Assembly: GCA_031272545.1 (NCBI GenBank)
Contig: JAISTP010000007.1
Location: forward strand, 1-54,920
Direction of reading: 5' to 3'
DNA from: Bacilli bacterium
GTDB lineage: Bacteria; Bacillota_I; Bacilli_A; JAJDGJ01
DNA length: 54,920 nt
The notes beneath the pieces are model-generated. The model was not told the origin of the DNA. It was given only the letters and a program-made list of their open reading frames with translations, and searched no databases. The translations under genes were made by a program, and so were the position numbers. Below, one piece after another: positions 1 to 54,920 of this stretch. The stretch's first letter is position 1. Every line of letters begins with the position of its first letter.

Positions 1-44
1 ATATTATTAATATTTAATAGGGACTATTTACAGTCCTTATTCTT

Positions 45-118
45 GCTGCATTAGTATAATGGTATTACGAGGCCATGGTAAGGCTTTAACGCAGGTTCAA
101 TTCCTGCATGCAGCACCA
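45..118 (+). tRNA. tRNA-Thr (anticodon GGT)
   Basis: The sequence folds by eye into a full cloverleaf. The acceptor stem pairs 45-51 with 108-114, followed by discriminator A115 and an encoded CCA at 116-118. The T stem is 91-95 with 103-107 around the loop TTCAATT. The anticodon stem is 70-74 with 82-86, and the loop ATGGTAA places GGT at 77-79 after the invariant T. G1:C72 and C2:G71 plus a G-G-U anticodon are classic threonine identity elements. The D stem has only three clean pairs. A phage-type integrase and TTGCCA repeats lie just downstream, so this tRNA may be an attachment site, but no duplicated 3' end was found in the window. Confidence 0.85.
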
Positions 119-126
119 GGTAGCTG

Positions 127-155
127 AAAAGTGCCGTAACTACGGTACTTTTTTG
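127..155 (+). terminator. Rho-independent terminator after tRNA-Thr
   Basis: AAGTGCCGTA (129-138) pairs with TACGGTACTT (141-150) with one G:U pair, and a run of T follows. It lies 10 bases after the tRNA CCA and would end the tRNA transcript. Confidence 0.8.
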
Positions 156-170
156 TTTCATATATGTATA

Positions 171-254
171 AATTGCCAATTTGTTGCCAAAAAAATTGCA
201 AAAAATTTTTATATATCTTTTAAATATAAGAAAATCGGGTGTTTTGTGTTGCCA
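171..254. repeat. Three direct TTGCCA motifs, possible integrase arm sites
   Basis: TTGCCA occurs at 173-178, 184-189 and 249-254, the last two as TGTTGCCA. They sit in the 307-base non-coding stretch between the tRNA and the mod gene. Short direct repeats beside an attachment site often serve as arm-type sites for tyrosine integrases, and a tyrosine integrase is encoded at 4151-5224. The assignment as arm sites is inference. Apart from these repeats and the tRNA terminator I see nothing else in 119-307 except AT-rich promoter-like sequence. Confidence 0.3.
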
Positions 255-307
255 CTGAACAGGATATAAAATAATATTTATATGGTATAATTAGTTTAAT
301 TTTATGT

Positions 308-1915
308 TTGAATAAAGGAGATAAGTGTCAATATGAACAACAAACAAACAAACAAACAAACAAACAAACAACTATTAGAAATGATGCAAGAGTACAATTA
401 ATTGAAGAAATAAAGTATAGAGTCGAAAAAAATATTATTGAGAAGACTAATGCTGATTTATTAATAAAATTAATAACTAATGCTGATGATTTTAATGAAG
501 CAATGCAAATTGCTAATTTAGGAACAATGTATCGTAACACTGGCCTTTTTTTTAATTTTAAATTAGAAAAAATGGGCGATGCCATTAAATATTTTAAAAA
601 GAATGATGAACTATCATTTAAAACTTCTGATAATAACTTAACTCATAAATTGATTATGGGTGATAATTATGATGCATTATTAAATTTATTAGTTCAATAT
701 AAAAATAAAGTTGATGTTATTTATATTGATCCACCTTATGGGAAAGATAGTATGGGAGAATTTGCTAAAACAAATTATGATAATTCTCTAACTAGAGATA
801 ATTTATTGTCTATGTTAAGACCTAGATTATTTTTAGCTAAACAATTGTTTTCAGATGAAGGAGTAATATTTTGTAGTATAGATGATAGAAATCAAGCCTA
901 TGTAAAATGTTTATTTGATGATGTTTTTGGAGAAAGTAATTTTATAGGAAATTGTATAAGAAAAACAGCAACTAACAGAGCAATGGCAAAAGATTTTAAT
1001 TTATTGCATGAATATCTATTAATATATCGAAAAAACGAATATGGTAAATTAATTGGAGAAAAAAAAGATATTAGTGATTACCAAAATCCTGATAATGATA
1101 GAAATGGATCTTGGACTTCTGGGGATCCAAGTATGAAGGGTTCAAAAAATAAATTTGGAATCGTAAATCCATACACAAAAAAAGAAGATTTTCCACCTAA
1201 AGGGCGAGGTTGGGCTTTTAATAAAAATAAATTAAAGGAATATATTGATAATGGAACAATAATTTTTAAAAAGTCATATAATGATAATGAAAGAGGATTT
1301 ATAAAAAAACAATATTTAAAGGATATAAAAAGTAATAATATGATTGTGAATTCATTAACTTTTATAGATAATAAATTCTTAAATCAAGTAGCTACAAAAA
1401 ATGATAATTTGTTTGATGATGATTTATTTGATAATCCAAAACCTGTTTCCTTTATTTCAAAACTACTAAGTTTCATTGACAAAAACAATGCTATCATTCT
1501 TGATTTTTTTGCTGGATCTGGTACAACAGGTCAAGCAGTATTAGAATTAAATAAAGAAGACAATGGAAATAGACAGTTTATTCTTGTAACATCTAATGAA
1601 ATTACTGATAAAACTCCAAATGGAATAGTTAAAGATGTAACTTCTAAACGTTTAAAAAGAGTCATGACTGGTGAATGTTATGATGGTAGCAATGATTTTA
1701 AATGGTTAGAAAAAAATGAACCATTAGGTGGTAATCTAGATGTCTATGAAATAGATAGTGTATTTAATAGTGAAGGAACTAAAAATAAAACACCTTTTGA
1801 TGTTATAGATGAAACTCTTTATGGATGTGAGACTTTTAATGATAAAAAAGATAAAATTGAATGGGTTTGTGAGAATTTTGAAATAACCCAAAAATATATT
1901 GATAAAAAAAATTAA
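308..1915 (+). CDS. mod: Type III restriction-modification methyltransferase (Mod), probably phase-variable
   Basis: This is the N6-adenine methyltransferase and specificity subunit of a type III system. In the order typical of this class, the DPPY catalytic motif comes first (about residues 141-144) and the SAM-binding FAGSGTT motif later (about 401-407). The stretch between them should hold the target-recognition domain. The only long reading frame opens at TTG 308, which has no ribosome-binding site. The good AAAGGAG (314-320) instead faces ATG 333. That ATG runs through a CAAA repeat tract in another frame and meets TAA at 399-401. As assembled, with 7 CAAA units, translation from ATG 333 is therefore off; one unit more or two fewer would join it to Mod. 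Res follows 18 bases downstream. The family call is secure; the actual start is not. Confidence 0.9.
   Translation: MNKGDKCQYEQQTNKQTNKQTTIRNDARVQLIEEIKYRVEKNIIEKTNADLLIKLITNADDFNEAMQIANLGTMYRNTGLFFNFKLEKMGDAIKYFKKNDELSFKTSDNNLTHKLIMGDNYDALLNLLVQYKNKVDVIYIDPPYGKDSMGEFAKTNYDNSLTRDNLLSMLRPRLFLAKQLFSDEGVIFCSIDDRNQAYVKCLFDDVFGESNFIGNCIRKTATNRAMAKDFNLLHEYLLIYRKNEYGKLIGEKKDISDYQNPDNDRNGSWTSGDPSMKGSKNKFGIVNPYTKKEDFPPKGRGWAFNKNKLKEYIDNGTIIFKKSYNDNERGFIKKQYLKDIKSNNMIVNSLTFIDNKFLNQVATKNDNLFDDDLFDNPKPVSFISKLLSFIDKNNAIILDFFAGSGTTGQAVLELNKEDNGNRQFILVTSNEITDKTPNGIVKDVTSKRLKRVMTGECYDGSNDFKWLEKNEPLGGNLDVYEIDSVFNSEGTKNKTPFDVIDETLYGCETFNDKKDKIEWVCENFEITQKYIDKKN
339..371 (+). repeat. Tetranucleotide (CAAA)7 tract in the 5' end of mod
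   Basis: Seven perfect CAAA units occupy 341-368, flanked by partial units (339-371 in all). A four-base unit changes the reading frame whenever one is gained or lost by slipped-strand mispairing. The tract lies just after ATG 333 and its upstream Shine-Dalgarno, the standard position in phase-variable type III mod genes. The encoded peptide in the Mod frame is a repeating T-N-K-Q. Confidence 0.92.
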
Positions 1916-1933
1916 TTGTAGAGGAGTGAAATT

Positions 1934-4018
1934 ATGCTACAAGATGCTATAGATTTACAAAATGAAGCAGTAAAAAAATTAATTGAATTAAGTAAGTCAG
2001 ATAAAAAAGAGATTACATTTAAAGCACCTACTGGTAGTGGGAAAACTTATATGATGGCTAATTTTATGAACCAAGTTTTATCAGAAAATGATGAAGTTAT
2101 TTTCCTTGTTACTTGTTTGTCTAAAGGTGGTTTAGCAAAACAAAATTATGATAAATTCACAGAATATTCAAATGATGGTGATTTTACAAAAATAGATCCT
2201 TTTCTTATTTCTAGTGAATTTGCTAATGAGGAAACACCACATATAGATGATAATCATAATGTTTATATCTTACCAAAAGACTTATTTAAAAAGAAAAGTA
2301 TTTTATTTAGAGGAATATTTGAAGCTTTTTTATCTAATATAACTAAAGATAATATTTTTGGTGCTAAAGGTAAGAGAATATTTCTAATAAAGGATGAATG
2401 CCATATATCAATTAAAAGAATAGATAATTTGATAGATAAATATTTTGATAGATGTTTTAATTTTTCTGCAACTCCAAAATTATCAAAAAGACAAGTTCCA
2501 GATGTTGAAATTACTAATGAACAAGCAGAACAAGTTAAACTAATTAAACATGTTGAAATAGGTGATGAAAATGCATCTGTTGATGATGTTGTTAATAAAT
2601 TTGAAGAAATTAAAAGTCAATATCGTAATTTATTAAATATTAATCCATGCTTAATAATTCAAATATCAAACAAAAATAAATCAGATGATGAATTAGAAGA
2701 AATTAAAAGAGTTTTAAACAAAAGTGAACATGTTGATTTGAAATGGATGTATATTGTTGAAAAAGAAAAAGAATGTGATACTAACGATCAAGTCAAATTT
2801 AAAAATTCAAAAGTTGAAAAGTGGAAAGATTTAGCAAAAAACAATTCCTCTACAATTGATATTATTATTTTTAAGTTGGCTATAAGTGAAGGTTGGGATA
2901 TTCCTAGAGCATGTATGTTATATCAAATGAGACAAAGTAGAAGTAAACAGTTAGATGAGCAAGTAATGGGAAGAGTTAGAAGAAATCCTAGATTAAAAGA
3001 TTTTGAAGATTTAACATCTGAAGCTCAAAACCTTGCTATGACATCATGGATTTGGGGAGTTGTCCCAGAATCACTCCATAAGAGTTATTATGTTGAATTG
3101 AAAAATTTAGATAATAAAATAACTAATGAATTTAAAGTTAAAACCACAAGACTAAAAAATTTAGGGGAAGAAGAAAACTTTGATTTTGTTGCTTTTTTAA
3201 AAACTTGTAACCAAAGAGTAGTTAATAAAAATATCTTTGAATCATATAGAAAATTAAAAACATCAAGCAATGATGTAAGAAAAATATTTAATAATTTTGT
3301 TGATTCATATGATAAATATTTTGAATATACAAATAATTTAGATGAAATATCTAAACAAAGTAAAAATTTTAAATGTGAATATGATAAATGTATGGAAATA
3401 GTAAAAGATAATTACAATTATGATATTGAATTTTCATTACCTATTGAGTCCTATTTTTTAGATAATGAACACTATATTGATATTGAAAAATGGGTATGGA
3501 AAAGAAAAGATAATTCTAATAAGTTTTCATTTGATAGCGAAGCTGAAAAAGAATGGGCAATGAAATTACTAGATTTAATTAGTGATGATGTTAATAACAA
3601 TAAAAGAATTGGAAAATTTGTAGAAGATGAAAATAAAGAAAAAATTTATTTATTAGCAAAAAATTATATGCCTAATTCTGATATTAAATTTGAATATTAT
3701 CTTGGTGGTAGTAATTCTAATTTTTCATATCCTGATTTTGTAATGAAAGATTGTTATAATCGTATTCATATTTTTGAAGTTAAAAGTATTAATTTTTCAA
3801 ATCAATTAAACAACAGTATTGATTCAGATTTATATGAAAATAAAGTTAATGAATTTAAAAAGATGTATAAGTATTCTTCATTTTTAACTAAACAAATATT
3901 TTATTTGCCTATAAAAAAAGAAGATAACTGGCATATTTTTAAGTATGAGAATGGTATAGAAGAAGTAATAAATTATAGTCAATTTAAAGATTTTGTTAAA
4001 AACAAAAACAATATTTGA
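1934..4018 (+). CDS. res: Type III restriction enzyme, Res subunit (ATPase and nuclease)
   Basis: Res acts with Mod to translocate or slide on DNA and cut unmethylated sites. The N-terminal superfamily 2 helicase core has a Walker A motif APTGSGKT (31-38) and a DECH box. A later motif with RQSRSK and QVMGRVRR fits the arginine-finger region. The C-terminal nuclease motif is visible as P600-D601 with E615-V-K617, the PD-(D/E)XK pattern. At 694 residues it is shorter than many Res proteins but contains both expected parts. The start follows GAGGAG at good spacing and is 18 bases after mod, so the two are an operon. If Mod is switched off, Res is expected to be inactive, since type III nucleases need Mod for specificity. 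Confidence 0.92.
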   Translation: MLQDAIDLQNEAVKKLIELSKSDKKEITFKAPTGSGKTYMMANFMNQVLSENDEVIFLVTCLSKGGLAKQNYDKFTEYSNDGDFTKIDPFLISSEFANEETPHIDDNHNVYILPKDLFKKKSILFRGIFEAFLSNITKDNIFGAKGKRIFLIKDECHISIKRIDNLIDKYFDRCFNFSATPKLSKRQVPDVEITNEQAEQVKLIKHVEIGDENASVDDVVNKFEEIKSQYRNLLNINPCLIIQISNKNKSDDELEEIKRVLNKSEHVDLKWMYIVEKEKECDTNDQVKFKNSKVEKWKDLAKNNSSTIDIIIFKLAISEGWDIPRACMLYQMRQSRSKQLDEQVMGRVRRNPRLKDFEDLTSEAQNLAMTSWIWGVVPESLHKSYYVELKNLDNKITNEFKVKTTRLKNLGEEENFDFVAFLKTCNQRVVNKNIFESYRKLKTSSNDVRKIFNNFVDSYDKYFEYTNNLDEISKQSKNFKCEYDKCMEIVKDNYNYDIEFSLPIESYFLDNEHYIDIEKWVWKRKDNSNKFSFDSEAEKEWAMKLLDLISDDVNNNKRIGKFVEDENKEKIYLLAKNYMPNSDIKFEYYLGGSNSNFSYPDFVMKDCYNRIHIFEVKSINFSNQLNNSIDSDLYENKVNEFKKMYKYSSFLTKQIFYLPIKKEDNWHIFKYENGIEEVINYSQFKDFVKNKNNI

Positions 4019-4077
4019 AATGGTTAGTTTTGAACTTTATCACAGCATATTAAATTAAGATAATTAAGTATATAAAA

Positions 4078-4106
4078 AGCTCATGATTTTAATTGTCATG
4101 AGTTTT
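4078..4106. terminator. Bidirectional terminator between res and the integrase
   Basis: CTCATGA (4080-4086) pairs with TCATGAG (4096-4102), flanked by A-runs and T-runs on both sides. It lies between the convergent ends of res and the integrase gene and can serve both. Confidence 0.75.
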
Positions 4107-4150
4107 CTTACACACTAAGTGCTATTTAAGTGTTTATTATACACTATTTT

Positions 4151-5224
4151 TTATTCTAATTCATTTATTATATCTATAATTGTATCTTCTTTTTCTTGAT
4201 ATAAATGAGAATAAGTATTTAAAGTCATTCTTATATCATTATGTCCTAGTCTTTTAGCAACTAATACAGGACTAGCACCATTATTAATCAACAAACTTGC
4301 ATGACTGTGTCTTAGATCATGTATTCTAATTCGTTTAACACCAGCTTCTTTGCAATATTTTTCAAATTTATTTGTAATTGTAGTTTCTGACAAAGGATTG
4401 TCAACTGAAAAAACAAAGAATGTATTACTAAAATTAGGATAATTTTCTTTTTGCAAAGTCTTTAATTCTTTCAAAGATTCGATGGTGTTTTTATCCATTG
4501 AAACTGTTCTATTACTTGAAGCATTTTTTGGTTCGTCTATAAAATATCTTAAACCTTTAACTTTTTGTGTGACAGATTTATTAATGCTTATTTTTCTATT
4601 TCTAAAATCAATATCTTGCCAATTTAATGTTAGTGCTTCTCCTTTTCTTAGCCCACAATAATATAAAACTTTAAAGAATGCATTATAAACTATATCATCC
4701 ACTTTACTAATAAATTTTTTAAATTCTTCTAAGGTAAAAAAATCTATATTACTAGTTTTTACTCTTAATTTTTTAATATTTATAAAAGGATCTGCAGTTA
4801 ATCCATAAATAGGCTTAGCATAATTATAAGTTTCTTTTAATAAAGCAATGCAATTATTAATTCTACTATTAGATAGTCCTTTATCTAATAGTTCATTTCT
4901 AAATTTTATTACAAGTCTATTATTTAATTTATCAACTTCAAAATCATTTAATGCTGGTCTTAAATGATTTTCAATAACACTTTTATTTCTCCTTAATGTA
5001 GAATTTCTAACTACATTTTTTTTATTTTCAAGAAACTCATCAAATAAATCACCAAAAAGGGGAGCATCTATAAATACTTCAATATCACTATGCTTAACTT
5101 CATAATCTTGAGCATCTCTTTTTGTTTTAAATCCAAATTTTCTTTTTCTTTCCTTTGTTCCATCAACCTTTTCTATAGTATAATCAGCAACCCAACACTT
5201 ACTTCTTGAACTTTTATAAGCCAT
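4151..5224 (-). CDS. int: Phage/ICE-type tyrosine recombinase (integrase)
   Basis: This enzyme carries out site-specific integration and excision of a mobile element. Counting from the chosen start, the catalytic residues visible are Arg193 (in LRKGEAL), His302-x-x-Arg305 (in HDLRH), His328 (in LGHND) and the nucleophile Tyr338 (in NTYSHL). The first 50 or so residues, rich in basic residues with a W and K-R-K-F-G-F-K-T-K-R, look like the AP2-type arm-binding domain. A reading frame extends three codons further to 5233, but the Shine-Dalgarno AAAGGATG abuts that ATG and is correctly spaced only for ATG 5224. A 23-base inverted repeat lies just upstream. All catalytic residues are present, so the enzyme could be active even though the element looks eroded. 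Confidence 0.93.
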   Translation of the reverse strand: MAYKSSRSKCWVADYTIEKVDGTKERKRKFGFKTKRDAQDYEVKHSDIEVFIDAPLFGDLFDEFLENKKNVVRNSTLRRNKSVIENHLRPALNDFEVDKLNNRLVIKFRNELLDKGLSNSRINNCIALLKETYNYAKPIYGLTADPFINIKKLRVKTSNIDFFTLEEFKKFISKVDDIVYNAFFKVLYYCGLRKGEALTLNWQDIDFRNRKISINKSVTQKVKGLRYFIDEPKNASSNRTVSMDKNTIESLKELKTLQKENYPNFSNTFFVFSVDNPLSETTITNKFEKYCKEAGVKRIRIHDLRHSHASLLINNGASPVLVAKRLGHNDIRMTLNTYSHLYQEKEDTIIDIINELE

Positions 5225-5242
5225 TTCTATCATCCTTTTTTC

Positions 5243-5265
5243 TCACTGGACACGGTGTCTAGTGA
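5243..5265. promoter_or_regulatory. 23-bp inverted repeat upstream of the integrase gene
   Basis: TCACTGGACAC (5243-5253) and GTGTCTAGTGA (5255-5265) are inverted around one central base, with one mismatched pair. It lies 18 bases before the integrase start on the transcribed side. It could be an operator, an excisionase or integrase site, or an mRNA hairpin. It does not resemble the TTGTACTT motif found near the repressor genes. Function is inference. Confidence 0.5.
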
Positions 5266-5297
5266 TATTTACTAATTGTATATTTTATAATACTATA

Positions 5298-5921
5298 TTA
5301 TTTGCTAATGATAACTTTAACTAATTTACCAATAACTCTAAAATCATCATCTTCAGTAACAATTATTGGATCATATTTTGAATTAGAACTTTTTAAAACG
5401 ATAGTATCATTTATTTTTGTAAATTTCTTTACATAATTCTCTCCATTGTAATAAAAACAACCTATTGTATCTAATTCTATTTCAGATTGAGCTTTAAATA
5501 ACAATAGTGAGTTATTGACTATATTATCATCAATCATGCTATCTCCACTTGCATATGATAAAAAATAATCATCACCATTGCCAATTATCCATGATTTAGG
5601 TATAGCAAATAATTCTTCTTTAAATTGGTCATTATTATATCCTTCACCACAAGATCCAAAACCTAAAAGTTTTATAGGAATATAAGCTGTTTCTTCTTCA
5701 TTAGCTATAATGCTTTTATTTATTTCTATCTCATAACCAAGTAGATAATCAACTGTAACATTAAAAAAATTAGCTATTTCTATTAATGTTTGAAAATCTG
5801 GTTTTCTTTCTTCTATCTCATATTTTGAATACCTACTTTGTGAATATCCCAGTTTTTCAGCTATTTGATATTGTGATAGATTTAATTTGCCTCTTAATTC
5901 TTTCATTCTTTGACCGTACAT
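5298..5921 (-). CDS. CI/LexA-type repressor with HTH_XRE and S24 autopeptidase domain
   Basis: This is a probable element repressor. Residues about 1-60 form an XRE helix-turn-helix (LSQYQIAEKL, SQSRYSKYE). The C-terminal half is a peptidase S24 domain. A Cys-Gly pair in GSCGEG fits the self-cleavage site, GDSM carries the serine nucleophile, and YVKKF the general-base lysine. Such repressors are inactivated by RecA-stimulated autocleavage after DNA damage. The gene is second in a two-gene minus-strand operon, 37 bases after its paralogue. Its ribosome-binding site is poor, which suggests low expression or translational coupling. Confidence 0.9.
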   Translation of the reverse strand: MYGQRMKELRGKLNLSQYQIAEKLGYSQSRYSKYEIEERKPDFQTLIEIANFFNVTVDYLLGYEIEINKSIIANEEETAYIPIKLLGFGSCGEGYNNDQFKEELFAIPKSWIIGNGDDYFLSYASGDSMIDDNIVNNSLLLFKAQSEIELDTIGCFYYNGENYVKKFTKINDTIVLKSSNSKYDPIIVTEDDDFRVIGKLVKVIISK

Positions 5922-5958
5922 AAATAATTACCCCATTCATAATAATATTTTCTACTTT

Positions 5959-6570
5959 TCATTCTTCATAGCTAATAATAATTTTTAGCAATTTGCCAAT
6001 TATAGTAAAATCATCATTTTTAGTAATGATTATTGGATCATATGATGAATTAGCACTCTCCAAAATTATTGAGTTATTAATTTTTGAAAATCTTTTAATA
6101 ATAATTTTGTTATTTAATTTAAAAATACCAATTGCTTTTTGATTAAGTTCTGATTGTTTAATAAATAATAATAATGAATTTTCTACAATATTTTCATCAA
6201 TCATACTATTGTCTATTGATTTTGTTATAAAATAATCACTTATATTATTTACAATCCATTTTTTTGGTATAGCAAAATTATTATTTTGATTTTCTACTAA
6301 AACATTTTTATCAATTTTTAAAAAAGGAATATAGACAATATCTTTTTCTTTAGAAATTTTAATTTTATTAATGTCTATTTCATATCCTAATAAGTAATCA
6401 ACTGTAACATTAAAATATTTTGCAATTTTTAATAAGATATCATATTCTGGTTGTCTTTTTTCTCTTTCATAATTTGAATATCTATGTTGAGAAATACCTA
6501 ACTCATTAGCTAAAGTTTTTTGATTTATTTTTTTTGATTCTCTTAGTTTTTTCATCCTACTTCCAAACAT
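5959..6570 (-). CDS. Second CI/LexA-type repressor paralogue lacking a visible cleavage site
   Basis: It has the same architecture as the neighbouring repressor: an XRE helix-turn-helix at about 1-60 and an S24-like C-terminal domain. The serine (DNSMID) and lysine (IIIKRF) are kept. The linker where the paralogue has Cys-Gly (FLKIDKNVL onward) contains no Ala-Gly or Cys-Gly pair. It may therefore be a non-cleavable, dominant or anti-induction repressor. It has a good GAAGGTG Shine-Dalgarno and is first in the operon. Its promoter region overlaps the TTGTACTT operators at 6610-6710. Lack of cleavage is inferred from sequence. Confidence 0.88.
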   Translation of the reverse strand: MFGSRMKKLRESKKINQKTLANELGISQHRYSNYEREKRQPEYDILLKIAKYFNVTVDYLLGYEIDINKIKISKEKDIVYIPFLKIDKNVLVENQNNNFAIPKKWIVNNISDYFITKSIDNSMIDENIVENSLLLFIKQSELNQKAIGIFKLNNKIIIKRFSKINNSIILESANSSYDPIIITKNDDFTIIGKLLKIIISYEE

Positions 6571-6609
6571 TTCTACACCTTCTCTATAAAAATATTGTTA
6601 ATTTATTCC

Positions 6610-6631
6610 ATTTTGTACTTAAATACAAAAT
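6610..6631. promoter_or_regulatory. Inverted-repeat operator in the repressor/cro-like intergenic region
   Basis: ATTTTGTA (6610-6617) and TACAAAAT (6624-6631) are perfectly inverted around a 6-base centre. It overlaps the probable minus-strand promoter of the repressor operon. The half-site TTGTACTT recurs at 6703-6710, and a related TGTATTTACA palindrome lies at 6654-6663. Three sites between divergent repressor and Cro-like genes resemble a lambdoid operator layout. Confidence 0.65.
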
Positions 6632-6653
6632 AAATCAATATTTTTAATCAGAA

Positions 6654-6710
6654 TGTATTTACAACTATAAAATTTATAGTATAATTACTATTATTAAACA
6701 AATTGTACTT
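6654..6710 (+). promoter_or_regulatory. Plus-strand promoter and flanking operators for the Cro-like gene
   Basis: TTTACA (6658-6663) and TATAAT (6680-6685) are separated by 16 bases, a good sigma-A promoter. The -35 is embedded in the palindrome TGTATTTACA (6654-6663), and TTGTACTT (6703-6710) lies between the promoter and the Shine-Dalgarno AAAAGAGGTG. Repressor binding at either site would block this promoter. Confidence 0.6.
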
Positions 6711-6725
6711 AAAAGAGGTGTAGAA

Positions 6726-6811
6726 ATGTTAAGAAAATTTAGAAAAAGATTAAATTTATCTCAAACTGAACTTGCTGAATTGTTAGATTTAAATCAAAAC
6801 ACAGTAAATAA
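6726..6811 (+). pseudogene. Truncated Cro-like XRE regulator (5' fragment only)
   Basis: The first 28 or so codons encode the start of an XRE helix-turn-helix (RKFRKRLNLSQTELAELLDLNQNTV). After that the frame runs into unrelated sequence and stops at 6911. The gene has a promoter, operators and a Shine-Dalgarno, and is divergent from the two repressors, the usual place for a cro-type gene. Homology ends at about 6808-6812, exactly where a cupin sequence in a different frame begins. A deletion that removed the rest of the element's early region is the simplest explanation. Confidence 0.7.
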
Positions 6812-7057
6812 GAAGTACCATTTGCTCATTATCATAAGAATAATGAAGAAATATATACTATTATTTTTGGCAAGGGAAAAATTATCATTGATAATGAAGA
6901 AATTATCCTAAAAGGTGGAGATTGGTTTAAAGTAAAACCAGCTGCTAAACGACAAATATTTGCTTCTGATGAATCAACTATTACTTATGTATGTATTCAA
7001 GTTAAAGAAAATTCTTTAGATACCTATACTAATAGTGATGCTATTATTGTAGAATAG
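6812..7057 (+). pseudogene. Headless cupin-domain protein remnant
   Basis: In the frame opened by GAA 6812 the sequence reads EVPFAHYHKNNEEIY and continues as a cupin barrel with IIFGKGKIIID, KGGDWF and PAAKRQIF, ending at TAG 7057 after 81 codons. HYHKNNEE carries the usual metal-ligand pattern H-x-H with E. The frame has TAA immediately upstream (6809-6811) and no start codon, so the N-terminal part is missing. It is fused out of frame to the Cro-like fragment. It is probably a chromosomal gene cut by insertion or deletion of the element; I infer it is non-functional. Confidence 0.75.
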
Positions 7058-7074
7058 GTAGTAATTTTATAATA

Positions 7075-7108
7075 AAAACGATGTAACTATATTTAGTTAT
7101 ATCGTTTT
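7075..7108. terminator. Bidirectional terminator after the cupin remnant
   Basis: A 15-base stem pairs 7075-7089 with 7094-7108 (one G:U), with A-runs and T-runs on the two sides. It serves the plus-strand cupin remnant and the convergent permease gene. Confidence 0.8.
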
Positions 7109-7115
7109 TAGATAA

Positions 7116-8318
7116 TTAAATGATTCTTATTAATAAAAAGTAATATAGTATCGCACATACAATTAAGAATAATGCAGGAATAGCTGATTTTTTTAATAAT
7201 TGAATTAGTTTTATATCAAAATATTCACTAGCTAAATATAGACATAAGTGTGATGGAGCAATTTGCATGGTAAAGAAAGATATTCCATTAATTAGTATCG
7301 CTATTGCGATAGGATTTTCTTTTAATTGAATAATTGCTAAAGGAATCAATAAAGCATGACTTGCGGAGTTTCCTAATAAAAAAGTTAAAATAATAGTTAA
7401 TATTATAAAAAAGATAATTGGTGGAATAAAACTGTTATTTATTAGTTGGGGTAATACTTCATTGATATTTGTCGCATTTATAAAATCTTTAAAAATTAAT
7501 AATAAGAATGTTGTAATAAGAATTTTAAATTCAAAACCATCTTTTATTTTAGCTAATAAATTTTTAATAGTAATTCTTTCAATAATACAATATAATAAAA
7601 TACTAATTATACTAGATAAAATAATATTTATATGTAAAAATAAAGCTAAAAAAATGATAATAATAATTGGATAGAGATTTTTTATTAAATGTACTATATC
7701 ATTTAATTTATCAACTTTATTTGTTTTTTCTAAAGGCAACTTTTTTATAACGTAAAAATATCCAACTATACAAAATAAAATACTTAATGGTAACATTGTT
7801 ATTACAAAAGATGTAGCACTTATTTTCGCAAGAGTAATTGCGATAATAACAGATCCATATACTGGTAAAATTCCTTCAAAACAATGGCGATAATAAGCAG
7901 TTATATAGGTCTTATCAACATTATTTAATTTATCTTTAACACTATCTTCTACCATTGCAGCCGCCATATAAATTGCAGATATAGCAGGTAGTGGTCCCAT
8001 TAATATTGGTGCAATCATTGTTGCTTTACGATTACTTGAAAAAATATTAAAGATATGATTTTGAGCCTTTTTAAAAACATCTTGACCTTCTAATAATCGT
8101 TGTAATACAGTTACAATATAAGTAATTGCGACTACTTGTAAAGATGATGGATTAGATAGAGCTAAAAGACTAGTATCAATGATTTTGTTAAAATTAAATC
8201 GGTATAAAATAATTGTTGCTATTATACCTACAATCATAGCAACTGCTAATGATTTTTTAAAGATAAAAATAGTAAATACAATTATAAGAAAAATAATTAA
8301 AAGTAATAGTAAGCTCAT
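7116..8318 (-). CDS. DUF401-type integral membrane permease
   Basis: This is a 400-residue, highly hydrophobic protein with about ten membrane segments, beginning with an uncleaved hydrophobic stretch. The overall pattern, including PILMGPLPAISAIYMAA, YYRHCFEGILPVYGS and a late LGNSASHALLIPLA segment, fits DUF401 proteins of the ion-transporter superfamily. Substrate is unknown. It has a good AGGAGTG Shine-Dalgarno and stands alone on the minus strand, divergent from hom. A GntP- or DctM-like carrier is an alternative; assignment to a transporter superfamily is firmer than the exact family. Confidence 0.65.
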   Translation of the reverse strand: MSLLLLLIIFLIIVFTIFIFKKSLAVAMIVGIIATIILYRFNFNKIIDTSLLALSNPSSLQVVAITYIVTVLQRLLEGQDVFKKAQNHIFNIFSSNRKATMIAPILMGPLPAISAIYMAAAMVEDSVKDKLNNVDKTYITAYYRHCFEGILPVYGSVIIAITLAKISATSFVITMLPLSILFCIVGYFYVIKKLPLEKTNKVDKLNDIVHLIKNLYPIIIIIFLALFLHINIILSSIISILLYCIIERITIKNLLAKIKDGFEFKILITTFLLLIFKDFINATNINEVLPQLINNSFIPPIIFFIILTIILTFLLGNSASHALLIPLAIIQLKENPIAIAILINGISFFTMQIAPSHLCLYLASEYFDIKLIQLLKKSAIPALFLIVCAILYYFLLIRII

Positions 8319-8423
8319 AATTTCACTCCTGATTTTATTTTATCATAAAAAGATTAAAGCTTATATAGATAATTTACTAAGTATTTTAATTAAGGTATAA
8401 TAATTAACTAAGGAGATGAAAAG

Positions 8424-9629
8424 ATGAATATAGCAATATTAAATATGGGTAATGTTGGAACTAGTGTTTATAATCAAATTATTTCAAATAAAGAAAAAAT
8501 TGAGAGTGAAATAGAAGATACTATTAATATTAAGTATGGTCTTGTAGCCATGATTAATCCCTCATTAGAAAAAAAATTTGAACATACAGAGTTAACTACT
8601 GATGTAGTTAAAATATTAGAAGATAAAGAACTAGATTGTATTATTGATGCTTTTAGTAATGTTAAATTCTCTTATCCTGCAATTAAAAAAGCAATTAGTA
8701 ATGGAGTTCATATTGTTTCAGCTAATAAAAACTTAATTGCTTTATATGGTGTTGAATTAATGAAGTTAGCAAAACAAAATAATGTTGATTTTTATTTTGA
8801 GGCTAGTATTGCTGGCGGGGTACCTATAGTACGTAGCTTAACTAAAGGTCTAGCTAGTGATTATATTTATGATATAACTGGTATTTTTAATGGTACAACT
8901 AATTATATTTTAACTAAAATGTCTAATGATGGAATGGATTTTGCTAGTGCATGTAAAGAAGCAAAAGAATTGGAAATGACAGAAACTCATATAAGTGATG
9001 ATATTAGTGGGATTGATACTGCTAGAAAAACAGCTATTTTAGCTATGCTATGTTATCATGTCAATGTCACATTAAGAGATGTAACTTATAAAGGAATTGA
9101 AAATGTTAGTATTAATGATATTGAAATTGCTCAAGAATTAGGTTATAACATTAAATTAATTGGTCATTCTCATTATGAAGATGGGAAGTTGTTATTAAAT
9201 GTTGAACCATGTTTTGTTTCTAAATTGCATCCTTTAGATGATGTTAAATATGATATGAATTCAGTATACGTTAAAGGTAGAAGTATTGGTAATTTAATGC
9301 TTTATGGAGCTAGTGTAGGGGCTAATAACAATGCTGTTGCAATATTAGCTGACTTACTGGAAGTAGCTAGTAATATGAAATATCATTGTAATGGACGTGA
9401 TATTGTTTTACCTAGAAATAAAAAAGAACTAACTTATGGTGATGAAAATAATAAATATATTTTTATTGGTGATGATAAAATGATCCAACAAGTATTAAAT
9501 ACTATACCTGTAATTAAATATACGAAAGATTATGTTATCTGTTCTTTAGCTGAAAGCTATGCTAAAAAATTAGCTAGTGAAAATAATTGGAAAATGTATC
9601 CAACAATTGAAGTAGATGAAGATAATTAA
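8424..9629 (+). CDS. hom: Homoserine dehydrogenase
   Basis: It reduces aspartate semialdehyde to homoserine with NAD(P)H in threonine/methionine synthesis. An N-terminal nucleotide-binding motif MGNVG is followed by SANKNLIALYG, EASIAGGVPIVRSL, GIFNGTTNYIL and DDISGIDTARKTA, all family signatures; the last contains the catalytic lysine and aspartate. At 401 residues it is slightly short. The C-terminal 85 residues do not look like a clear ACT domain, so feedback control by threonine may be weak or absent. It starts after AAGGAG and is the first gene of a plus-strand run that continues into traX, ppa and the chromate-family genes. Confidence 0.9.
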   Translation: MNIAILNMGNVGTSVYNQIISNKEKIESEIEDTINIKYGLVAMINPSLEKKFEHTELTTDVVKILEDKELDCIIDAFSNVKFSYPAIKKAISNGVHIVSANKNLIALYGVELMKLAKQNNVDFYFEASIAGGVPIVRSLTKGLASDYIYDITGIFNGTTNYILTKMSNDGMDFASACKEAKELEMTETHISDDISGIDTARKTAILAMLCYHVNVTLRDVTYKGIENVSINDIEIAQELGYNIKLIGHSHYEDGKLLLNVEPCFVSKLHPLDDVKYDMNSVYVKGRSIGNLMLYGASVGANNNAVAILADLLEVASNMKYHCNGRDIVLPRNKKELTYGDENNKYIFIGDDKMIQQVLNTIPVIKYTKDYVICSLAESYAKKLASENNWKMYPTIEVDEDN

Positions 9630-10242
9630 TTTGAATGCATTTTATTTAAAACTTATTGCCTTAATAACAATGACTATTGATCATATTGGTTATTTTATTT
9701 TTCCTGATATAACTATTTTAAGAATAATAGGTCGTTTATCTTTTGTTATTTTTGCTTATATGATTGGTAATGGTTATTTATATACTAGTAATAAAATTAA
9801 GCATGGACTTATTATTTTATTATTTGGTATTTTGATTGATATTGTTTTATTATTAACTAATAATTATATTAACTCTAATATTTTTGTAACTTTAGGATTA
9901 GGTTATTTTTTAATAATGGCTTATGATAAAAAGAAATATTTAATATGCTTACTTATTTTATTATTAGTATTATTTTTACCACTTGATTATGGATTATATG
10001 GACTTCTTATAATTTTATTTTCTTATATTTTTCATAATGATATTAGTAAATTATTAATTACTAATTTTATATTAGTTGTAATAAATATATATTTTGGTAT
10101 AATGATAAATATTCAATTATTCTCTTGTTTAGGAATAATATTATTATATTTCTATAATAATGAGAAGGGGTATAATCTAAAATACTTTTTTTATGTATAT
10201 TACCCTTTACATATTTTAGTAATTAGATTATTTGTTAATTAG
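9616..10242 (+). CDS. TraX-family membrane protein
   Basis: A 208-residue protein with about seven hydrophobic segments. The N-terminal motif LKLIALITMTIDHIGYFIFP and then LRIIGRLSFVIFAYMI match the TraX family, members of which acetylate pilin in F plasmids and occur widely in Firmicutes with unknown roles. The ending YYPLHILVI is also typical. It overlaps the end of hom by 14 bases, implying translational coupling. A TTG at 9631 is a possible alternative start. No conjugation genes are nearby, so a conjugative role is unlikely. Confidence 0.8.
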   Translation: MKIINLNAFYLKLIALITMTIDHIGYFIFPDITILRIIGRLSFVIFAYMIGNGYLYTSNKIKHGLIILLFGILIDIVLLLTNNYINSNIFVTLGLGYFLIMAYDKKKYLICLLILLLVLFLPLDYGLYGLLIILFSYIFHNDISKLLITNFILVVINIYFGIMINIQLFSCLGIILLYFYNNEKGYNLKYFFYVYYPLHILVIRLFVN

Positions 10243-10256
10243 AAAGGATGATTTTA

Positions 10257-10772
10257 ATGGAAGAATTAGTCGTTGAAGCTTTAATTGAAATACCACAAGG
10301 ATGTCAAAATAAATATGAAGTAGATAAAAAAACTGGTCGTGTTAAACTAGATCGTACTTTATATTCGGCTATGTTATATCCTGGTGAATATGGTTATATA
10401 GAAAATACACTGGCAAAAGATGGAGATCCTATTGATATTGTTGTTTTTGCATCATTTCCAACTTTTCCTGGTTGCTTAATGAGAGCTAGAGTAATTGGTG
10501 TTTTAGAAATGACTGATGATGGTGATGAAGATGTTAAATTAATAGCTGTTTCACAAAATGATCCACGTTATGCTTCATATAATTGTTTAGAAGATTTACC
10601 ACCACATTATTTAGTAGAATTAAGAAATTTCTTTGATACTTATAAATTACTTAATAATAAAGTTGTAAAAACTGGTGATTATCTTGGTATAGAAGAAGCA
10701 CGTCATTTTTTAAGAGATGCTCGTGAAAGATATTACGAACAAATGAAAATTAAAGAAAATGATCTTATCTAA
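10257..10772 (+). CDS. ppa: Inorganic pyrophosphatase, family I
   Basis: It hydrolyses cytosolic pyrophosphate to phosphate. Recognisable motifs are EIPQG, N-K-Y-E, the YPGEYGYIENT segment and the DGDPIDI metal-binding motif. Length (171 residues) is normal. A frame extends to ATG 10248, but the AGAAAGG Shine-Dalgarno overlaps that codon and is correctly placed for ATG 10257. It lies 14 bases after traX and overlaps the next gene by 14 bases. Confidence 0.93.
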   Translation: MEELVVEALIEIPQGCQNKYEVDKKTGRVKLDRTLYSAMLYPGEYGYIENTLAKDGDPIDIVVFASFPTFPGCLMRARVIGVLEMTDDGDEDVKLIAVSQNDPRYASYNCLEDLPPHYLVELRNFFDTYKLLNNKVVKTGDYLGIEEARHFLRDARERYYEQMKIKENDLI

Positions 10773-11316
10773 AAGAAATTTGGTACTTTTTAAAAGTACT
10801 TTTTTCTTAAGTGCTTTTACTATAGGTGGGGGCTTAGTTATGGTTCCCTTAATGAAGAATAAGTTTGTTGATGAATTAGGTTGGGTTAATGAAAAAGAGA
10901 TGCTTGATATTATTGCTATTTCACAATCTTGTCCTGGTGTTTTTGCGATTAATGCCGCAATAATGATTGGTAAAAAAATAGCTGGTTTTAAAGGTAGTCT
11001 TATTACGATGATTGCTACAATATTACCACCTTTTATCATTATTGGTCTTATCTCTTTGTTTTATGATACTTTAATAAAAAACTCACTTTTTTTTAATGTA
11101 TTAACTGCAATGCAAGCTGTTGTAGCTGCTTTAATCATTAGTGCTGGAATTTCATTGTTTCAAATTGTTATTAAAGAAAATACTGCAATTAATATAATAT
11201 TATTTATTTTTTATTTAATTTTATACTTAGTCTTTAAGATTAATATCATTTACATTATTATTTTTTCTATTGTGTTAACATTGATAATTTATAAGATTAA
11301 AGGTGTTTTAAAATGA
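10759..11316 (+). CDS. Chromate transporter family, half-size protein 1
   Basis: Hydrophobic 185-residue protein with FTIGGGLVMVPLMKNKFVD near the N terminus and AISQSCPGVFAINAA, the conserved ChrA-domain motifs. It forms a pair with the next gene; such short pairs are thought to act as a heterodimer equal to one full ChrA. The physiological substrate in gut Firmicutes is not established and chromate resistance should not be assumed. It overlaps ppa by 14 bases and the following gene by 4. Confidence 0.88.
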   Translation: MILSKRNLVLFKSTFFLSAFTIGGGLVMVPLMKNKFVDELGWVNEKEMLDIIAISQSCPGVFAINAAIMIGKKIAGFKGSLITMIATILPPFIIIGLISLFYDTLIKNSLFFNVLTAMQAVVAALIISAGISLFQIVIKENTAINIILFIFYLILYLVFKINIIYIIIFSIVLTLIIYKIKGVLK

Positions 11317-11876
11317 TATTATTAGTATTATTATGGGTATATATTAAGGTTGGTTTATTTAGTTTTGGTGGATTAGCTGCTATACCTTTAATCCAACAAG
11401 AAGTGGTTAATCATCAACATTGGATTGATTATAATACTTTTATTCATATGATAACTATTTCTCAAATGACACCAGGTCCAATCGGTATTAATATTGCAAC
11501 TTTTACTGGTTATCAATTAAGTGGTTTAGTAGGAGCAATATTTGCGACATTAGGCTTTGTCTTACCATCATTAATTATTATGAGTATTGTCAGTATTCTT
11601 TATTTTAAATATAATAATTTATCTATAGTAGAATTAATTTTTAAAGGGATTAGACCAGTAGTTGTGGCGATGATTAGTGGTATTGGTTTAATATTTTTAT
11701 TTAATTCAATTACTATTAAAGATAACTTTAATTATAATGGTATTAATTATTGGCAAATTATATTATTTATTCTAGCAATGATAGCTATTTATAAATTTAA
11801 ATTAAGTCCTATAAAGTTAATTTCTTTATTTATTATTATCAACGTTTTTATTTTTTCTATATTAATGTTTATATAA
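11313..11876 (+). CDS. Chromate transporter family, half-size protein 2
   Basis: The second half-domain partner, 187 residues. SFGGLAAIPLIQQEVV and ISQMTPGPIGINIATFTGY are the same motifs seen in the preceding gene and in ChrA. It starts inside the preceding stop codon region (ATGA-type overlap), so the two products are probably made in equal amounts. It is the last gene before a strong terminator. Confidence 0.88.
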   Translation: MILLVLLWVYIKVGLFSFGGLAAIPLIQQEVVNHQHWIDYNTFIHMITISQMTPGPIGINIATFTGYQLSGLVGAIFATLGFVLPSLIIMSIVSILYFKYNNLSIVELIFKGIRPVVVAMISGIGLIFLFNSITIKDNFNYNGINYWQIILFILAMIAIYKFKLSPIKLISLFIIINVFIFSILMFI

Positions 11877-11880
11877 AAAA

Positions 11881-11907
11881 ACATATCAATTATTTGATAT
11901 GTTTTTT
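11881..11907. terminator. Bidirectional terminator
   Basis: ACATATCAA (11881-11889) pairs with TTGATATGT (11894-11902), followed by six T. It ends the hom-traX-ppa-chr operon and, read in reverse, the rubredoxin-like gene. Confidence 0.85.
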
Positions 11908-11924
11908 ATATGAGATAAATTATT

Positions 11925-12257
11925 TTACCATTTACCTTTTCCAATATGATTTTCAATTTCAGCTTTAACTAATTGCTTAATTTCCCAAGCTTTATCATTA
12001 GTATAAGTAAATAGTTTTTTACAAGCAGGATCTAAATTAATATCGACACCTTCATATGCAATATCAACTAATTTCATACAAAGTTTATCTAATTCCATTA
12101 ATAAATCATTTGTTCTTTCTGAATTATATACTTTTTCAGCTTCTTCTTCAGTTAATTCTCTAAAAGCACTAGGAGCAGCTCCACATTTTAAACAAGCTTC
12201 ATCAATACTTTCAGCTTCAACCATGTAGTTACATACTGTACATTTGAATAATTTCAT
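11925..12257 (-). CDS. Rubredoxin-like zinc-ribbon/iron protein
   Basis: An N-terminal rubredoxin-type knuckle pair is visible: Cys6-x-x-Cys9 and Cys22-x-x-Cys25, as at the C terminus of rubrerythrins. The remaining 80 residues are helical and include ELDKLCMKLVDIAYEGVDI, which I do not recognise as a catalytic domain; no rubrerythrin diiron motif is present. It may be an electron carrier in oxidative-stress defence. Good AAAGGAAG Shine-Dalgarno. Its place next to a fermentation operon may be incidental. Confidence 0.7.
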   Translation of the reverse strand: MKLFKCTVCNYMVEAESIDEACLKCGAAPSAFRELTEEEAEKVYNSERTNDLLMELDKLCMKLVDIAYEGVDINLDPACKKLFTYTNDKAWEIKQLVKAEIENHIGKGKW

Positions 12258-12382
12258 AATATAATCTTCCTTTCTTTTTCTCTTTGATTATTATACTAAA
12301 AATAATTGATAAAGTACATTAATCTACATAAATAATAAATATTTATTTATATAATTTATATAATTTACTAATTTTCATAAAA

Positions 12383-12410
12383 AAGAGTACTTTTATAAAG
12401 TACTCTTTTT
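12383..12410. terminator. Terminator of the ornithine operon
   Basis: AAGAGTACTTT (12383-12393) pairs with AAAGTACTCTT (12397-12407), with A-rich and T-rich flanks. On the minus strand it lies directly after the arginase stop codon and closes the nine-gene operon. Confidence 0.85.
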
Positions 12411-12412
12411 AC

Positions 12413-13270
12413 TTATAAGATTTCAATTTCTTTTATTAAATTATCTAAATAATTTAAAGTATTTTCATCAATATCTTCTAATGGATTATATTCTACAATA
12501 TCTAATGCTACTAAATCAAATTCTTTATTAAAAGCTTTAATTATTTTAAGTGGTTCATCAATATTTAATCCATGAGCTACTGGTGTTGAAACCCCTTTAA
12601 TATCTTCAGGATTCATACTATCTAAATCTAAAGATATATGTATTTTAGAAACTTTATCTTTTAAATAATTAATTGCTTCTGTAATTCTTTCATTCAATGA
12701 AGTAGCTTTAATTTTCATATCAGTTAAGTTTAGAATATTATATTTATCTACTAATACTTGTTCATGATAATCAATATCTCTTGTCGCAAAATAAATAATA
12801 TTTTCTGGTTTAATTCTTAATTCATTACCAAGATTATTATATTTATCATCATTTATTCCTAATAGTCCAGCTACTGGCATTCCATGAATATGACCAGTAT
12901 TACTTACATCAAAAGTATTAATATCAGTATGGGCATCAATCCATATTAAACCAATATCTTCTTGATAATGTTGTAATGTGGCTTTGACACTAGCTAAAGA
13001 TAATGAATGATCGCCACCTAATAAAATAGGGAATTCATTATTTTGGTAAGCTTTTAAATGTTCTTGATATAAATTTAAACAAGCTTGATATATAGTATTA
13101 TAAAATTTCTTATTTGTTTCTTTAAAATTTTCTTCTTGAAGAGTATAGGGAACATAATTAATTTTATTTGCTAATTCTTTATTTTTTAATTTAATATTAT
13201 TATACCCATGTAGTACACCAATACGGTTTGCTCCATGTCCTAAATCACTCATGTTAATTTTAATATTCAT
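12413..13270 (-). CDS. rocF: Arginase
   Basis: It hydrolyses arginine to ornithine and urea using two Mn ions. Ureohydrolase motifs present are GGDHSL, WIDAHTDINT, HIHGMPVA and SLDLDSMNPED, with GVSTPVAHGL as in arginases. The length (285 residues) is normal. Agmatinase or formiminoglutamase are alternatives, but the N-terminal HGANRIGVLHG style and the position as last gene of an ornithine-degradation operon favour arginase, since it would feed that pathway. It lies 12 bases after the unknown membrane protein gene with an AAAAGGAG Shine-Dalgarno. Confidence 0.87.
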   Translation of the reverse strand: MNIKINMSDLGHGANRIGVLHGYNNIKLKNKELANKINYVPYTLQEENFKETNKKFYNTIYQACLNLYQEHLKAYQNNEFPILLGGDHSLSLASVKATLQHYQEDIGLIWIDAHTDINTFDVSNTGHIHGMPVAGLLGINDDKYNNLGNELRIKPENIIYFATRDIDYHEQVLVDKYNILNLTDMKIKATSLNERITEAINYLKDKVSKIHISLDLDSMNPEDIKGVSTPVAHGLNIDEPLKIIKAFNKEFDLVALDIVEYNPLEDIDENTLNYLDNLIKEIEIL

Positions 13271-13282
13271 AATCTTCTCCTT

Positions 13283-14020
13283 TTAAAAAAATGCTTTATA
13301 TGTTAATTGATGATTTATTGCCATATAGATAAATATTAGTATTACTAATAATATTGATAAACGGGCTAAATAATAGCCTAATTTAGCCGATTTAGAAATA
13401 ATTCTTTGATGAATATCTTTTATTACTTCAATTTGTTTGATACTAAAATTATTTTTTAATTGGTATTGGGCCTCTGCAACTGTATGATATTTCTCATATA
13501 GATGAAAGGGAGTTAATTCATTTTTTAATTCCATTTGACGAGCTAAATATTTACGAGATTTTTTAATTCTATTAATATATCTTCCTAATGTTCTTTTTTG
13601 CCACCAATTCTTTTTAGGAAATTTAATTTCATTTAATTCCATTAACTCATTACTTTTTACTAAAATAGATTCATGAGTATCTAAATGAATAAAATCAATT
13701 ATTTTATTATATTCATTGATTGCTTTATTTCTTAATAATCTTGGATGAATAATATAAGCAATAATAATACCAATAATTGCTCCTAAAACAAAGGCAGCCA
13801 TTGATAATTCTCTAAAAATTAAAATATAGATTAATCCTAAGATTATAGCTGGTGCAACAGTAGTTGCAACAGTAAAGATAGGATTATAATTAGTAACATA
13901 GTCAAAATGGATATCATAAAGCTTATTAATATCAATTATTTTAGTACCTATTTTAATACGATTATCTTTTATTAATATTGGAACATGTTGTTCGTTATAG
14001 TAAACTAAATTTTTCTTCAT
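13283..14020 (-). CDS. Unknown membrane protein in the ornithine operon
   Basis: I do not recognise the family. Two adjacent hydrophobic segments lie at about residues 50-92, and a third at about 218-238 near the C terminus. Between them is a charged, largely helical cytosolic domain rich in K, E, R and aromatic residues (NWWQKRTLGRYINRIKKSRKYLARQ). An N-terminal PH-like or beta-rich stretch precedes the first segment. Three segments are too few for an ordinary amino-acid transporter. It sits between ornithine racemase and arginase with gaps of about 10 bases, so it is cotranscribed with them. The start is ATG 14020 behind AAGGATG; a TTG at 14023 is less likely. Confidence 0.6.
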   Translation of the reverse strand: MKKNLVYYNEQHVPILIKDNRIKIGTKIIDINKLYDIHFDYVTNYNPIFTVATTVAPAIILGLIYILIFRELSMAAFVLGAIIGIIIAYIIHPRLLRNKAINEYNKIIDFIHLDTHESILVKSNELMELNEIKFPKKNWWQKRTLGRYINRIKKSRKYLARQMELKNELTPFHLYEKYHTVAEAQYQLKNNFSIKQIEVIKDIHQRIISKSAKLGYYLARLSILLVILIFIYMAINHQLTYKAFF

Positions 14021-14030
14021 CAAATCATCC

Positions 14031-15092
14031 TTATTTTATTATATTTTTTTTAACATATTCTGAAGTTGATAAACTAAGAATACCACCATAAGATAGGCTA
14101 AATTTAATTGTATCACCAACTTGATATTTATTGCTAGGTACTTCTAGAATTAAATGATCTGAACTAGAACCTAGTACTTTAATATCTTTTTCTAAAGGTT
14201 GGATATTATCAAAGTGAACATCTTGTCTACCAATTGCTAATATAGCTCTTGTATGGATACCAACATCTTCATATTCTACTGTTTCTCCAAAAGCATTAAC
14301 CCCTAATTTTCCAATTGGGTAGGAAGGCTTATTTTTTAATTCAATTATTTCAGCTTCTAATTGAAATATATCATAATACATACCCTTAATCTGTTTTAAA
14401 TAAGCTGCTTCAGTTCCAGTTATAAAGATATCACCACATCTTAGATTATTAATTTCAGCTGGCATTTCATTTTCAAAATGTAAGTAAACACTACTTGAAT
14501 TACCGCCAGAAATAATAGGTAATTCAATATTTAATGTATTTTCAATATCTTTTTTAATATCAATTAAAAGATTTAAAGTTTCTTTAGTAGGAATTACTGA
14601 ACCATAACATGTAACATTTGTACCAATACCTACTAATTTAATATTACTAAATTCTAATATTTTTTGACAAAAAGAAATATAATCACTATCATACATGATT
14701 CCTTCTCTTAAATCACCAACATCAATCATTAAGATAATTTCATGAGTTTTATTTTGTTTGATAGCGGCATCATTTAATAATTTAATAGTACTTAATTCTG
14801 AATTTAAACTACGATTCGCATATTTAACAATTTCATCCACTTCACTGTGCATTGGCAAACGTAAATGAAGGGTATGCGTATCAGGATATTTTTCTTTTAT
14901 TTTTTTGATATTAGCAATTCTAGAATCTGCAAAATATCTTACATTATGATGATATAATTCATCAATGATATCAATATTAGCACAATATGCTTTTGTTACA
15001 ACATATAATTCATCTAAGTAATCAAATTCTTGATACATAAAATCAACATTTGCCAATAAATGTTTTATGTTAATATTTAATCTAGGATACAT
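14031..15092 (-). CDS. orr: Ornithine racemase
   Basis: A PLP-dependent enzyme that converts L-ornithine to D-ornithine, the substrate of OraSE. It has the fold-type III alanine-racemase-like barrel. The PLP lysine is Lys34 in VVTKAYCAN, and IISGGNSSS and GTEAAYLKQ match the phosphate-binding end of the family. The length of 353 residues is as expected. It overlaps the GlmL-like gene by 11 bases and has a strong TAAGGAGGT Shine-Dalgarno. General alanine racemase is an alternative that the gene context argues against. Confidence 0.88.
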   Translation of the reverse strand: MYPRLNINIKHLLANVDFMYQEFDYLDELYVVTKAYCANIDIIDELYHHNVRYFADSRIANIKKIKEKYPDTHTLHLRLPMHSEVDEIVKYANRSLNSELSTIKLLNDAAIKQNKTHEIILMIDVGDLREGIMYDSDYISFCQKILEFSNIKLVGIGTNVTCYGSVIPTKETLNLLIDIKKDIENTLNIELPIISGGNSSSVYLHFENEMPAEINNLRCGDIFITGTEAAYLKQIKGMYYDIFQLEAEIIELKNKPSYPIGKLGVNAFGETVEYEDVGIHTRAILAIGRQDVHFDNIQPLEKDIKVLGSSSDHLILEVPSNKYQVGDTIKFSLSYGGILSLSTSEYVKKNIIK

Positions 15093-16452
15093 TAAATGAC
15101 CTCCTTAATAACTTTAAAGCTGCTTCAGGATTAATCTTTGAAATTATTCCAGCACTTGCCATTATATAATCGTTGTCTTTTAGTATTGTAACATTATTTA
15201 TTGGTAAAAGCTTCTTGTTTTTATTGCGCATGATAATATCTTTAATTAAATTTTCTGTATTAGGTAATCTAGTTAAAGCACCACCTGTTAAAATAACATA
15301 GTCAATATTAGTTAAGTCTTTACCTTCAGCCATTTTCTTAGCACCAGATATGGTATAAAGATTTTTATAATCACCAACATGTCTTAAAAGAGATGTCTCA
15401 GTAGCATATTCACATAATATTAAGGCAAATTTTTTTTCTAAATCATTAGTTGGTATTGGTTTAATATTATTAAAAAGTTCATTAACTTCATCAATACTAA
15501 TATTTAATTTTTGTGATACCTTATTAAGATCTAAATTATCAAAAATATTTTTAGCATTGACATATAATCCTAAATCACCTTCAACTGTTCTTTTAGCTTC
15601 TGGTTCTGGATTAATTAAAATACGTGATATTTCTTCAGAACCACTTGTTACTGAATGAACATCAGTAGTTGCACCACCAACATCAATAGCTACTAAATCA
15701 CCAAGATTATCTTTTAATAATTTTGCGGCTTCCATAACAGCACCAGGAGTAGGAATAATATGTGTTTTAACTTTTTCTTTAATTTTAGCCATTCCTTTAG
15801 CTTTAGTAATATGCTTTTCAAAAGTATCATGAATTATTTTACGTACTGGTTCAACATTTAAAACATCAATAGAAGGATAGACATTTTCAGTAATGCTAAC
15901 TAAATCTTGGACATGATACTTATTTACTAAATATTTTATATCATCATGATTAGCAATATTACCACAATAAATAATAGGAATATTTAAATTAAGTTCTAGA
16001 ACTTTTTGCATATTAGTTAAAGCTGTTTGTTTTTCACCATAATCAACACCACCAGCAATTAAAATAATATTAGGGGGATTAGTTTGTAATTTTTCTAAGT
16101 CAAAGTCACTAAGAATTCCAACAGTAATATTCTGAATATTTGATCCAGCTCCTAAGGCTGCTTCTTTAGCGGCTTTAGCAGTCATTTCATAGACTAAACC
16201 ATGAACGCTCATTTTTAAACCACCAGCCGCAGAAGAAGTCGCAAGAAAATCATTATATTCTAATTCAGTAACATTAAGATTATTTTTTAGATTTTCAATG
16301 GCCTTATCTAAACCAATATTAACATCATCTAAATCGACAGTAGTACGATATTGTCCTTGAGCGATTAGTTGAGGATTAGTATCTAAATTATTAAAAGCAT
16401 TAACAATAGTAGTAGTAGAACCAATTTCCGCAACTAAGACATCTACTTTCAA
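15082..16452 (-). CDS. GlmL/MutL-like ATPase, aminomutase-associated reactivase
   Basis: An actin/HSP70-fold ATPase of the GlmL family found beside B12-dependent mutases. Visible motifs are AEIGSTTTIVNAF (phosphate 1), IILIAGGVDYGEK and VAIDVGGATTDVHS (phosphate 2). By analogy with other B12-enzyme reactivases it probably helps exchange damaged cobalamin on OraSE; this is inference. The start is TTG 16452, with GAAGGT seven bases upstream and one base after the oraE stop. The nearest ATG in this region is out of frame. Confidence 0.85.
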   Translation of the reverse strand: MKVDVLVAEIGSTTTIVNAFNNLDTNPQLIAQGQYRTTVDLDDVNIGLDKAIENLKNNLNVTELEYNDFLATSSAAGGLKMSVHGLVYEMTAKAAKEAALGAGSNIQNITVGILSDFDLEKLQTNPPNIILIAGGVDYGEKQTALTNMQKVLELNLNIPIIYCGNIANHDDIKYLVNKYHVQDLVSITENVYPSIDVLNVEPVRKIIHDTFEKHITKAKGMAKIKEKVKTHIIPTPGAVMEAAKLLKDNLGDLVAIDVGGATTDVHSVTSGSEEISRILINPEPEAKRTVEGDLGLYVNAKNIFDNLDLNKVSQKLNISIDEVNELFNNIKPIPTNDLEKKFALILCEYATETSLLRHVGDYKNLYTISGAKKMAEGKDLTNIDYVILTGGALTRLPNTENLIKDIIMRNKNKKLLPINNVTILKDNDYIMASAGIISKINPEAALKLLRRSFNVS

Positions 16453-16453
16453 T

Positions 16454-18649
16454 TTATTTACCTTCTTTTTCTTGTAATGCCTTAATGATTGCTGTTATAA
16501 CATGAATACCTTTAGTACCACGACCAAATCCAGCATCTACACCATTTTTAATTGCTGTATCAGGTGTTACTTGTGTTCCTCCAACGACAATTACTAAATC
16601 GTCTCTAACACCTTTTTCAATAGCATAATCAACTAATTTTTTCATATTTTTATAATGAATATCATCATGAGAAATAATTGTAGAAATAAGGATTGCTTGA
16701 GCATTTAATTCAATAGCAGCATCAACCATTTTTTCAATTGGTACACTAGTTCCTAAATATTCATAAGTAACACCATACTTTTCAATTCCACCATGTTTAA
16801 TATCAATAATTTCTCTTAAACCAACTGAATGTTCATCTTCACCAATTGTTCCTGCAACAACTTTAATAGGGTGTTCATCAATATAAGCACTAATTTCTTC
16901 AACGCTCATAACTTCTGGTTCTTCTGGTATTTCTAGTTCATCAATATTAATATCAAAAGCCACTTTACCTTTAAATTGGATTCTTGTTCCTTCAACTGGA
17001 TGTAATATTTCAGTATGAATAACTTCCACATCTTCTAAATTCATTTTTTTACCTAATTCTAAAGCAGCTGCTTGAGCAATATTTTTAGAAGTAGGGAAGC
17101 ATAAATCAACAGCGATAACACCATCACCAAGCCATTCAACTTCAGGTTTTATTAAATTAGATTCACGATATTTTTTAGTTTCTTCTAATCTATTATAAAC
17201 ATTATCATTTTCATCTAATTCATCAATCCATGTAATCATTGTTGGATCTTCTAATGAACATTTACCAATTAATTCTAAGTGATCTTTTACTCCATATTGT
17301 TCATAGTTATTATAACCATAATGAGCAGCTACTGGAGCTAAATAATCTTTATCTCTTACAAAAATATCTTCAGCGCCAATACCACCTTTAGGATCACGAG
17401 GAATACCATCACCATTTCTTTCAGGGAAGAAACCACTATCGACAAATGAACCATTACCAACTGCTTCAAAATATCCACCTTGTTTGATGATATCTTCCAT
17501 ATAAAGAATAGCTCTTTCTTTTAATGCTCTCGCATCTTTTCCTAAAGTTCCATCTAAATTAAGATTAACTAATTCTTTTAGATTATCCATTCCCACTAAT
17601 GCTTGTTTAGCTGTATCACATGCTTCTATATTATAAATATGCCAAGGAACATTTCTTCCTTCATCTGGAGTTATTGTTGATTGGATATCAGCACTTGTTA
17701 AACGAGATAATACTAAGTTAAGAACATGTGTTACTGTTGCTTCACGAGTAGATGAATCCATATATTTAGTATTCATTTGAGCTCTCATTTTATATTTATT
17801 AAATAAATCTCTTAAAGCAACTGCATATGGTAAGTTAAGTCTTAAATCAGGAGTAGGTGAAGCAGCAGGTGGAACAGTACTTAATAAGATAAGTTCTGGT
17901 TTAATTCCAATTTTTTCAGAAAATAATGAATTAATAGCATGTTGCACAAATAATTCTGGCATTACATTCCATGCATCTTTAGCAGTTGCATTTGCATTAT
18001 GAGCACCATCAAGTTGCATCATATTAGAATAAGCAATAATTTTTTTAGATTCAGCTGCATCCACAAAAGATCTAACCATATTAATATTACGATAAATAAC
18101 ATTATATTGCGGATCTTGATGAACACCAGATACACCTTCTTCCGCAAACATTACAGCTATTTCAGGACCAGCAACCCCAGAAACATATGAATGATAATTA
18201 ATTGGACGACCAACTTCCTCCTCAATCATATCTAAAGCACGTCTTTGTGCTCTAACTACTTTTCTAGTTACCGGAATTCCACCAATACCTTGGGTAGTAC
18301 CTTCAATTAAACCATCAAAATGTGATTGTCCTGCAGTTCTAATAACCATAATATGATCAGCACCATGCCATGCAGCCATACGCATACGACGAATATCATC
18401 TTCAAAACGTCCTGAAGCTATTTCAGTAGTGATACTACAATCTGGTTGAGGATCAATATTATTTACTGAACGAGCTGAAGGTAAAGGTACAGAATTTTTT
18501 AATGGACTACCACTTTGATAATAAGTAAATTCTCCATATTGATGAGCTCCAGCATCACGCCAAACCCATCCACGACCATTATTTTTTGAGATATATTTAT
18601 CTAAATCTTTTAGGATTTCTTTAACATCAATTTTTTTATTAATATCCAT
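16454..18649 (-). CDS. oraE: D-ornithine 4,5-aminomutase, large (B12-binding) subunit
   Basis: It moves the terminal amino group of D-ornithine to carbon 4, giving 2,4-diaminopentanoate, by a radical mechanism with adenosylcobalamin and PLP. The long N-terminal TIM-barrel part contains WRDAGAHQYGEF and SYVSGVAGPEIAV. The C-terminal Rossmann-like domain carries the base-off B12 motif D605-E-H607-S-V-G610, with VGGTQVTPD further on. The length of 731 residues equals the known enzyme. It is one base after oraS and one base before the GlmL-like gene. Confidence 0.96.
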   Translation of the reverse strand: MDINKKIDVKEILKDLDKYISKNNGRGWVWRDAGAHQYGEFTYYQSGSPLKNSVPLPSARSVNNIDPQPDCSITTEIASGRFEDDIRRMRMAAWHGADHIMVIRTAGQSHFDGLIEGTTQGIGGIPVTRKVVRAQRRALDMIEEEVGRPINYHSYVSGVAGPEIAVMFAEEGVSGVHQDPQYNVIYRNINMVRSFVDAAESKKIIAYSNMMQLDGAHNANATAKDAWNVMPELFVQHAINSLFSEKIGIKPELILLSTVPPAASPTPDLRLNLPYAVALRDLFNKYKMRAQMNTKYMDSSTREATVTHVLNLVLSRLTSADIQSTITPDEGRNVPWHIYNIEACDTAKQALVGMDNLKELVNLNLDGTLGKDARALKERAILYMEDIIKQGGYFEAVGNGSFVDSGFFPERNGDGIPRDPKGGIGAEDIFVRDKDYLAPVAAHYGYNNYEQYGVKDHLELIGKCSLEDPTMITWIDELDENDNVYNRLEETKKYRESNLIKPEVEWLGDGVIAVDLCFPTSKNIAQAAALELGKKMNLEDVEVIHTEILHPVEGTRIQFKGKVAFDINIDELEIPEEPEVMSVEEISAYIDEHPIKVVAGTIGEDEHSVGLREIIDIKHGGIEKYGVTYEYLGTSVPIEKMVDAAIELNAQAILISTIISHDDIHYKNMKKLVDYAIEKGVRDDLVIVVGGTQVTPDTAIKNGVDAGFGRGTKGIHVITAIIKALQEKEGK

Positions 18650-18650
18650 C

Positions 18651-19022
18651 TTATTTATCTCCTTTAAAATATTTAATTACACTATCCCAGTATTTATCTT
18701 CAATTAGACCTAATCCTGCTTCTTTAATACTAATATTATTTTCTTTACTAGCAACATAAACGACATGTCCAGCACCTTTAGACATTAAGTTATGATCCAT
18801 AACTTTTTCAACAATTGCTTTAGCTTCAATTGAAGAGAAACCTAATCTAATTAAGACAGATCTTTCTACTGAAGGAGTAGTGTTTTTTTGTGCTAAAGCT
18901 AATAATGGCGCAACTATTTCTTCTGTTAAAGCCCAAAATTTATCATGTATTTCTTGATCACTTAAGTTAATAAGATGTTGACGATCTTGTTCAAAAGTAT
19001 CAATTTTTTTATTTATAGCCAT
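18651..19022 (-). CDS. oraS: D-ornithine 4,5-aminomutase, small subunit
   Basis: The 123-residue helical partner of OraE required for activity. Recognisable by FEQDRQHL, the FWALTEEIVAPLLALA segment and NNISIKEAGLGLIE near the end, and by position directly before oraE. Good TGAGGTAAT Shine-Dalgarno. Confidence 0.93.
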   Translation of the reverse strand: MAINKKIDTFEQDRQHLINLSDQEIHDKFWALTEEIVAPLLALAQKNTTPSVERSVLIRLGFSSIEAKAIVEKVMDHNLMSKGAGHVVYVASKENNISIKEAGLGLIEDKYWDSVIKYFKGDK

Positions 19023-19034
19023 TCTATTACCTCA

Positions 19035-20456
19035 CTATTCAAAGTTTTTTAACAATTCTTCTACTTTATCCATATCAATATTTAATTCATTAACTAAATA
19101 TTCTTTTTCGACAATGCTTAATTCACTTGCTTTACGACTATAAGTATTTAACATTGTTTTAATATATGAATTTCTTAAATGGTTTAAATCAACTGCATCA
19201 ATATCAATATCTTTAGGACTTCTTGGTAAAATAATATTTTTACCATTTATTGATTCTTTTTTAGGATTACCAAATTTAATTTCAATACCATTTTTTCTTG
19301 CAAAAGATAATTGTGGATTAATATGTTTTCCAGCTCCGGTATATTCCATTTCATTAACGACAATAATTTCATCTTCATTCATTGTTTGTGCCAATTTAAA
19401 AGCAACAGCTAAAGAAGTATTACCAGCTGGTCCTCTTTCATATCCTTCTAATTGTGCTAACATTTCAGTGATATAAAAAACTTCACCTTGTTCTACTAAA
19501 TAATATTCATCAACATAACGTAATGGGCGAGCAGCTGAACGTAAAACATCAGAACGATCTGGATAAGTCGCAAAAGGAATCCCAAATCCAGTATGACCAG
19601 TAGTAAATGATTTACGATTAAAATCATGATCACTAGCCATATGTAGACCATTTAAGTTAACACTAGCACCTATTATTCTTGTTTCTTTAGCTCCAGTTTT
19701 CTTTAAACCACGAGCCGTACCAGTTAAATTACCACCACCAGCATTAGTACAAATTACAGCTTCAGGATATTTATTAAATCTTTCTTGACATTCTCTTGCT
19801 ATTTCATATCCTAATGTTTCAACACCAGCAATACTAAATGGTGTATATAATGAAGCATTAAAATATCCTGTTTCATCTAAAACGCTTAATGATTCAAAGA
19901 ATAATTCAGGACCTACAGTTGTTTGAATAACTTCAGCTCCTAATGCTTCACATTTACGTGCTTTTTCAATTATTTCTGGTTGACCAACTTGTTTTGAATC
20001 ATAACATTCTTGAACGACAATACAATTTAATCCTTGTTTAGTTGCTTGAGCTGCTACTGCAGCACCAAAATTACCACTAGTTGCCGCAATTAAACCTTTA
20101 TAACCTTTCTTTTTCGCATGATAAGCACTCATACTAGCTCTTCTTTCTTTAAAAGAACCAGATACATTACAAGACTCATCTTTGACAAAAATACGCGCTC
20201 CTTTACCTTTAGGGGCATATTTTCTTGCTAAAGAAGTAATATTTTTTAATTCTACTAAAGGAGTATTACCAACACCATTTTCAGTTTGTACTTTAATCGC
20301 TTCTTCTAGAGGATAAGCACATTCTTCCATCATTTTTTCATAATCAAAAGCAATACCTTCTAATTCATAAGCATCAAAATCAATTCCTAAAGCTTTATCA
20401 AGAATTTCTTGACGTCTAGACATTACTTTATCATAATTACTCATACTATCTTTCAT
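19035..20456 (-). CDS. ortB: 2-amino-4-oxopentanoate thiolase, beta (PLP) subunit
   Basis: With OrtA it splits 2-amino-4-oxopentanoate with CoA into alanine and acetyl-CoA. It is a fold-type II PLP protein: SGSFKERRA carries the PLP lysine, and ATSGNFGAAVAAQA and NAGGGNLTG are phosphate- and cofactor-binding stretches. The length (473) matches OrtB. It overlaps ortA by 11 bases. ATG 20444, right after the ortA stop, is a possible alternative start with GAAAGATAG upstream. Confidence 0.94.
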   Translation of the reverse strand: MKDSMSNYDKVMSRRQEILDKALGIDFDAYELEGIAFDYEKMMEECAYPLEEAIKVQTENGVGNTPLVELKNITSLARKYAPKGKGARIFVKDESCNVSGSFKERRASMSAYHAKKKGYKGLIAATSGNFGAAVAAQATKQGLNCIVVQECYDSKQVGQPEIIEKARKCEALGAEVIQTTVGPELFFESLSVLDETGYFNASLYTPFSIAGVETLGYEIARECQERFNKYPEAVICTNAGGGNLTGTARGLKKTGAKETRIIGASVNLNGLHMASDHDFNRKSFTTGHTGFGIPFATYPDRSDVLRSAARPLRYVDEYYLVEQGEVFYITEMLAQLEGYERGPAGNTSLAVAFKLAQTMNEDEIIVVNEMEYTGAGKHINPQLSFARKNGIEIKFGNPKKESINGKNIILPRSPKDIDIDAVDLNHLRNSYIKTMLNTYSRKASELSIVEKEYLVNELNIDMDKVEELLKNFE

Positions 20457-20730
20457 TTTTTAACCCCAAATCTATTTCTACCATTTCAGGTAAAAATTCA
20501 CCATAATTTAATTCATAAAAAGGATTTACTTCAACTAAAATTCCTTCATCTTCACGATTAGCCATTGTTTTAATTTTAGCTAATTCATTCATTTCACAAT
20601 TTTCTAAAAGCACACCTTTAGTCCACATTTTAAAATCTGTAGATTTTGTATCTTCAGGTATCTTTGCAGTACGTTCACTAGCTTTAAGGATTGTTTTTTC
20701 TATTCTTACAAAACTACCTTTTTTAATCAT
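20446..20730 (-). CDS. ortA: 2-amino-4-oxopentanoate thiolase, alpha subunit
   Basis: A 94-residue small subunit recognisable by GSFVRIEKTILKASERTAKIPEDTK-type sequence at its N terminus and MWTKGVLLENCE in the middle. The order ord-ortA-ortB is the standard one. It begins 23 bases after ord with GAAAGGAT upstream. Confidence 0.92.
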   Translation of the reverse strand: MIKKGSFVRIEKTILKASERTAKIPEDTKSTDFKMWTKGVLLENCEMNELAKIKTMANREDEGILVEVNPFYELNYGEFLPEMVEIDLGLKNER

Positions 20731-20753
20731 TTTATCTTATCCTTTCTTAATGA

Positions 20754-21800
20754 TTATTTATTAATCATTTTTCTCATGTCTCCCATAATACATCTTGGTA
20801 CTGGTAAATCAATCATTGTTTTTAAACCAGCACTTGCATTAATAACATGAGGAATCATATTTACACACATAGCAATAGTTCCAATTCCACCATCAACTTC
20901 TGGTGTAATAGCCATATTAACTTCAGGATTTCCTTTGATAATAATGTAATCACCTGTATCTTGACCAGCTAATTGTGGTTCAATTTGTTGCGGATGTTGC
21001 ATATCTAATTTAACTTCACCATCAACCCAACCTTGACCAGTCATATTTACACCTGCTACATCACCTTTAGCCGCAAAACCATAAGGTGATTTACGATCAA
21101 CATCAGTTACAATAGGAGACATTTGTTGCTCAAATTTTTCTAAATTCCATCCTAAAGCTTCACACATCATACCAACAGATTCTTTAAAACCAACATGTCC
21201 TGCCATTTCACCTTTTTCTACTAAGGAATTAAATTTATCAACAGGTAGTCCAACTCCTTGTTCTTCCATAACAGCAGGACCAAAAGGTGATAATGAATTA
21301 ACACGACGAGCTGTAATATGATCTACTTCTTCCATTCCACCAGTTAAGACAATTACTAATAAGTCCATAATTAAACCAGGATTAACACCAGTTCCTAAAA
21401 CTGATACACCATTTTTCTTAGCACATTCATCAATTTTTATAGCTAAGTCAGGATCTCCAGCTTTAGGATAAGACATTTCTTCAGCAGTAGTAACAACATT
21501 TAATTTAGCTTCTAATAGTTTTATTATTTTATCATAAGCTTTTTTTGTAAATGAATCAGTTGCTAGAATACAAATATCTGCTTTAGTATCCTTTAATAAT
21601 GCATCAATATCATTATTAATAATTACATCAGGATGATTAGCATCTTTTTTATCTAATACTTCTTTAAAATTCTTTCCAACTCGATCTGGATGCATATCAC
21701 AAATACCAACAATTTCTACACCTTGTTTTTTAAGTAACATGTTAGCCATACCACTTCCCATGGCTCCAAATCCCCAAATTAATACTTTTACATTTTCCAT
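20754..21800 (-). CDS. ord: 2,4-diaminopentanoate dehydrogenase
   Basis: It oxidatively deaminates 2,4-diaminopentanoate to 2-amino-4-oxopentanoate with NAD(P)+. An N-terminal Rossmann motif WGFGAMGSGMA is followed by ICDMHPDRVGKNF, TAEEMSYPK and GVNPGLIMDLL. It is a dihydrodipicolinate-reductase-like enzyme of 348 residues, as in characterised Ord. It is the first gene of the nine-gene operon, behind a clear AAGGAG and a 257-base non-coding leader. Confidence 0.94.
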   Translation of the reverse strand: MENVKVLIWGFGAMGSGMANMLLKKQGVEIVGICDMHPDRVGKNFKEVLDKKDANHPDVIINNDIDALLKDTKADICILATDSFTKKAYDKIIKLLEAKLNVVTTAEEMSYPKAGDPDLAIKIDECAKKNGVSVLGTGVNPGLIMDLLVIVLTGGMEEVDHITARRVNSLSPFGPAVMEEQGVGLPVDKFNSLVEKGEMAGHVGFKESVGMMCEALGWNLEKFEQQMSPIVTDVDRKSPYGFAAKGDVAGVNMTGQGWVDGEVKLDMQHPQQIEPQLAGQDTGDYIIIKGNPEVNMAITPEVDGGIGTIAMCVNMIPHVINASAGLKTMIDLPVPRCIMGDMRKMINK

Positions 21801-22030
21801 AAGTTAAATTCTCCTTTTCTATATAATAATATGGATAAACTTATTATAGCATTTAAAAAAGAGGGCTTATCACCCCCAATCGCACTCTATTTATATTTCA
21901 TTTTATATTAAAATATATTTTATTTAATTTAGATACGAAATTCTTATTTTAAGAACATTTAATTATTATAAAATATTATATTTTAATTATTATATATTGG
22001 TAACAATCTTAGTACACAAAACATTCACAA
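21801..22030 (-). promoter_or_regulatory. Leader/promoter region of the ornithine operon
   Basis: On the minus strand TATAAT at 21842-21847 is a good -10, with no clear -35 at the right spacing. Immediately before it, at 21857-21888, lies a G/C-rich patch (GGGGG, then GCCCTC and six T) in otherwise extremely AT-rich DNA. It can form a partial hairpin (AGAG and GGG with CCC and TCT). It looks like a terminator or attenuator-type structure, but I do not recognise a known riboswitch class. Its use in regulation is inference. Confidence 0.4.
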
Positions 22031-22058
22031 AAAAAAGATAGTTAATTCTATCTTTTTT
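22031..22058. terminator. Terminator overlapping the trpS stop codon
   Basis: AAAAAAGATAG (22031-22041) pairs with CTATCTTTTTT (22048-22058), with A-runs and T-runs on either side. On the minus strand the stem begins at the trpS stop. Confidence 0.8.
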
Positions 22059-23044
22059 TATATTCCTAATCCTAATTTTTTATGTACTTTCATTAATTTC
22101 TTATATGCTACTTTTAAAGCTTTTTCTTTTCCTAATTCTAAAGCTTTTTCTACTTCATTATTATCGATAATATGATGATATCTTTCTTGTAATTGACTTA
22201 ATTCTTTGACAACTACTTTAGCTACTTCTTCCTTAAAATCACCATAGTTATAATCTTTAAATTTATTGGTAACACTTTTAATATCTTCTTGTGTAATTGC
22301 CGCATATATAGTTAATAAATTAGATATTCCTGGTTGATTAACTTCATCATAATTTATTTTACCAATACTATCAGTTGTAGCAGATTTAATCTTCTTAGTT
22401 ATAGTTTTAGCATCATCCAATAAATAAATACATCCTTTTTCTGATTCATCATCTGATTTAGACATTTTTTTAGTTGGATTAGCTAATGACATAATTTTTG
22501 CACCACTTTTAGTTAAGTGTAATTCAGGAACGACAAAAGTATCACCATATTTTTTATTAAATCTTTGAGCTAAATCTCTAGTTAGTTCCACATGTTGTCT
22601 TTGATCTTCACCAACTGGAACGTATTTTGGATCATATAAAAGGATATCTGCTACCATTAAAGGAGGATAAGTAAATAATCCAACATTAATATTATCACTA
22701 TGTTTTTGAGCTTTATCTTTAAATTGTGTCATTCTTGATAATTCTCCCATATAAGTATGGCATTGCATTATCCATCCTAGTTGAGCATGCATTAAGACAT
22801 CTGATTGTAAGAAAATAGTTGTTTTTGATAAATCTAAACCACTTGCAAGATAGAAAGCAACTAAATCACGAGTATTTTTCTTTCTTGAATTTCGTTCTTG
22901 TTCGATGGTTAAAGAATGTAAATTTGAAACAAAAATATACATTTCAAACTCATCTTGCATTTTCACAAATTCTTTAATTGCGCCTAAATAATTTCCTAAA
23001 GTTAATTTACCTGAAGGGGTAATTCCACTTAATGCCCGTTCCAC
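22058..23044 (-). CDS. trpS: Tryptophanyl-tRNA synthetase
   Basis: A class I synthetase charging tRNA-Trp. Motifs are GITPSGKLTLGNYLGA (the HIGH-equivalent region) and KMSKSDDESEKG (KMSKS), with GEDQRQHVELTRDLA between. The length of 328 residues is typical of bacterial TrpRS. The start is GTG 23044, eight bases after AAAGGAG; a nearby ATG is in another frame. No T-box leader fits in the 70-base gap before spx. Confidence 0.96.
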   Translation of the reverse strand: MERALSGITPSGKLTLGNYLGAIKEFVKMQDEFEMYIFVSNLHSLTIEQERNSRKKNTRDLVAFYLASGLDLSKTTIFLQSDVLMHAQLGWIMQCHTYMGELSRMTQFKDKAQKHSDNINVGLFTYPPLMVADILLYDPKYVPVGEDQRQHVELTRDLAQRFNKKYGDTFVVPELHLTKSGAKIMSLANPTKKMSKSDDESEKGCIYLLDDAKTITKKIKSATTDSIGKINYDEVNQPGISNLLTIYAAITQEDIKSVTNKFKDYNYGDFKEEVAKVVVKELSQLQERYHHIIDNNEVEKALELGKEKALKVAYKKLMKVHKKLGLGI

Positions 23045-23132
23045 ATTAACATCTCCTTTAAATGTTCATTTACAATTTAACCATAATAATATACAATAAT
23101 TATGGTAAAGTCAAATGAAGGAGGTTATATTT

Positions 23133-23591
23133 ATGGCTGTTAAAGTTTATACATCACCATCATGCGCTAGTTGTCGTAAAGCTAAGAAGTGGCTTAATGA
23201 CTTTGGTATTGACTATGTAGAAAAAAATATTTTTGTTTCTAAATTAAGTAAAGATGAAATTAAAGCTATTTTAGAGAAAACAGAAAATGGTTTTGAAGAT
23301 ATTATTTCAACTCGTTCAAAAGTTTTTAAAGAAAAAAATGTTGATTTAGATTCGATGAGTATGAATGAATTATTAGATTTTATTGAAGAGAATCCTTCTG
23401 TTTTAAAAAGACCTATTATCATTGATGATCGTCGTTTACAAATTGGATATAACGATGAGGAAATTAGAGTCTTTGTACCTAAAGAATTAAGGAATTGCTA
23501 TTTAAAACAAGGTTGTGGGTTTGAAGATGGAGAAATTCCTAATGGAGAACATGTTATACCTTGTTCTAAATTTGAAAAAGAAGATGATTAA
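23133..23591 (+). CDS. spx: Spx-family RNA polymerase-binding regulator
   Basis: An ArsC-like thioredoxin-fold protein. The redox switch CxxC is Cys11-A-S-Cys14, and RPIIIDDRRLQIGYNDEEIR is the conserved Spx segment. Spx binds the alpha C-terminal domain of RNA polymerase during thiol stress. At 152 residues it is about 20 longer than usual; the extra tail has Cys residues (NCYLKQGCG, IPCSKF) and is acidic at the end. The frame opens at ATG 23115, but that codon overlaps the AAGGAGG ribosome-binding site, so ATG 23133 is chosen. Confidence 0.85.
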   Translation: MAVKVYTSPSCASCRKAKKWLNDFGIDYVEKNIFVSKLSKDEIKAILEKTENGFEDIISTRSKVFKEKNVDLDSMSMNELLDFIEENPSVLKRPIIIDDRRLQIGYNDEEIRVFVPKELRNCYLKQGCGFEDGEIPNGEHVIPCSKFEKEDD

Positions 23592-23603
23592 TCTTCTTTT
23601 TTT
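23576..23603 (+). terminator. Terminator overlapping the end of spx
   Basis: AAAAGAAGAT (23576-23585) pairs with ATCTTCTTTT (23591-23600) and runs into more T. The stem includes the last codons of spx and lies only about 15 bases before the nadK start, so read-through or partial attenuation is possible. Confidence 0.7.
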
Positions 23604-23617
23604 GAAAGGATGATTAG

Positions 23618-24430
23618 ATGAAATCTTTTTATGTTTTTTATAAAGAAGATGATTTATCATTTCGTGTCGCTACTAAATTAAAAAATGATTTAAGTGAAAA
23701 TGGATTATTTTATGATGAAACTAATCCTAATTTAGTTATTTCTGTTGGTGGCGATGGCACAATGTTAAAAGTTATTCATAAATATATTAATCAATTAGAT
23801 AATACTTATTTTTGTGGTATTCATACTGGTACCCTTGGCTTTTATACAGATTATTTAGTTATGGAAGTAGATGATTTGATTGCTCGTATCTTAAATAATG
23901 AATATCAAGAAATTGCCTTTAATATGGTAAGTTGTGAAGTTGAATGTGAAGATAGAAATACTATTTTATATGGATTAAATGAAATTAGAGTAGAAAATAG
24001 TGTACATACTCAAGTAATGGATGTTTTTGTTTCTAATAATTATTTTGAAACTTTTCGTGGTAATGGACTTTGTTTTTCAACACCTACTGGTAGCACTGGT
24101 TATAATAAATCTTTAGGTGGGGCGATAATGCATCCTAAAACCGAAGCTATGCAAATGAGTGAGATAGCTTCTATTAATAATATAGCTTATCGTGCTTTGG
24201 GTTCACCTTTAATCTTAACTAAAAATCATCCTGTGAAAATAGTTTTAAAAAGAATAGATGGTGTTATTTTAGGTTATGATAATTTTTCTATACATTTAGA
24301 AAGAGAATTTCCTAAGCTTAAGAGTTTAACTTTTCAATTAAGTGATAAAAAAGTTAAGTTTGTTCGTTATCGTCGCTTTGCCTTTATGGATAGGGTTAAA
24401 CAAAATTTTATAAATGATGATCGTGATTAA
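23618..24430 (+). CDS. nadK: NAD kinase
   Basis: It phosphorylates NAD to NADP. The GGDGTMLK motif and the later FSTPTGSTGYNKSLGG are diagnostic, and TDYL/HTGTLGF match the family. Normal length (270). Starts behind GAAAGGATG. Confidence 0.96.
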   Translation: MKSFYVFYKEDDLSFRVATKLKNDLSENGLFYDETNPNLVISVGGDGTMLKVIHKYINQLDNTYFCGIHTGTLGFYTDYLVMEVDDLIARILNNEYQEIAFNMVSCEVECEDRNTILYGLNEIRVENSVHTQVMDVFVSNNYFETFRGNGLCFSTPTGSTGYNKSLGGAIMHPKTEAMQMSEIASINNIAYRALGSPLILTKNHPVKIVLKRIDGVILGYDNFSIHLEREFPKLKSLTFQLSDKKVKFVRYRRFAFMDRVKQNFINDDRD

Positions 24431-24497
24431 TCATGATGTTTAATTAGTAAATATAATGATGATATGGTAGAATTAGTTATTGAAAAGAGTTGATAGT

Positions 24498-24848
24498 ATG
24501 TTAAATAGTCCATTTTTTATTATTGGTATAATAGTCTTAATTATTTTAATCATTATTGGAATAATAATTATGATTAAAGTTAATTCTAAACCTGTACCAT
24601 TGTCTGATTTTAAATTACCTTTTGAAATTGATATCTTAGTTAATGCTCTAGGTAAAATAGAAAATATTAATAATGTTAGTGCTAAATTATCTAAATTAAA
24701 TGTTGAAGTTAAAGATACTAGTTTAGTAGAAATAGATAGTATTAAAAAATTAGGAGCTAGTGGTGTTATTGAAAAAAGTAATGGTTATACTTTTATTTTT
24801 GGAATGGCTAGTGAAAAAATAAGTGAAGAATTAAATAAATTGTTATAA
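24498..24848 (+). CDS. Membrane-anchored PTS EIIB-like protein without the catalytic cysteine
   Basis: One N-terminal membrane segment (about residues 6-26) is followed by a domain that aligns with glucose-family EIIB. LVNALGKIENINNV matches the LxxALGGxxNI start, and LGASGVIEK and FIFGMASEKISEEL match the end. In the family the phosphorylated Cys follows about five residues after the NI; here the position reads SAKLSKL, with Lys in place of Cys. The protein cannot take part in phosphotransfer in the usual way and may be a sensor or scaffold. ATG 24498, behind AAAAGAG, is preferred over TTG 24480. Confidence 0.72.
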   Translation: MLNSPFFIIGIIVLIILIIIGIIIMIKVNSKPVPLSDFKLPFEIDILVNALGKIENINNVSAKLSKLNVEVKDTSLVEIDSIKKLGASGVIEKSNGYTFIFGMASEKISEELNKLL

Positions 24849-24868
24849 AAATATAAATGAGGGATAAG

Positions 24869-25822
24869 ATGAAACTTAGAAGAAGATATGTTTTATTATA
24901 TTTGTTAGTGCTAAGTATCTTAGCTCTTTTTGTTGTATTTCAATCTTATGATAAATTTGCAAGAAATCCATCAATTAATAATATTAATAAAAAGGTTATC
25001 CTTCGTTATTTAGATGAAGATGAACAACAATTTTTAGTAGATAATAATTTAAACGTTAAAGTGTTTTATCAATATATTAAAGTAAAGAATTTTAAATTAC
25101 AAAATTATCAATATTATAATCTAGTTAAAAAATATTTTCCTAGTCTTAAAAATAGTGATTTAGTTAATAAGACTAATACTTTAGTTGAAGAAGAATATAC
25201 GCTTAATGGATTAAAGTATATCTTTGAAAATAAAGTATATAGCATTAATCAATTAATAGCATTAGCTAAATATTCTAATGATGCAGATGGGACTAATATT
25301 GAATATTATCCTAATAAAATTACTACTTTATTAGATGGAACTAAATATATTGGGACTTATAAGCCTAATGATTTAGTTAAGATACATAATGAACTTACTA
25401 ATTATAAAGATATTTATTTAAGAAAAGAGACAGCCCAACAACTAGATCAAATGTGTAAAGCAATGCAAGAAGATACAACTAAATATTGTGGAGGTTTAAC
25501 TATTGAATATGGTTATTTATCTTATGAACAATTAGCTAAAATAAATAGTAAAAATATTGTATTAAAACCAGGATATAGTGAAATGCAATTAGGAATGACT
25601 ATCATCTTTAAAACTAGTAAAGATTTTATAAAAAGTAATAATTATTTATGGTTATTAAATAATGGAGCAAAATATGGTTTTGTAGCTCGTTATTTAAATA
25701 CAACTTATTATAAATATTATTATAATCATTTTCGTTATTTAGGTAGTAGTGCAGCTACTAAATTTAATAATAAGATTAATAATCAAAAGCTTGTTGAAGA
25801 GGAGGGCTCAAATAATGAATAA
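24869..25822 (+). CDS. VanY-like D,D-carboxypeptidase fold protein, probable pseudoenzyme
   Basis: An N-terminal signal anchor is followed by an unrecognised segment and a C-terminal domain resembling VanY. Shared features are PGYSExQxG, WLLNNGAKYGFVARY and HFRYLG. In active VanY enzymes the pattern SxHxxGxAxD supplies two zinc ligands; here it reads SEMQLGMTII, so His becomes Met and Asp becomes Ile. The Glu before the final His is Tyr. It is therefore predicted not to bind zinc or cleave peptides. Next to murI and a cysteine-less EIIB protein, it may bind peptidoglycan. ATG 24869 behind GAGGGA is chosen over 24857. Confidence 0.7.
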   Translation: MKLRRRYVLLYLLVLSILALFVVFQSYDKFARNPSINNINKKVILRYLDEDEQQFLVDNNLNVKVFYQYIKVKNFKLQNYQYYNLVKKYFPSLKNSDLVNKTNTLVEEEYTLNGLKYIFENKVYSINQLIALAKYSNDADGTNIEYYPNKITTLLDGTKYIGTYKPNDLVKIHNELTNYKDIYLRKETAQQLDQMCKAMQEDTTKYCGGLTIEYGYLSYEQLAKINSKNIVLKPGYSEMQLGMTIIFKTSKDFIKSNNYLWLLNNGAKYGFVARYLNTTYYKYYYNHFRYLGSSAATKFNNKINNQKLVEEEGSNNE

Positions 25823-26609
25823 TGGATATATTGGTGTTGTCGATAGTGGAGTTGGTGGACTTGATATTTTAAATGTTTTAGTCAAAGCTTTTCCTAATGA
25901 AAATTTTTATTATATTGGAGATAATTTAAATCTTCCTTACGGAGCTAAAAGTAAAGAACAATTAGAACATTATGGTATTACTTTAGCAAAATACCTAAAA
26001 AATAATAATACCAAAATGATACTAATTGCTTGTAATACCCTTAGTTTAAATGCGATACATGCAATGCGTATGCACGTTGATATACCTATTTATGGTATTG
26101 TTAGACCTACGATTAAAGGAATGTTAAATGATAATGATATTAAATCAATTCTTTTAATTGCGACTAGAGCAACGATTAATTCGCATCGTTACGTTGATTT
26201 TTTAAATGAGCTTGGGCCTGAGATTAATGTTTATGATGTAGCTACTCCTGAATTAGTTGACTATATTGAAGCTAACAAACCAGAATTATATAATGTAACT
26301 ATTAAAAAATATGTTGATGCATATCAAGATAAAGTGGATGGTATCATTCTTGGTTGTACTCATTATCCAATTATAAAAGATTATTTTAAAAAATTATATC
26401 CTCATTTAAAAATATTTGATGCTCGTGAACAAATGAAACAATTATGTTTTGAAAAACTTAAAGAAAATAATATTGTAGCAAGTGCTAATAATAAAAGAGA
26501 AATTATTATTCATGCGACTAAATCTATTATTCAATTACAAAATGCTAGTGCTCATTTCTTTAATTATCAAGATACTATCTTAAAAGAAGGAGGAATATCG
26601 TTTGAATAG
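25815..26609 (+). CDS. murI: Glutamate racemase
   Basis: It supplies D-glutamate for peptidoglycan. DSGVGGLDIL, ACNTLSLNA (catalytic Cys) and LGCTHYP (second catalytic Cys) are present. The true start is ATG 25815 behind GAGGAGGGC, overlapping the preceding gene by 8 bases; a longer frame to 25749 exists but lacks the family N terminus. It overlaps the helicase gene by 8 bases. Confidence 0.94.
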   Translation: MNNGYIGVVDSGVGGLDILNVLVKAFPNENFYYIGDNLNLPYGAKSKEQLEHYGITLAKYLKNNNTKMILIACNTLSLNAIHAMRMHVDIPIYGIVRPTIKGMLNDNDIKSILLIATRATINSHRYVDFLNELGPEINVYDVATPELVDYIEANKPELYNVTIKKYVDAYQDKVDGIILGCTHYPIIKDYFKKLYPHLKIFDAREQMKQLCFEKLKENNIVASANNKREIIIHATKSIIQLQNASAHFFNYQDTILKEGGISFE

Positions 26610-27939
26610 TTTTAAAGATTACAATTTTAATAATAAAATTAATAATGTTTTAGATAATATTAATTTTACCAAACCAACCATGATTCAAAAAGAAGTAATT
26701 CCTCTTTTAAGAAAAAATATTAATGTTGTTGGTATTTCACAAACAGGTAGTGGGAAAACTCATGCTTTTTTATTACCAATTATTGAAAATATAAATTTAA
26801 ATATTAATAAACCACAAGCTTTAATCTTAACTCCTACTAGAGAATTAGCAATTCAAATAGCTAATAATTTAACATATTTTACTAATGAAATTGATGATTT
26901 AAAAGTATCTTTATTAATTGGTGGTACTGATTTAGATGAAACTCAAGAGTTAACATCGCAAATAATAGTAGGAAGTGCTGGACGTATTTTAGATGCCATA
27001 AGTAATCGTCATGTTTTAAAATTAGATTATATTAAATATACTATTTTAGATGAAGCAGATATGATTTTTGATGATAATTTTATTAAAGAAATAGATAAAA
27101 TTATGTCTTTTATCAAAAATAGTTGTTTTGGAGTTTTTTCTGCAACAATATCTAAAAACATGCAACCATTTTTTAGAAAATACTTTAATGGTATTAAAGT
27201 TGTTGAAATAAAAGCTGATTTAAGTAATATTGAACATGATTTAGTCTTTGTTAAAGAAGATGATCGTTACTTAACATTACAATTATTACTTAGTAACATA
27301 AATCCTTATCTTTGCTTGGTATTTGCTTCCACAAAAGAATTAGTTAATGAAATCTATCATAAATTAAATGATGAAGGTATAAAATGTGGTCTATTACATG
27401 GAGATTTAGATAATAGAGAAAGAACTAAAATGTTAAAAAGAATTAATAATTTGGAATATAATATTGTTATATGTAGTGATATTGCTAGTCGTGGTATTGA
27501 TATTGAAGGAGTATCTCATGTTATATCTTATGATTTACCTTATGAATTAATCTATTATACTCATCGTGCTGGAAGAACAGGACGCGCTAAGTATACTGGT
27601 ATTAGTTATGTAATATATGATAATAATGATGCTAAAAAGATAGGTTATTTAGTAAAAAGTGGTATTAACTTTAATTACTTAACTTTTAATGATAATAATG
27701 AATTAGTTAGTTCTAAAGCAATAGTAAGAAATAAATATCAATTTAAAAATGATAATAATGATAATCAAGCTTTAAAGAAAATAACTAGTAAAAAAATTAA
27801 AAAAGTAAAACCTGGTTATAAAAAGAAAAGAAAAGAACAAATTGAAAAAATAATGAAAAAAGAAAGACAAGCTAAAATTAAAGAACGTATCAAAAAACAA
27901 AGAAAGCAAAGAAAAAACAATGGAAATAGTTTTAACTAG
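26602..27939 (+). CDS. DEAD-box RNA helicase
   Basis: Motifs in order are the Q motif (FTKPTMIQ), SQTGSGKT (46-53), PTRELA, LDEAD, SAT, CSDIASRGIDIEG and HRAGRTGR. The C-terminal 70 residues are extremely Lys/Arg-rich, an RNA-binding tail. The start is TTG 26602, eight bases after AGAAGGAGG, overlapping murI. Likely roles are ribosome assembly or mRNA turnover. Confidence 0.93.
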   Translation: MNSFKDYNFNNKINNVLDNINFTKPTMIQKEVIPLLRKNINVVGISQTGSGKTHAFLLPIIENINLNINKPQALILTPTRELAIQIANNLTYFTNEIDDLKVSLLIGGTDLDETQELTSQIIVGSAGRILDAISNRHVLKLDYIKYTILDEADMIFDDNFIKEIDKIMSFIKNSCFGVFSATISKNMQPFFRKYFNGIKVVEIKADLSNIEHDLVFVKEDDRYLTLQLLLSNINPYLCLVFASTKELVNEIYHKLNDEGIKCGLLHGDLDNRERTKMLKRINNLEYNIVICSDIASRGIDIEGVSHVISYDLPYELIYYTHRAGRTGRAKYTGISYVIYDNNDAKKIGYLVKSGINFNYLTFNDNNELVSSKAIVRNKYQFKNDNNDNQALKKITSKKIKKVKPGYKKKRKEQIEKIMKKERQAKIKERIKKQRKQRKNNGNSFN

Positions 27940-29506
27940 TTTAAATAGTAAATATATTCATCCTAATATGGCACTACGTATTTTAAAGAATGAATTAAAT
28001 GATAATAATATTACATGTACGATAAAAGAATATAATATTAAACAAGATATAACAATGATTATTAATGATTTATTAATTTATGATATCATTGCTTTTTCTT
28101 GTTATATTTGGAATATTAGTTTAATTAAAATAATCATTAATGAAATAAAGAAAATAGCTACTAATAAAATAATTATCTTAGGTGGTCCAGAAGTATCATA
28201 CTTAAGTAAAGAAGATATTAATGACTTTAAATGTGATTATATTATCTGTGGTGAAGGAGAAAAAGTATTTAAAGAATTAATAATATCTTTATTAAATAAG
28301 ACTAATATTAATACAAAATATCTTATTGATATTAATAATAAAATAATGAATCAAGATATTAATAAAGTAGATGTTAATTATTTTAGTAAATATACTAATA
28401 ATTTTAATGATATTGATTTAAATAATCAACTTTGTTATTTAGAAACATCTCGTGGTTGTCCATATCATTGTGCTTATTGTTTAGCTTCGTTAGATAATGA
28501 AATAAGAGAAATAAATTTAGATATTATCTTTAATAAAATAAATTATCTTCTTAATAATAAAGCTAAAACTATTAAATTATTAGATCGTACTTTTAATTTT
28601 AATGAATTAAGAACAAATAAAATAATAGAATATATTATTAATAATGATAATATGATTTCTATATTTCAATTTGAGATAACAGGAGAGTTATTAAAAGAAA
28701 GTACGATTAATTTATTAAATACATCACGTCAAGGTTTATTTAGATTAGAAATAGGCATTCAAAGTATTAATAAAGAAGCTAATAAAGCTATTTATCGTTA
28801 TCAAGATAATAATAAATTAGTTACTAATATTAATAGTTTAATAAAAGCTAATCGTGTTATTCTTCATTTAGATTTAATAGCTGGCTTACCTAAAGAAGAT
28901 TTACGTGAATTTAAAAACACTTTTAATTTTGTTTTTAATTTAAAAGGTGCTGAATTACAATTAGGTATTCTTAAGTTATTAAAAGGTACTAAATTAAATG
29001 AGATGATTAGTGAGTATAATTATCAATTTTCTAAAGATAGTCCTTATCAATTAATAAGTAATGCTTTTTTAAGTAAAGATGATTTAATAATTATTGAGCA
29101 AGCTGAAAAAGGGTTGAATCGTTATTATAATAGTGATAAAGCTAAGAATATTATTTATTATTTAATTAATAAATATCAATTAAATGCTTTTGATTTATTT
29201 TATGAATTAGGTAAAGATTTAGTAAAAGTAAAACAATTAGATGTTTTATATCAAAGATTATTTATTTATTTAAAAGATGATAATGACTATATTATGTTAT
29301 TTAATAATTATTATGTAAATTCTAAGATAAGACTTAAAGCATTAACTAAAATAAGTAATAAAAAAGAGATATTAAAGAAAATTAATGATTTAAATATTAT
29401 TAAGCAAGAAAATTTATATCGATATAGCAATATTGAACAAATAAATAAAAAAGTTTATTATTTAATAGATTTTAAAGAAAAGAGAAATTTTGTTGTAAAA
29501 ATATAG
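27920..29506 (+). CDS. B12-binding-domain radical SAM protein (DUF4080 type)
   Basis: The N-terminal 130 residues look like a cobalamin-binding Rossmann domain (LTSLNSKYIHPNMALRIL, ILGGPEVSY, CGEGEKVF). The radical SAM cluster motif is Cys180-x3-Cys184-x2-Cys187 in RGCPYHCAYC. The C-terminal third fits the DUF4080 region common in Firmicutes. Substrate unknown. It overlaps the helicase gene by 20 bases, so they are translationally linked. Confidence 0.82.
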   Translation: MEIVLTSLNSKYIHPNMALRILKNELNDNNITCTIKEYNIKQDITMIINDLLIYDIIAFSCYIWNISLIKIIINEIKKIATNKIIILGGPEVSYLSKEDINDFKCDYIICGEGEKVFKELIISLLNKTNINTKYLIDINNKIMNQDINKVDVNYFSKYTNNFNDIDLNNQLCYLETSRGCPYHCAYCLASLDNEIREINLDIIFNKINYLLNNKAKTIKLLDRTFNFNELRTNKIIEYIINNDNMISIFQFEITGELLKESTINLLNTSRQGLFRLEIGIQSINKEANKAIYRYQDNNKLVTNINSLIKANRVILHLDLIAGLPKEDLREFKNTFNFVFNLKGAELQLGILKLLKGTKLNEMISEYNYQFSKDSPYQLISNAFLSKDDLIIIEQAEKGLNRYYNSDKAKNIIYYLINKYQLNAFDLFYELGKDLVKVKQLDVLYQRLFIYLKDDNDYIMLFNNYYVNSKIRLKALTKISNKKEILKKINDLNIIKQENLYRYSNIEQINKKVYYLIDFKEKRNFVVKI

Positions 29507-29576
29507 ACAAAACATTAAAATTACACTTATAATTAGCAAGAGTATGGTAAAGTATTCTAATGAGAGGAGCAATATA

Positions 29577-30965
29577 ATGAAAAAAGGGGTTAAAATTATT
29601 ACAATTATAATAGTTTTATTAGCTATTATTTATGGTATAGGTTGTTTATATTTTAAAAATAATGTTATTTTTAATACTACTATTTATCATCATCAAGTTA
29701 GTGAATATAGTGAAGCTAATATAAAGAAGGTATTAGATGATGAAAAAATAGTTTTAAATGTTCCTGATAAAAGAAAAAATATTAGTATTGCCTTAAAAGA
29801 TTTAGATTATACGATAATAGATCCTGCTAGTATTAAGGATAAAATAATATCAGAACAAAATATCTTCTTATGGCCAATTACTATTATTAAAGGACAAAAC
29901 TATGATGTTGCACAAATTAATATTAAACAAAACGATATTGCTTCATTAGTTAGTAAATATAAAGTTATTCAAAATGATGGTTTAACTAAATCAGTTGATG
30001 CTTCATTAAGCATTAGTAGTGATGGCGTTGTTAAAATTAAGAGTGAAGTTGTTGGACAACAATTAGATAAAGATAAAGTAGTCGAAAGTATTAGTAAGAA
30101 TTTATTAAATGGTAATATTGATATAGATTTAAGTAGTGCTATTATTCGTCCTAATGTAACTAAAACGATGCTTGAAGAAATGTCTAATATTATTGATAGT
30201 AAATTAAATATTCCAATTAGTATTACTTTAAAAGGAACAAAGACGATAATTAATCCTAGTAAGGCTGATAAGATTAAGTGGTTAACAATTGATTATAAAA
30301 ATAAGAAGATAGATATTGATAAAGAAAAAATTATAGCTTACTTAGATAATATTAATAATAATATTATTGCGAAAAATAGTGGCAGTGCTGATGTTTATAA
30401 AGCAGCTAATGGTTCAATAAGTTTAGTAAAAAAGGGAACACCAACACAAGGAATTGATGTTTATGTTGGACTTGCTCAAATTTATAATGCTATGCAAAAT
30501 AATGTAGCTTTAGATACAACTGATAATACTGTTGCTATTGTTGATCCTAAAATTGAATATGAAGGACATCCATCAAGTGATAATAGTTTTGTGGAAGTAA
30601 GTATTAGTGCTCAAAAATTATATCTTTATCAAAATGGTAAACTTATTTATACCGCCGATGTTGTAACTGGGTTACCTGATGGTGATAAGAACACACCTAA
30701 AGGTAGTTTTAATATTATTTATAAAACAACTAATTTTACGATGCGTGGTGAAGACTATGGCTATGACTATGTTTTAAAAGTAAGTTATTGGATGCCATTT
30801 ACTAGTGGAGTTGGATTGCATGATGCACCATGGCGTACTCCTGGAACTTTTGGTGGTAAATATTATTTAACTTCTGGTTCACATGGTTGTGTAAATATGA
30901 AATTAAAAGATGTAGCTTTTGTTTATAAACATGTAGATGCTGGTACAGCTGTTTGGGTACATTAG
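29577..30965 (+). CDS. L,D-transpeptidase with peptidoglycan-binding-type N-terminal region
   Basis: An N-terminal membrane segment (about residues 5-22) is followed by about 300 residues with PG_binding_4-like character, and then a C-terminal YkuD domain. The catalytic site is SHGCVN with His436 and Cys438; the substrate side reads GVGLHDA. It forms 3-3 peptidoglycan cross-links or anchors proteins at the cell surface. The start is ATG 29577 behind GAGAGGAGC rather than the upstream ATG 29544. Confidence 0.9.
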
Positions 30966-30979
30966 AAAGGATTAATGAA

Positions 30980-31849
30980 ATGAAACAATATTTAGATTTA
31001 ATGAATCATGTTTTAGAACATGGAGAATATAAAGAAGATCGTACTGGAACAGGTACTTATTCGGTTTTTGGATATCAAATGCGTTTTAATTTAAATGATG
31101 GTTTTCCTTTATTAACAACGAAAAAAACTCATTTAAAATCAATTATTCATGAATTATTATGGTTTATTAGTGGTGATACTAATATTAAATATTTAGTTGA
31201 TAATAATGTTCGTATTTGGAATGATTGGCCTTTTGAAAAATATCAAAAGAGTAGTGATTATCAAAATGAAACTATAGAAGAATTCGCTTTAAAAATAAAA
31301 GAAGATAATGATTTTGCCTTAAAATATGGTGATTTAGGTCCTGTTTATGGTAAACAATGGCGTGATTTTAATGGCGTAGATCAATTACTTTGGCTTATTA
31401 ATGAAATTAAGACTAATAAATCTTCACGTCGTCTAATTATTAGTGCTTGGAATCCACCACTTATTAAAGATATGGCTTTACCACCATGTCATTGCTTTAT
31501 GCAATTTTATGTAAGTGATGATAATCGTTTAAGTTGTCAATTATATCAAAGAAGTGCCGATATTTTCTTAGGAGTTCCTTTTAATATTGCTTCTTATTCT
31601 TTATTTACGATGATGATAGCACAAGTATGTGATTTAAAATTAGGTGATTTTGTTCATACTTTAGGAGATGCTCATATTTATTCTAATCATATTGAACAAT
31701 GTAAAGAACAATTAAAAAGAAAACCATATCCTTTACCACAAATGAATATTAATCCTAATATTAAAGATATAACTAAATTTAGTATTAATGATTTTAAACT
31801 TGAAAATTATCAATTTCATCCTCATATTGCTGGAAAAGTAGCTGTTTAA
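30980..31849 (+). CDS. thyA: Thymidylate synthase
   Basis: It methylates dUMP to dTMP with methylene-tetrahydrofolate. EDRTGTGT, the active-site Cys170 in [26 protein letters not shown] and the ending FHPHI are family signatures. The chosen start ATG 30980 follows AGAAAGGA; the longer frame from 30953 overlaps the transpeptidase gene and lacks a Shine-Dalgarno. Confidence 0.96.
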
Positions 31850-31991
31850 GCTAAAAAAGTGCCTTTTCTTATTAACAAAATGTGTATATAATAGCTAACT
31901 AATGTAAAAAAATATATATTGTAATAGTACAAATTATATTTTGTGCATTAATTATTATAGTATTATAAAATTTCAAGGAGGAAAAAATATA

Positions 31992-32264
31992 ATGAATAAA
32001 ACTGAATTAATCGCTTATTTAATGAACGAAGCTAACCTTACTAAAGTACAAGCTACTGCTGCTGTTGATGCTTTTATTGAAGGAGTAGTATCAACTTTAA
32101 AGAAAGGTGATAAAGTTACTATTCCTGGATTTGGAGTATTCTCAGTAAAAGAAAGAGCTGCTAGAGATGGAATTAATCCTCTAACAAAAGAAAAAATTAA
32201 AATTAAAGCTTCTAAAAGTGCTGGATTTAAACCAAGCAAAACTTTAAAAGATGCATTAAATTAA
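31992..32264 (+). CDS. hup: HU-family histone-like DNA-binding protein
   Basis: A 90-residue nucleoid protein. MNKTELIAYL, FGVFSVKERAARDGINP and the FKPSKTLKDALN ending are typical HU. The start is ATG 31992, with TCAAGGAGG upstream. The 140-base upstream region is AT-rich and ends in TATTAT-type -10 sequences; the gene has its own terminator, so it is probably monocistronic and highly expressed. Confidence 0.95.
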   Translation: MNKTELIAYLMNEANLTKVQATAAVDAFIEGVVSTLKKGDKVTIPGFGVFSVKERAARDGINPLTKEKIKIKASKSAGFKPSKTLKDALN

Positions 32265-32268
32265 ATCT

Positions 32269-32290
32269 AAAACACTCATTAGAGTGTTTT
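32269..32290 (+). terminator. Terminator after hup
   Basis: AAAACACTC (32269-32277) pairs with GAGTGTTTT (32282-32290), and ATTTTTGTTTT follows. Confidence 0.85.
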
Positions 32291-32366
32291 ATTTTTGTTT
32301 TATCAAATTGATAATTGACTACTAAATATTAATTTATTATAATCTTTATTGGATGGATGTGAATCA

Positions 32367-33803
32367 ATGAAAAGTAATTATGATGTAATTGTTGTCGGTG
32401 CTGGTCCAGCTGGCATTTTTGCGTGTTATGAATTAACTAATTTAAATCCTGAATTAAATATTTTATTAATTGATAAGGGATTAGATATCAAAGAACGTAA
32501 TTGCCCGATACTAAAAAAGAAAATAGATAAATGTCCTCAATTTAATGATAATGGACAAATGCATGTTGGTTGTTTACCATCTTGTTCCATAACTTCTGGT
32601 TTTGGCGGTGCTGGAGCTTATAGTGATGGAAAATTTAATATTACTAGTGAATTTGGTGGTTGGTTAGGTGATTATTTACCATTAGATGTCGTTGAAGATT
32701 TAATAAAATATGTCGATGATATAAATATTAAACATGGAGCAACTTGTGATATTACTGATCCTAATACTCCTGAAGTGAAAGAAATAGAAAAAAAAGGATG
32801 GGCGGTTGGCTTAAAGTTATTACGTGCTAAAGTTCGCCATTTAGGAACTGAACAAAATTTAAAAATTTTAACTAATATTAATGAATATTTAAGTGATAAA
32901 GTCGATTATGCTTTTAAAACTATGGTTGTGGATATTGTAGTTGAAAATAATAATATTGTTGGAGTTAAGCTAAATGATGATAGTATTATTAAAGCTAATT
33001 TTGTAGTATTAGCTCCTGGTCGTGATGGTTCAAAATGGTTGAGTGAAGTATTATCACAATTTAATATTCCAATGCATAATAATCAAGTTGATATTGGTGT
33101 ACGTGTTGAAACTAGTGATATCATTATGGAAGAGATTAACGAACATTTATATGAAGGTAAATTTATTTTTCATACTAGTGTTGGGACAAGTGTTAGAACA
33201 TTTTGTAGTAATCCTTCTGGTCATGTTGTCATAGAAAATCATAGTGGTACAATGTTAGCTAATGGTCATGCTTATAAAGATAAAGAGTTAGCTAGTAAAA
33301 ATACTAATTTTGCTTTATTAGTTTCTCATATTTTTGAAGAACCATTTAATCAACCTAATCAATTTGCCATGCAAATTAGTGATCTAGCAAATAAACTTTC
33401 TAATGGAAGTATTATTGTTCAAAAATATGGTGATATTTTACGAGGCAGAAGAACAACAGAAAAACGTTTAAAAGAAGGATATATTGTGCCTACTTTAAAA
33501 GAGGCTGTTCCTGGTGATTTAAGTTTAGTTTTACCTTACAATACCATGAAATCATTAATGGAAATGATGGAAGCTTTAGATCATGTTACTCCTGGTATTG
33601 CTAACGAACATACTTTATTTTATGGTGTTGAAGCTAAATTTTATTCATCACGTCCGAAAGTTAATGCTAATTTTGAAAGTGAACAAATAAAAAATTTATA
33701 TTTTGCTGGTGATGGTGCTGGTTTAACTCGAGGTTTAGCTCAAGCAGGAGCTAATGGTGTTTGGATTGCTCGAGATATCAATAAAAAAGTGAGGGAAAAA
33801 TAA
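32367..33803 (+). CDS. FAD-dependent oxidoreductase (COG2509 type)
   Basis: VVGAGPAGIFACYEL is the FAD-binding Rossmann motif, GFGGAGAYSDGKFN a conserved family stretch, and YFAGDGAGLTRGLAQAGANGVWIA the C-terminal FAD motif. Proteins of this group are widespread flavoproteins of unclear substrate. The start ATG 32367 follows a weak GGATG; a frame continues to 32349. One base separates it from purA. Confidence 0.85.
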   Translation: MKSNYDVIVVGAGPAGIFACYELTNLNPELNILLIDKGLDIKERNCPILKKKIDKCPQFNDNGQMHVGCLPSCSITSGFGGAGAYSDGKFNITSEFGGWLGDYLPLDVVEDLIKYVDDINIKHGATCDITDPNTPEVKEIEKKGWAVGLKLLRAKVRHLGTEQNLKILTNINEYLSDKVDYAFKTMVVDIVVENNNIVGVKLNDDSIIKANFVVLAPGRDGSKWLSEVLSQFNIPMHNNQVDIGVRVETSDIIMEEINEHLYEGKFIFHTSVGTSVRTFCSNPSGHVVIENHSGTMLANGHAYKDKELASKNTNFALLVSHIFEEPFNQPNQFAMQISDLANKLSNGSIIVQKYGDILRGRRTTEKRLKEGYIVPTLKEAVPGDLSLVLPYNTMKSLMEMMEALDHVTPGIANEHTLFYGVEAKFYSSRPKVNANFESEQIKNLYFAGDGAGLTRGLAQAGANGVWIARDINKKVREK

Positions 33804-33804
33804 T

Positions 33805-35088
33805 ATGGCAAATAATATTGTTGTAGTAGGTACACAGTGGGGCGATGAAGGTAAAGGTAAAATTACTGATTATTTAGGTCAAGATGCTGATGTTGTCGTA
33901 AGATTTCAAGGTGGTAATAATGCTGGACATACGATTGTTTTTGATAATAAAAAATATGCTTTACATTTAATACCATCAGGGATTTTTCATGATAAGAAAA
34001 TTAATATTATGGGTAATGGGATGGTTATTAACCCAATTGCATTTAAAGAAGAATTAGAAGCTTTAATTAAACAAGGTGTTAATGCAAGTAATTTATTTGT
34101 ATCTGATCGTGCTCATATTACGCTTCCTTATCATATTGAATTAGATAAACTTCAAGAAGAATTAAAAAAAGATAATAATGTAGGTACTACATTTAAAGGA
34201 ATTGGACCTACTTATACTGATAAGTATTCTCGTATTGGTATTAGAGTATGTGATTTTATTAATGATGATATTTTTCTAGAAAAATTAAAATTTGTTATTG
34301 CATGGCATAATAATATTTTTAAAGCTTATAATAAAGAATTGTTTGATGCTACAAAGTTGTTTAAAGAAATGAAAGAATATCAAGAATATTTAAAACCTTA
34401 TGTTACAGATACAACTAAGTTATTAGATGATTTAAAAAACAATAACAAGAAAATACTATTTGAAGGGGCTCAAGGAGCATTATTAGATATTGAACAAGGT
34501 ACTTATCCTTTTGTAACTAGTTCTACACCTACAGCAGCTGGAGTTGCAACAGGAAGTGGCTTTGGTCCTAATAATATTGAAAAAGTTTTAGGTATTGTTA
34601 AAGCTTATTCGACTAGAGTAGGTTCAGGAATGTTCGTATCTGAAATTGATGGAGATATTGCTCATTATATTAGAGAAAAAGGACATGAATACGGCGTTAC
34701 TACTGGAAGAGCTCGTCGTATTGGTTGGTTTGATGCAGTTGTTATTAATCATACCCGTCGTGTTAGTGGCTTAACTGATCTTTCTATTATGTTATTAGAT
34801 GTTTTAAGTGGATTAGATGAAATTAAAATTTGTACTAAGTATTTGTTAGATGGTAATGAAATTGATTATTTTCCAGCTTTAATTAATGATTTAGAAAGAT
34901 GTCAACCTGTTTATGAAGTATTACCTGGTTGGCAAGAAGATATAACTCAATGTACTGATTTTAATGATTTACCTATTAATGCTAAAAATTATATCAATCG
35001 TATTCAAGAATTAACTGGTGTGCAAGTTAGTATTATTTCAGTAGGACCTGATCGTAAACAAACAATTACTCGTAATAATATGTGGTAA
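33805..35088 (+). CDS. purA: Adenylosuccinate synthetase
   Basis: It joins IMP and aspartate with GTP in AMP synthesis. GTQWGDEGKGKITDYL, GGNNAGHT, GIGPTYTDKYSRIGIR and GVTTGRARRIGWFD are diagnostic. The length of 427 residues is normal. It follows the FAD-protein gene closely with GTGAGGG upstream. Confidence 0.97.
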   Translation: MANNIVVVGTQWGDEGKGKITDYLGQDADVVVRFQGGNNAGHTIVFDNKKYALHLIPSGIFHDKKINIMGNGMVINPIAFKEELEALIKQGVNASNLFVSDRAHITLPYHIELDKLQEELKKDNNVGTTFKGIGPTYTDKYSRIGIRVCDFINDDIFLEKLKFVIAWHNNIFKAYNKELFDATKLFKEMKEYQEYLKPYVTDTTKLLDDLKNNNKKILFEGAQGALLDIEQGTYPFVTSSTPTAAGVATGSGFGPNNIEKVLGIVKAYSTRVGSGMFVSEIDGDIAHYIREKGHEYGVTTGRARRIGWFDAVVINHTRRVSGLTDLSIMLLDVLSGLDEIKICTKYLLDGNEIDYFPALINDLERCQPVYEVLPGWQEDITQCTDFNDLPINAKNYINRIQELTGVQVSIISVGPDRKQTITRNNMW

Positions 35089-35090
35089 AA

Positions 35091-35267
35091 ATGTTTAATA
35101 AAAATAAAAAAGATAATATTAATCAATTAAAAGAATTATCTAATCTAAATGAAGAAGATATAGAAAAAGTTAAATTAAGTACTAAAGAAATTATTTTTAA
35201 TGTAATTATTCTTGGTTTTGTGATGATAGCTCTACTTTTTATAGCTTTAGCTATTGTCAGATTTTAA
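35091..35267 (+). CDS. Small single-pass membrane protein
   Basis: A 58-residue protein with a charged N-terminal half (KNKKDNINQLKEL) and one C-terminal membrane segment (VIILGFVMIALLFIALAIV). It directly follows purA; a start at ATG 35082, overlapping the purA stop, is also possible. The layout resembles SecE, but the SecE family signature is not clear, so I leave it unnamed. Confidence 0.55.
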   Translation: MFNKNKKDNINQLKELSNLNEEDIEKVKLSTKEIIFNVIILGFVMIALLFIALAIVRF

Positions 35268-35336
35268 ATTATTTGATATAATAGCTTAGCAGAAACTTAC
35301 CATGATATTTTTATTATGGCGGAAGGAGTAATAAAT

Positions 35337-35546
35337 ATGAAAAAAGATATTCATCCACAATATTATCGAGCAACTGTCACTTGTTCAACATGTGGTAATA
35401 CTTTTGAAACAGGATCAACCCAACAAGAAATTAAAGTAGATACTTGTAGTAATTGTCATCCTTTCTATACTGGAAGACAAAGATTCGCTAGTGCTGCTGG
35501 TAGAGTTGAACGTTTCAAACAAAAATATAATAAAGAAGAAAAATAG
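35337..35546 (+). CDS. rpmE: 50S ribosomal protein L31 (zinc-binding form)
   Basis: [10 protein letters not shown], Cys16-x-x-Cys19, Cys37-x-x-Cys40 and [10 protein letters not shown] mark L31 of the four-cysteine type. The start ATG 35337 lies behind GGAAGGAG. A terminator follows. Confidence 0.96.
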
Positions 35547-35553
35547 TTTAATT

Positions 35554-35575
35554 AATAACAGCATATGCTGTTATT
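35554..35575 (+). terminator. Terminator after rpmE
   Basis: A perfect 22-base palindrome, AATAACAGCAT followed by ATGCTGTTATT, with T-rich sequence after it. Confidence 0.8.
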
Positions 35576-35615
35576 TTAATTATCTATTGTAATATAATTA
35601 TTTAGAGGTGATAAA

Positions 35616-36389
35616 ATGAATTTATTTGATACTCATACTCATTTAAATGATAAACCTTTTATTAATGATATTGATAATGTTGTTAATAAGTGTTTAGATA
35701 ATGGTATAAAAAAGATGGTTGTTGTTGGTTTTGATATATCTTCTAGTTTAAGAGCTATTGATTTAGCTTATCGTTTTCCTAATATTATTTATGCGGCTGT
35801 TGGTATTCATCCAACTGAGTGTAATGGTATTAATGAAGAAGACTTAAATAGATTAGCTAATATGTTAGATGAGCCTTGTGTTGTCGCATTAGGTGAAATT
35901 GGTTTAGATTATCATTGGGATACCACTACACCCAAATTACAAAAAGAAATATTTATTAAACAAATTAAGCTAGCAAAACAAAAAAAGAAACCTATTATCA
36001 TTCATAATCGTGAAGCTACTAAAGATACTTATGATATTCTAAAAAAAGAAGATATCTCTTCAATAGGTGGGATTATGCATTCTTATTCATCTAGTGTTGA
36101 AATGGCTAGTGAGTTTATTAAATTAAATATGATGATATCTATTTCAGGAGTTGTTACCTTTAAAAATAATCATAAAACTAAGGAAGTAGTTAAAAAAATT
36201 GATTTAGATCATTTATTAATTGAAACTGATTGTCCTTATTTAACACCTGAACCATATCGTGGCAAGACTAATTATCCTAATTATACTTATTATGTTGCTA
36301 AAGAGATTGCTAATCAAAAAAACATAGCTATAGATGAAGTTATTAATACGACTTATAGTAATGCTTGTAAGTTATTTAAAATTGAATAA
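35616..36389 (+). CDS. tatD: TatD-family metal-dependent DNase
   Basis: DTHTHLND (first metal site), GIHPTE, GEIGLDYHWD, IIHNREA and ETDCPYLTPEPYRG are the family motifs. Length 257. A 3'-5' nuclease fold with roles in DNA turnover. AGAGGTG precedes the start. Confidence 0.95.
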   Translation: MNLFDTHTHLNDKPFINDIDNVVNKCLDNGIKKMVVVGFDISSSLRAIDLAYRFPNIIYAAVGIHPTECNGINEEDLNRLANMLDEPCVVALGEIGLDYHWDTTTPKLQKEIFIKQIKLAKQKKKPIIIHNREATKDTYDILKKEDISSIGGIMHSYSSSVEMASEFIKLNMMISISGVVTFKNNHKTKEVVKKIDLDHLLIETDCPYLTPEPYRGKTNYPNYTYYVAKEIANQKNIAIDEVINTTYSNACKLFKIE

Positions 36390-36395
36390 TAGAAA

Positions 36396-36423
36396 AACAT
36401 TACATTAATCATGTAATGTTTTA
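36396..36423 (+). terminator. Terminator after tatD
   Basis: AACATTACAT (36396-36405) pairs with ATGTAATGTT (36411-36420), followed by T. Confidence 0.85.
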
Positions 36424-36480
36424 TGCTTTAAGGGACATTAAGGTAGCTAAATGTTATAATACGCCAAAGAGGTGATTATT

Positions 36481-38565
36481 ATGAAGAAGAGTTTTTCATT
36501 ATTATTTGTTTTATTTTTTTTATTTATTATTTCTCAAACAAGCAATGTTTTTGCGACTACTAATGGCATGGTTATGCTATCGCCTAGTAATAAAACTTGT
36601 AATATATATACTAAATATACTAAAGGAGAAGTTATCACATATATTAATCCAGCTTTCGGTCGTGATGCCGCATATTTAGATAAAAAGGGAAGCCGTTATA
36701 AAATTATGATTAGTGGTGTTACTGGATGGATTGATAAAAGTTGTGTTTCATATACTATTTCTTATAATAATATGGATAATTATCCTTATAAAACTGGTGG
36801 AGTTGAACTTAATGGAAAAGATGTTTCTCGTTATCAAGTAGTTAATAATAAAATGTATTTTGTATCGACTTATGTAGGTGAGTATGCTTATACGACAGGA
36901 ACTAGTGGCTATACTGATGTCCCTACTGGCTTAAAAAACAAAACGATTTATTATTCTTATGATGGTATTTATTTTTATACTAATTACAATACAATGATTA
37001 ATGATTATAAAGCCAATACTCGTATTCATTCCGCAAATTATAAATATCCATATTATGATTATTATATTTATCTTCCTTTAAGAACTACTTCTAGTATTAG
37101 TGCTACAACTTTTGATAAATTTTTGTTAAGTAAAAATAGTAAATATGATGATAATTTTACACAAACAATGTCTTTTTTACGTACTATTGATCCAAAAACT
37201 TATACTCATACTTATAAAGGTAAATATTCAGCTATATATGGTAAAGCTAGTAGTTTTAAAACTTCTACCTCTAAATATCAATTAAATAGTGGCTTATTAT
37301 ATGGAATTATGCTTAATGAATCAGGAAATGGTACTTCAAATTTCTCTCGCCATTATAATAATCCTTTTGGTTGGGGTGCCGTAGATTCTGAACCTAATAA
37401 TGCGACTATTTGGAGTTCAATGACTTCAGCTTTTGATAAATATAGTGCTACGATGGCCACAAGTTATGCTAGTGTCTACTATCAAGGTGGTAATGGTACT
37501 AATTTAGGTAATAAACAATCAGGAGCTAGTACTAAATATGCTTCAGATCCTTATTGGGGTTATAAAAATGCTTATAATTATCGTTTATTAGATGAAAAAA
37601 GTGGTAAAGTTGATAAAAACAAATATACGATAGGTATATTAGGTACTAATAAAAGAGCTGTTGATGATACTTTAAGTAATGAATATGTTTATGTTTATCA
37701 AAGCGCTAGTGTTACTTCAAAAAAGATTGCTTATTATGAAAGAAATAATGCTAGTGTAATTATTCAAGGTGTTAGTGGATCTTTTTATAAAATTCAAAAT
37801 GATACTGGCACAAACAAAGGTAGTGCTTATGTTTTAAAAAGTAATGTTAAAGCTATTATTGGTAAGAAATTAACTACTTCTTCTTCTAATACAACTAATA
37901 CAAGCACTATTAAAACTGCAACTACTACTGTTAAAGATAGTAGTGGTAATGTAGTAGAAGAAAAAATTTGGAATACTAAAAATACTACTTCTACAAGTGA
38001 TGATGTTTTATTATATAGTTATAAATTCTATTATAATGCTAATAAAACTATAAAATATGCGACTAAGGTAGAAAATAGTTTAGTAGTAAGAGAGTATTAT
38101 TATCAAACTGGAACTACTTATGGAAGTCATGGTAGTAAAATAATTTATTATTATAATTTTACTTATAATAGTAATAAGACAATTAAAGAAGCGACTAAGA
38201 TAGAAAATAATTTAGTAGTAAGAGAGTATTATTATAAGAGTGGAACTACATATGCAAATCATGGTAGTAAAATAGTATTCTATTATAGTTTTATTTATAA
38301 TAGTAATAAAACAATTAAGTATGCAACTAAAGTTGAGAATAATTTAGTATTAAGTGAATTTCATTATCAAAGTGGAACTACTTATGCAAATCATGGCTCT
38401 AAATTAGTCTATCGTTATGATTTCTTCTATAATAGTGATAAAACAATTAAATATGCCCAAAAATATGAATATAGTAAAAAGAAAGTTACTATGAAATATT
38501 ATTATCAAACTGGTACAAAATATGGTAATCAAGGTTCTAAAATAATTAAAACCATTAAATGTTAG
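36481..38565 (+). CDS. Secreted glucosaminidase with SH3-like domains and four 44-residue repeats
   Basis: A signal peptide (KKSFSLLFVLFFLFIISQTSNVFA) is followed by an SH3-like segment at about 40-90. A glucosaminidase (GH73-like) domain is centred on LNESGNGTSNFSRHYNNPFGW, with the probable catalytic Glu280. A second SH3-like segment lies near 400-450 and a Ser/Thr linker at about 460-490. Four tandem repeats of about 44 residues (NKTIKYATKVEN..., REYYYQTGTTYGSHGSK) end the protein. It probably cleaves peptidoglycan glycan strands during growth or separation, and the repeats may bind the wall. ATG 36481 behind AGAGGTG is chosen over an upstream GTG. Confidence 0.85.
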   Translation: MKKSFSLLFVLFFLFIISQTSNVFATTNGMVMLSPSNKTCNIYTKYTKGEVITYINPAFGRDAAYLDKKGSRYKIMISGVTGWIDKSCVSYTISYNNMDNYPYKTGGVELNGKDVSRYQVVNNKMYFVSTYVGEYAYTTGTSGYTDVPTGLKNKTIYYSYDGIYFYTNYNTMINDYKANTRIHSANYKYPYYDYYIYLPLRTTSSISATTFDKFLLSKNSKYDDNFTQTMSFLRTIDPKTYTHTYKGKYSAIYGKASSFKTSTSKYQLNSGLLYGIMLNESGNGTSNFSRHYNNPFGWGAVDSEPNNATIWSSMTSAFDKYSATMATSYASVYYQGGNGTNLGNKQSGASTKYASDPYWGYKNAYNYRLLDEKSGKVDKNKYTIGILGTNKRAVDDTLSNEYVYVYQSASVTSKKIAYYERNNASVIIQGVSGSFYKIQNDTGTNKGSAYVLKSNVKAIIGKKLTTSSSNTTNTSTIKTATTTVKDSSGNVVEEKIWNTKNTTSTSDDVLLYSYKFYYNANKTIKYATKVENSLVVREYYYQTGTTYGSHGSKIIYYYNFTYNSNKTIKEATKIENNLVVREYYYKSGTTYANHGSKIVFYYSFIYNSNKTIKYATKVENNLVLSEFHYQSGTTYANHGSKLVYRYDFFYNSDKTIKYAQKYEYSKKKVTMKYYYQTGTKYGNQGSKIIKTIKC
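38008..38555 (+). repeat. Four tandem 132-bp coding repeats
   Basis: The period is exactly 132 bases: the GCGACTAAG / GCAACTAAA landmarks lie at 38059, 38191 and 38323. Copies 2 and 3 are very similar to copy 1 even at silent positions, while copy 4 is more divergent and two codons longer. Such arrays expand and contract by recombination, so copy number may vary between strains. Confidence 0.9.
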
Positions 38566-38581
38566 TGTATAATATTAATAT

Positions 38582-38609
38582 AAAAATAGAATGATAACAT
38601 TCTATTTTT
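38582..38609 (+). terminator. Terminator before pepF
   Basis: AAAAATAGAATG (38582-38593) pairs with CATTCTATTTTT (38598-38609). It lies between the glucosaminidase gene and pepF. Confidence 0.85.
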
Positions 38610-38624
38610 ATTTAGGAGGTAACT

Positions 38625-40397
38625 ATGAAAAGAGAAGAACAAGAATTAAAAAATACATGGGATTTAAATGCTATGTATAATCCAGATAATTTAGATAAAG
38701 ATATTGCAATAATAAATAAAGAAGTTGATTCTTTAGTAACTTTCAAAGATATTAATTTTACTAAAGATGTTATTATAGAAGTATTAAATAAATATTATGA
38801 TTTATTAATTAAAATTGAGAATATTTATGTATATTATTCTCATCAATTAGATACTGATTTTAATAATAGTGAATATATAGCTCAAAGTAATTATATTAAA
38901 CAAGTTTATAATGATATTAGTATTAAATTATCTTTTATCATTCCTAAAATTTCTAAAGTTGATAATAGTATTTTAGAAAGTATTATTAATGATACTAAGC
39001 TAAGTGATTTTCATAAATCAATAAAAGATATCATGCATAATAAAAAACGTTATTTAAGTGAAGAACAAGAACAAATAATTGCTTCTTATAGTTTGACTAG
39101 TTCAGGTCCATATCAAGTATTTAGTGCTTTTTCTAATGCGGACTTAAAATTTAATGATGTTTTAGATAGTAATAATAATAATCATGAATTAACAGAAGGC
39201 ACTTATTCATTATTAATTAGAAGTAATGATCAAACATTAAGAAAGAATGCTTTTAATGAATTATTAAAAGGTTATGCTAAATACAATCAAACATTAGCTA
39301 CTACTTATATTCTTGAATTAAAAGATGCTTTAATTAATATGAGAAATCGTCATTTTTCATCAACATTAGAGCAAGCTTTAGAACCTAATCAAATAGATAT
39401 TATTATCTATCATAATTTATTAAATAGTATTGAAAATAATATAAGTATTAATCATCAATATATGGATTTAAGAAAAAAAGAATTAAATTTATCACAATTA
39501 CATCTTTATGATGTTTATGTACCTATGGTAGATGAAGTAGATACTGATTATTCTTTTGAACAAGCTAAGAGTATTGTCAAAGAAGCATTAAAGATAATGC
39601 CTTTAGAATATCAAGAGGTAATTGATGAAGCATTTAATAATCGTTGGATTGATGTTTATGAAAATGATGGTAAAAGAAGTGGAGCTTATTCAGGAGGTTC
39701 ATATAAAAGTTATCCTTATATGTTATTAAATTATCATAATAATATTAATGATGTTTTTACATTAGCTCATGAATTAGGACATTCTATTCATTCATATTTC
39801 TCAAATAAGAACAATTCTTATCAAAATGCTAATTATAAGATATTTGTAGCAGAAATAGCTAGTACTGTAAATGAATTAATCTTAATTAATTATTTATTAA
39901 ATAATGAAGAAGATGTTAAAATAAAAAAATATTTATTAAATTATTTATTAGAACAATTTAGAACAACACTTATTAGACAAACAATGTTTGCACGTTTTGA
40001 ATTAGTTTCCCATCAATTAGTAGAAGATAATAAACCAATATCTAATGAAGTATTGAATGAATTATACTTAAATATAAATAAAGAATATTTTGGAACTAAT
40101 ATTATAATAGATGATATTATCAAATATGAATATACAAGAATTCCTCATTTTTATTATAATTATTATGTCTATCAATATGCGACTAGTTTTAGTATTGCTT
40201 TAAATATAGTAAATAGAATTTTAAATAAAGAAGATAAAATTATTGAAAAATATGTTAATTTCTTAAAATTAGGAGATAGTGTTTTACCAGTTGATGCCAT
40301 AGCTACTTTAGATATTAATTTAAAAGATAGTAAAGTTTTTGATAATGCTATGCAAGAATATGCTCATACAATTGAATTATTTAAAAATGTTAGATAG
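38625..40397 (+). CDS. pepF: Oligoendopeptidase F-type M3 metallopeptidase
   Basis: The zinc motif is His382-Glu383-L-G-His386 in TLAHELGHSIHS. AEIASTVNE supplies the third ligand Glu, and RIPHFYYNYYVYQYATS is the C-terminal family signature. A cytosolic peptidase of short peptides, consistent with amino-acid fermentation. The length (590) is normal. Very strong AGGAGGT Shine-Dalgarno. Confidence 0.95.
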   Translation: MKREEQELKNTWDLNAMYNPDNLDKDIAIINKEVDSLVTFKDINFTKDVIIEVLNKYYDLLIKIENIYVYYSHQLDTDFNNSEYIAQSNYIKQVYNDISIKLSFIIPKISKVDNSILESIINDTKLSDFHKSIKDIMHNKKRYLSEEQEQIIASYSLTSSGPYQVFSAFSNADLKFNDVLDSNNNNHELTEGTYSLLIRSNDQTLRKNAFNELLKGYAKYNQTLATTYILELKDALINMRNRHFSSTLEQALEPNQIDIIIYHNLLNSIENNISINHQYMDLRKKELNLSQLHLYDVYVPMVDEVDTDYSFEQAKSIVKEALKIMPLEYQEVIDEAFNNRWIDVYENDGKRSGAYSGGSYKSYPYMLLNYHNNINDVFTLAHELGHSIHSYFSNKNNSYQNANYKIFVAEIASTVNELILINYLLNNEEDVKIKKYLLNYLLEQFRTTLIRQTMFARFELVSHQLVEDNKPISNEVLNELYLNINKEYFGTNIIIDDIIKYEYTRIPHFYYNYYVYQYATSFSIALNIVNRILNKEDKIIEKYVNFLKLGDSVLPVDAIATLDINLKDSKVFDNAMQEYAHTIELFKNVR

Positions 40398-41394
40398 TGT
40401 TAAAATAAAAGAATATTTATTAGTTCAAGGTGTTGATATAGTAGGATTTCATTTATTGAATGGTAATCATGATGAATATTATAATCATTTAAATCAAAAA
40501 AAAATAAACAATAATTTATATCCAAGAAAAGTTAATACTAATGATTATGCTAATTATAATAAAGTAGTAAAGAATGCTAAAACTTTAATATCGATTGGTA
40601 TTTGTTATAATAACCAAATTAATAAAAATAATAATAAGAATATAGGATATTATTCTAAGATAAGTCATGGTATTGATTATCATGTTATTGTTAATGAGAA
40701 ATTACTTTTATTAAAAAAATATATCTTACAAAGCAATGGTAATGCTAAGATATATACTTGTTGTGATACAGGAATTTTAGATGATCGTTACATTTCTTAT
40801 TTATGTGGTAATGGCTTTTATGGAAAAAATAGTATGATTATTAATGAAGAATTTGGTCCTAGTGTTGTTTATGGTAGTTTAGTTTGTGATATAGAGATTA
40901 ATAATATTAGTAATCATCAAGTTATTAGTAAATGTTTAGATTGTAATTTATGTGAAAAAGCATGTCCTACTAATTCTTTAGCTAATTATCAACTATCATA
41001 TCATACTTGTCTATCTTATTTAACACAAACCAGTAAGATGATTGATTTAGATTTATTGCAAGATAGTTTTTATGGATGTGATATTTGTAATGATGTCTGT
41101 ATCTATCAAAATAATAATATTAATCATCAATGTTTTAATGATATTGGTTATTTTGATTTACTTAAACTAATTAAAATGAATAAACAAGAATATCAAAATT
41201 GTTTTAGTAAGAAGAGCTTAAGTTGGTTAAATTTTAATATTATTAAAAAAAATGCTTTATTATTATATGTAAAGAACAATAATCTTAATAAAGATGAGTT
41301 ACTTAATTTAAAACAAGAATTAAGTAATGCTCATTTATTAAATTCTAAGATATTACAAGATACATTTAATTATTTATTAGAAAGGAATGATTGA
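40387..41394 (+). CDS. queG: Epoxyqueuosine reductase
   Basis: Last step of queuosine synthesis in tRNA. Two 4Fe-4S ferredoxin-like motifs are visible: CLDCNLCEKACP and CDICNDVC, with GKNSMIINEEFG upstream. Characterised QueG uses cobalamin. At 335 residues from ATG 40387 it lacks the long C-terminal extension seen in some members. It overlaps the end of pepF by 11 bases. Confidence 0.9.
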   Translation: MLDSVKIKEYLLVQGVDIVGFHLLNGNHDEYYNHLNQKKINNNLYPRKVNTNDYANYNKVVKNAKTLISIGICYNNQINKNNNKNIGYYSKISHGIDYHVIVNEKLLLLKKYILQSNGNAKIYTCCDTGILDDRYISYLCGNGFYGKNSMIINEEFGPSVVYGSLVCDIEINNISNHQVISKCLDCNLCEKACPTNSLANYQLSYHTCLSYLTQTSKMIDLDLLQDSFYGCDICNDVCIYQNNNINHQCFNDIGYFDLLKLIKMNKQEYQNCFSKKSLSWLNFNIIKKNALLLYVKNNNLNKDELLNLKQELSNAHLLNSKILQDTFNYLLERND

Positions 41395-41396
41395 TA

Positions 41397-42212
41397 ATGA
41401 AGTATACTCTACATAATCATACTTATCTTTGTAAACACGCTAGTGGTAGTGTAACAGATATGGTAAATGAAGCTATCAAACAAAAATTTGATGTTATTGG
41501 TATTAGTGATCATGTTCCTTATAAGGATGCAGAAACTATGTATCGAATGGAATTTTCTGAGAGAAATGCTTATTTAGAAGAAGCAAATTATCTTAAGAAC
41601 ATCTATAAGAATAGTTCAATTAAATTATATATAGGTTATGAAGCAGAATATCAAAAAAGACATTTAAATTATTTAATTAGTCTTTTCAAAGAACATAAAA
41701 TAGATTATTTAGTACTAGGACATCACTATCAAGATGTTAGTAATTTATACACTTATTATGGAAGAAGCACGACAATAGAACAATTACGATGTTATGTTAA
41801 TGATTGCATTGAAGCTATGAAAACTAAGCTTTTTTGGTTTATCGCTCATCCTGATATTGTCTTAATGAGCTTTGATAAATTTACTAAAGAAATGGAACTA
41901 GAATGTCGTAAATTAATTAGTGCTTCAATTGACTATAATGTCTATTTAGAATATAATGGAGGTGGGGTAAGGAATGGTTATTACAATAATCTAAGCCAAA
42001 AAGATTATTTGTACCCTAAACTAGAATTCTGGAAGCTAGTTAAAGAAATGAAGGGAAAAGTATTGGTTAATGCGGATGCACATTCACCATATCAGATTAA
42101 TGATGAAGCGTATAAATTAGCCTTGAAGCAAGCTAAGAAATTAGGCCTTAATTTAGTTGAACCTGATTATTACAGCTATATTGACAGATTAAAATTAGAA
42201 TATGATATTTAA
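41397..42212 (+). CDS. PHP-domain phosphatase, histidinol-phosphatase type
   Basis: HNHTYLCKHASG (first metal-binding motif), GISDHVPY, GYEAEY, VLGHHYQ, FIAHPDIV and NADAHSP are the PHP-family metal sites of the HisK type. No other histidine genes are present, so the substrate may be another sugar or nucleotide phosphate. The start ATG 41397 follows AGAAAGGA and nearly abuts the queG stop. Confidence 0.85.
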   Translation: MKYTLHNHTYLCKHASGSVTDMVNEAIKQKFDVIGISDHVPYKDAETMYRMEFSERNAYLEEANYLKNIYKNSSIKLYIGYEAEYQKRHLNYLISLFKEHKIDYLVLGHHYQDVSNLYTYYGRSTTIEQLRCYVNDCIEAMKTKLFWFIAHPDIVLMSFDKFTKEMELECRKLISASIDYNVYLEYNGGGVRNGYYNNLSQKDYLYPKLEFWKLVKEMKGKVLVNADAHSPYQINDEAYKLALKQAKKLGLNLVEPDYYSYIDRLKLEYDI

Positions 42213-42240
42213 AAAGAATTTTTTATAATAATTCTTTTTT
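42211..42240 (+). terminator. Terminator after the PHP phosphatase gene
   Basis: AAAAAGAATT (42211-42220) pairs with AATTCTTTTT (42230-42239) and T continues. The stem begins at the stop codon. Confidence 0.8.
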
Positions 42241-42319
42241 GTTTTTTAAAGACAAAAAATTACTAATCTTTAATATTTAATATTAAAGTAGAAATTTATG
42301 AAGAAGGAAGAGAAGTATT

Positions 42320-44836
42320 ATGAAAACAAAAGATTTTTTAAGTATCATTTTTGCCATTTTGTTATCATTTATCTTTATTAATAACAAATGGATTATTGCC
42401 GATACTATGCAAGATAATGCAAATGTATCATCATCTGATCATAGTTATCTTTTTTTGAATAATAAAGATATCGAGTATCTAGTTCTTCCAGAAAACAATC
42501 AAAATAAAATTATTGATATTAAATTTGATGGCAATGCTAAATCTTTAGGTGCAATGAGTACAAATGAACATGTTGCTAGTGCTAGTATTGTCAATAATAA
42601 ATTATCAATAACTAGTAAGTCACAAGGATTTAGTATTATTATTTTAGATGCTTCTGATGGTAATACTTCATATCGTGATTGTATTTTTGTAAGTGTTGTA
42701 AAAACACTTAATGCTAATAGTATAGCTCATGTTAATAAAGCAACTATTGTAAAAGTTACCGCTAATACTGAAAAAAATATTAAATATGTTAATATTTCTA
42801 ATGTTAATACTAATTTTAAGATTATTGGTGAAACTAATGATTATTATCAAGTTTTATTTGATAAAGGAGATTATTTTAATGAAGATTTAAATAATAAATC
42901 TGGTTTCATTAAAAAAGAAGATGTAACTATTCCAATATCTAAGATAAGTGCTCTTAATAATAATATTGAGTTGAATTTAAATTCTGTTTTTAAACTTGAT
43001 ATGAATTTAAGTCCTAATGATTATACTAAAGATAATTATTTAACTTACACTTTATCTAACAATACAATAGCATTTATTAGTGATGATGGAACGATTAGTA
43101 CACATCGTGAAGGATACTCAAGTATTAAAGTAAAAAGTTTTAATAAATTAAATAGAAGTGTTGAATATAATATTAATTTAACAATCATTAAAGATTTAGA
43201 AGATGCTACTGGTTATGCCAGATATACTTCTAATGTATATGCTTATGGTAGTGTTAGTGCTCCTTCAATTACTAAGTTAGCTAGTTTTGAAAAAATTACT
43301 GTGACAGCTGAAGCGGGAGATTATTTTAAAATAAAAACAAGTGATAATAAAATTGGTTATATTTTAAAATCAAGAGTAATTGTTCCTATTACTAAAGTTA
43401 CTTTTAATACCCATACTATCTCAGCAATATACAATAAGACATATACTTTAAATTATAAGACTTATCCTTCATATGCCAATAGCAATAGTAGTATTAGTCT
43501 AATAAGTAATAATAGTAAAGTAATTAAATCAATTTCATCTAAATATATTCATGCCGCTGGTGAAGGAAATACTAGTGTAAGTATTTATGTTACTAGTAAT
43601 GTTAGTAATACTATCAAAATTAGTGCTAAAGATACAATGAATATTAATAGTTTAAAAGATATTGAAAATAGTAATGGTTATTTAAAATATAATTCTTATC
43701 TTTATCCTATGGCCAATGCTAGTAATGGTAAATTGATTAAGAAAAATTCTAAAGTTACTATTTGTATGAGTGCTGGTTCATTCTATTATGTAAAATATGG
43801 AAGTAGTTATCATTATATTTTAAAAAGTAGTTTAAATATTCCAGCTACTGGTATTCGTTTTTCACATGATAGTTATTCAAGTCCTTTATATAAAACATTT
43901 AAAATTTCTTATTCTTTAATACCTTCATATGCCACAAGTAATAAAAAAGTTACTTTTAAAACTACTAATTGGAAATTAGCTTCAGTAAGTAGTAGTGGTT
44001 ATGTTAGAGGTAAGAAAATTAGTAAAACTAGTGTTAAAGTTAATTTAGGAAGTAAAAAATATTATGTTAAAGTATATGTTACTCGTAATTGGGATACTAT
44101 TAATGATTACATTCATTCAAATTATGTTTTTAATTTTTATAATTCAATGACTAGTTTTTGTAAAAGTGGTAAATGTAATTATTCACTTACAACTAAAGAT
44201 AAGAATAAATTAATTGCAGCATTTCAAAAACAATATAAGTTAAGTTATAGTAATTCTAAGAAGTTTGTTGAAAATTTTCAAAATCAAAAATGGGGTGGTT
44301 CATGTTTTGGTATCTCATTAGTTACTATTCTTAATTATAAAAAAGAAATTAATATTAAAAAATATACAGCTAATACTACTAATCGTAAATATGGTTTTAT
44401 GATTAAATATACTCATGATCCATCTAGTAGTACTAATTTAAAAAGTTTAATTAATTATTATCAATTTGCTGGGTATATTTATTTAGGAGATTCATATTGT
44501 AGTAATTGTAGTAAATCTTATAGTACTGGATTAAGAACACTTTATAATAATGCAGTTAATAATAAATTACAAATATTAAGTTTTAATTTTAAAATTGGTC
44601 GTAGTGATGCAGGACATGCTTTAATAGTAAAAGGGTTATCTAAACGTTCAGTTAAGAATTATCCTTATGTATTATTATTATTAGATCCTAATAATCCAAA
44701 AAAATTAACTTATATTTATATCAATAGTAGTTTTACCAAGATGGTCTTTAGTACTAGTGCTTATAATAATGGTCTACAAAAAAATATAAAAATTGTATCT
44801 GATTTTTCTAAGTATAAAGCTATTGATATTGATTAG
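42320..44836 (+). CDS. Secreted SH3/Ig-like modular protein with papain-like C-terminal domain (copy 1)
   Basis: A signal peptide (residues about 1-30) is followed by an N-terminal beta-rich region. Alternating modules then occur: Ig-like (LDMNLSPNDY... SDDGTISTHREG) and SH3-like (GYARYTSNVYAYG, then GYLKYNSYLYPMA). The last 240 residues hold WGGSCFGIS with Cys662, AGHALIV with His766 and LLDPNNP with Asp789, in the order Cys-His-Asp/Asn of papain-like or C39-like peptidases. I infer a cell-surface cysteine peptidase or transferase; no family is known to me with certainty. Its sister is at 45729. It stands alone between terminators. Confidence 0.75.
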   Translation: MKTKDFLSIIFAILLSFIFINNKWIIADTMQDNANVSSSDHSYLFLNNKDIEYLVLPENNQNKIIDIKFDGNAKSLGAMSTNEHVASASIVNNKLSITSKSQGFSIIILDASDGNTSYRDCIFVSVVKTLNANSIAHVNKATIVKVTANTEKNIKYVNISNVNTNFKIIGETNDYYQVLFDKGDYFNEDLNNKSGFIKKEDVTIPISKISALNNNIELNLNSVFKLDMNLSPNDYTKDNYLTYTLSNNTIAFISDDGTISTHREGYSSIKVKSFNKLNRSVEYNINLTIIKDLEDATGYARYTSNVYAYGSVSAPSITKLASFEKITVTAEAGDYFKIKTSDNKIGYILKSRVIVPITKVTFNTHTISAIYNKTYTLNYKTYPSYANSNSSISLISNNSKVIKSISSKYIHAAGEGNTSVSIYVTSNVSNTIKISAKDTMNINSLKDIENSNGYLKYNSYLYPMANASNGKLIKKNSKVTICMSAGSFYYVKYGSSYHYILKSSLNIPATGIRFSHDSYSSPLYKTFKISYSLIPSYATSNKKVTFKTTNWKLASVSSSGYVRGKKISKTSVKVNLGSKKYYVKVYVTRNWDTINDYIHSNYVFNFYNSMTSFCKSGKCNYSLTTKDKNKLIAAFQKQYKLSYSNSKKFVENFQNQKWGGSCFGISLVTILNYKKEINIKKYTANTTNRKYGFMIKYTHDPSSSTNLKSLINYYQFAGYIYLGDSYCSNCSKSYSTGLRTLYNNAVNNKLQILSFNFKIGRSDAGHALIVKGLSKRSVKNYPYVLLLLDPNNPKKLTYIYINSSFTKMVFSTSAYNNGLQKNIKIVSDFSKYKAIDID

Positions 44837-44913
44837 GAAGATAAAATAAAAAGACACTAATTAAAATCTTAGAGTATAATATATTTATTTCATTAAATTA
44901 AATAAAATTATCA

Positions 44914-44947
44914 AAGTAAAGATAGGTCTAAAAACCTATCTTTACTT
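44914..44947. terminator. Perfect 14-bp hairpin
   Basis: AAGTAAAGATAGGT (44914-44927) is perfectly complementary to ACCTATCTTTACTT (44934-44947) around CTAAAA. It is 77 bases after the secreted-protein stop codon. It lacks an immediate T-run, so it may be an mRNA-end stabiliser as well as a terminator. Confidence 0.6.
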
Positions 44948-45408
44948 GCTTTTATCTTATTAACATATACTTAATATAAAAAAATATGTAATTTATCAAA
45001 GATAATTTTAGTTTTAAAAAAAACTTTAATTGAATTAATATAAGACAAATGTATGTAATTGTAACAATTGTTAAATTATTTAATGAATTTTTACTTAAGT
45101 TGCTAAAAAATTAAATAGAAAGGTGTTTTATTCTTGATGGTAATATAGTTATAACAGTACTATAATCATACTCAAAAAGAGTAGTATTGCTAGTTTTAGT
45201 TCTATTTTTTAATATTCAAATAAAAACTCTGATAATTTAAAAGTATTATTAATCATAAGAATAAGTTTCCTTTTTTATGTTAATCACATTAGAAATAGAC
45301 TTATACTTTTTATTATATTAATAAAAAAAATAAAAGCACTAAACTTAATTTAACTATATCAGAAATTTCCAATATTTTAATAAAAAGTTTAGCATCTTTA
45401 TAAAATAT

Positions 45409-45436
45409 AAAATGACACATTAATATGTCATTTTTT
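45409..45436. terminator. Hairpin with T-run in the gene-poor stretch
   Basis: AAAATGACA (45409-45417) pairs with TGTCATTTT (45426-45434), followed by more T. No gene ends just upstream on either strand. Confidence 0.6.
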
Positions 45437-45523
45437 GTATATAATAAAAGGTAAAGAATAAAAGAAAATAAAACTAGTATTAGTGAAGAATAATTAATAT
45501 TAGTATTTTATAAAAATATAAAT

Positions 45524-45554
45524 AAAAGCATAATCTAAAATGATTATGCTTTTT
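45524..45554. terminator. 12-bp hairpin with T-run in the gene-poor stretch
   Basis: AAAAGCATAATC (45524-45535) pairs with GATTATGCTTTT (45542-45553), followed by T. No recognisable gene ends just upstream. Confidence 0.65.
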
Positions 45555-45728
45555 CCTTATTTAACTAGTTAATAATAATATAATTATACTATTAATAAAA
45601 ATTATATATTATGTAATAATTATATAAATAAAAATATTAAAAATTATTGACTATATGTTTTCTTCTATGTTAGTATAAATTAAATTAAGTACTTAATGAA
45701 TTTGATTAATTTAATTTGGGAGGTAAAT

Positions 45729-47396
45729 ATGAAAAGATTTATTAGCAAGTCTTTTACTTTTATTTTATTTGCCTTTATATTGTTTACGATTATAAATATT
45801 AATAGTAATTTATTTAGTAGACAAGTTAAGGCAGATGATTCTTTTTCAATAGTTCAAGATTATACAAATAGATCTACAAAATTAAAAGATTTTATTTATG
45901 TTAATGAACGAATGGATTGGGATGTTGTTTTAGATAATAAAGGCTATGGTGGCTTAGAAAGTGAAGGGTTTACTTGGTCAAGTAGTGATGATAGTATTGT
46001 TAGTATTGAAAGAAGTAATGATGGTATTGTTTATGGTATTTTAGTAGCTCATAAACCAGGTACTGCTATTATTACTGTTACATATAGTGATGGTAGAACT
46101 GCTTCAGCGACCATTAAAGTTAAGCAACCAGCAACATCAATATCTTTAAATATGAGTGCTACAGTTTATATTGGTAGTCCTTTTACTTTAAAAGCAACAT
46201 TAAATCCTAGTAATGTAGATGATAAAAAAGATGGTATTAAATGGAGTAGTTCAAATAATAATATAGCGAGTATTAATACTAATACTGGATTAATAACAGG
46301 AAAGAAAAATGGAACAGTTACCATAACAGCTACTTTTACTAATAAAGATCGATTCGGTAATGTTGTGCCAGAAAAAGTAATAGCTAAAAGTACTATTACG
46401 ATAAAAACTCATGTATCAAAAATGACTTTAAATAGATATAATTTAACTTTAAATAAAGGTAAAAAATATACTTTAAAAGTAAGTGTTTCACCAAGTACAG
46501 CATCTAATAAGTCATATACTTTAAAAAGTAGTAATAATAAAGTAGCAAGTATAAGTAGTAAAGGTGTTATTACTGCAAAAAATTATGGTGAAGCAACAAT
46601 TACAGTTACTAGTAAAGAGAATAATAAAAAAGCTAGTATCAAGATAACTGTTCCGCAACAAGTAAAAGGAAGTAATATTAGTAATAATTATGTTTACTCT
46701 TTTAGTAATAATACTTCATCATATTTTAAAGGTAATCAGAAAAGATATTATTATATAAGTAATAGTGATTATAAAAAATTAATAAAAAAATTATCATTAT
46801 ATTATAAAAATAAATTTACTAATGTTGATATTAAATATATTAATGGAATTGTTAATAGTAAGTGGGGTGGTTCATGTTTTGGTATGAGTTTAACAGTTGC
46901 TTTAAATAGAAGTGGACAAATAAATGTTAAGAAATATACCAATTCAAAAGGTAAAGGATATCAATTAAATAAAGTAAGTTATCCTAAAAATAGTAATAAG
47001 GTAAAAAGTACTATTAATTATTATTATGCAATCACACCTTATTATATTGATAAATATCGTGTATATTCAAATAATAAAGATGTTAAAAAATGGACTAGTA
47101 ATATCAAGAATTTAGTTACTAATGCAAAGAATAATAAATTACAATTATTTGATTTTTTTAAGAGTAATGGTTCTGGTCATTCTATATTAATAAAGAAATA
47201 TGACAAGAAAATAAAGATGAGTGGGAAATATTATTATCGATTATTAACATATGATCCTAATTATCCTAAGAAAAAAACATATGTATATATTAGAACAGAT
47301 TATAAAATTATTAAAGTACAACATTACAATTGGAATATTACAAAGTTTGATGTTTTAAGTAATTTTAGTGAATATAAGTATGTAAAGATAGATTAG
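45729..47396 (+). CDS. Secreted Ig-like protein with papain-like C-terminal domain (copy 2)
   Basis: A signal peptide (to about residue 38, ending QVKADD) is followed by three Big_2-type Ig-like modules, marked by WSSSDDSIVSIE, WSSSNNNIASIN... TGLITGKKNG and SSNNKVASISSKGVITA. The C-terminal domain is homologous to that of the protein at 42320. It contains WGGSCFGMS (Cys383 from this start), GHSILI (His484) and TYDPNYPKKKTYVYI (Asp509), and ends SNFSEYKYVKID. It has no SH3-like modules, unlike copy 1. ATG 45729 behind GGGAGGT is chosen; the frame extends to 45696. Sixteen bases separate it from the next secreted protein. Confidence 0.78.
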   Translation: MKRFISKSFTFILFAFILFTIININSNLFSRQVKADDSFSIVQDYTNRSTKLKDFIYVNERMDWDVVLDNKGYGGLESEGFTWSSSDDSIVSIERSNDGIVYGILVAHKPGTAIITVTYSDGRTASATIKVKQPATSISLNMSATVYIGSPFTLKATLNPSNVDDKKDGIKWSSSNNNIASINTNTGLITGKKNGTVTITATFTNKDRFGNVVPEKVIAKSTITIKTHVSKMTLNRYNLTLNKGKKYTLKVSVSPSTASNKSYTLKSSNNKVASISSKGVITAKNYGEATITVTSKENNKKASIKITVPQQVKGSNISNNYVYSFSNNTSSYFKGNQKRYYYISNSDYKKLIKKLSLYYKNKFTNVDIKYINGIVNSKWGGSCFGMSLTVALNRSGQINVKKYTNSKGKGYQLNKVSYPKNSNKVKSTINYYYAITPYYIDKYRVYSNNKDVKKWTSNIKNLVTNAKNNKLQLFDFFKSNGSGHSILIKKYDKKIKMSGKYYYRLLTYDPNYPKKKTYVYIRTDYKIIKVQHYNWNITKFDVLSNFSEYKYVKID

Positions 47397-47412
47397 GAAA
47401 GGATGATATAAA

Positions 47413-48651
47413 ATGAATAATAAGATTAAAAAGATATTTATACTTGCATTATTTATTATAAGTATCTTTAGTATAAATAATAAAATTGAAGCAGAAAATA
47501 AAACTGCAATAGTTGGAGTAACACTTAATGGAACATTTACATTTATAAATGATGAAGGTAAATATGTAAAATATAGTACTTCAACCGGTAATACATCAGG
47601 CTCTTTAGATATTAAGAATGAAAGATATAGACCATCAACAATTCCTTTCATGGCCTTTGATGTAACTAATAGTCCATCTTTTACTTATAAAAGTAATAAT
47701 AAATATACTGATATTTCAATATTAGGGCCAGGATATTCATCAATTGCAAGAGGAACAAATGCTAAGAGTGTTACTATCTCTAATGCTAAAGGTGTTACCA
47801 AAACATCAATTAATGGAAAGAATATGGCTTATGATATTGGTTTAGCAGCTCATAATAATTATAATATTGGAGTTAATATAACTGGTAAAAAAAGTAATGG
47901 AACTGTTAGTATAGAAGATAGTAAACAAGGGATAATTGTCAAAGGTACATCAGGAGTTAGTAATTTAGTTTTAGATTATATGAAAAATTATAATGATGAG
48001 CCAAAGACTTTTAAATTTATACCATATAAACAACCAGTTACTTTTACTAATCTTAATGGAAAAATAAAAGTAAAAAATGCTAAATTGGTAAGTAATAAAT
48101 TATATGATCATAATCAAATAGGATTACATGCTTATGTCCAAGATAGTAATAATATTAGATTAAGTTGGAATCCGATGAAGAATGCTAAAGCATATAATAT
48201 TTATAAATATAATTATCAAACTAAGAAGTATTATTTTGTAAAAAGAGTAAATGGACAATATAATACATTATGGGTTGATACTAAATTAAAAAATAATAAA
48301 TTATATAATTATAAAGTGCAACCAATATTAAAAAATAATAAAAAAGGTAAATTAAGTTACTATGTAAGTGCTGTTACAAAATCAAAGACAAGAAATAATG
48401 TTACAACTATTATACCTAATCATCAAAAAATAAGTGGTAAGGTAGGAAAGACAATTAAAATGAAAGCAAGTGTAAAAACAAGTAAAGGATATCAAGTTTA
48501 TAATACTAGTGTAAGATGGTATTCAAATAATAGTAAGATAGCATCAATAACCAAAGATGGAAAATTAGTATTAAAGAAAAAAGGTAAAACATATATTTGG
48601 GCAAAAGCTCATAATGGTAAAAATAAAGTAATCTATGTAACTGTTAAATAA
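47413..48651 (+). CDS. Secreted protein with Fn3-like and Ig-like C-terminal modules
   Basis: The signal peptide ends near NKIEAEN. Residues about 30-220 form a Gly/Ser/Asn-rich beta region I do not recognise. It is followed by a fibronectin-III-like module (IRLSWNPMKNAKAYNIYKY ... YNYKVQPI) and a final Big_2-type module (VRWYSNNSKIASITKDGKL). There is no catalytic motif. It is cotranscribed with the papain-like protein just upstream, so it may be its substrate, adhesin partner or a matrix component. Good AAAGGATG Shine-Dalgarno. Confidence 0.72.
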   Translation: MNNKIKKIFILALFIISIFSINNKIEAENKTAIVGVTLNGTFTFINDEGKYVKYSTSTGNTSGSLDIKNERYRPSTIPFMAFDVTNSPSFTYKSNNKYTDISILGPGYSSIARGTNAKSVTISNAKGVTKTSINGKNMAYDIGLAAHNNYNIGVNITGKKSNGTVSIEDSKQGIIVKGTSGVSNLVLDYMKNYNDEPKTFKFIPYKQPVTFTNLNGKIKVKNAKLVSNKLYDHNQIGLHAYVQDSNNIRLSWNPMKNAKAYNIYKYNYQTKKYYFVKRVNGQYNTLWVDTKLKNNKLYNYKVQPILKNNKKGKLSYYVSAVTKSKTRNNVTTIIPNHQKISGKVGKTIKMKASVKTSKGYQVYNTSVRWYSNNSKIASITKDGKLVLKKKGKTYIWAKAHNGKNKVIYVTVK

Positions 48652-48658
48652 ATAAAAT

Positions 48659-48684
48659 AAAAATAGAGCAATTGCTCTATTTTT
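48659..48684. terminator. Bidirectional palindromic terminator
   Basis: AAAAATAGAGCAA joins its exact inverted copy TTGCTCTATTTTT. It lies between the convergent secreted-protein and ferritin genes. Confidence 0.85.
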
Positions 48685-48705
48685 ATTACTTTTACTTAAT
48701 AATAA

Positions 48706-49209
48706 TTATTCTTGAGTATTGTCGACAAAAGTACGTGATGCATATTCTTGATCTAATAAATATAAGCCAGCATCTTTAACTAAATTAATTTGTGAGATCA
48801 TTTTTTCAAAGTTTGCTTCTTCTTCAATTTGTTCATTAATGAACCAATTTAAGAAATTCATTGTCGCAAAATCATCTAATTCTTTAGCTTTATTCATCAT
48901 ATAATTAAATCTTTCAGTTACTACTTTTTCATGCATTAATGAAATTTGTGCAACTTCTAAAATAGAATTATATTCACTTCCTGGACTATCTTCCCAATTA
49001 GTAATTATTGGTGTATAACCACAATCTAATAAATAATTAATTAATTTTTTGGCATGAGTAATTTCTTCTTGGTATTGAATATCCATCCAATTTCCAAAAC
49101 CATCTAAACTTTCAGCTCGACAATAACAAGACATATTTAAATAAATATGAGCTGAATAAAGTTCAAAATTTACTTGAGAATTTAATAAATCTGCTAATTC
49201 TTTTTTCAT
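48706..49209 (-). CDS. ftnA: Ferritin, non-haem
   Basis: A 167-residue four-helix iron-storage protein. ELYSAHIYLNM, EEITHAKKL (E and H ferroxidase ligands) and NEQIEEE are the ferroxidase-centre segments of bacterial ferritin. AAAGGAAGG precedes the start. Confidence 0.94.
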   Translation of the reverse strand: MKKELADLLNSQVNFELYSAHIYLNMSCYCRAESLDGFGNWMDIQYQEEITHAKKLINYLLDCGYTPIITNWEDSPGSEYNSILEVAQISLMHEKVVTERFNYMMNKAKELDDFATMNFLNWFINEQIEEEANFEKMISQINLVKDAGLYLLDQEYASRTFVDNTQE

Positions 49210-49223
49210 AATAATACCTTCCT

Positions 49224-50132
49224 TTACTGTTTTAATTTTTCTTTTATTTTAGCTGTATTTTTAAAATGAGTTTTCGCTATTTCATCAAGAATTTCTAAAC
49301 CATAATGATTAACTATTTTTACTCCTAATTCATCTACTAAATTACTAGCACCTTTAATAATATTAATGTTAAGGCGATGAGATAGTTTATCAATTTCTTC
49401 TAGAAAAGCATTTCTAGCGAACATAGAGGCTAAAGCAACAGCTAAGTATTTTGATTCAGCTTTAGTTTCAAAATTAATACCATCAATAACAGTATTAGGG
49501 GTGTCTTTTAAATAGTTATAATAATTCTTTTCTGAACAAAATTGATCAACAATAATCATTGGCTTTTTATTAATCTTTTTAATTAATTTCGCAAGAACAT
49601 AATTATGCATTTTGGCTTTAATTTGATTAAGATTATTAGTTTGATGGACTTTGTTATAAGTTTTATTATCTAAAATATAAATAACATGAGGCACATATTT
49701 TTCAATTTTATTAGCTACATCACAAATATAATCATCACTTAACATTTTAGAATCAGTAATATTATATTGAGCAATTTGATTAACAATATTCTCATTGATA
49801 TAGCAAGCACAAACTACTACTGGTCCAAAAAAATCTCCTGTACCAACTTCATCACTGCCTATAGATTCATGTAAAACAACATTAGTAAGATTAGAAGCTA
49901 TTAATTCTTCTTCAATCATGATACTGGCTTGTTGTTGCCAAACGGCTGCTTCTTCACTAGCTTTTTTACCTTGAAACATAACTTTATTAGAATCATAAGC
50001 AATTACTTTAAAATCTTTATTAGTTACTACAAATTTAGTATGAGGGATTTTATTGTTTTGATCAATTTCATGATAATAATATTGTTCTAATGTTTTTATT
50101 AATTTATCATTACCTTGAATTACTATATTCAT
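49224..50132 (-). CDS. rnhC: Ribonuclease HIII
   Basis: It cleaves RNA in RNA-DNA hybrids. GSDEVGTGDFFGPVVV is the RNase HIII signature, DSKMLSD follows, and IVDQFCSEKNYY carries a further acidic residue. The N-terminal TBP-like substrate domain is present. ATG 50132, behind AAGGAG, is chosen; a GTG at 50141 abuts the Shine-Dalgarno. Confidence 0.95.
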   Translation of the reverse strand: MNIVIQGNDKLIKTLEQYYYHEIDQNNKIPHTKFVVTNKDFKVIAYDSNKVMFQGKKASEEAAVWQQQASIMIEEELIASNLTNVVLHESIGSDEVGTGDFFGPVVVCACYINENIVNQIAQYNITDSKMLSDDYICDVANKIEKYVPHVIYILDNKTYNKVHQTNNLNQIKAKMHNYVLAKLIKKINKKPMIIVDQFCSEKNYYNYLKDTPNTVIDGINFETKAESKYLAVALASMFARNAFLEEIDKLSHRLNINIIKGASNLVDELGVKIVNHYGLEILDEIAKTHFKNTAKIKEKLKQ

Positions 50133-50240
50133 CTGTTTCACTCCTTAGACTATTATATCACAATTAATTAATTAAACACTTGATAAACATTAGATGTTAT
50201 TATAATCGATTTATTAATATGTTATAATTTAGTAGGTGAT

Positions 50241-50735
50241 ATGATGATTATAGATATTGTTTTAGCAATTATTATTGTTTTTTTTATTTTAAATGGTTTA
50301 ATAAAAGGTGTTTTTGAAAATATAATTAGTATTATTTTTATTATTATTTACTATTTAATTAGTAATAAATTATATCAATTTTTAATAAATTATTTACCTT
50401 ATGATGCTAGATTTTATTTACAAGAAAATACCTTTGTTGGATATATCATAATAATTATTATTGGTCTTATCTTGTTAGGTATCATTCTATTTTTATTTAA
50501 ACATTTTATTAAAAAAAGTTTTATTTCTCTATTCGATCGTCTTGTAGGAGTAATCGTTGGTTTAATAATTGGTTTTTTATTAGTATGCATTTTAAATAGT
50601 GGCGTTAATTTTATTAATAATAATTTACCACAATTATTAAAAGATAATAAAGAAGTTAATAGTAGTTTTTTATTATCAAAAGAATTTAATCAAAAATATA
50701 ATATTTTAAATGGAGTGTTCTTTAATGATAAATAA
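50241..50735 (+). CDS. cvpA: CvpA-family membrane protein
   Basis: Four hydrophobic segments, with IIDIVLAIIIVFFILNGLIKGVFENI at the start and DRLVGVIVGLIIGFLLV typical of CvpA. It precedes mutS2, a frequent Firmicutes pairing, and overlaps it by 11 bases. Confidence 0.88.
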   Translation: MMIIDIVLAIIIVFFILNGLIKGVFENIISIIFIIIYYLISNKLYQFLINYLPYDARFYLQENTFVGYIIIIIIGLILLGIILFLFKHFIKKSFISLFDRLVGVIVGLIIGFLLVCILNSGVNFINNNLPQLLKDNKEVNSSFLLSKEFNQKYNILNGVFFNDK

Positions 50736-53058
50736 TAGAATATATCAAAAATTAGAATACAATTTAATATTAGAAGATATAGCTAAATATGCTAGTAATG
50801 AAAGTAGTAAAAGCTATATTTTAAAGATGCAACATGCTATTTTCTATGAAGAAGTTAAGCAATTATTAAATGAAACTGATGAAGTAATGCGTCTTAGTAA
50901 TGATTATCAAAGATTATATTTTGATGATTTCTTAGATGTAAAAGATGATATTATTTCATTAAATAATAAAATTAATCTCGATGGTTTAAAGATTGTTAAT
51001 ATCGTCAAACAAAATAAAAGTATTAATTTTTTAAAGGAATTTTTTAAAGAAATAGATAATAAAGAAAGATATCCTCAAATAAAAGATTGGATTACTAATT
51101 TAAAAAGTATTAATAATATTGAAAAGGAAGTTATGACTAAATTAGATGAGACTGGTCTTGTTTATGAAGATGCAACGGCTAATTTAAAAAGAATTAATGT
51201 AAGTATTAGAGAATTAAATGAACAAATTCAAAGTTATTTAAGAAATTTTATTAATAATAATAGTGAGCATTTAATGGATACAATTATTACTACTAGAAAT
51301 AATCGTTATGTTATCATGGTTAAATTAAGTAGTAAGAATATTATTAAAGGTATTATTCATGATGAATCTAGTTCTAAACAAACTATTTTTATTGAGCCAA
51401 CTCATGTAGTAGAAATGAATAATAAAATACAATCTTTAGAATTTGAAAAATTAGAAGAAATTAAAATTGTTTTAAATGAATTAACTCTTAAATTATATGA
51501 AAATAAAGAAATACTATTAACTAATTATGATATTTTAGAATATTTTGATGTCGTAAATGCTAAAGCATTATATTGTCTTAATAATAATAATATTATTCCC
51601 TCATTAAATAAAGATAGTGCCAAATTGGAAATATATCAAGGAAGACATCCTTTAATCGATAAAGATAAAGTTGTAAGTAATGATTTCTTTTTATGTAATA
51701 ATGATAGTAAATATCGTATTGTTTTAATAAGTGGTTCTAATACAGGTGGTAAATCAGTCGCATTAAAAATGGTAGGTTTATTTAGTATTATGGTACAAAG
51801 TGGTATTGGTATTCCAGCTAATGAAAAATCTAATTTTCCTATATATTCTCAAATATTTGTCGATATTGGTGATGAACAATCAATTGTTTCTTCATTAAGT
51901 ACTTTTTCTTCGCATTTAAGTAATGTTATTGATATATGTAATAATGTTAGTGAATATTCTTTAGTTTTATTAGATGAATTAGGTTCAGGTACAGATCCAA
52001 GAGAAGGAGAAAATTTAGCTTTAGCTATTCTTGAATATCTTTACTATAAAGATGCCTCTATTATTGTTACAACGCATTATAGTAAATTAAAAAATTATGC
52101 TATTACTACTGATTATGTAAGAAGTGCCAGTGTTAGTTTTAATGAACAATCTAAATTACCTGAATATAAATTAGTTTTTGATACTTTTGCATCTTCTAAT
52201 GCTTTTGAAATAGCTAGTTCATTAGGTTTAAATAAAGATATTGTCAAACAAGCTATTGCGAAATATCATGAAGATCTAGCAACTAGTGATGAGTTATTAT
52301 TACAGTTACAAGCTTTAAGCCAAGAATATCAATTAAAAGAACAAGATTTAAAAGATAAAGAAAATGCTTTAGCTTTAGAGAAGATTAATCTTAATAAAGA
52401 AAAAGATAGTATTAAAGATAGAAAAGAAAAAATATTATTACAAGCTCATGAAGAAGCTAATAAACTTATTCAAGAACAAAAACAAAAGGCACATGAAATA
52501 ATTAATAAATTAAAAAAAGAAGATAAATTTATTAATCATCAAGTTAATAAGTATAATAAAGAATTAGATGATTTAATTTTTAATGAAAATTATAAAATTG
52601 ATAATACTAATATCACATTTAAAGTAGGTGATGTTGTTAAAGTATTAAAAATTAATAGTAATGGAACTATTAAGAAAGTTTTAAAAAATAATCAATACGA
52701 AGTGCTTTCTGGTAATATTTCAATGAAAGTTAAACATGATGAAATATCATTTATTCAACACCAAGCAATTCAAAGTAAAAATGAAATTAAAACTAAGAAA
52801 TTAGTATCTAAAAGTATGAGTAGTGAAATTAATTTAATTGGTTTAAAAGTAGAAGAAGCTAGAAGAATTTTAAATAAGTTTTTAGATGATGCTATTGTAG
52901 CTAAATTAAACAAAGTTAGAATTATTCACGGTTTTGGGACAGGAGCTTTACGTAAAATGGTTCATGAAGAATTAAGAAAGAATAAACATGTCAAGGATTT
53001 TATGTTTGCGACTTATCAAGAAGGTGGTCAAGGAGCTACCATAGCTAATTTTAAGTAG
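50725..53058 (+). CDS. mutS2: MutS2 family ATPase/endonuclease
   Basis: Walker A GSNTGGKSVALK, Walker B VLLDELGSGTDPREG and a coiled-coil (about residues 520-620) are followed by a C-terminal Smr domain (EINLIGLKVEEARRIL, IIHGFGTGALR). It acts in recombination control and in ribosome-collision rescue in Bacilli. The length is typical. ATG 50725 follows GGAGTG; a longer frame to 50710 is less likely. Confidence 0.95.
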   Translation: MINNRIYQKLEYNLILEDIAKYASNESSKSYILKMQHAIFYEEVKQLLNETDEVMRLSNDYQRLYFDDFLDVKDDIISLNNKINLDGLKIVNIVKQNKSINFLKEFFKEIDNKERYPQIKDWITNLKSINNIEKEVMTKLDETGLVYEDATANLKRINVSIRELNEQIQSYLRNFINNNSEHLMDTIITTRNNRYVIMVKLSSKNIIKGIIHDESSSKQTIFIEPTHVVEMNNKIQSLEFEKLEEIKIVLNELTLKLYENKEILLTNYDILEYFDVVNAKALYCLNNNNIIPSLNKDSAKLEIYQGRHPLIDKDKVVSNDFFLCNNDSKYRIVLISGSNTGGKSVALKMVGLFSIMVQSGIGIPANEKSNFPIYSQIFVDIGDEQSIVSSLSTFSSHLSNVIDICNNVSEYSLVLLDELGSGTDPREGENLALAILEYLYYKDASIIVTTHYSKLKNYAITTDYVRSASVSFNEQSKLPEYKLVFDTFASSNAFEIASSLGLNKDIVKQAIAKYHEDLATSDELLLQLQALSQEYQLKEQDLKDKENALALEKINLNKEKDSIKDRKEKILLQAHEEANKLIQEQKQKAHEIINKLKKEDKFINHQVNKYNKELDDLIFNENYKIDNTNITFKVGDVVKVLKINSNGTIKKVLKNNQYEVLSGNISMKVKHDEISFIQHQAIQSKNEIKTKKLVSKSMSSEINLIGLKVEEARRILNKFLDDAIVAKLNKVRIIHGFGTGALRKMVHEELRKNKHVKDFMFATYQEGGQGATIANFK

Positions 53059-53066
53059 GTGTATTT

Positions 53067-53561
53067 ATGGATTATCAAATAAGAGAAATGAATAAAAATG
53101 ATTGGGATAGTGTTTTAAATATTTATCAAGAAGGTTTAGCTTCAGATATTGCGACATTTAATACTGAAGCACCAACTTATGATGAATGGGACAAAGCTCA
53201 TTTAAAAGATTTAAGATATGTTATTTTAGTTAATAATCAAGTAAAAGGATGGATTGCTTTAAGTCCAACTTCATCACGTTATGTTTATCGTGGGGTTTGT
53301 GAAGTTAGTATTTATATTACCAATGATGCTAAAGGTAAGGGTTTAGGAACTGCTTTATTTAATTATTTAATTAAAGAAAGTGAAAATAAAGGTATTTGGA
53401 CTTTATATTCTTCAATTATTGATCTTAATAAAGCAAGTATTAATTTACATTTAAAATGTGGGTTTAGAATTGTTGGTTATCGTGAAAAAATAGCACAAAA
53501 TAGATATCATCAATGGTTAAATACCATTATTATGGAAAGAAGAAGTAAAATAATAGAATAA
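53067..53561 (+). CDS. GNAT acetyltransferase, phosphinothricin-acetyltransferase-like
   Basis: The N terminus YQIREMNKNDWDSVLNIYQEGLASDIATFNTEAP and the CoA-binding stretch AKGKGLGTALFNYLI fit the Pat/Bar-like GNAT group; the end reads GFRIVGYREKIAQ. The acceptor is unknown (methionine derivatives or similar amino acids in characterised relatives). It is 8 bases after mutS2. Confidence 0.88.
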   Translation: MDYQIREMNKNDWDSVLNIYQEGLASDIATFNTEAPTYDEWDKAHLKDLRYVILVNNQVKGWIALSPTSSRYVYRGVCEVSIYITNDAKGKGLGTALFNYLIKESENKGIWTLYSSIIDLNKASINLHLKCGFRIVGYREKIAQNRYHQWLNTIIMERRSKIIE

Positions 53562-53590
53562 AAAAGGAATGTTTAAATACATTCCTTTTT
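53561..53590. terminator. Bidirectional terminator
   Basis: AAAAAGGAATGT (53561-53572) pairs with ACATTCCTTTTT (53579-53590). It lies between the convergent GNAT and DUF4430 genes. Confidence 0.85.
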
Positions 53591-53611
53591 AATTATTTTT
53601 AAATATAATTA

Positions 53612-54157
53612 TTATTCAAAGCTAAATCCAACGTCTTTGCCACCATCAACTGTATAAACAAAACTAATTTTATCATTTTCTTTAACCATAGTTTTATCAA
53701 TACTTGTTAGTGGTAATTCACCATTAATTGTATATAGCCAACCACTACTTGCACCTAATGTTTTAGAACCTAAACCATTGATTGAAATAATATAAGACAT
53801 TCCAGACATATCACCATAAACGATATTAATATCATTAGCTTTCGCAAAATCATCAATTACATCTTTAACTGACATTTCTTTTGTGACTACGATTGGTAAT
53901 GCTTCGACAAGATTTTTATCTTTAGGATATTTTTCTTGAATAGCTTTATCTAACTTATCATAATTATCATCTTCATTAATCATATGATTATCAATAGTTA
54001 ACGTAAAAGCAATATCTTTATCATTTTCCTTAGTTGTAGTATTAATCTTAATATCAGGATTAGTACCATTTTTAAATTCTTCTTTACTTTGAATTGAACA
54101 TCCAATACATCCTACCATAATGATAAGTGCTAACAATAATGTTTTAATTTTTCTCAT
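53612..54157 (-). CDS. DUF4430 lipoprotein, probable cobalamin-binding surface protein
   Basis: An N-terminal lipoprotein signal (LLLALIIMVGC) gives Cys17 or Cys20 as the lipidation site. The C-terminal domain matches DUF4430, which is related to the C-terminal domain of transcobalamin and intrinsic factor; SGWLYTINGELP and ENDKISFVYTVDGG are its typical stretches. A cobalamin riboswitch lies directly upstream in the same orientation, so expression should rise when B12 is scarce. I infer that it captures corrinoids at the cell surface. No B12 ABC transporter is in this window. GAAAAGGAG precedes the start. Confidence 0.82.
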   Translation of the reverse strand: MRKIKTLLLALIIMVGCIGCSIQSKEEFKNGTNPDIKINTTTKENDKDIAFTLTIDNHMINEDDNYDKLDKAIQEKYPKDKNLVEALPIVVTKEMSVKDVIDDFAKANDINIVYGDMSGMSYIISINGLGSKTLGASSGWLYTINGELPLTSIDKTMVKENDKISFVYTVDGGKDVGFSFE

Positions 54158-54180
54158 ACCTTGCTCCTTTTCTCACATAA

Positions 54181-54202
54181 AAAAAACACCTCAGAGGCGT
54201 TA
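54181..54202 (-). terminator. Riboswitch expression-platform terminator
   Basis: On the minus strand AACGCCTC pairs with GAGGTGTT (one G:U), followed by at least seven T. It lies between the cobalamin aptamer and the lipoprotein start and is the expected off-switch when B12 binds. Confidence 0.8.
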
Positions 54203-54203
54203 T

Positions 54204-54325
54204 AGCTTATAATCAGCTTGTTTCCCTCTGCAAACACTGTAATAATATTATCAAGTTTTCTGACTTTTACAGTAGCAGTGGGGCTGTCTAGGAATTACAC
54301 CTAATTACCTTGTTAATACCCTTTA
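54204..54325 (-). promoter_or_regulatory. Cobalamin (B12) riboswitch
   Basis: The minus strand shows the cobalamin-riboswitch core: AGGTGTAATTCCTAG, then ACAGCCCCACTGCTACTGTAA, AGTCAGAAAAC, and GCAGAGGGAAACAAGCTG near the 3' end. The order and spacing match the class I B12-box aptamer, with small deviations (GCCCC in place of GTCCC). It controls the DUF4430 lipoprotein through the terminator at 54181-54202. Confidence 0.88.
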
Positions 54326-54412
54326 ATAATATCAAATATAAATAATAAAGTAAATATATTTTAAAATAAAATTTGATATGTTAGAATAATTATAGAAAGT
54401 GAGTGATAAATA

Positions 54413-54715
54413 ATGTCTATAGTTAAATTAGATAGTAATAATTTTAATGATGAAATAAAATCAGGAGTAGTATTAGTAGATTTTTATGCTGATTGGTGTG
54501 GTCCATGTAAGATGATTGCTCCATATATTGAAGAAGTTGCTAATGAACTTAGTGATGTTAAAGTTGGAAAATTAAATGTTGATGAAGCGCAAGATATTGC
54601 TCAAAAATATAATGTTATGTCTATTCCAACATTAATTGTTTTTCAGGATGGTGAGATTAAAAATCAAAAGATGGGATTCATGACTAAAGATCAAATTATT
54701 GCTTTAGTTAAATAG
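54413..54715 (+). CDS. trxA: Thioredoxin
   Basis: A 100-residue thiol-disulphide carrier. The active site is W28-C29-G-P-C32 in YADWCGPCKM, with the cis-proline stretch SIPTLIVF. GAAAGTGAG precedes the start. Confidence 0.96.
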   Translation: MSIVKLDSNNFNDEIKSGVVLVDFYADWCGPCKMIAPYIEEVANELSDVKVGKLNVDEAQDIAQKYNVMSIPTLIVFQDGEIKNQKMGFMTKDQIIALVK

Positions 54716-54719
54716 TATT

Positions 54720-54920
54720 ATGAAGAAATTAATTAAAGAATTTACTGATTTTATGAATCAAGGTAATTTCTTAGAAATTGCTGTTGGTTTATTAATAGCA
54801 GCATCTTTTAAAGATTTAGTTACTTCCTTTAGTGATTCATTTATTATGCCAATAGTTGCTAAATTATTAGGTTCTTTACATGGTAGTAATGCTTTTTTTG
54901 AAATAGCTGGCATGAAATTT
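54720..54920 (+). CDS. mscL: Large-conductance mechanosensitive channel MscL (partial, cut by window end)
   Basis: The first 67 codons read MKKLIKEFTDFMNQGNFLEIAVGLLIAASF and DLVTSFSDSFIMPIVAKLLG, the N terminus and first membrane helix of MscL. It starts 5 bases after the trxA stop. The rest lies beyond the window. Confidence 0.9.
   Translation, partial: MKKLIKEFTDFMNQGNFLEIAVGLLIAASFKDLVTSFSDSFIMPIVAKLLGSLHGSNAFFEIAGMKF

Follow-up and report, generated by a model that had tools for sequence, protein, structure and literature searches.

The 54,920-base window analysed here, which is a whole contig of a 1.32-Mb draft genome (60 contigs, 97.9% complete), very probably carries a phase-variable type III restriction-modification locus. 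A tract of CAAA units near the start of its mod gene would, through slipped-strand mispairing, switch the Mod methyltransferase ON and OFF, and the assembly would represent the OFF form. The tract, the reading frames on either side of it, the intact mod and res genes and the non-random nature of the repeat are established directly. A preliminary description of this DNA had proposed a phase-variable mod gene in the OFF state, and this proposal is partly supported overall – the gene is a type III mod accompanied by a res, the repeat far exceeds chance and lies at the usual site of the tracts of phase-variable mods, and at 7 units the start codon that follows a Shine-Dalgarno sequence does not share the frame of Mod.

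The mod and res genes

The two genes of the system are adjacent:

372 to 1915, forward strand: body of mod, a type III (beta-order) adenine methyltransferase, from Pfam, PADLOC, PDB and motifs
1934 to 4018, forward strand: res, a type III restriction subunit with its own Shine-Dalgarno sequence (GAGGAG), from Pfam, PADLOC and motifs

The Mod protein matches the profiles N6_N4_Mtase of Pfam (6.8e-31) and MTase_III of PADLOC (5.4e-74). Its matches among PDB structures include 6k0w (2e-81), the target-recognition region of which resembles the window's Mod, as well as Mbo45V (7dsu) and the EcoP15I Mod (4zcf, 1.1e-34). The DPPY motif (728–739, residue 141) precedes the FxGxG motif, here FAGSG (1508–1522, residue 401), as in Mods of the beta class. 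Res matches ResIII (5.7e-18) and REase_III (4.9e-29) and has the helicase motifs and PD-ExK nuclease of a type III system: Walker A (2024–2047), DECH (2393–2404), SATP (2465–2476) and PD...EVK (3731–3784).

Further stops or frameshifts are absent from the more than 500 codons of mod and the 694 codons of res. Because the motifs of both proteins are intact, the pair does not appear to be decaying. A fixed frameshift, in which a single change of tract length broke the gene and left a decaying pseudogene, would account for an assembled allele out of frame with ATG 333, but it is very unlikely given that both genes are otherwise unbroken and their catalytic motifs preserved, although stops arise readily at 25% GC. 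With both frames intact at such a base composition, a permanent OFF state would be unlikely, and the integrity of Mod and Res despite an out-of-frame Shine-Dalgarno-led start points to regular selection of the ON form.

The CAAA tract

The repeat is a single uninterrupted run:

339 to 371, forward strand: perfect period-4 tract of 33 bp, with seven CAAA units at 341 to 368

Tandem Repeats Finder reported the same interval (339–371) with a period of 4, 8.2 copies and 100% matches. The tract encodes a repeating KQTN peptide and is free of stops in all frames. Five consecutive CAAA units occurred in none of 100 dinucleotide shuffles of the window. In the genome, of which nearly the whole 1.32 Mb was read (25.4% GC), the 33-bp run stands alone as an outlier, the runner-up period-4 runs being 16 bp long; the longest such runs in eight genomes simulated with a 4th-order Markov model were 15–19 bp. 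The CAAA tract is the lone contingency-type locus of the genome, since no other tract approaches its length. It lies inside the mod reading frame, exceeds chance, and has a unit length that is not a multiple of three.

Among 395 genomes of the class, CAAA tracts of at least six units were found elsewhere in just two genomes, in neither case in a mod gene. In another class genome, a 53-bp CAAA tract of about 13 units (L142 1501–1553; G179:C3, minus strand) follows a Shine-Dalgarno-led ATG and lies between two phage-tail-like genes; the gene downstream has its own Shine-Dalgarno sequence, and a stop in its frame separates it from the tract. Within the window, a 132-bp repeat at 38019–38456 (3.3 copies, 81% matches) has the appearance of part of a repetitive protein.

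The assembly is a draft in 60 contigs, and the count of seven could be an assembly or sequencing artefact hiding a sequence uniformly in frame with ATG 333. Ordinary short reads span a 33-bp tract, however, and the tract and its capacity to slip remain whatever the count; this explanation is extremely improbable. The genome encodes a MutS-type mismatch-repair frame of 841 amino acids. Mismatch repair handles 4-nt loops poorly, so this frame is no argument against slippage. Seven tetranucleotide units do make a short tract, and switching may therefore be slow.

Start codons and reading frames

The following signals lie upstream of or across the tract:

283 to 291, forward strand: candidate extended -10 element, TGGTATAAT, from direct reading
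308 to 310, forward strand: TTG, at 7 units the sole Mod-frame start before the tract, without a Shine-Dalgarno sequence
314 to 320, forward strand: Shine-Dalgarno sequence AAAGGAG, 12 nt upstream of ATG 333
333 to 401, forward strand: reading frame of ATG 333, 22 codons, closed at 7 units by TAA 399–401

Direct reading confirmed the positions that the preliminary description had given for the Shine-Dalgarno sequence, ATG 333–335, the seven CAAA units, the TAA and the TTG. In copies of the locus made in silico with 4–12 CAAA units, the frame of ATG 333 ran uninterrupted through Mod at 5, 8 and 11 units, the first two of which had been predicted earlier along with the loss of frame at 7. That of TTG 308 did so at 4, 7 and 10 units, and neither frame did at 6, 9 and 12. 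Read from ATG 333, the assembled 7-unit copy is OFF; read from TTG 308, it is formally open. Because the tract is stop-free in every frame and lies at the first codons of mod, the number of units alone decides the frame.

The earlier claims that ATG 333 is the only start with a Shine-Dalgarno sequence and that the Mod frame opens upstream only at TTG 308, which has none, were borne out by reading and frame checks. One refinement concerns the spacer, for which 12 nt is long in this organism – such a spacing was seen at 2 of the 128 AAGGAG-class sites of the genome, with a mode of 7–8 nt. GTG 325, only 4 nt past the Shine-Dalgarno sequence, was considered as a start and rejected, as its frame stops after three codons. 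This mini-ORF (GTG-TCA-ATA-TGA, 325–336) overlaps ATG 333 as ATGA, and translational coupling between the two is therefore conceivable.

The relatives of this mod have a Shine-Dalgarno-led ATG about a dozen codons upstream of the conserved block (preceded by AAAAGGAG in L002 and by AGGAGG in L001), and ATG 333 is at the equivalent position. Since it is also the sole Shine-Dalgarno-led start, ATG 333 is the likelier of the two starts. The candidate -10 element TGGTATAAT would be expected to place the mRNA start near 298, about 10 nt before TTG 308; a consensus promoter scan picked TTGCCA/TAATAT at 249–277 instead.

Translation of Mod could also be constitutive from TTG 308, with the gene simply ON and the KQTN stretch tolerated as a linker. 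At 7 units this codon is in frame through all of mod, and TTG is the start of 19 of the 331 Shine-Dalgarno-led long ORFs in the genome. However, TTG 308 itself has no Shine-Dalgarno sequence and would have a leader of only about 10 nt if the mRNA starts near 298, the AAAGGAG would sit idle within the coding region, and the arrangement in the relatives fits ATG 333 better. Constitutive expression of this kind is unlikely. Equally doubtful is a three-level switch, in which the Shine-Dalgarno-led ATG 333 would give full Mod at 5, 8 or 11 units, a near-leaderless TTG 308 would give a trickle at 4, 7 or 10, and Mod would be absent at 6, 9 or 12; carried beside an integrase, it would be the only SSR contingency locus in an uncultured Bacilli lineage with a small genome.

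The proposed switch

For the favoured reading, an ON/OFF switch of Mod, we infer slippage, the use of ATG 333 and the ON/OFF methylation from the sequence. Slipped-strand mispairing at the CAAA tract would alter the number of units, and translation would begin at ATG 333 by way of the Shine-Dalgarno sequence at 314–320. At 5, 8 or 11 units, translation from this start would cross the tract and yield the complete methyltransferase (ON); any other number would bring a stop after about 13–26 codons (OFF). Type III Res requires Mod in order to cleave, so the OFF state would abolish methylation and restriction together, without self-harm. Several points count against such a switch: the locus is represented by one allele, the 12-nt spacer is rare in the genome, TTG 308 is open at 7 units, and the tract is short.

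Possible mobile-element context

The surroundings of mod and res hold the following features:

45 to 118, forward strand: tRNA-Thr(GGT), identified with ARAGORN, near the contig's left end, a possible integration site
126 to 153: terminator-like stem downstream of the tRNA-Thr gene
4151 to 5233, reverse strand: tyrosine integrase, beside mod-res
5298 to 5921 and 5959 to 6570, reverse strand: two S24/XRE CI-like repressors

The tRNA gene, mod-res, the integrase and both repressors are grouped within 1–7100. In a genome of the same genus (L136), the region upstream of hom lacks counterparts of them, which suggests that the cluster is an integrated element. The switch does not need this mobile context. 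The motif TTGCCA is repeated at 173, 184 and 249, and these copies may serve as arm sites for the integrase. A second att site was sought in the genome as a repeat of the 3' end of the tRNA-Thr gene; none of at least 17 bp was found. Relatives of the integrase in viral_contigs are only 27% identical. At 6726–7058, an XRE helix-turn-helix start continues out of frame into a cupin-like tail, and this is likely a broken HTH-cupin regulator gene.

Related Mods in the class

The window's order is represented by four genomes in the comparison set. A mod gene was sought in the window's genus and family and was absent from both. A second allele of the locus was sought in viral_contigs using flank patterns from both sides of the tract, and none was found. 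Many genomes of the class read through TGA in Mod/Res-type genes, a trait that points to the GTDB class Bacilli, to which the mycoplasmas belong.

The closest relatives (about 42–54% identity) have no repeat. The nearest Mods (L001, L004, L005, L006 and L007) form one clade of six with that of the window, with a support of 100/100. The closest in sequence, at L001, L138/L004 and L139/L006, have the same mod-res order, with Mod 47–50% and Res 50–53% identical to those of the window, but lack an SSR.

The mycoplasma-type Mods of the class are on the opposite side of the Mod tree from this clade. AG tracts were found at 19 mycoplasma-type loci, mostly a short way ahead of DPPY, between the segments that match query residues 129 and 136. 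In the 17 tracts with enough flank to be counted, Mod is in frame in 6 and split in 11 (L015, L017, L019–L021, L153, L155, L158, L159, L165 and L167); several of the split Mods belong to arrays with two or more mod genes. The mycoplasma set shows frame states, set by the tracts, that differ between genomes. Because the otherwise tract-free clade of the window and the AG-tract Mods are on opposite sides of the tree, the comparison suggests that repeat tracts arose independently at least twice in the type III mods of the class – CAAA here and AG in the mycoplasmas.

Comparison with known phase-variable mods

Repeat-bearing type III mods are already well known, among others in Streptococcus suis and Mycoplasma, and the window holds a further example. 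As here, the type III genes modA of Haemophilus and modM of Moraxella have a tetranucleotide tract close to their 5' ends; these have another unit and a distant Mod, and they are proven phasevarions.

The preliminary description had held such switches to be much less known in low-GC gut bacteria. This needs qualifying, as low-GC Gram-positive cases exist in the mycoplasmas (AG tracts, PMC3498834) and in S. suis modS (GAGCA tracts, PMC6265453), and SSRs occur in 17.4% of REBASE type III mods, some of them from commensal or environmental organisms (PMC7394358). The mycoplasma mods resemble that of the window in being type III genes of the same class and wider Mod family, with a coding SSR that sets the frame; in M. 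mycoides MmyCI, 12 AG units are inactive and 10 active (PMC3498834). Their repeat is a dinucleotide, mostly just before DPPY, whereas that of the window is a tetranucleotide at the first codons. Like the window's gene, modS belongs to a low-GC Gram-positive bacterium and is a type III mod with its SSR at the 5' end, but the unit is a pentanucleotide. Variation in tract length and the methylome have been demonstrated for ModS, whereas the window's locus is known from one allele; six pentamer units were deemed highly stable for modS (PMC6265453).

This locus would extend the set of bacteria in which methylation probably switches at random to an uncultured, small-genome lineage of 25% GC in the class of the mycoplasmas. 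Since the genome has no other long repeat, the CAAA tract would provide an easy, single read-out of switching in natural populations.
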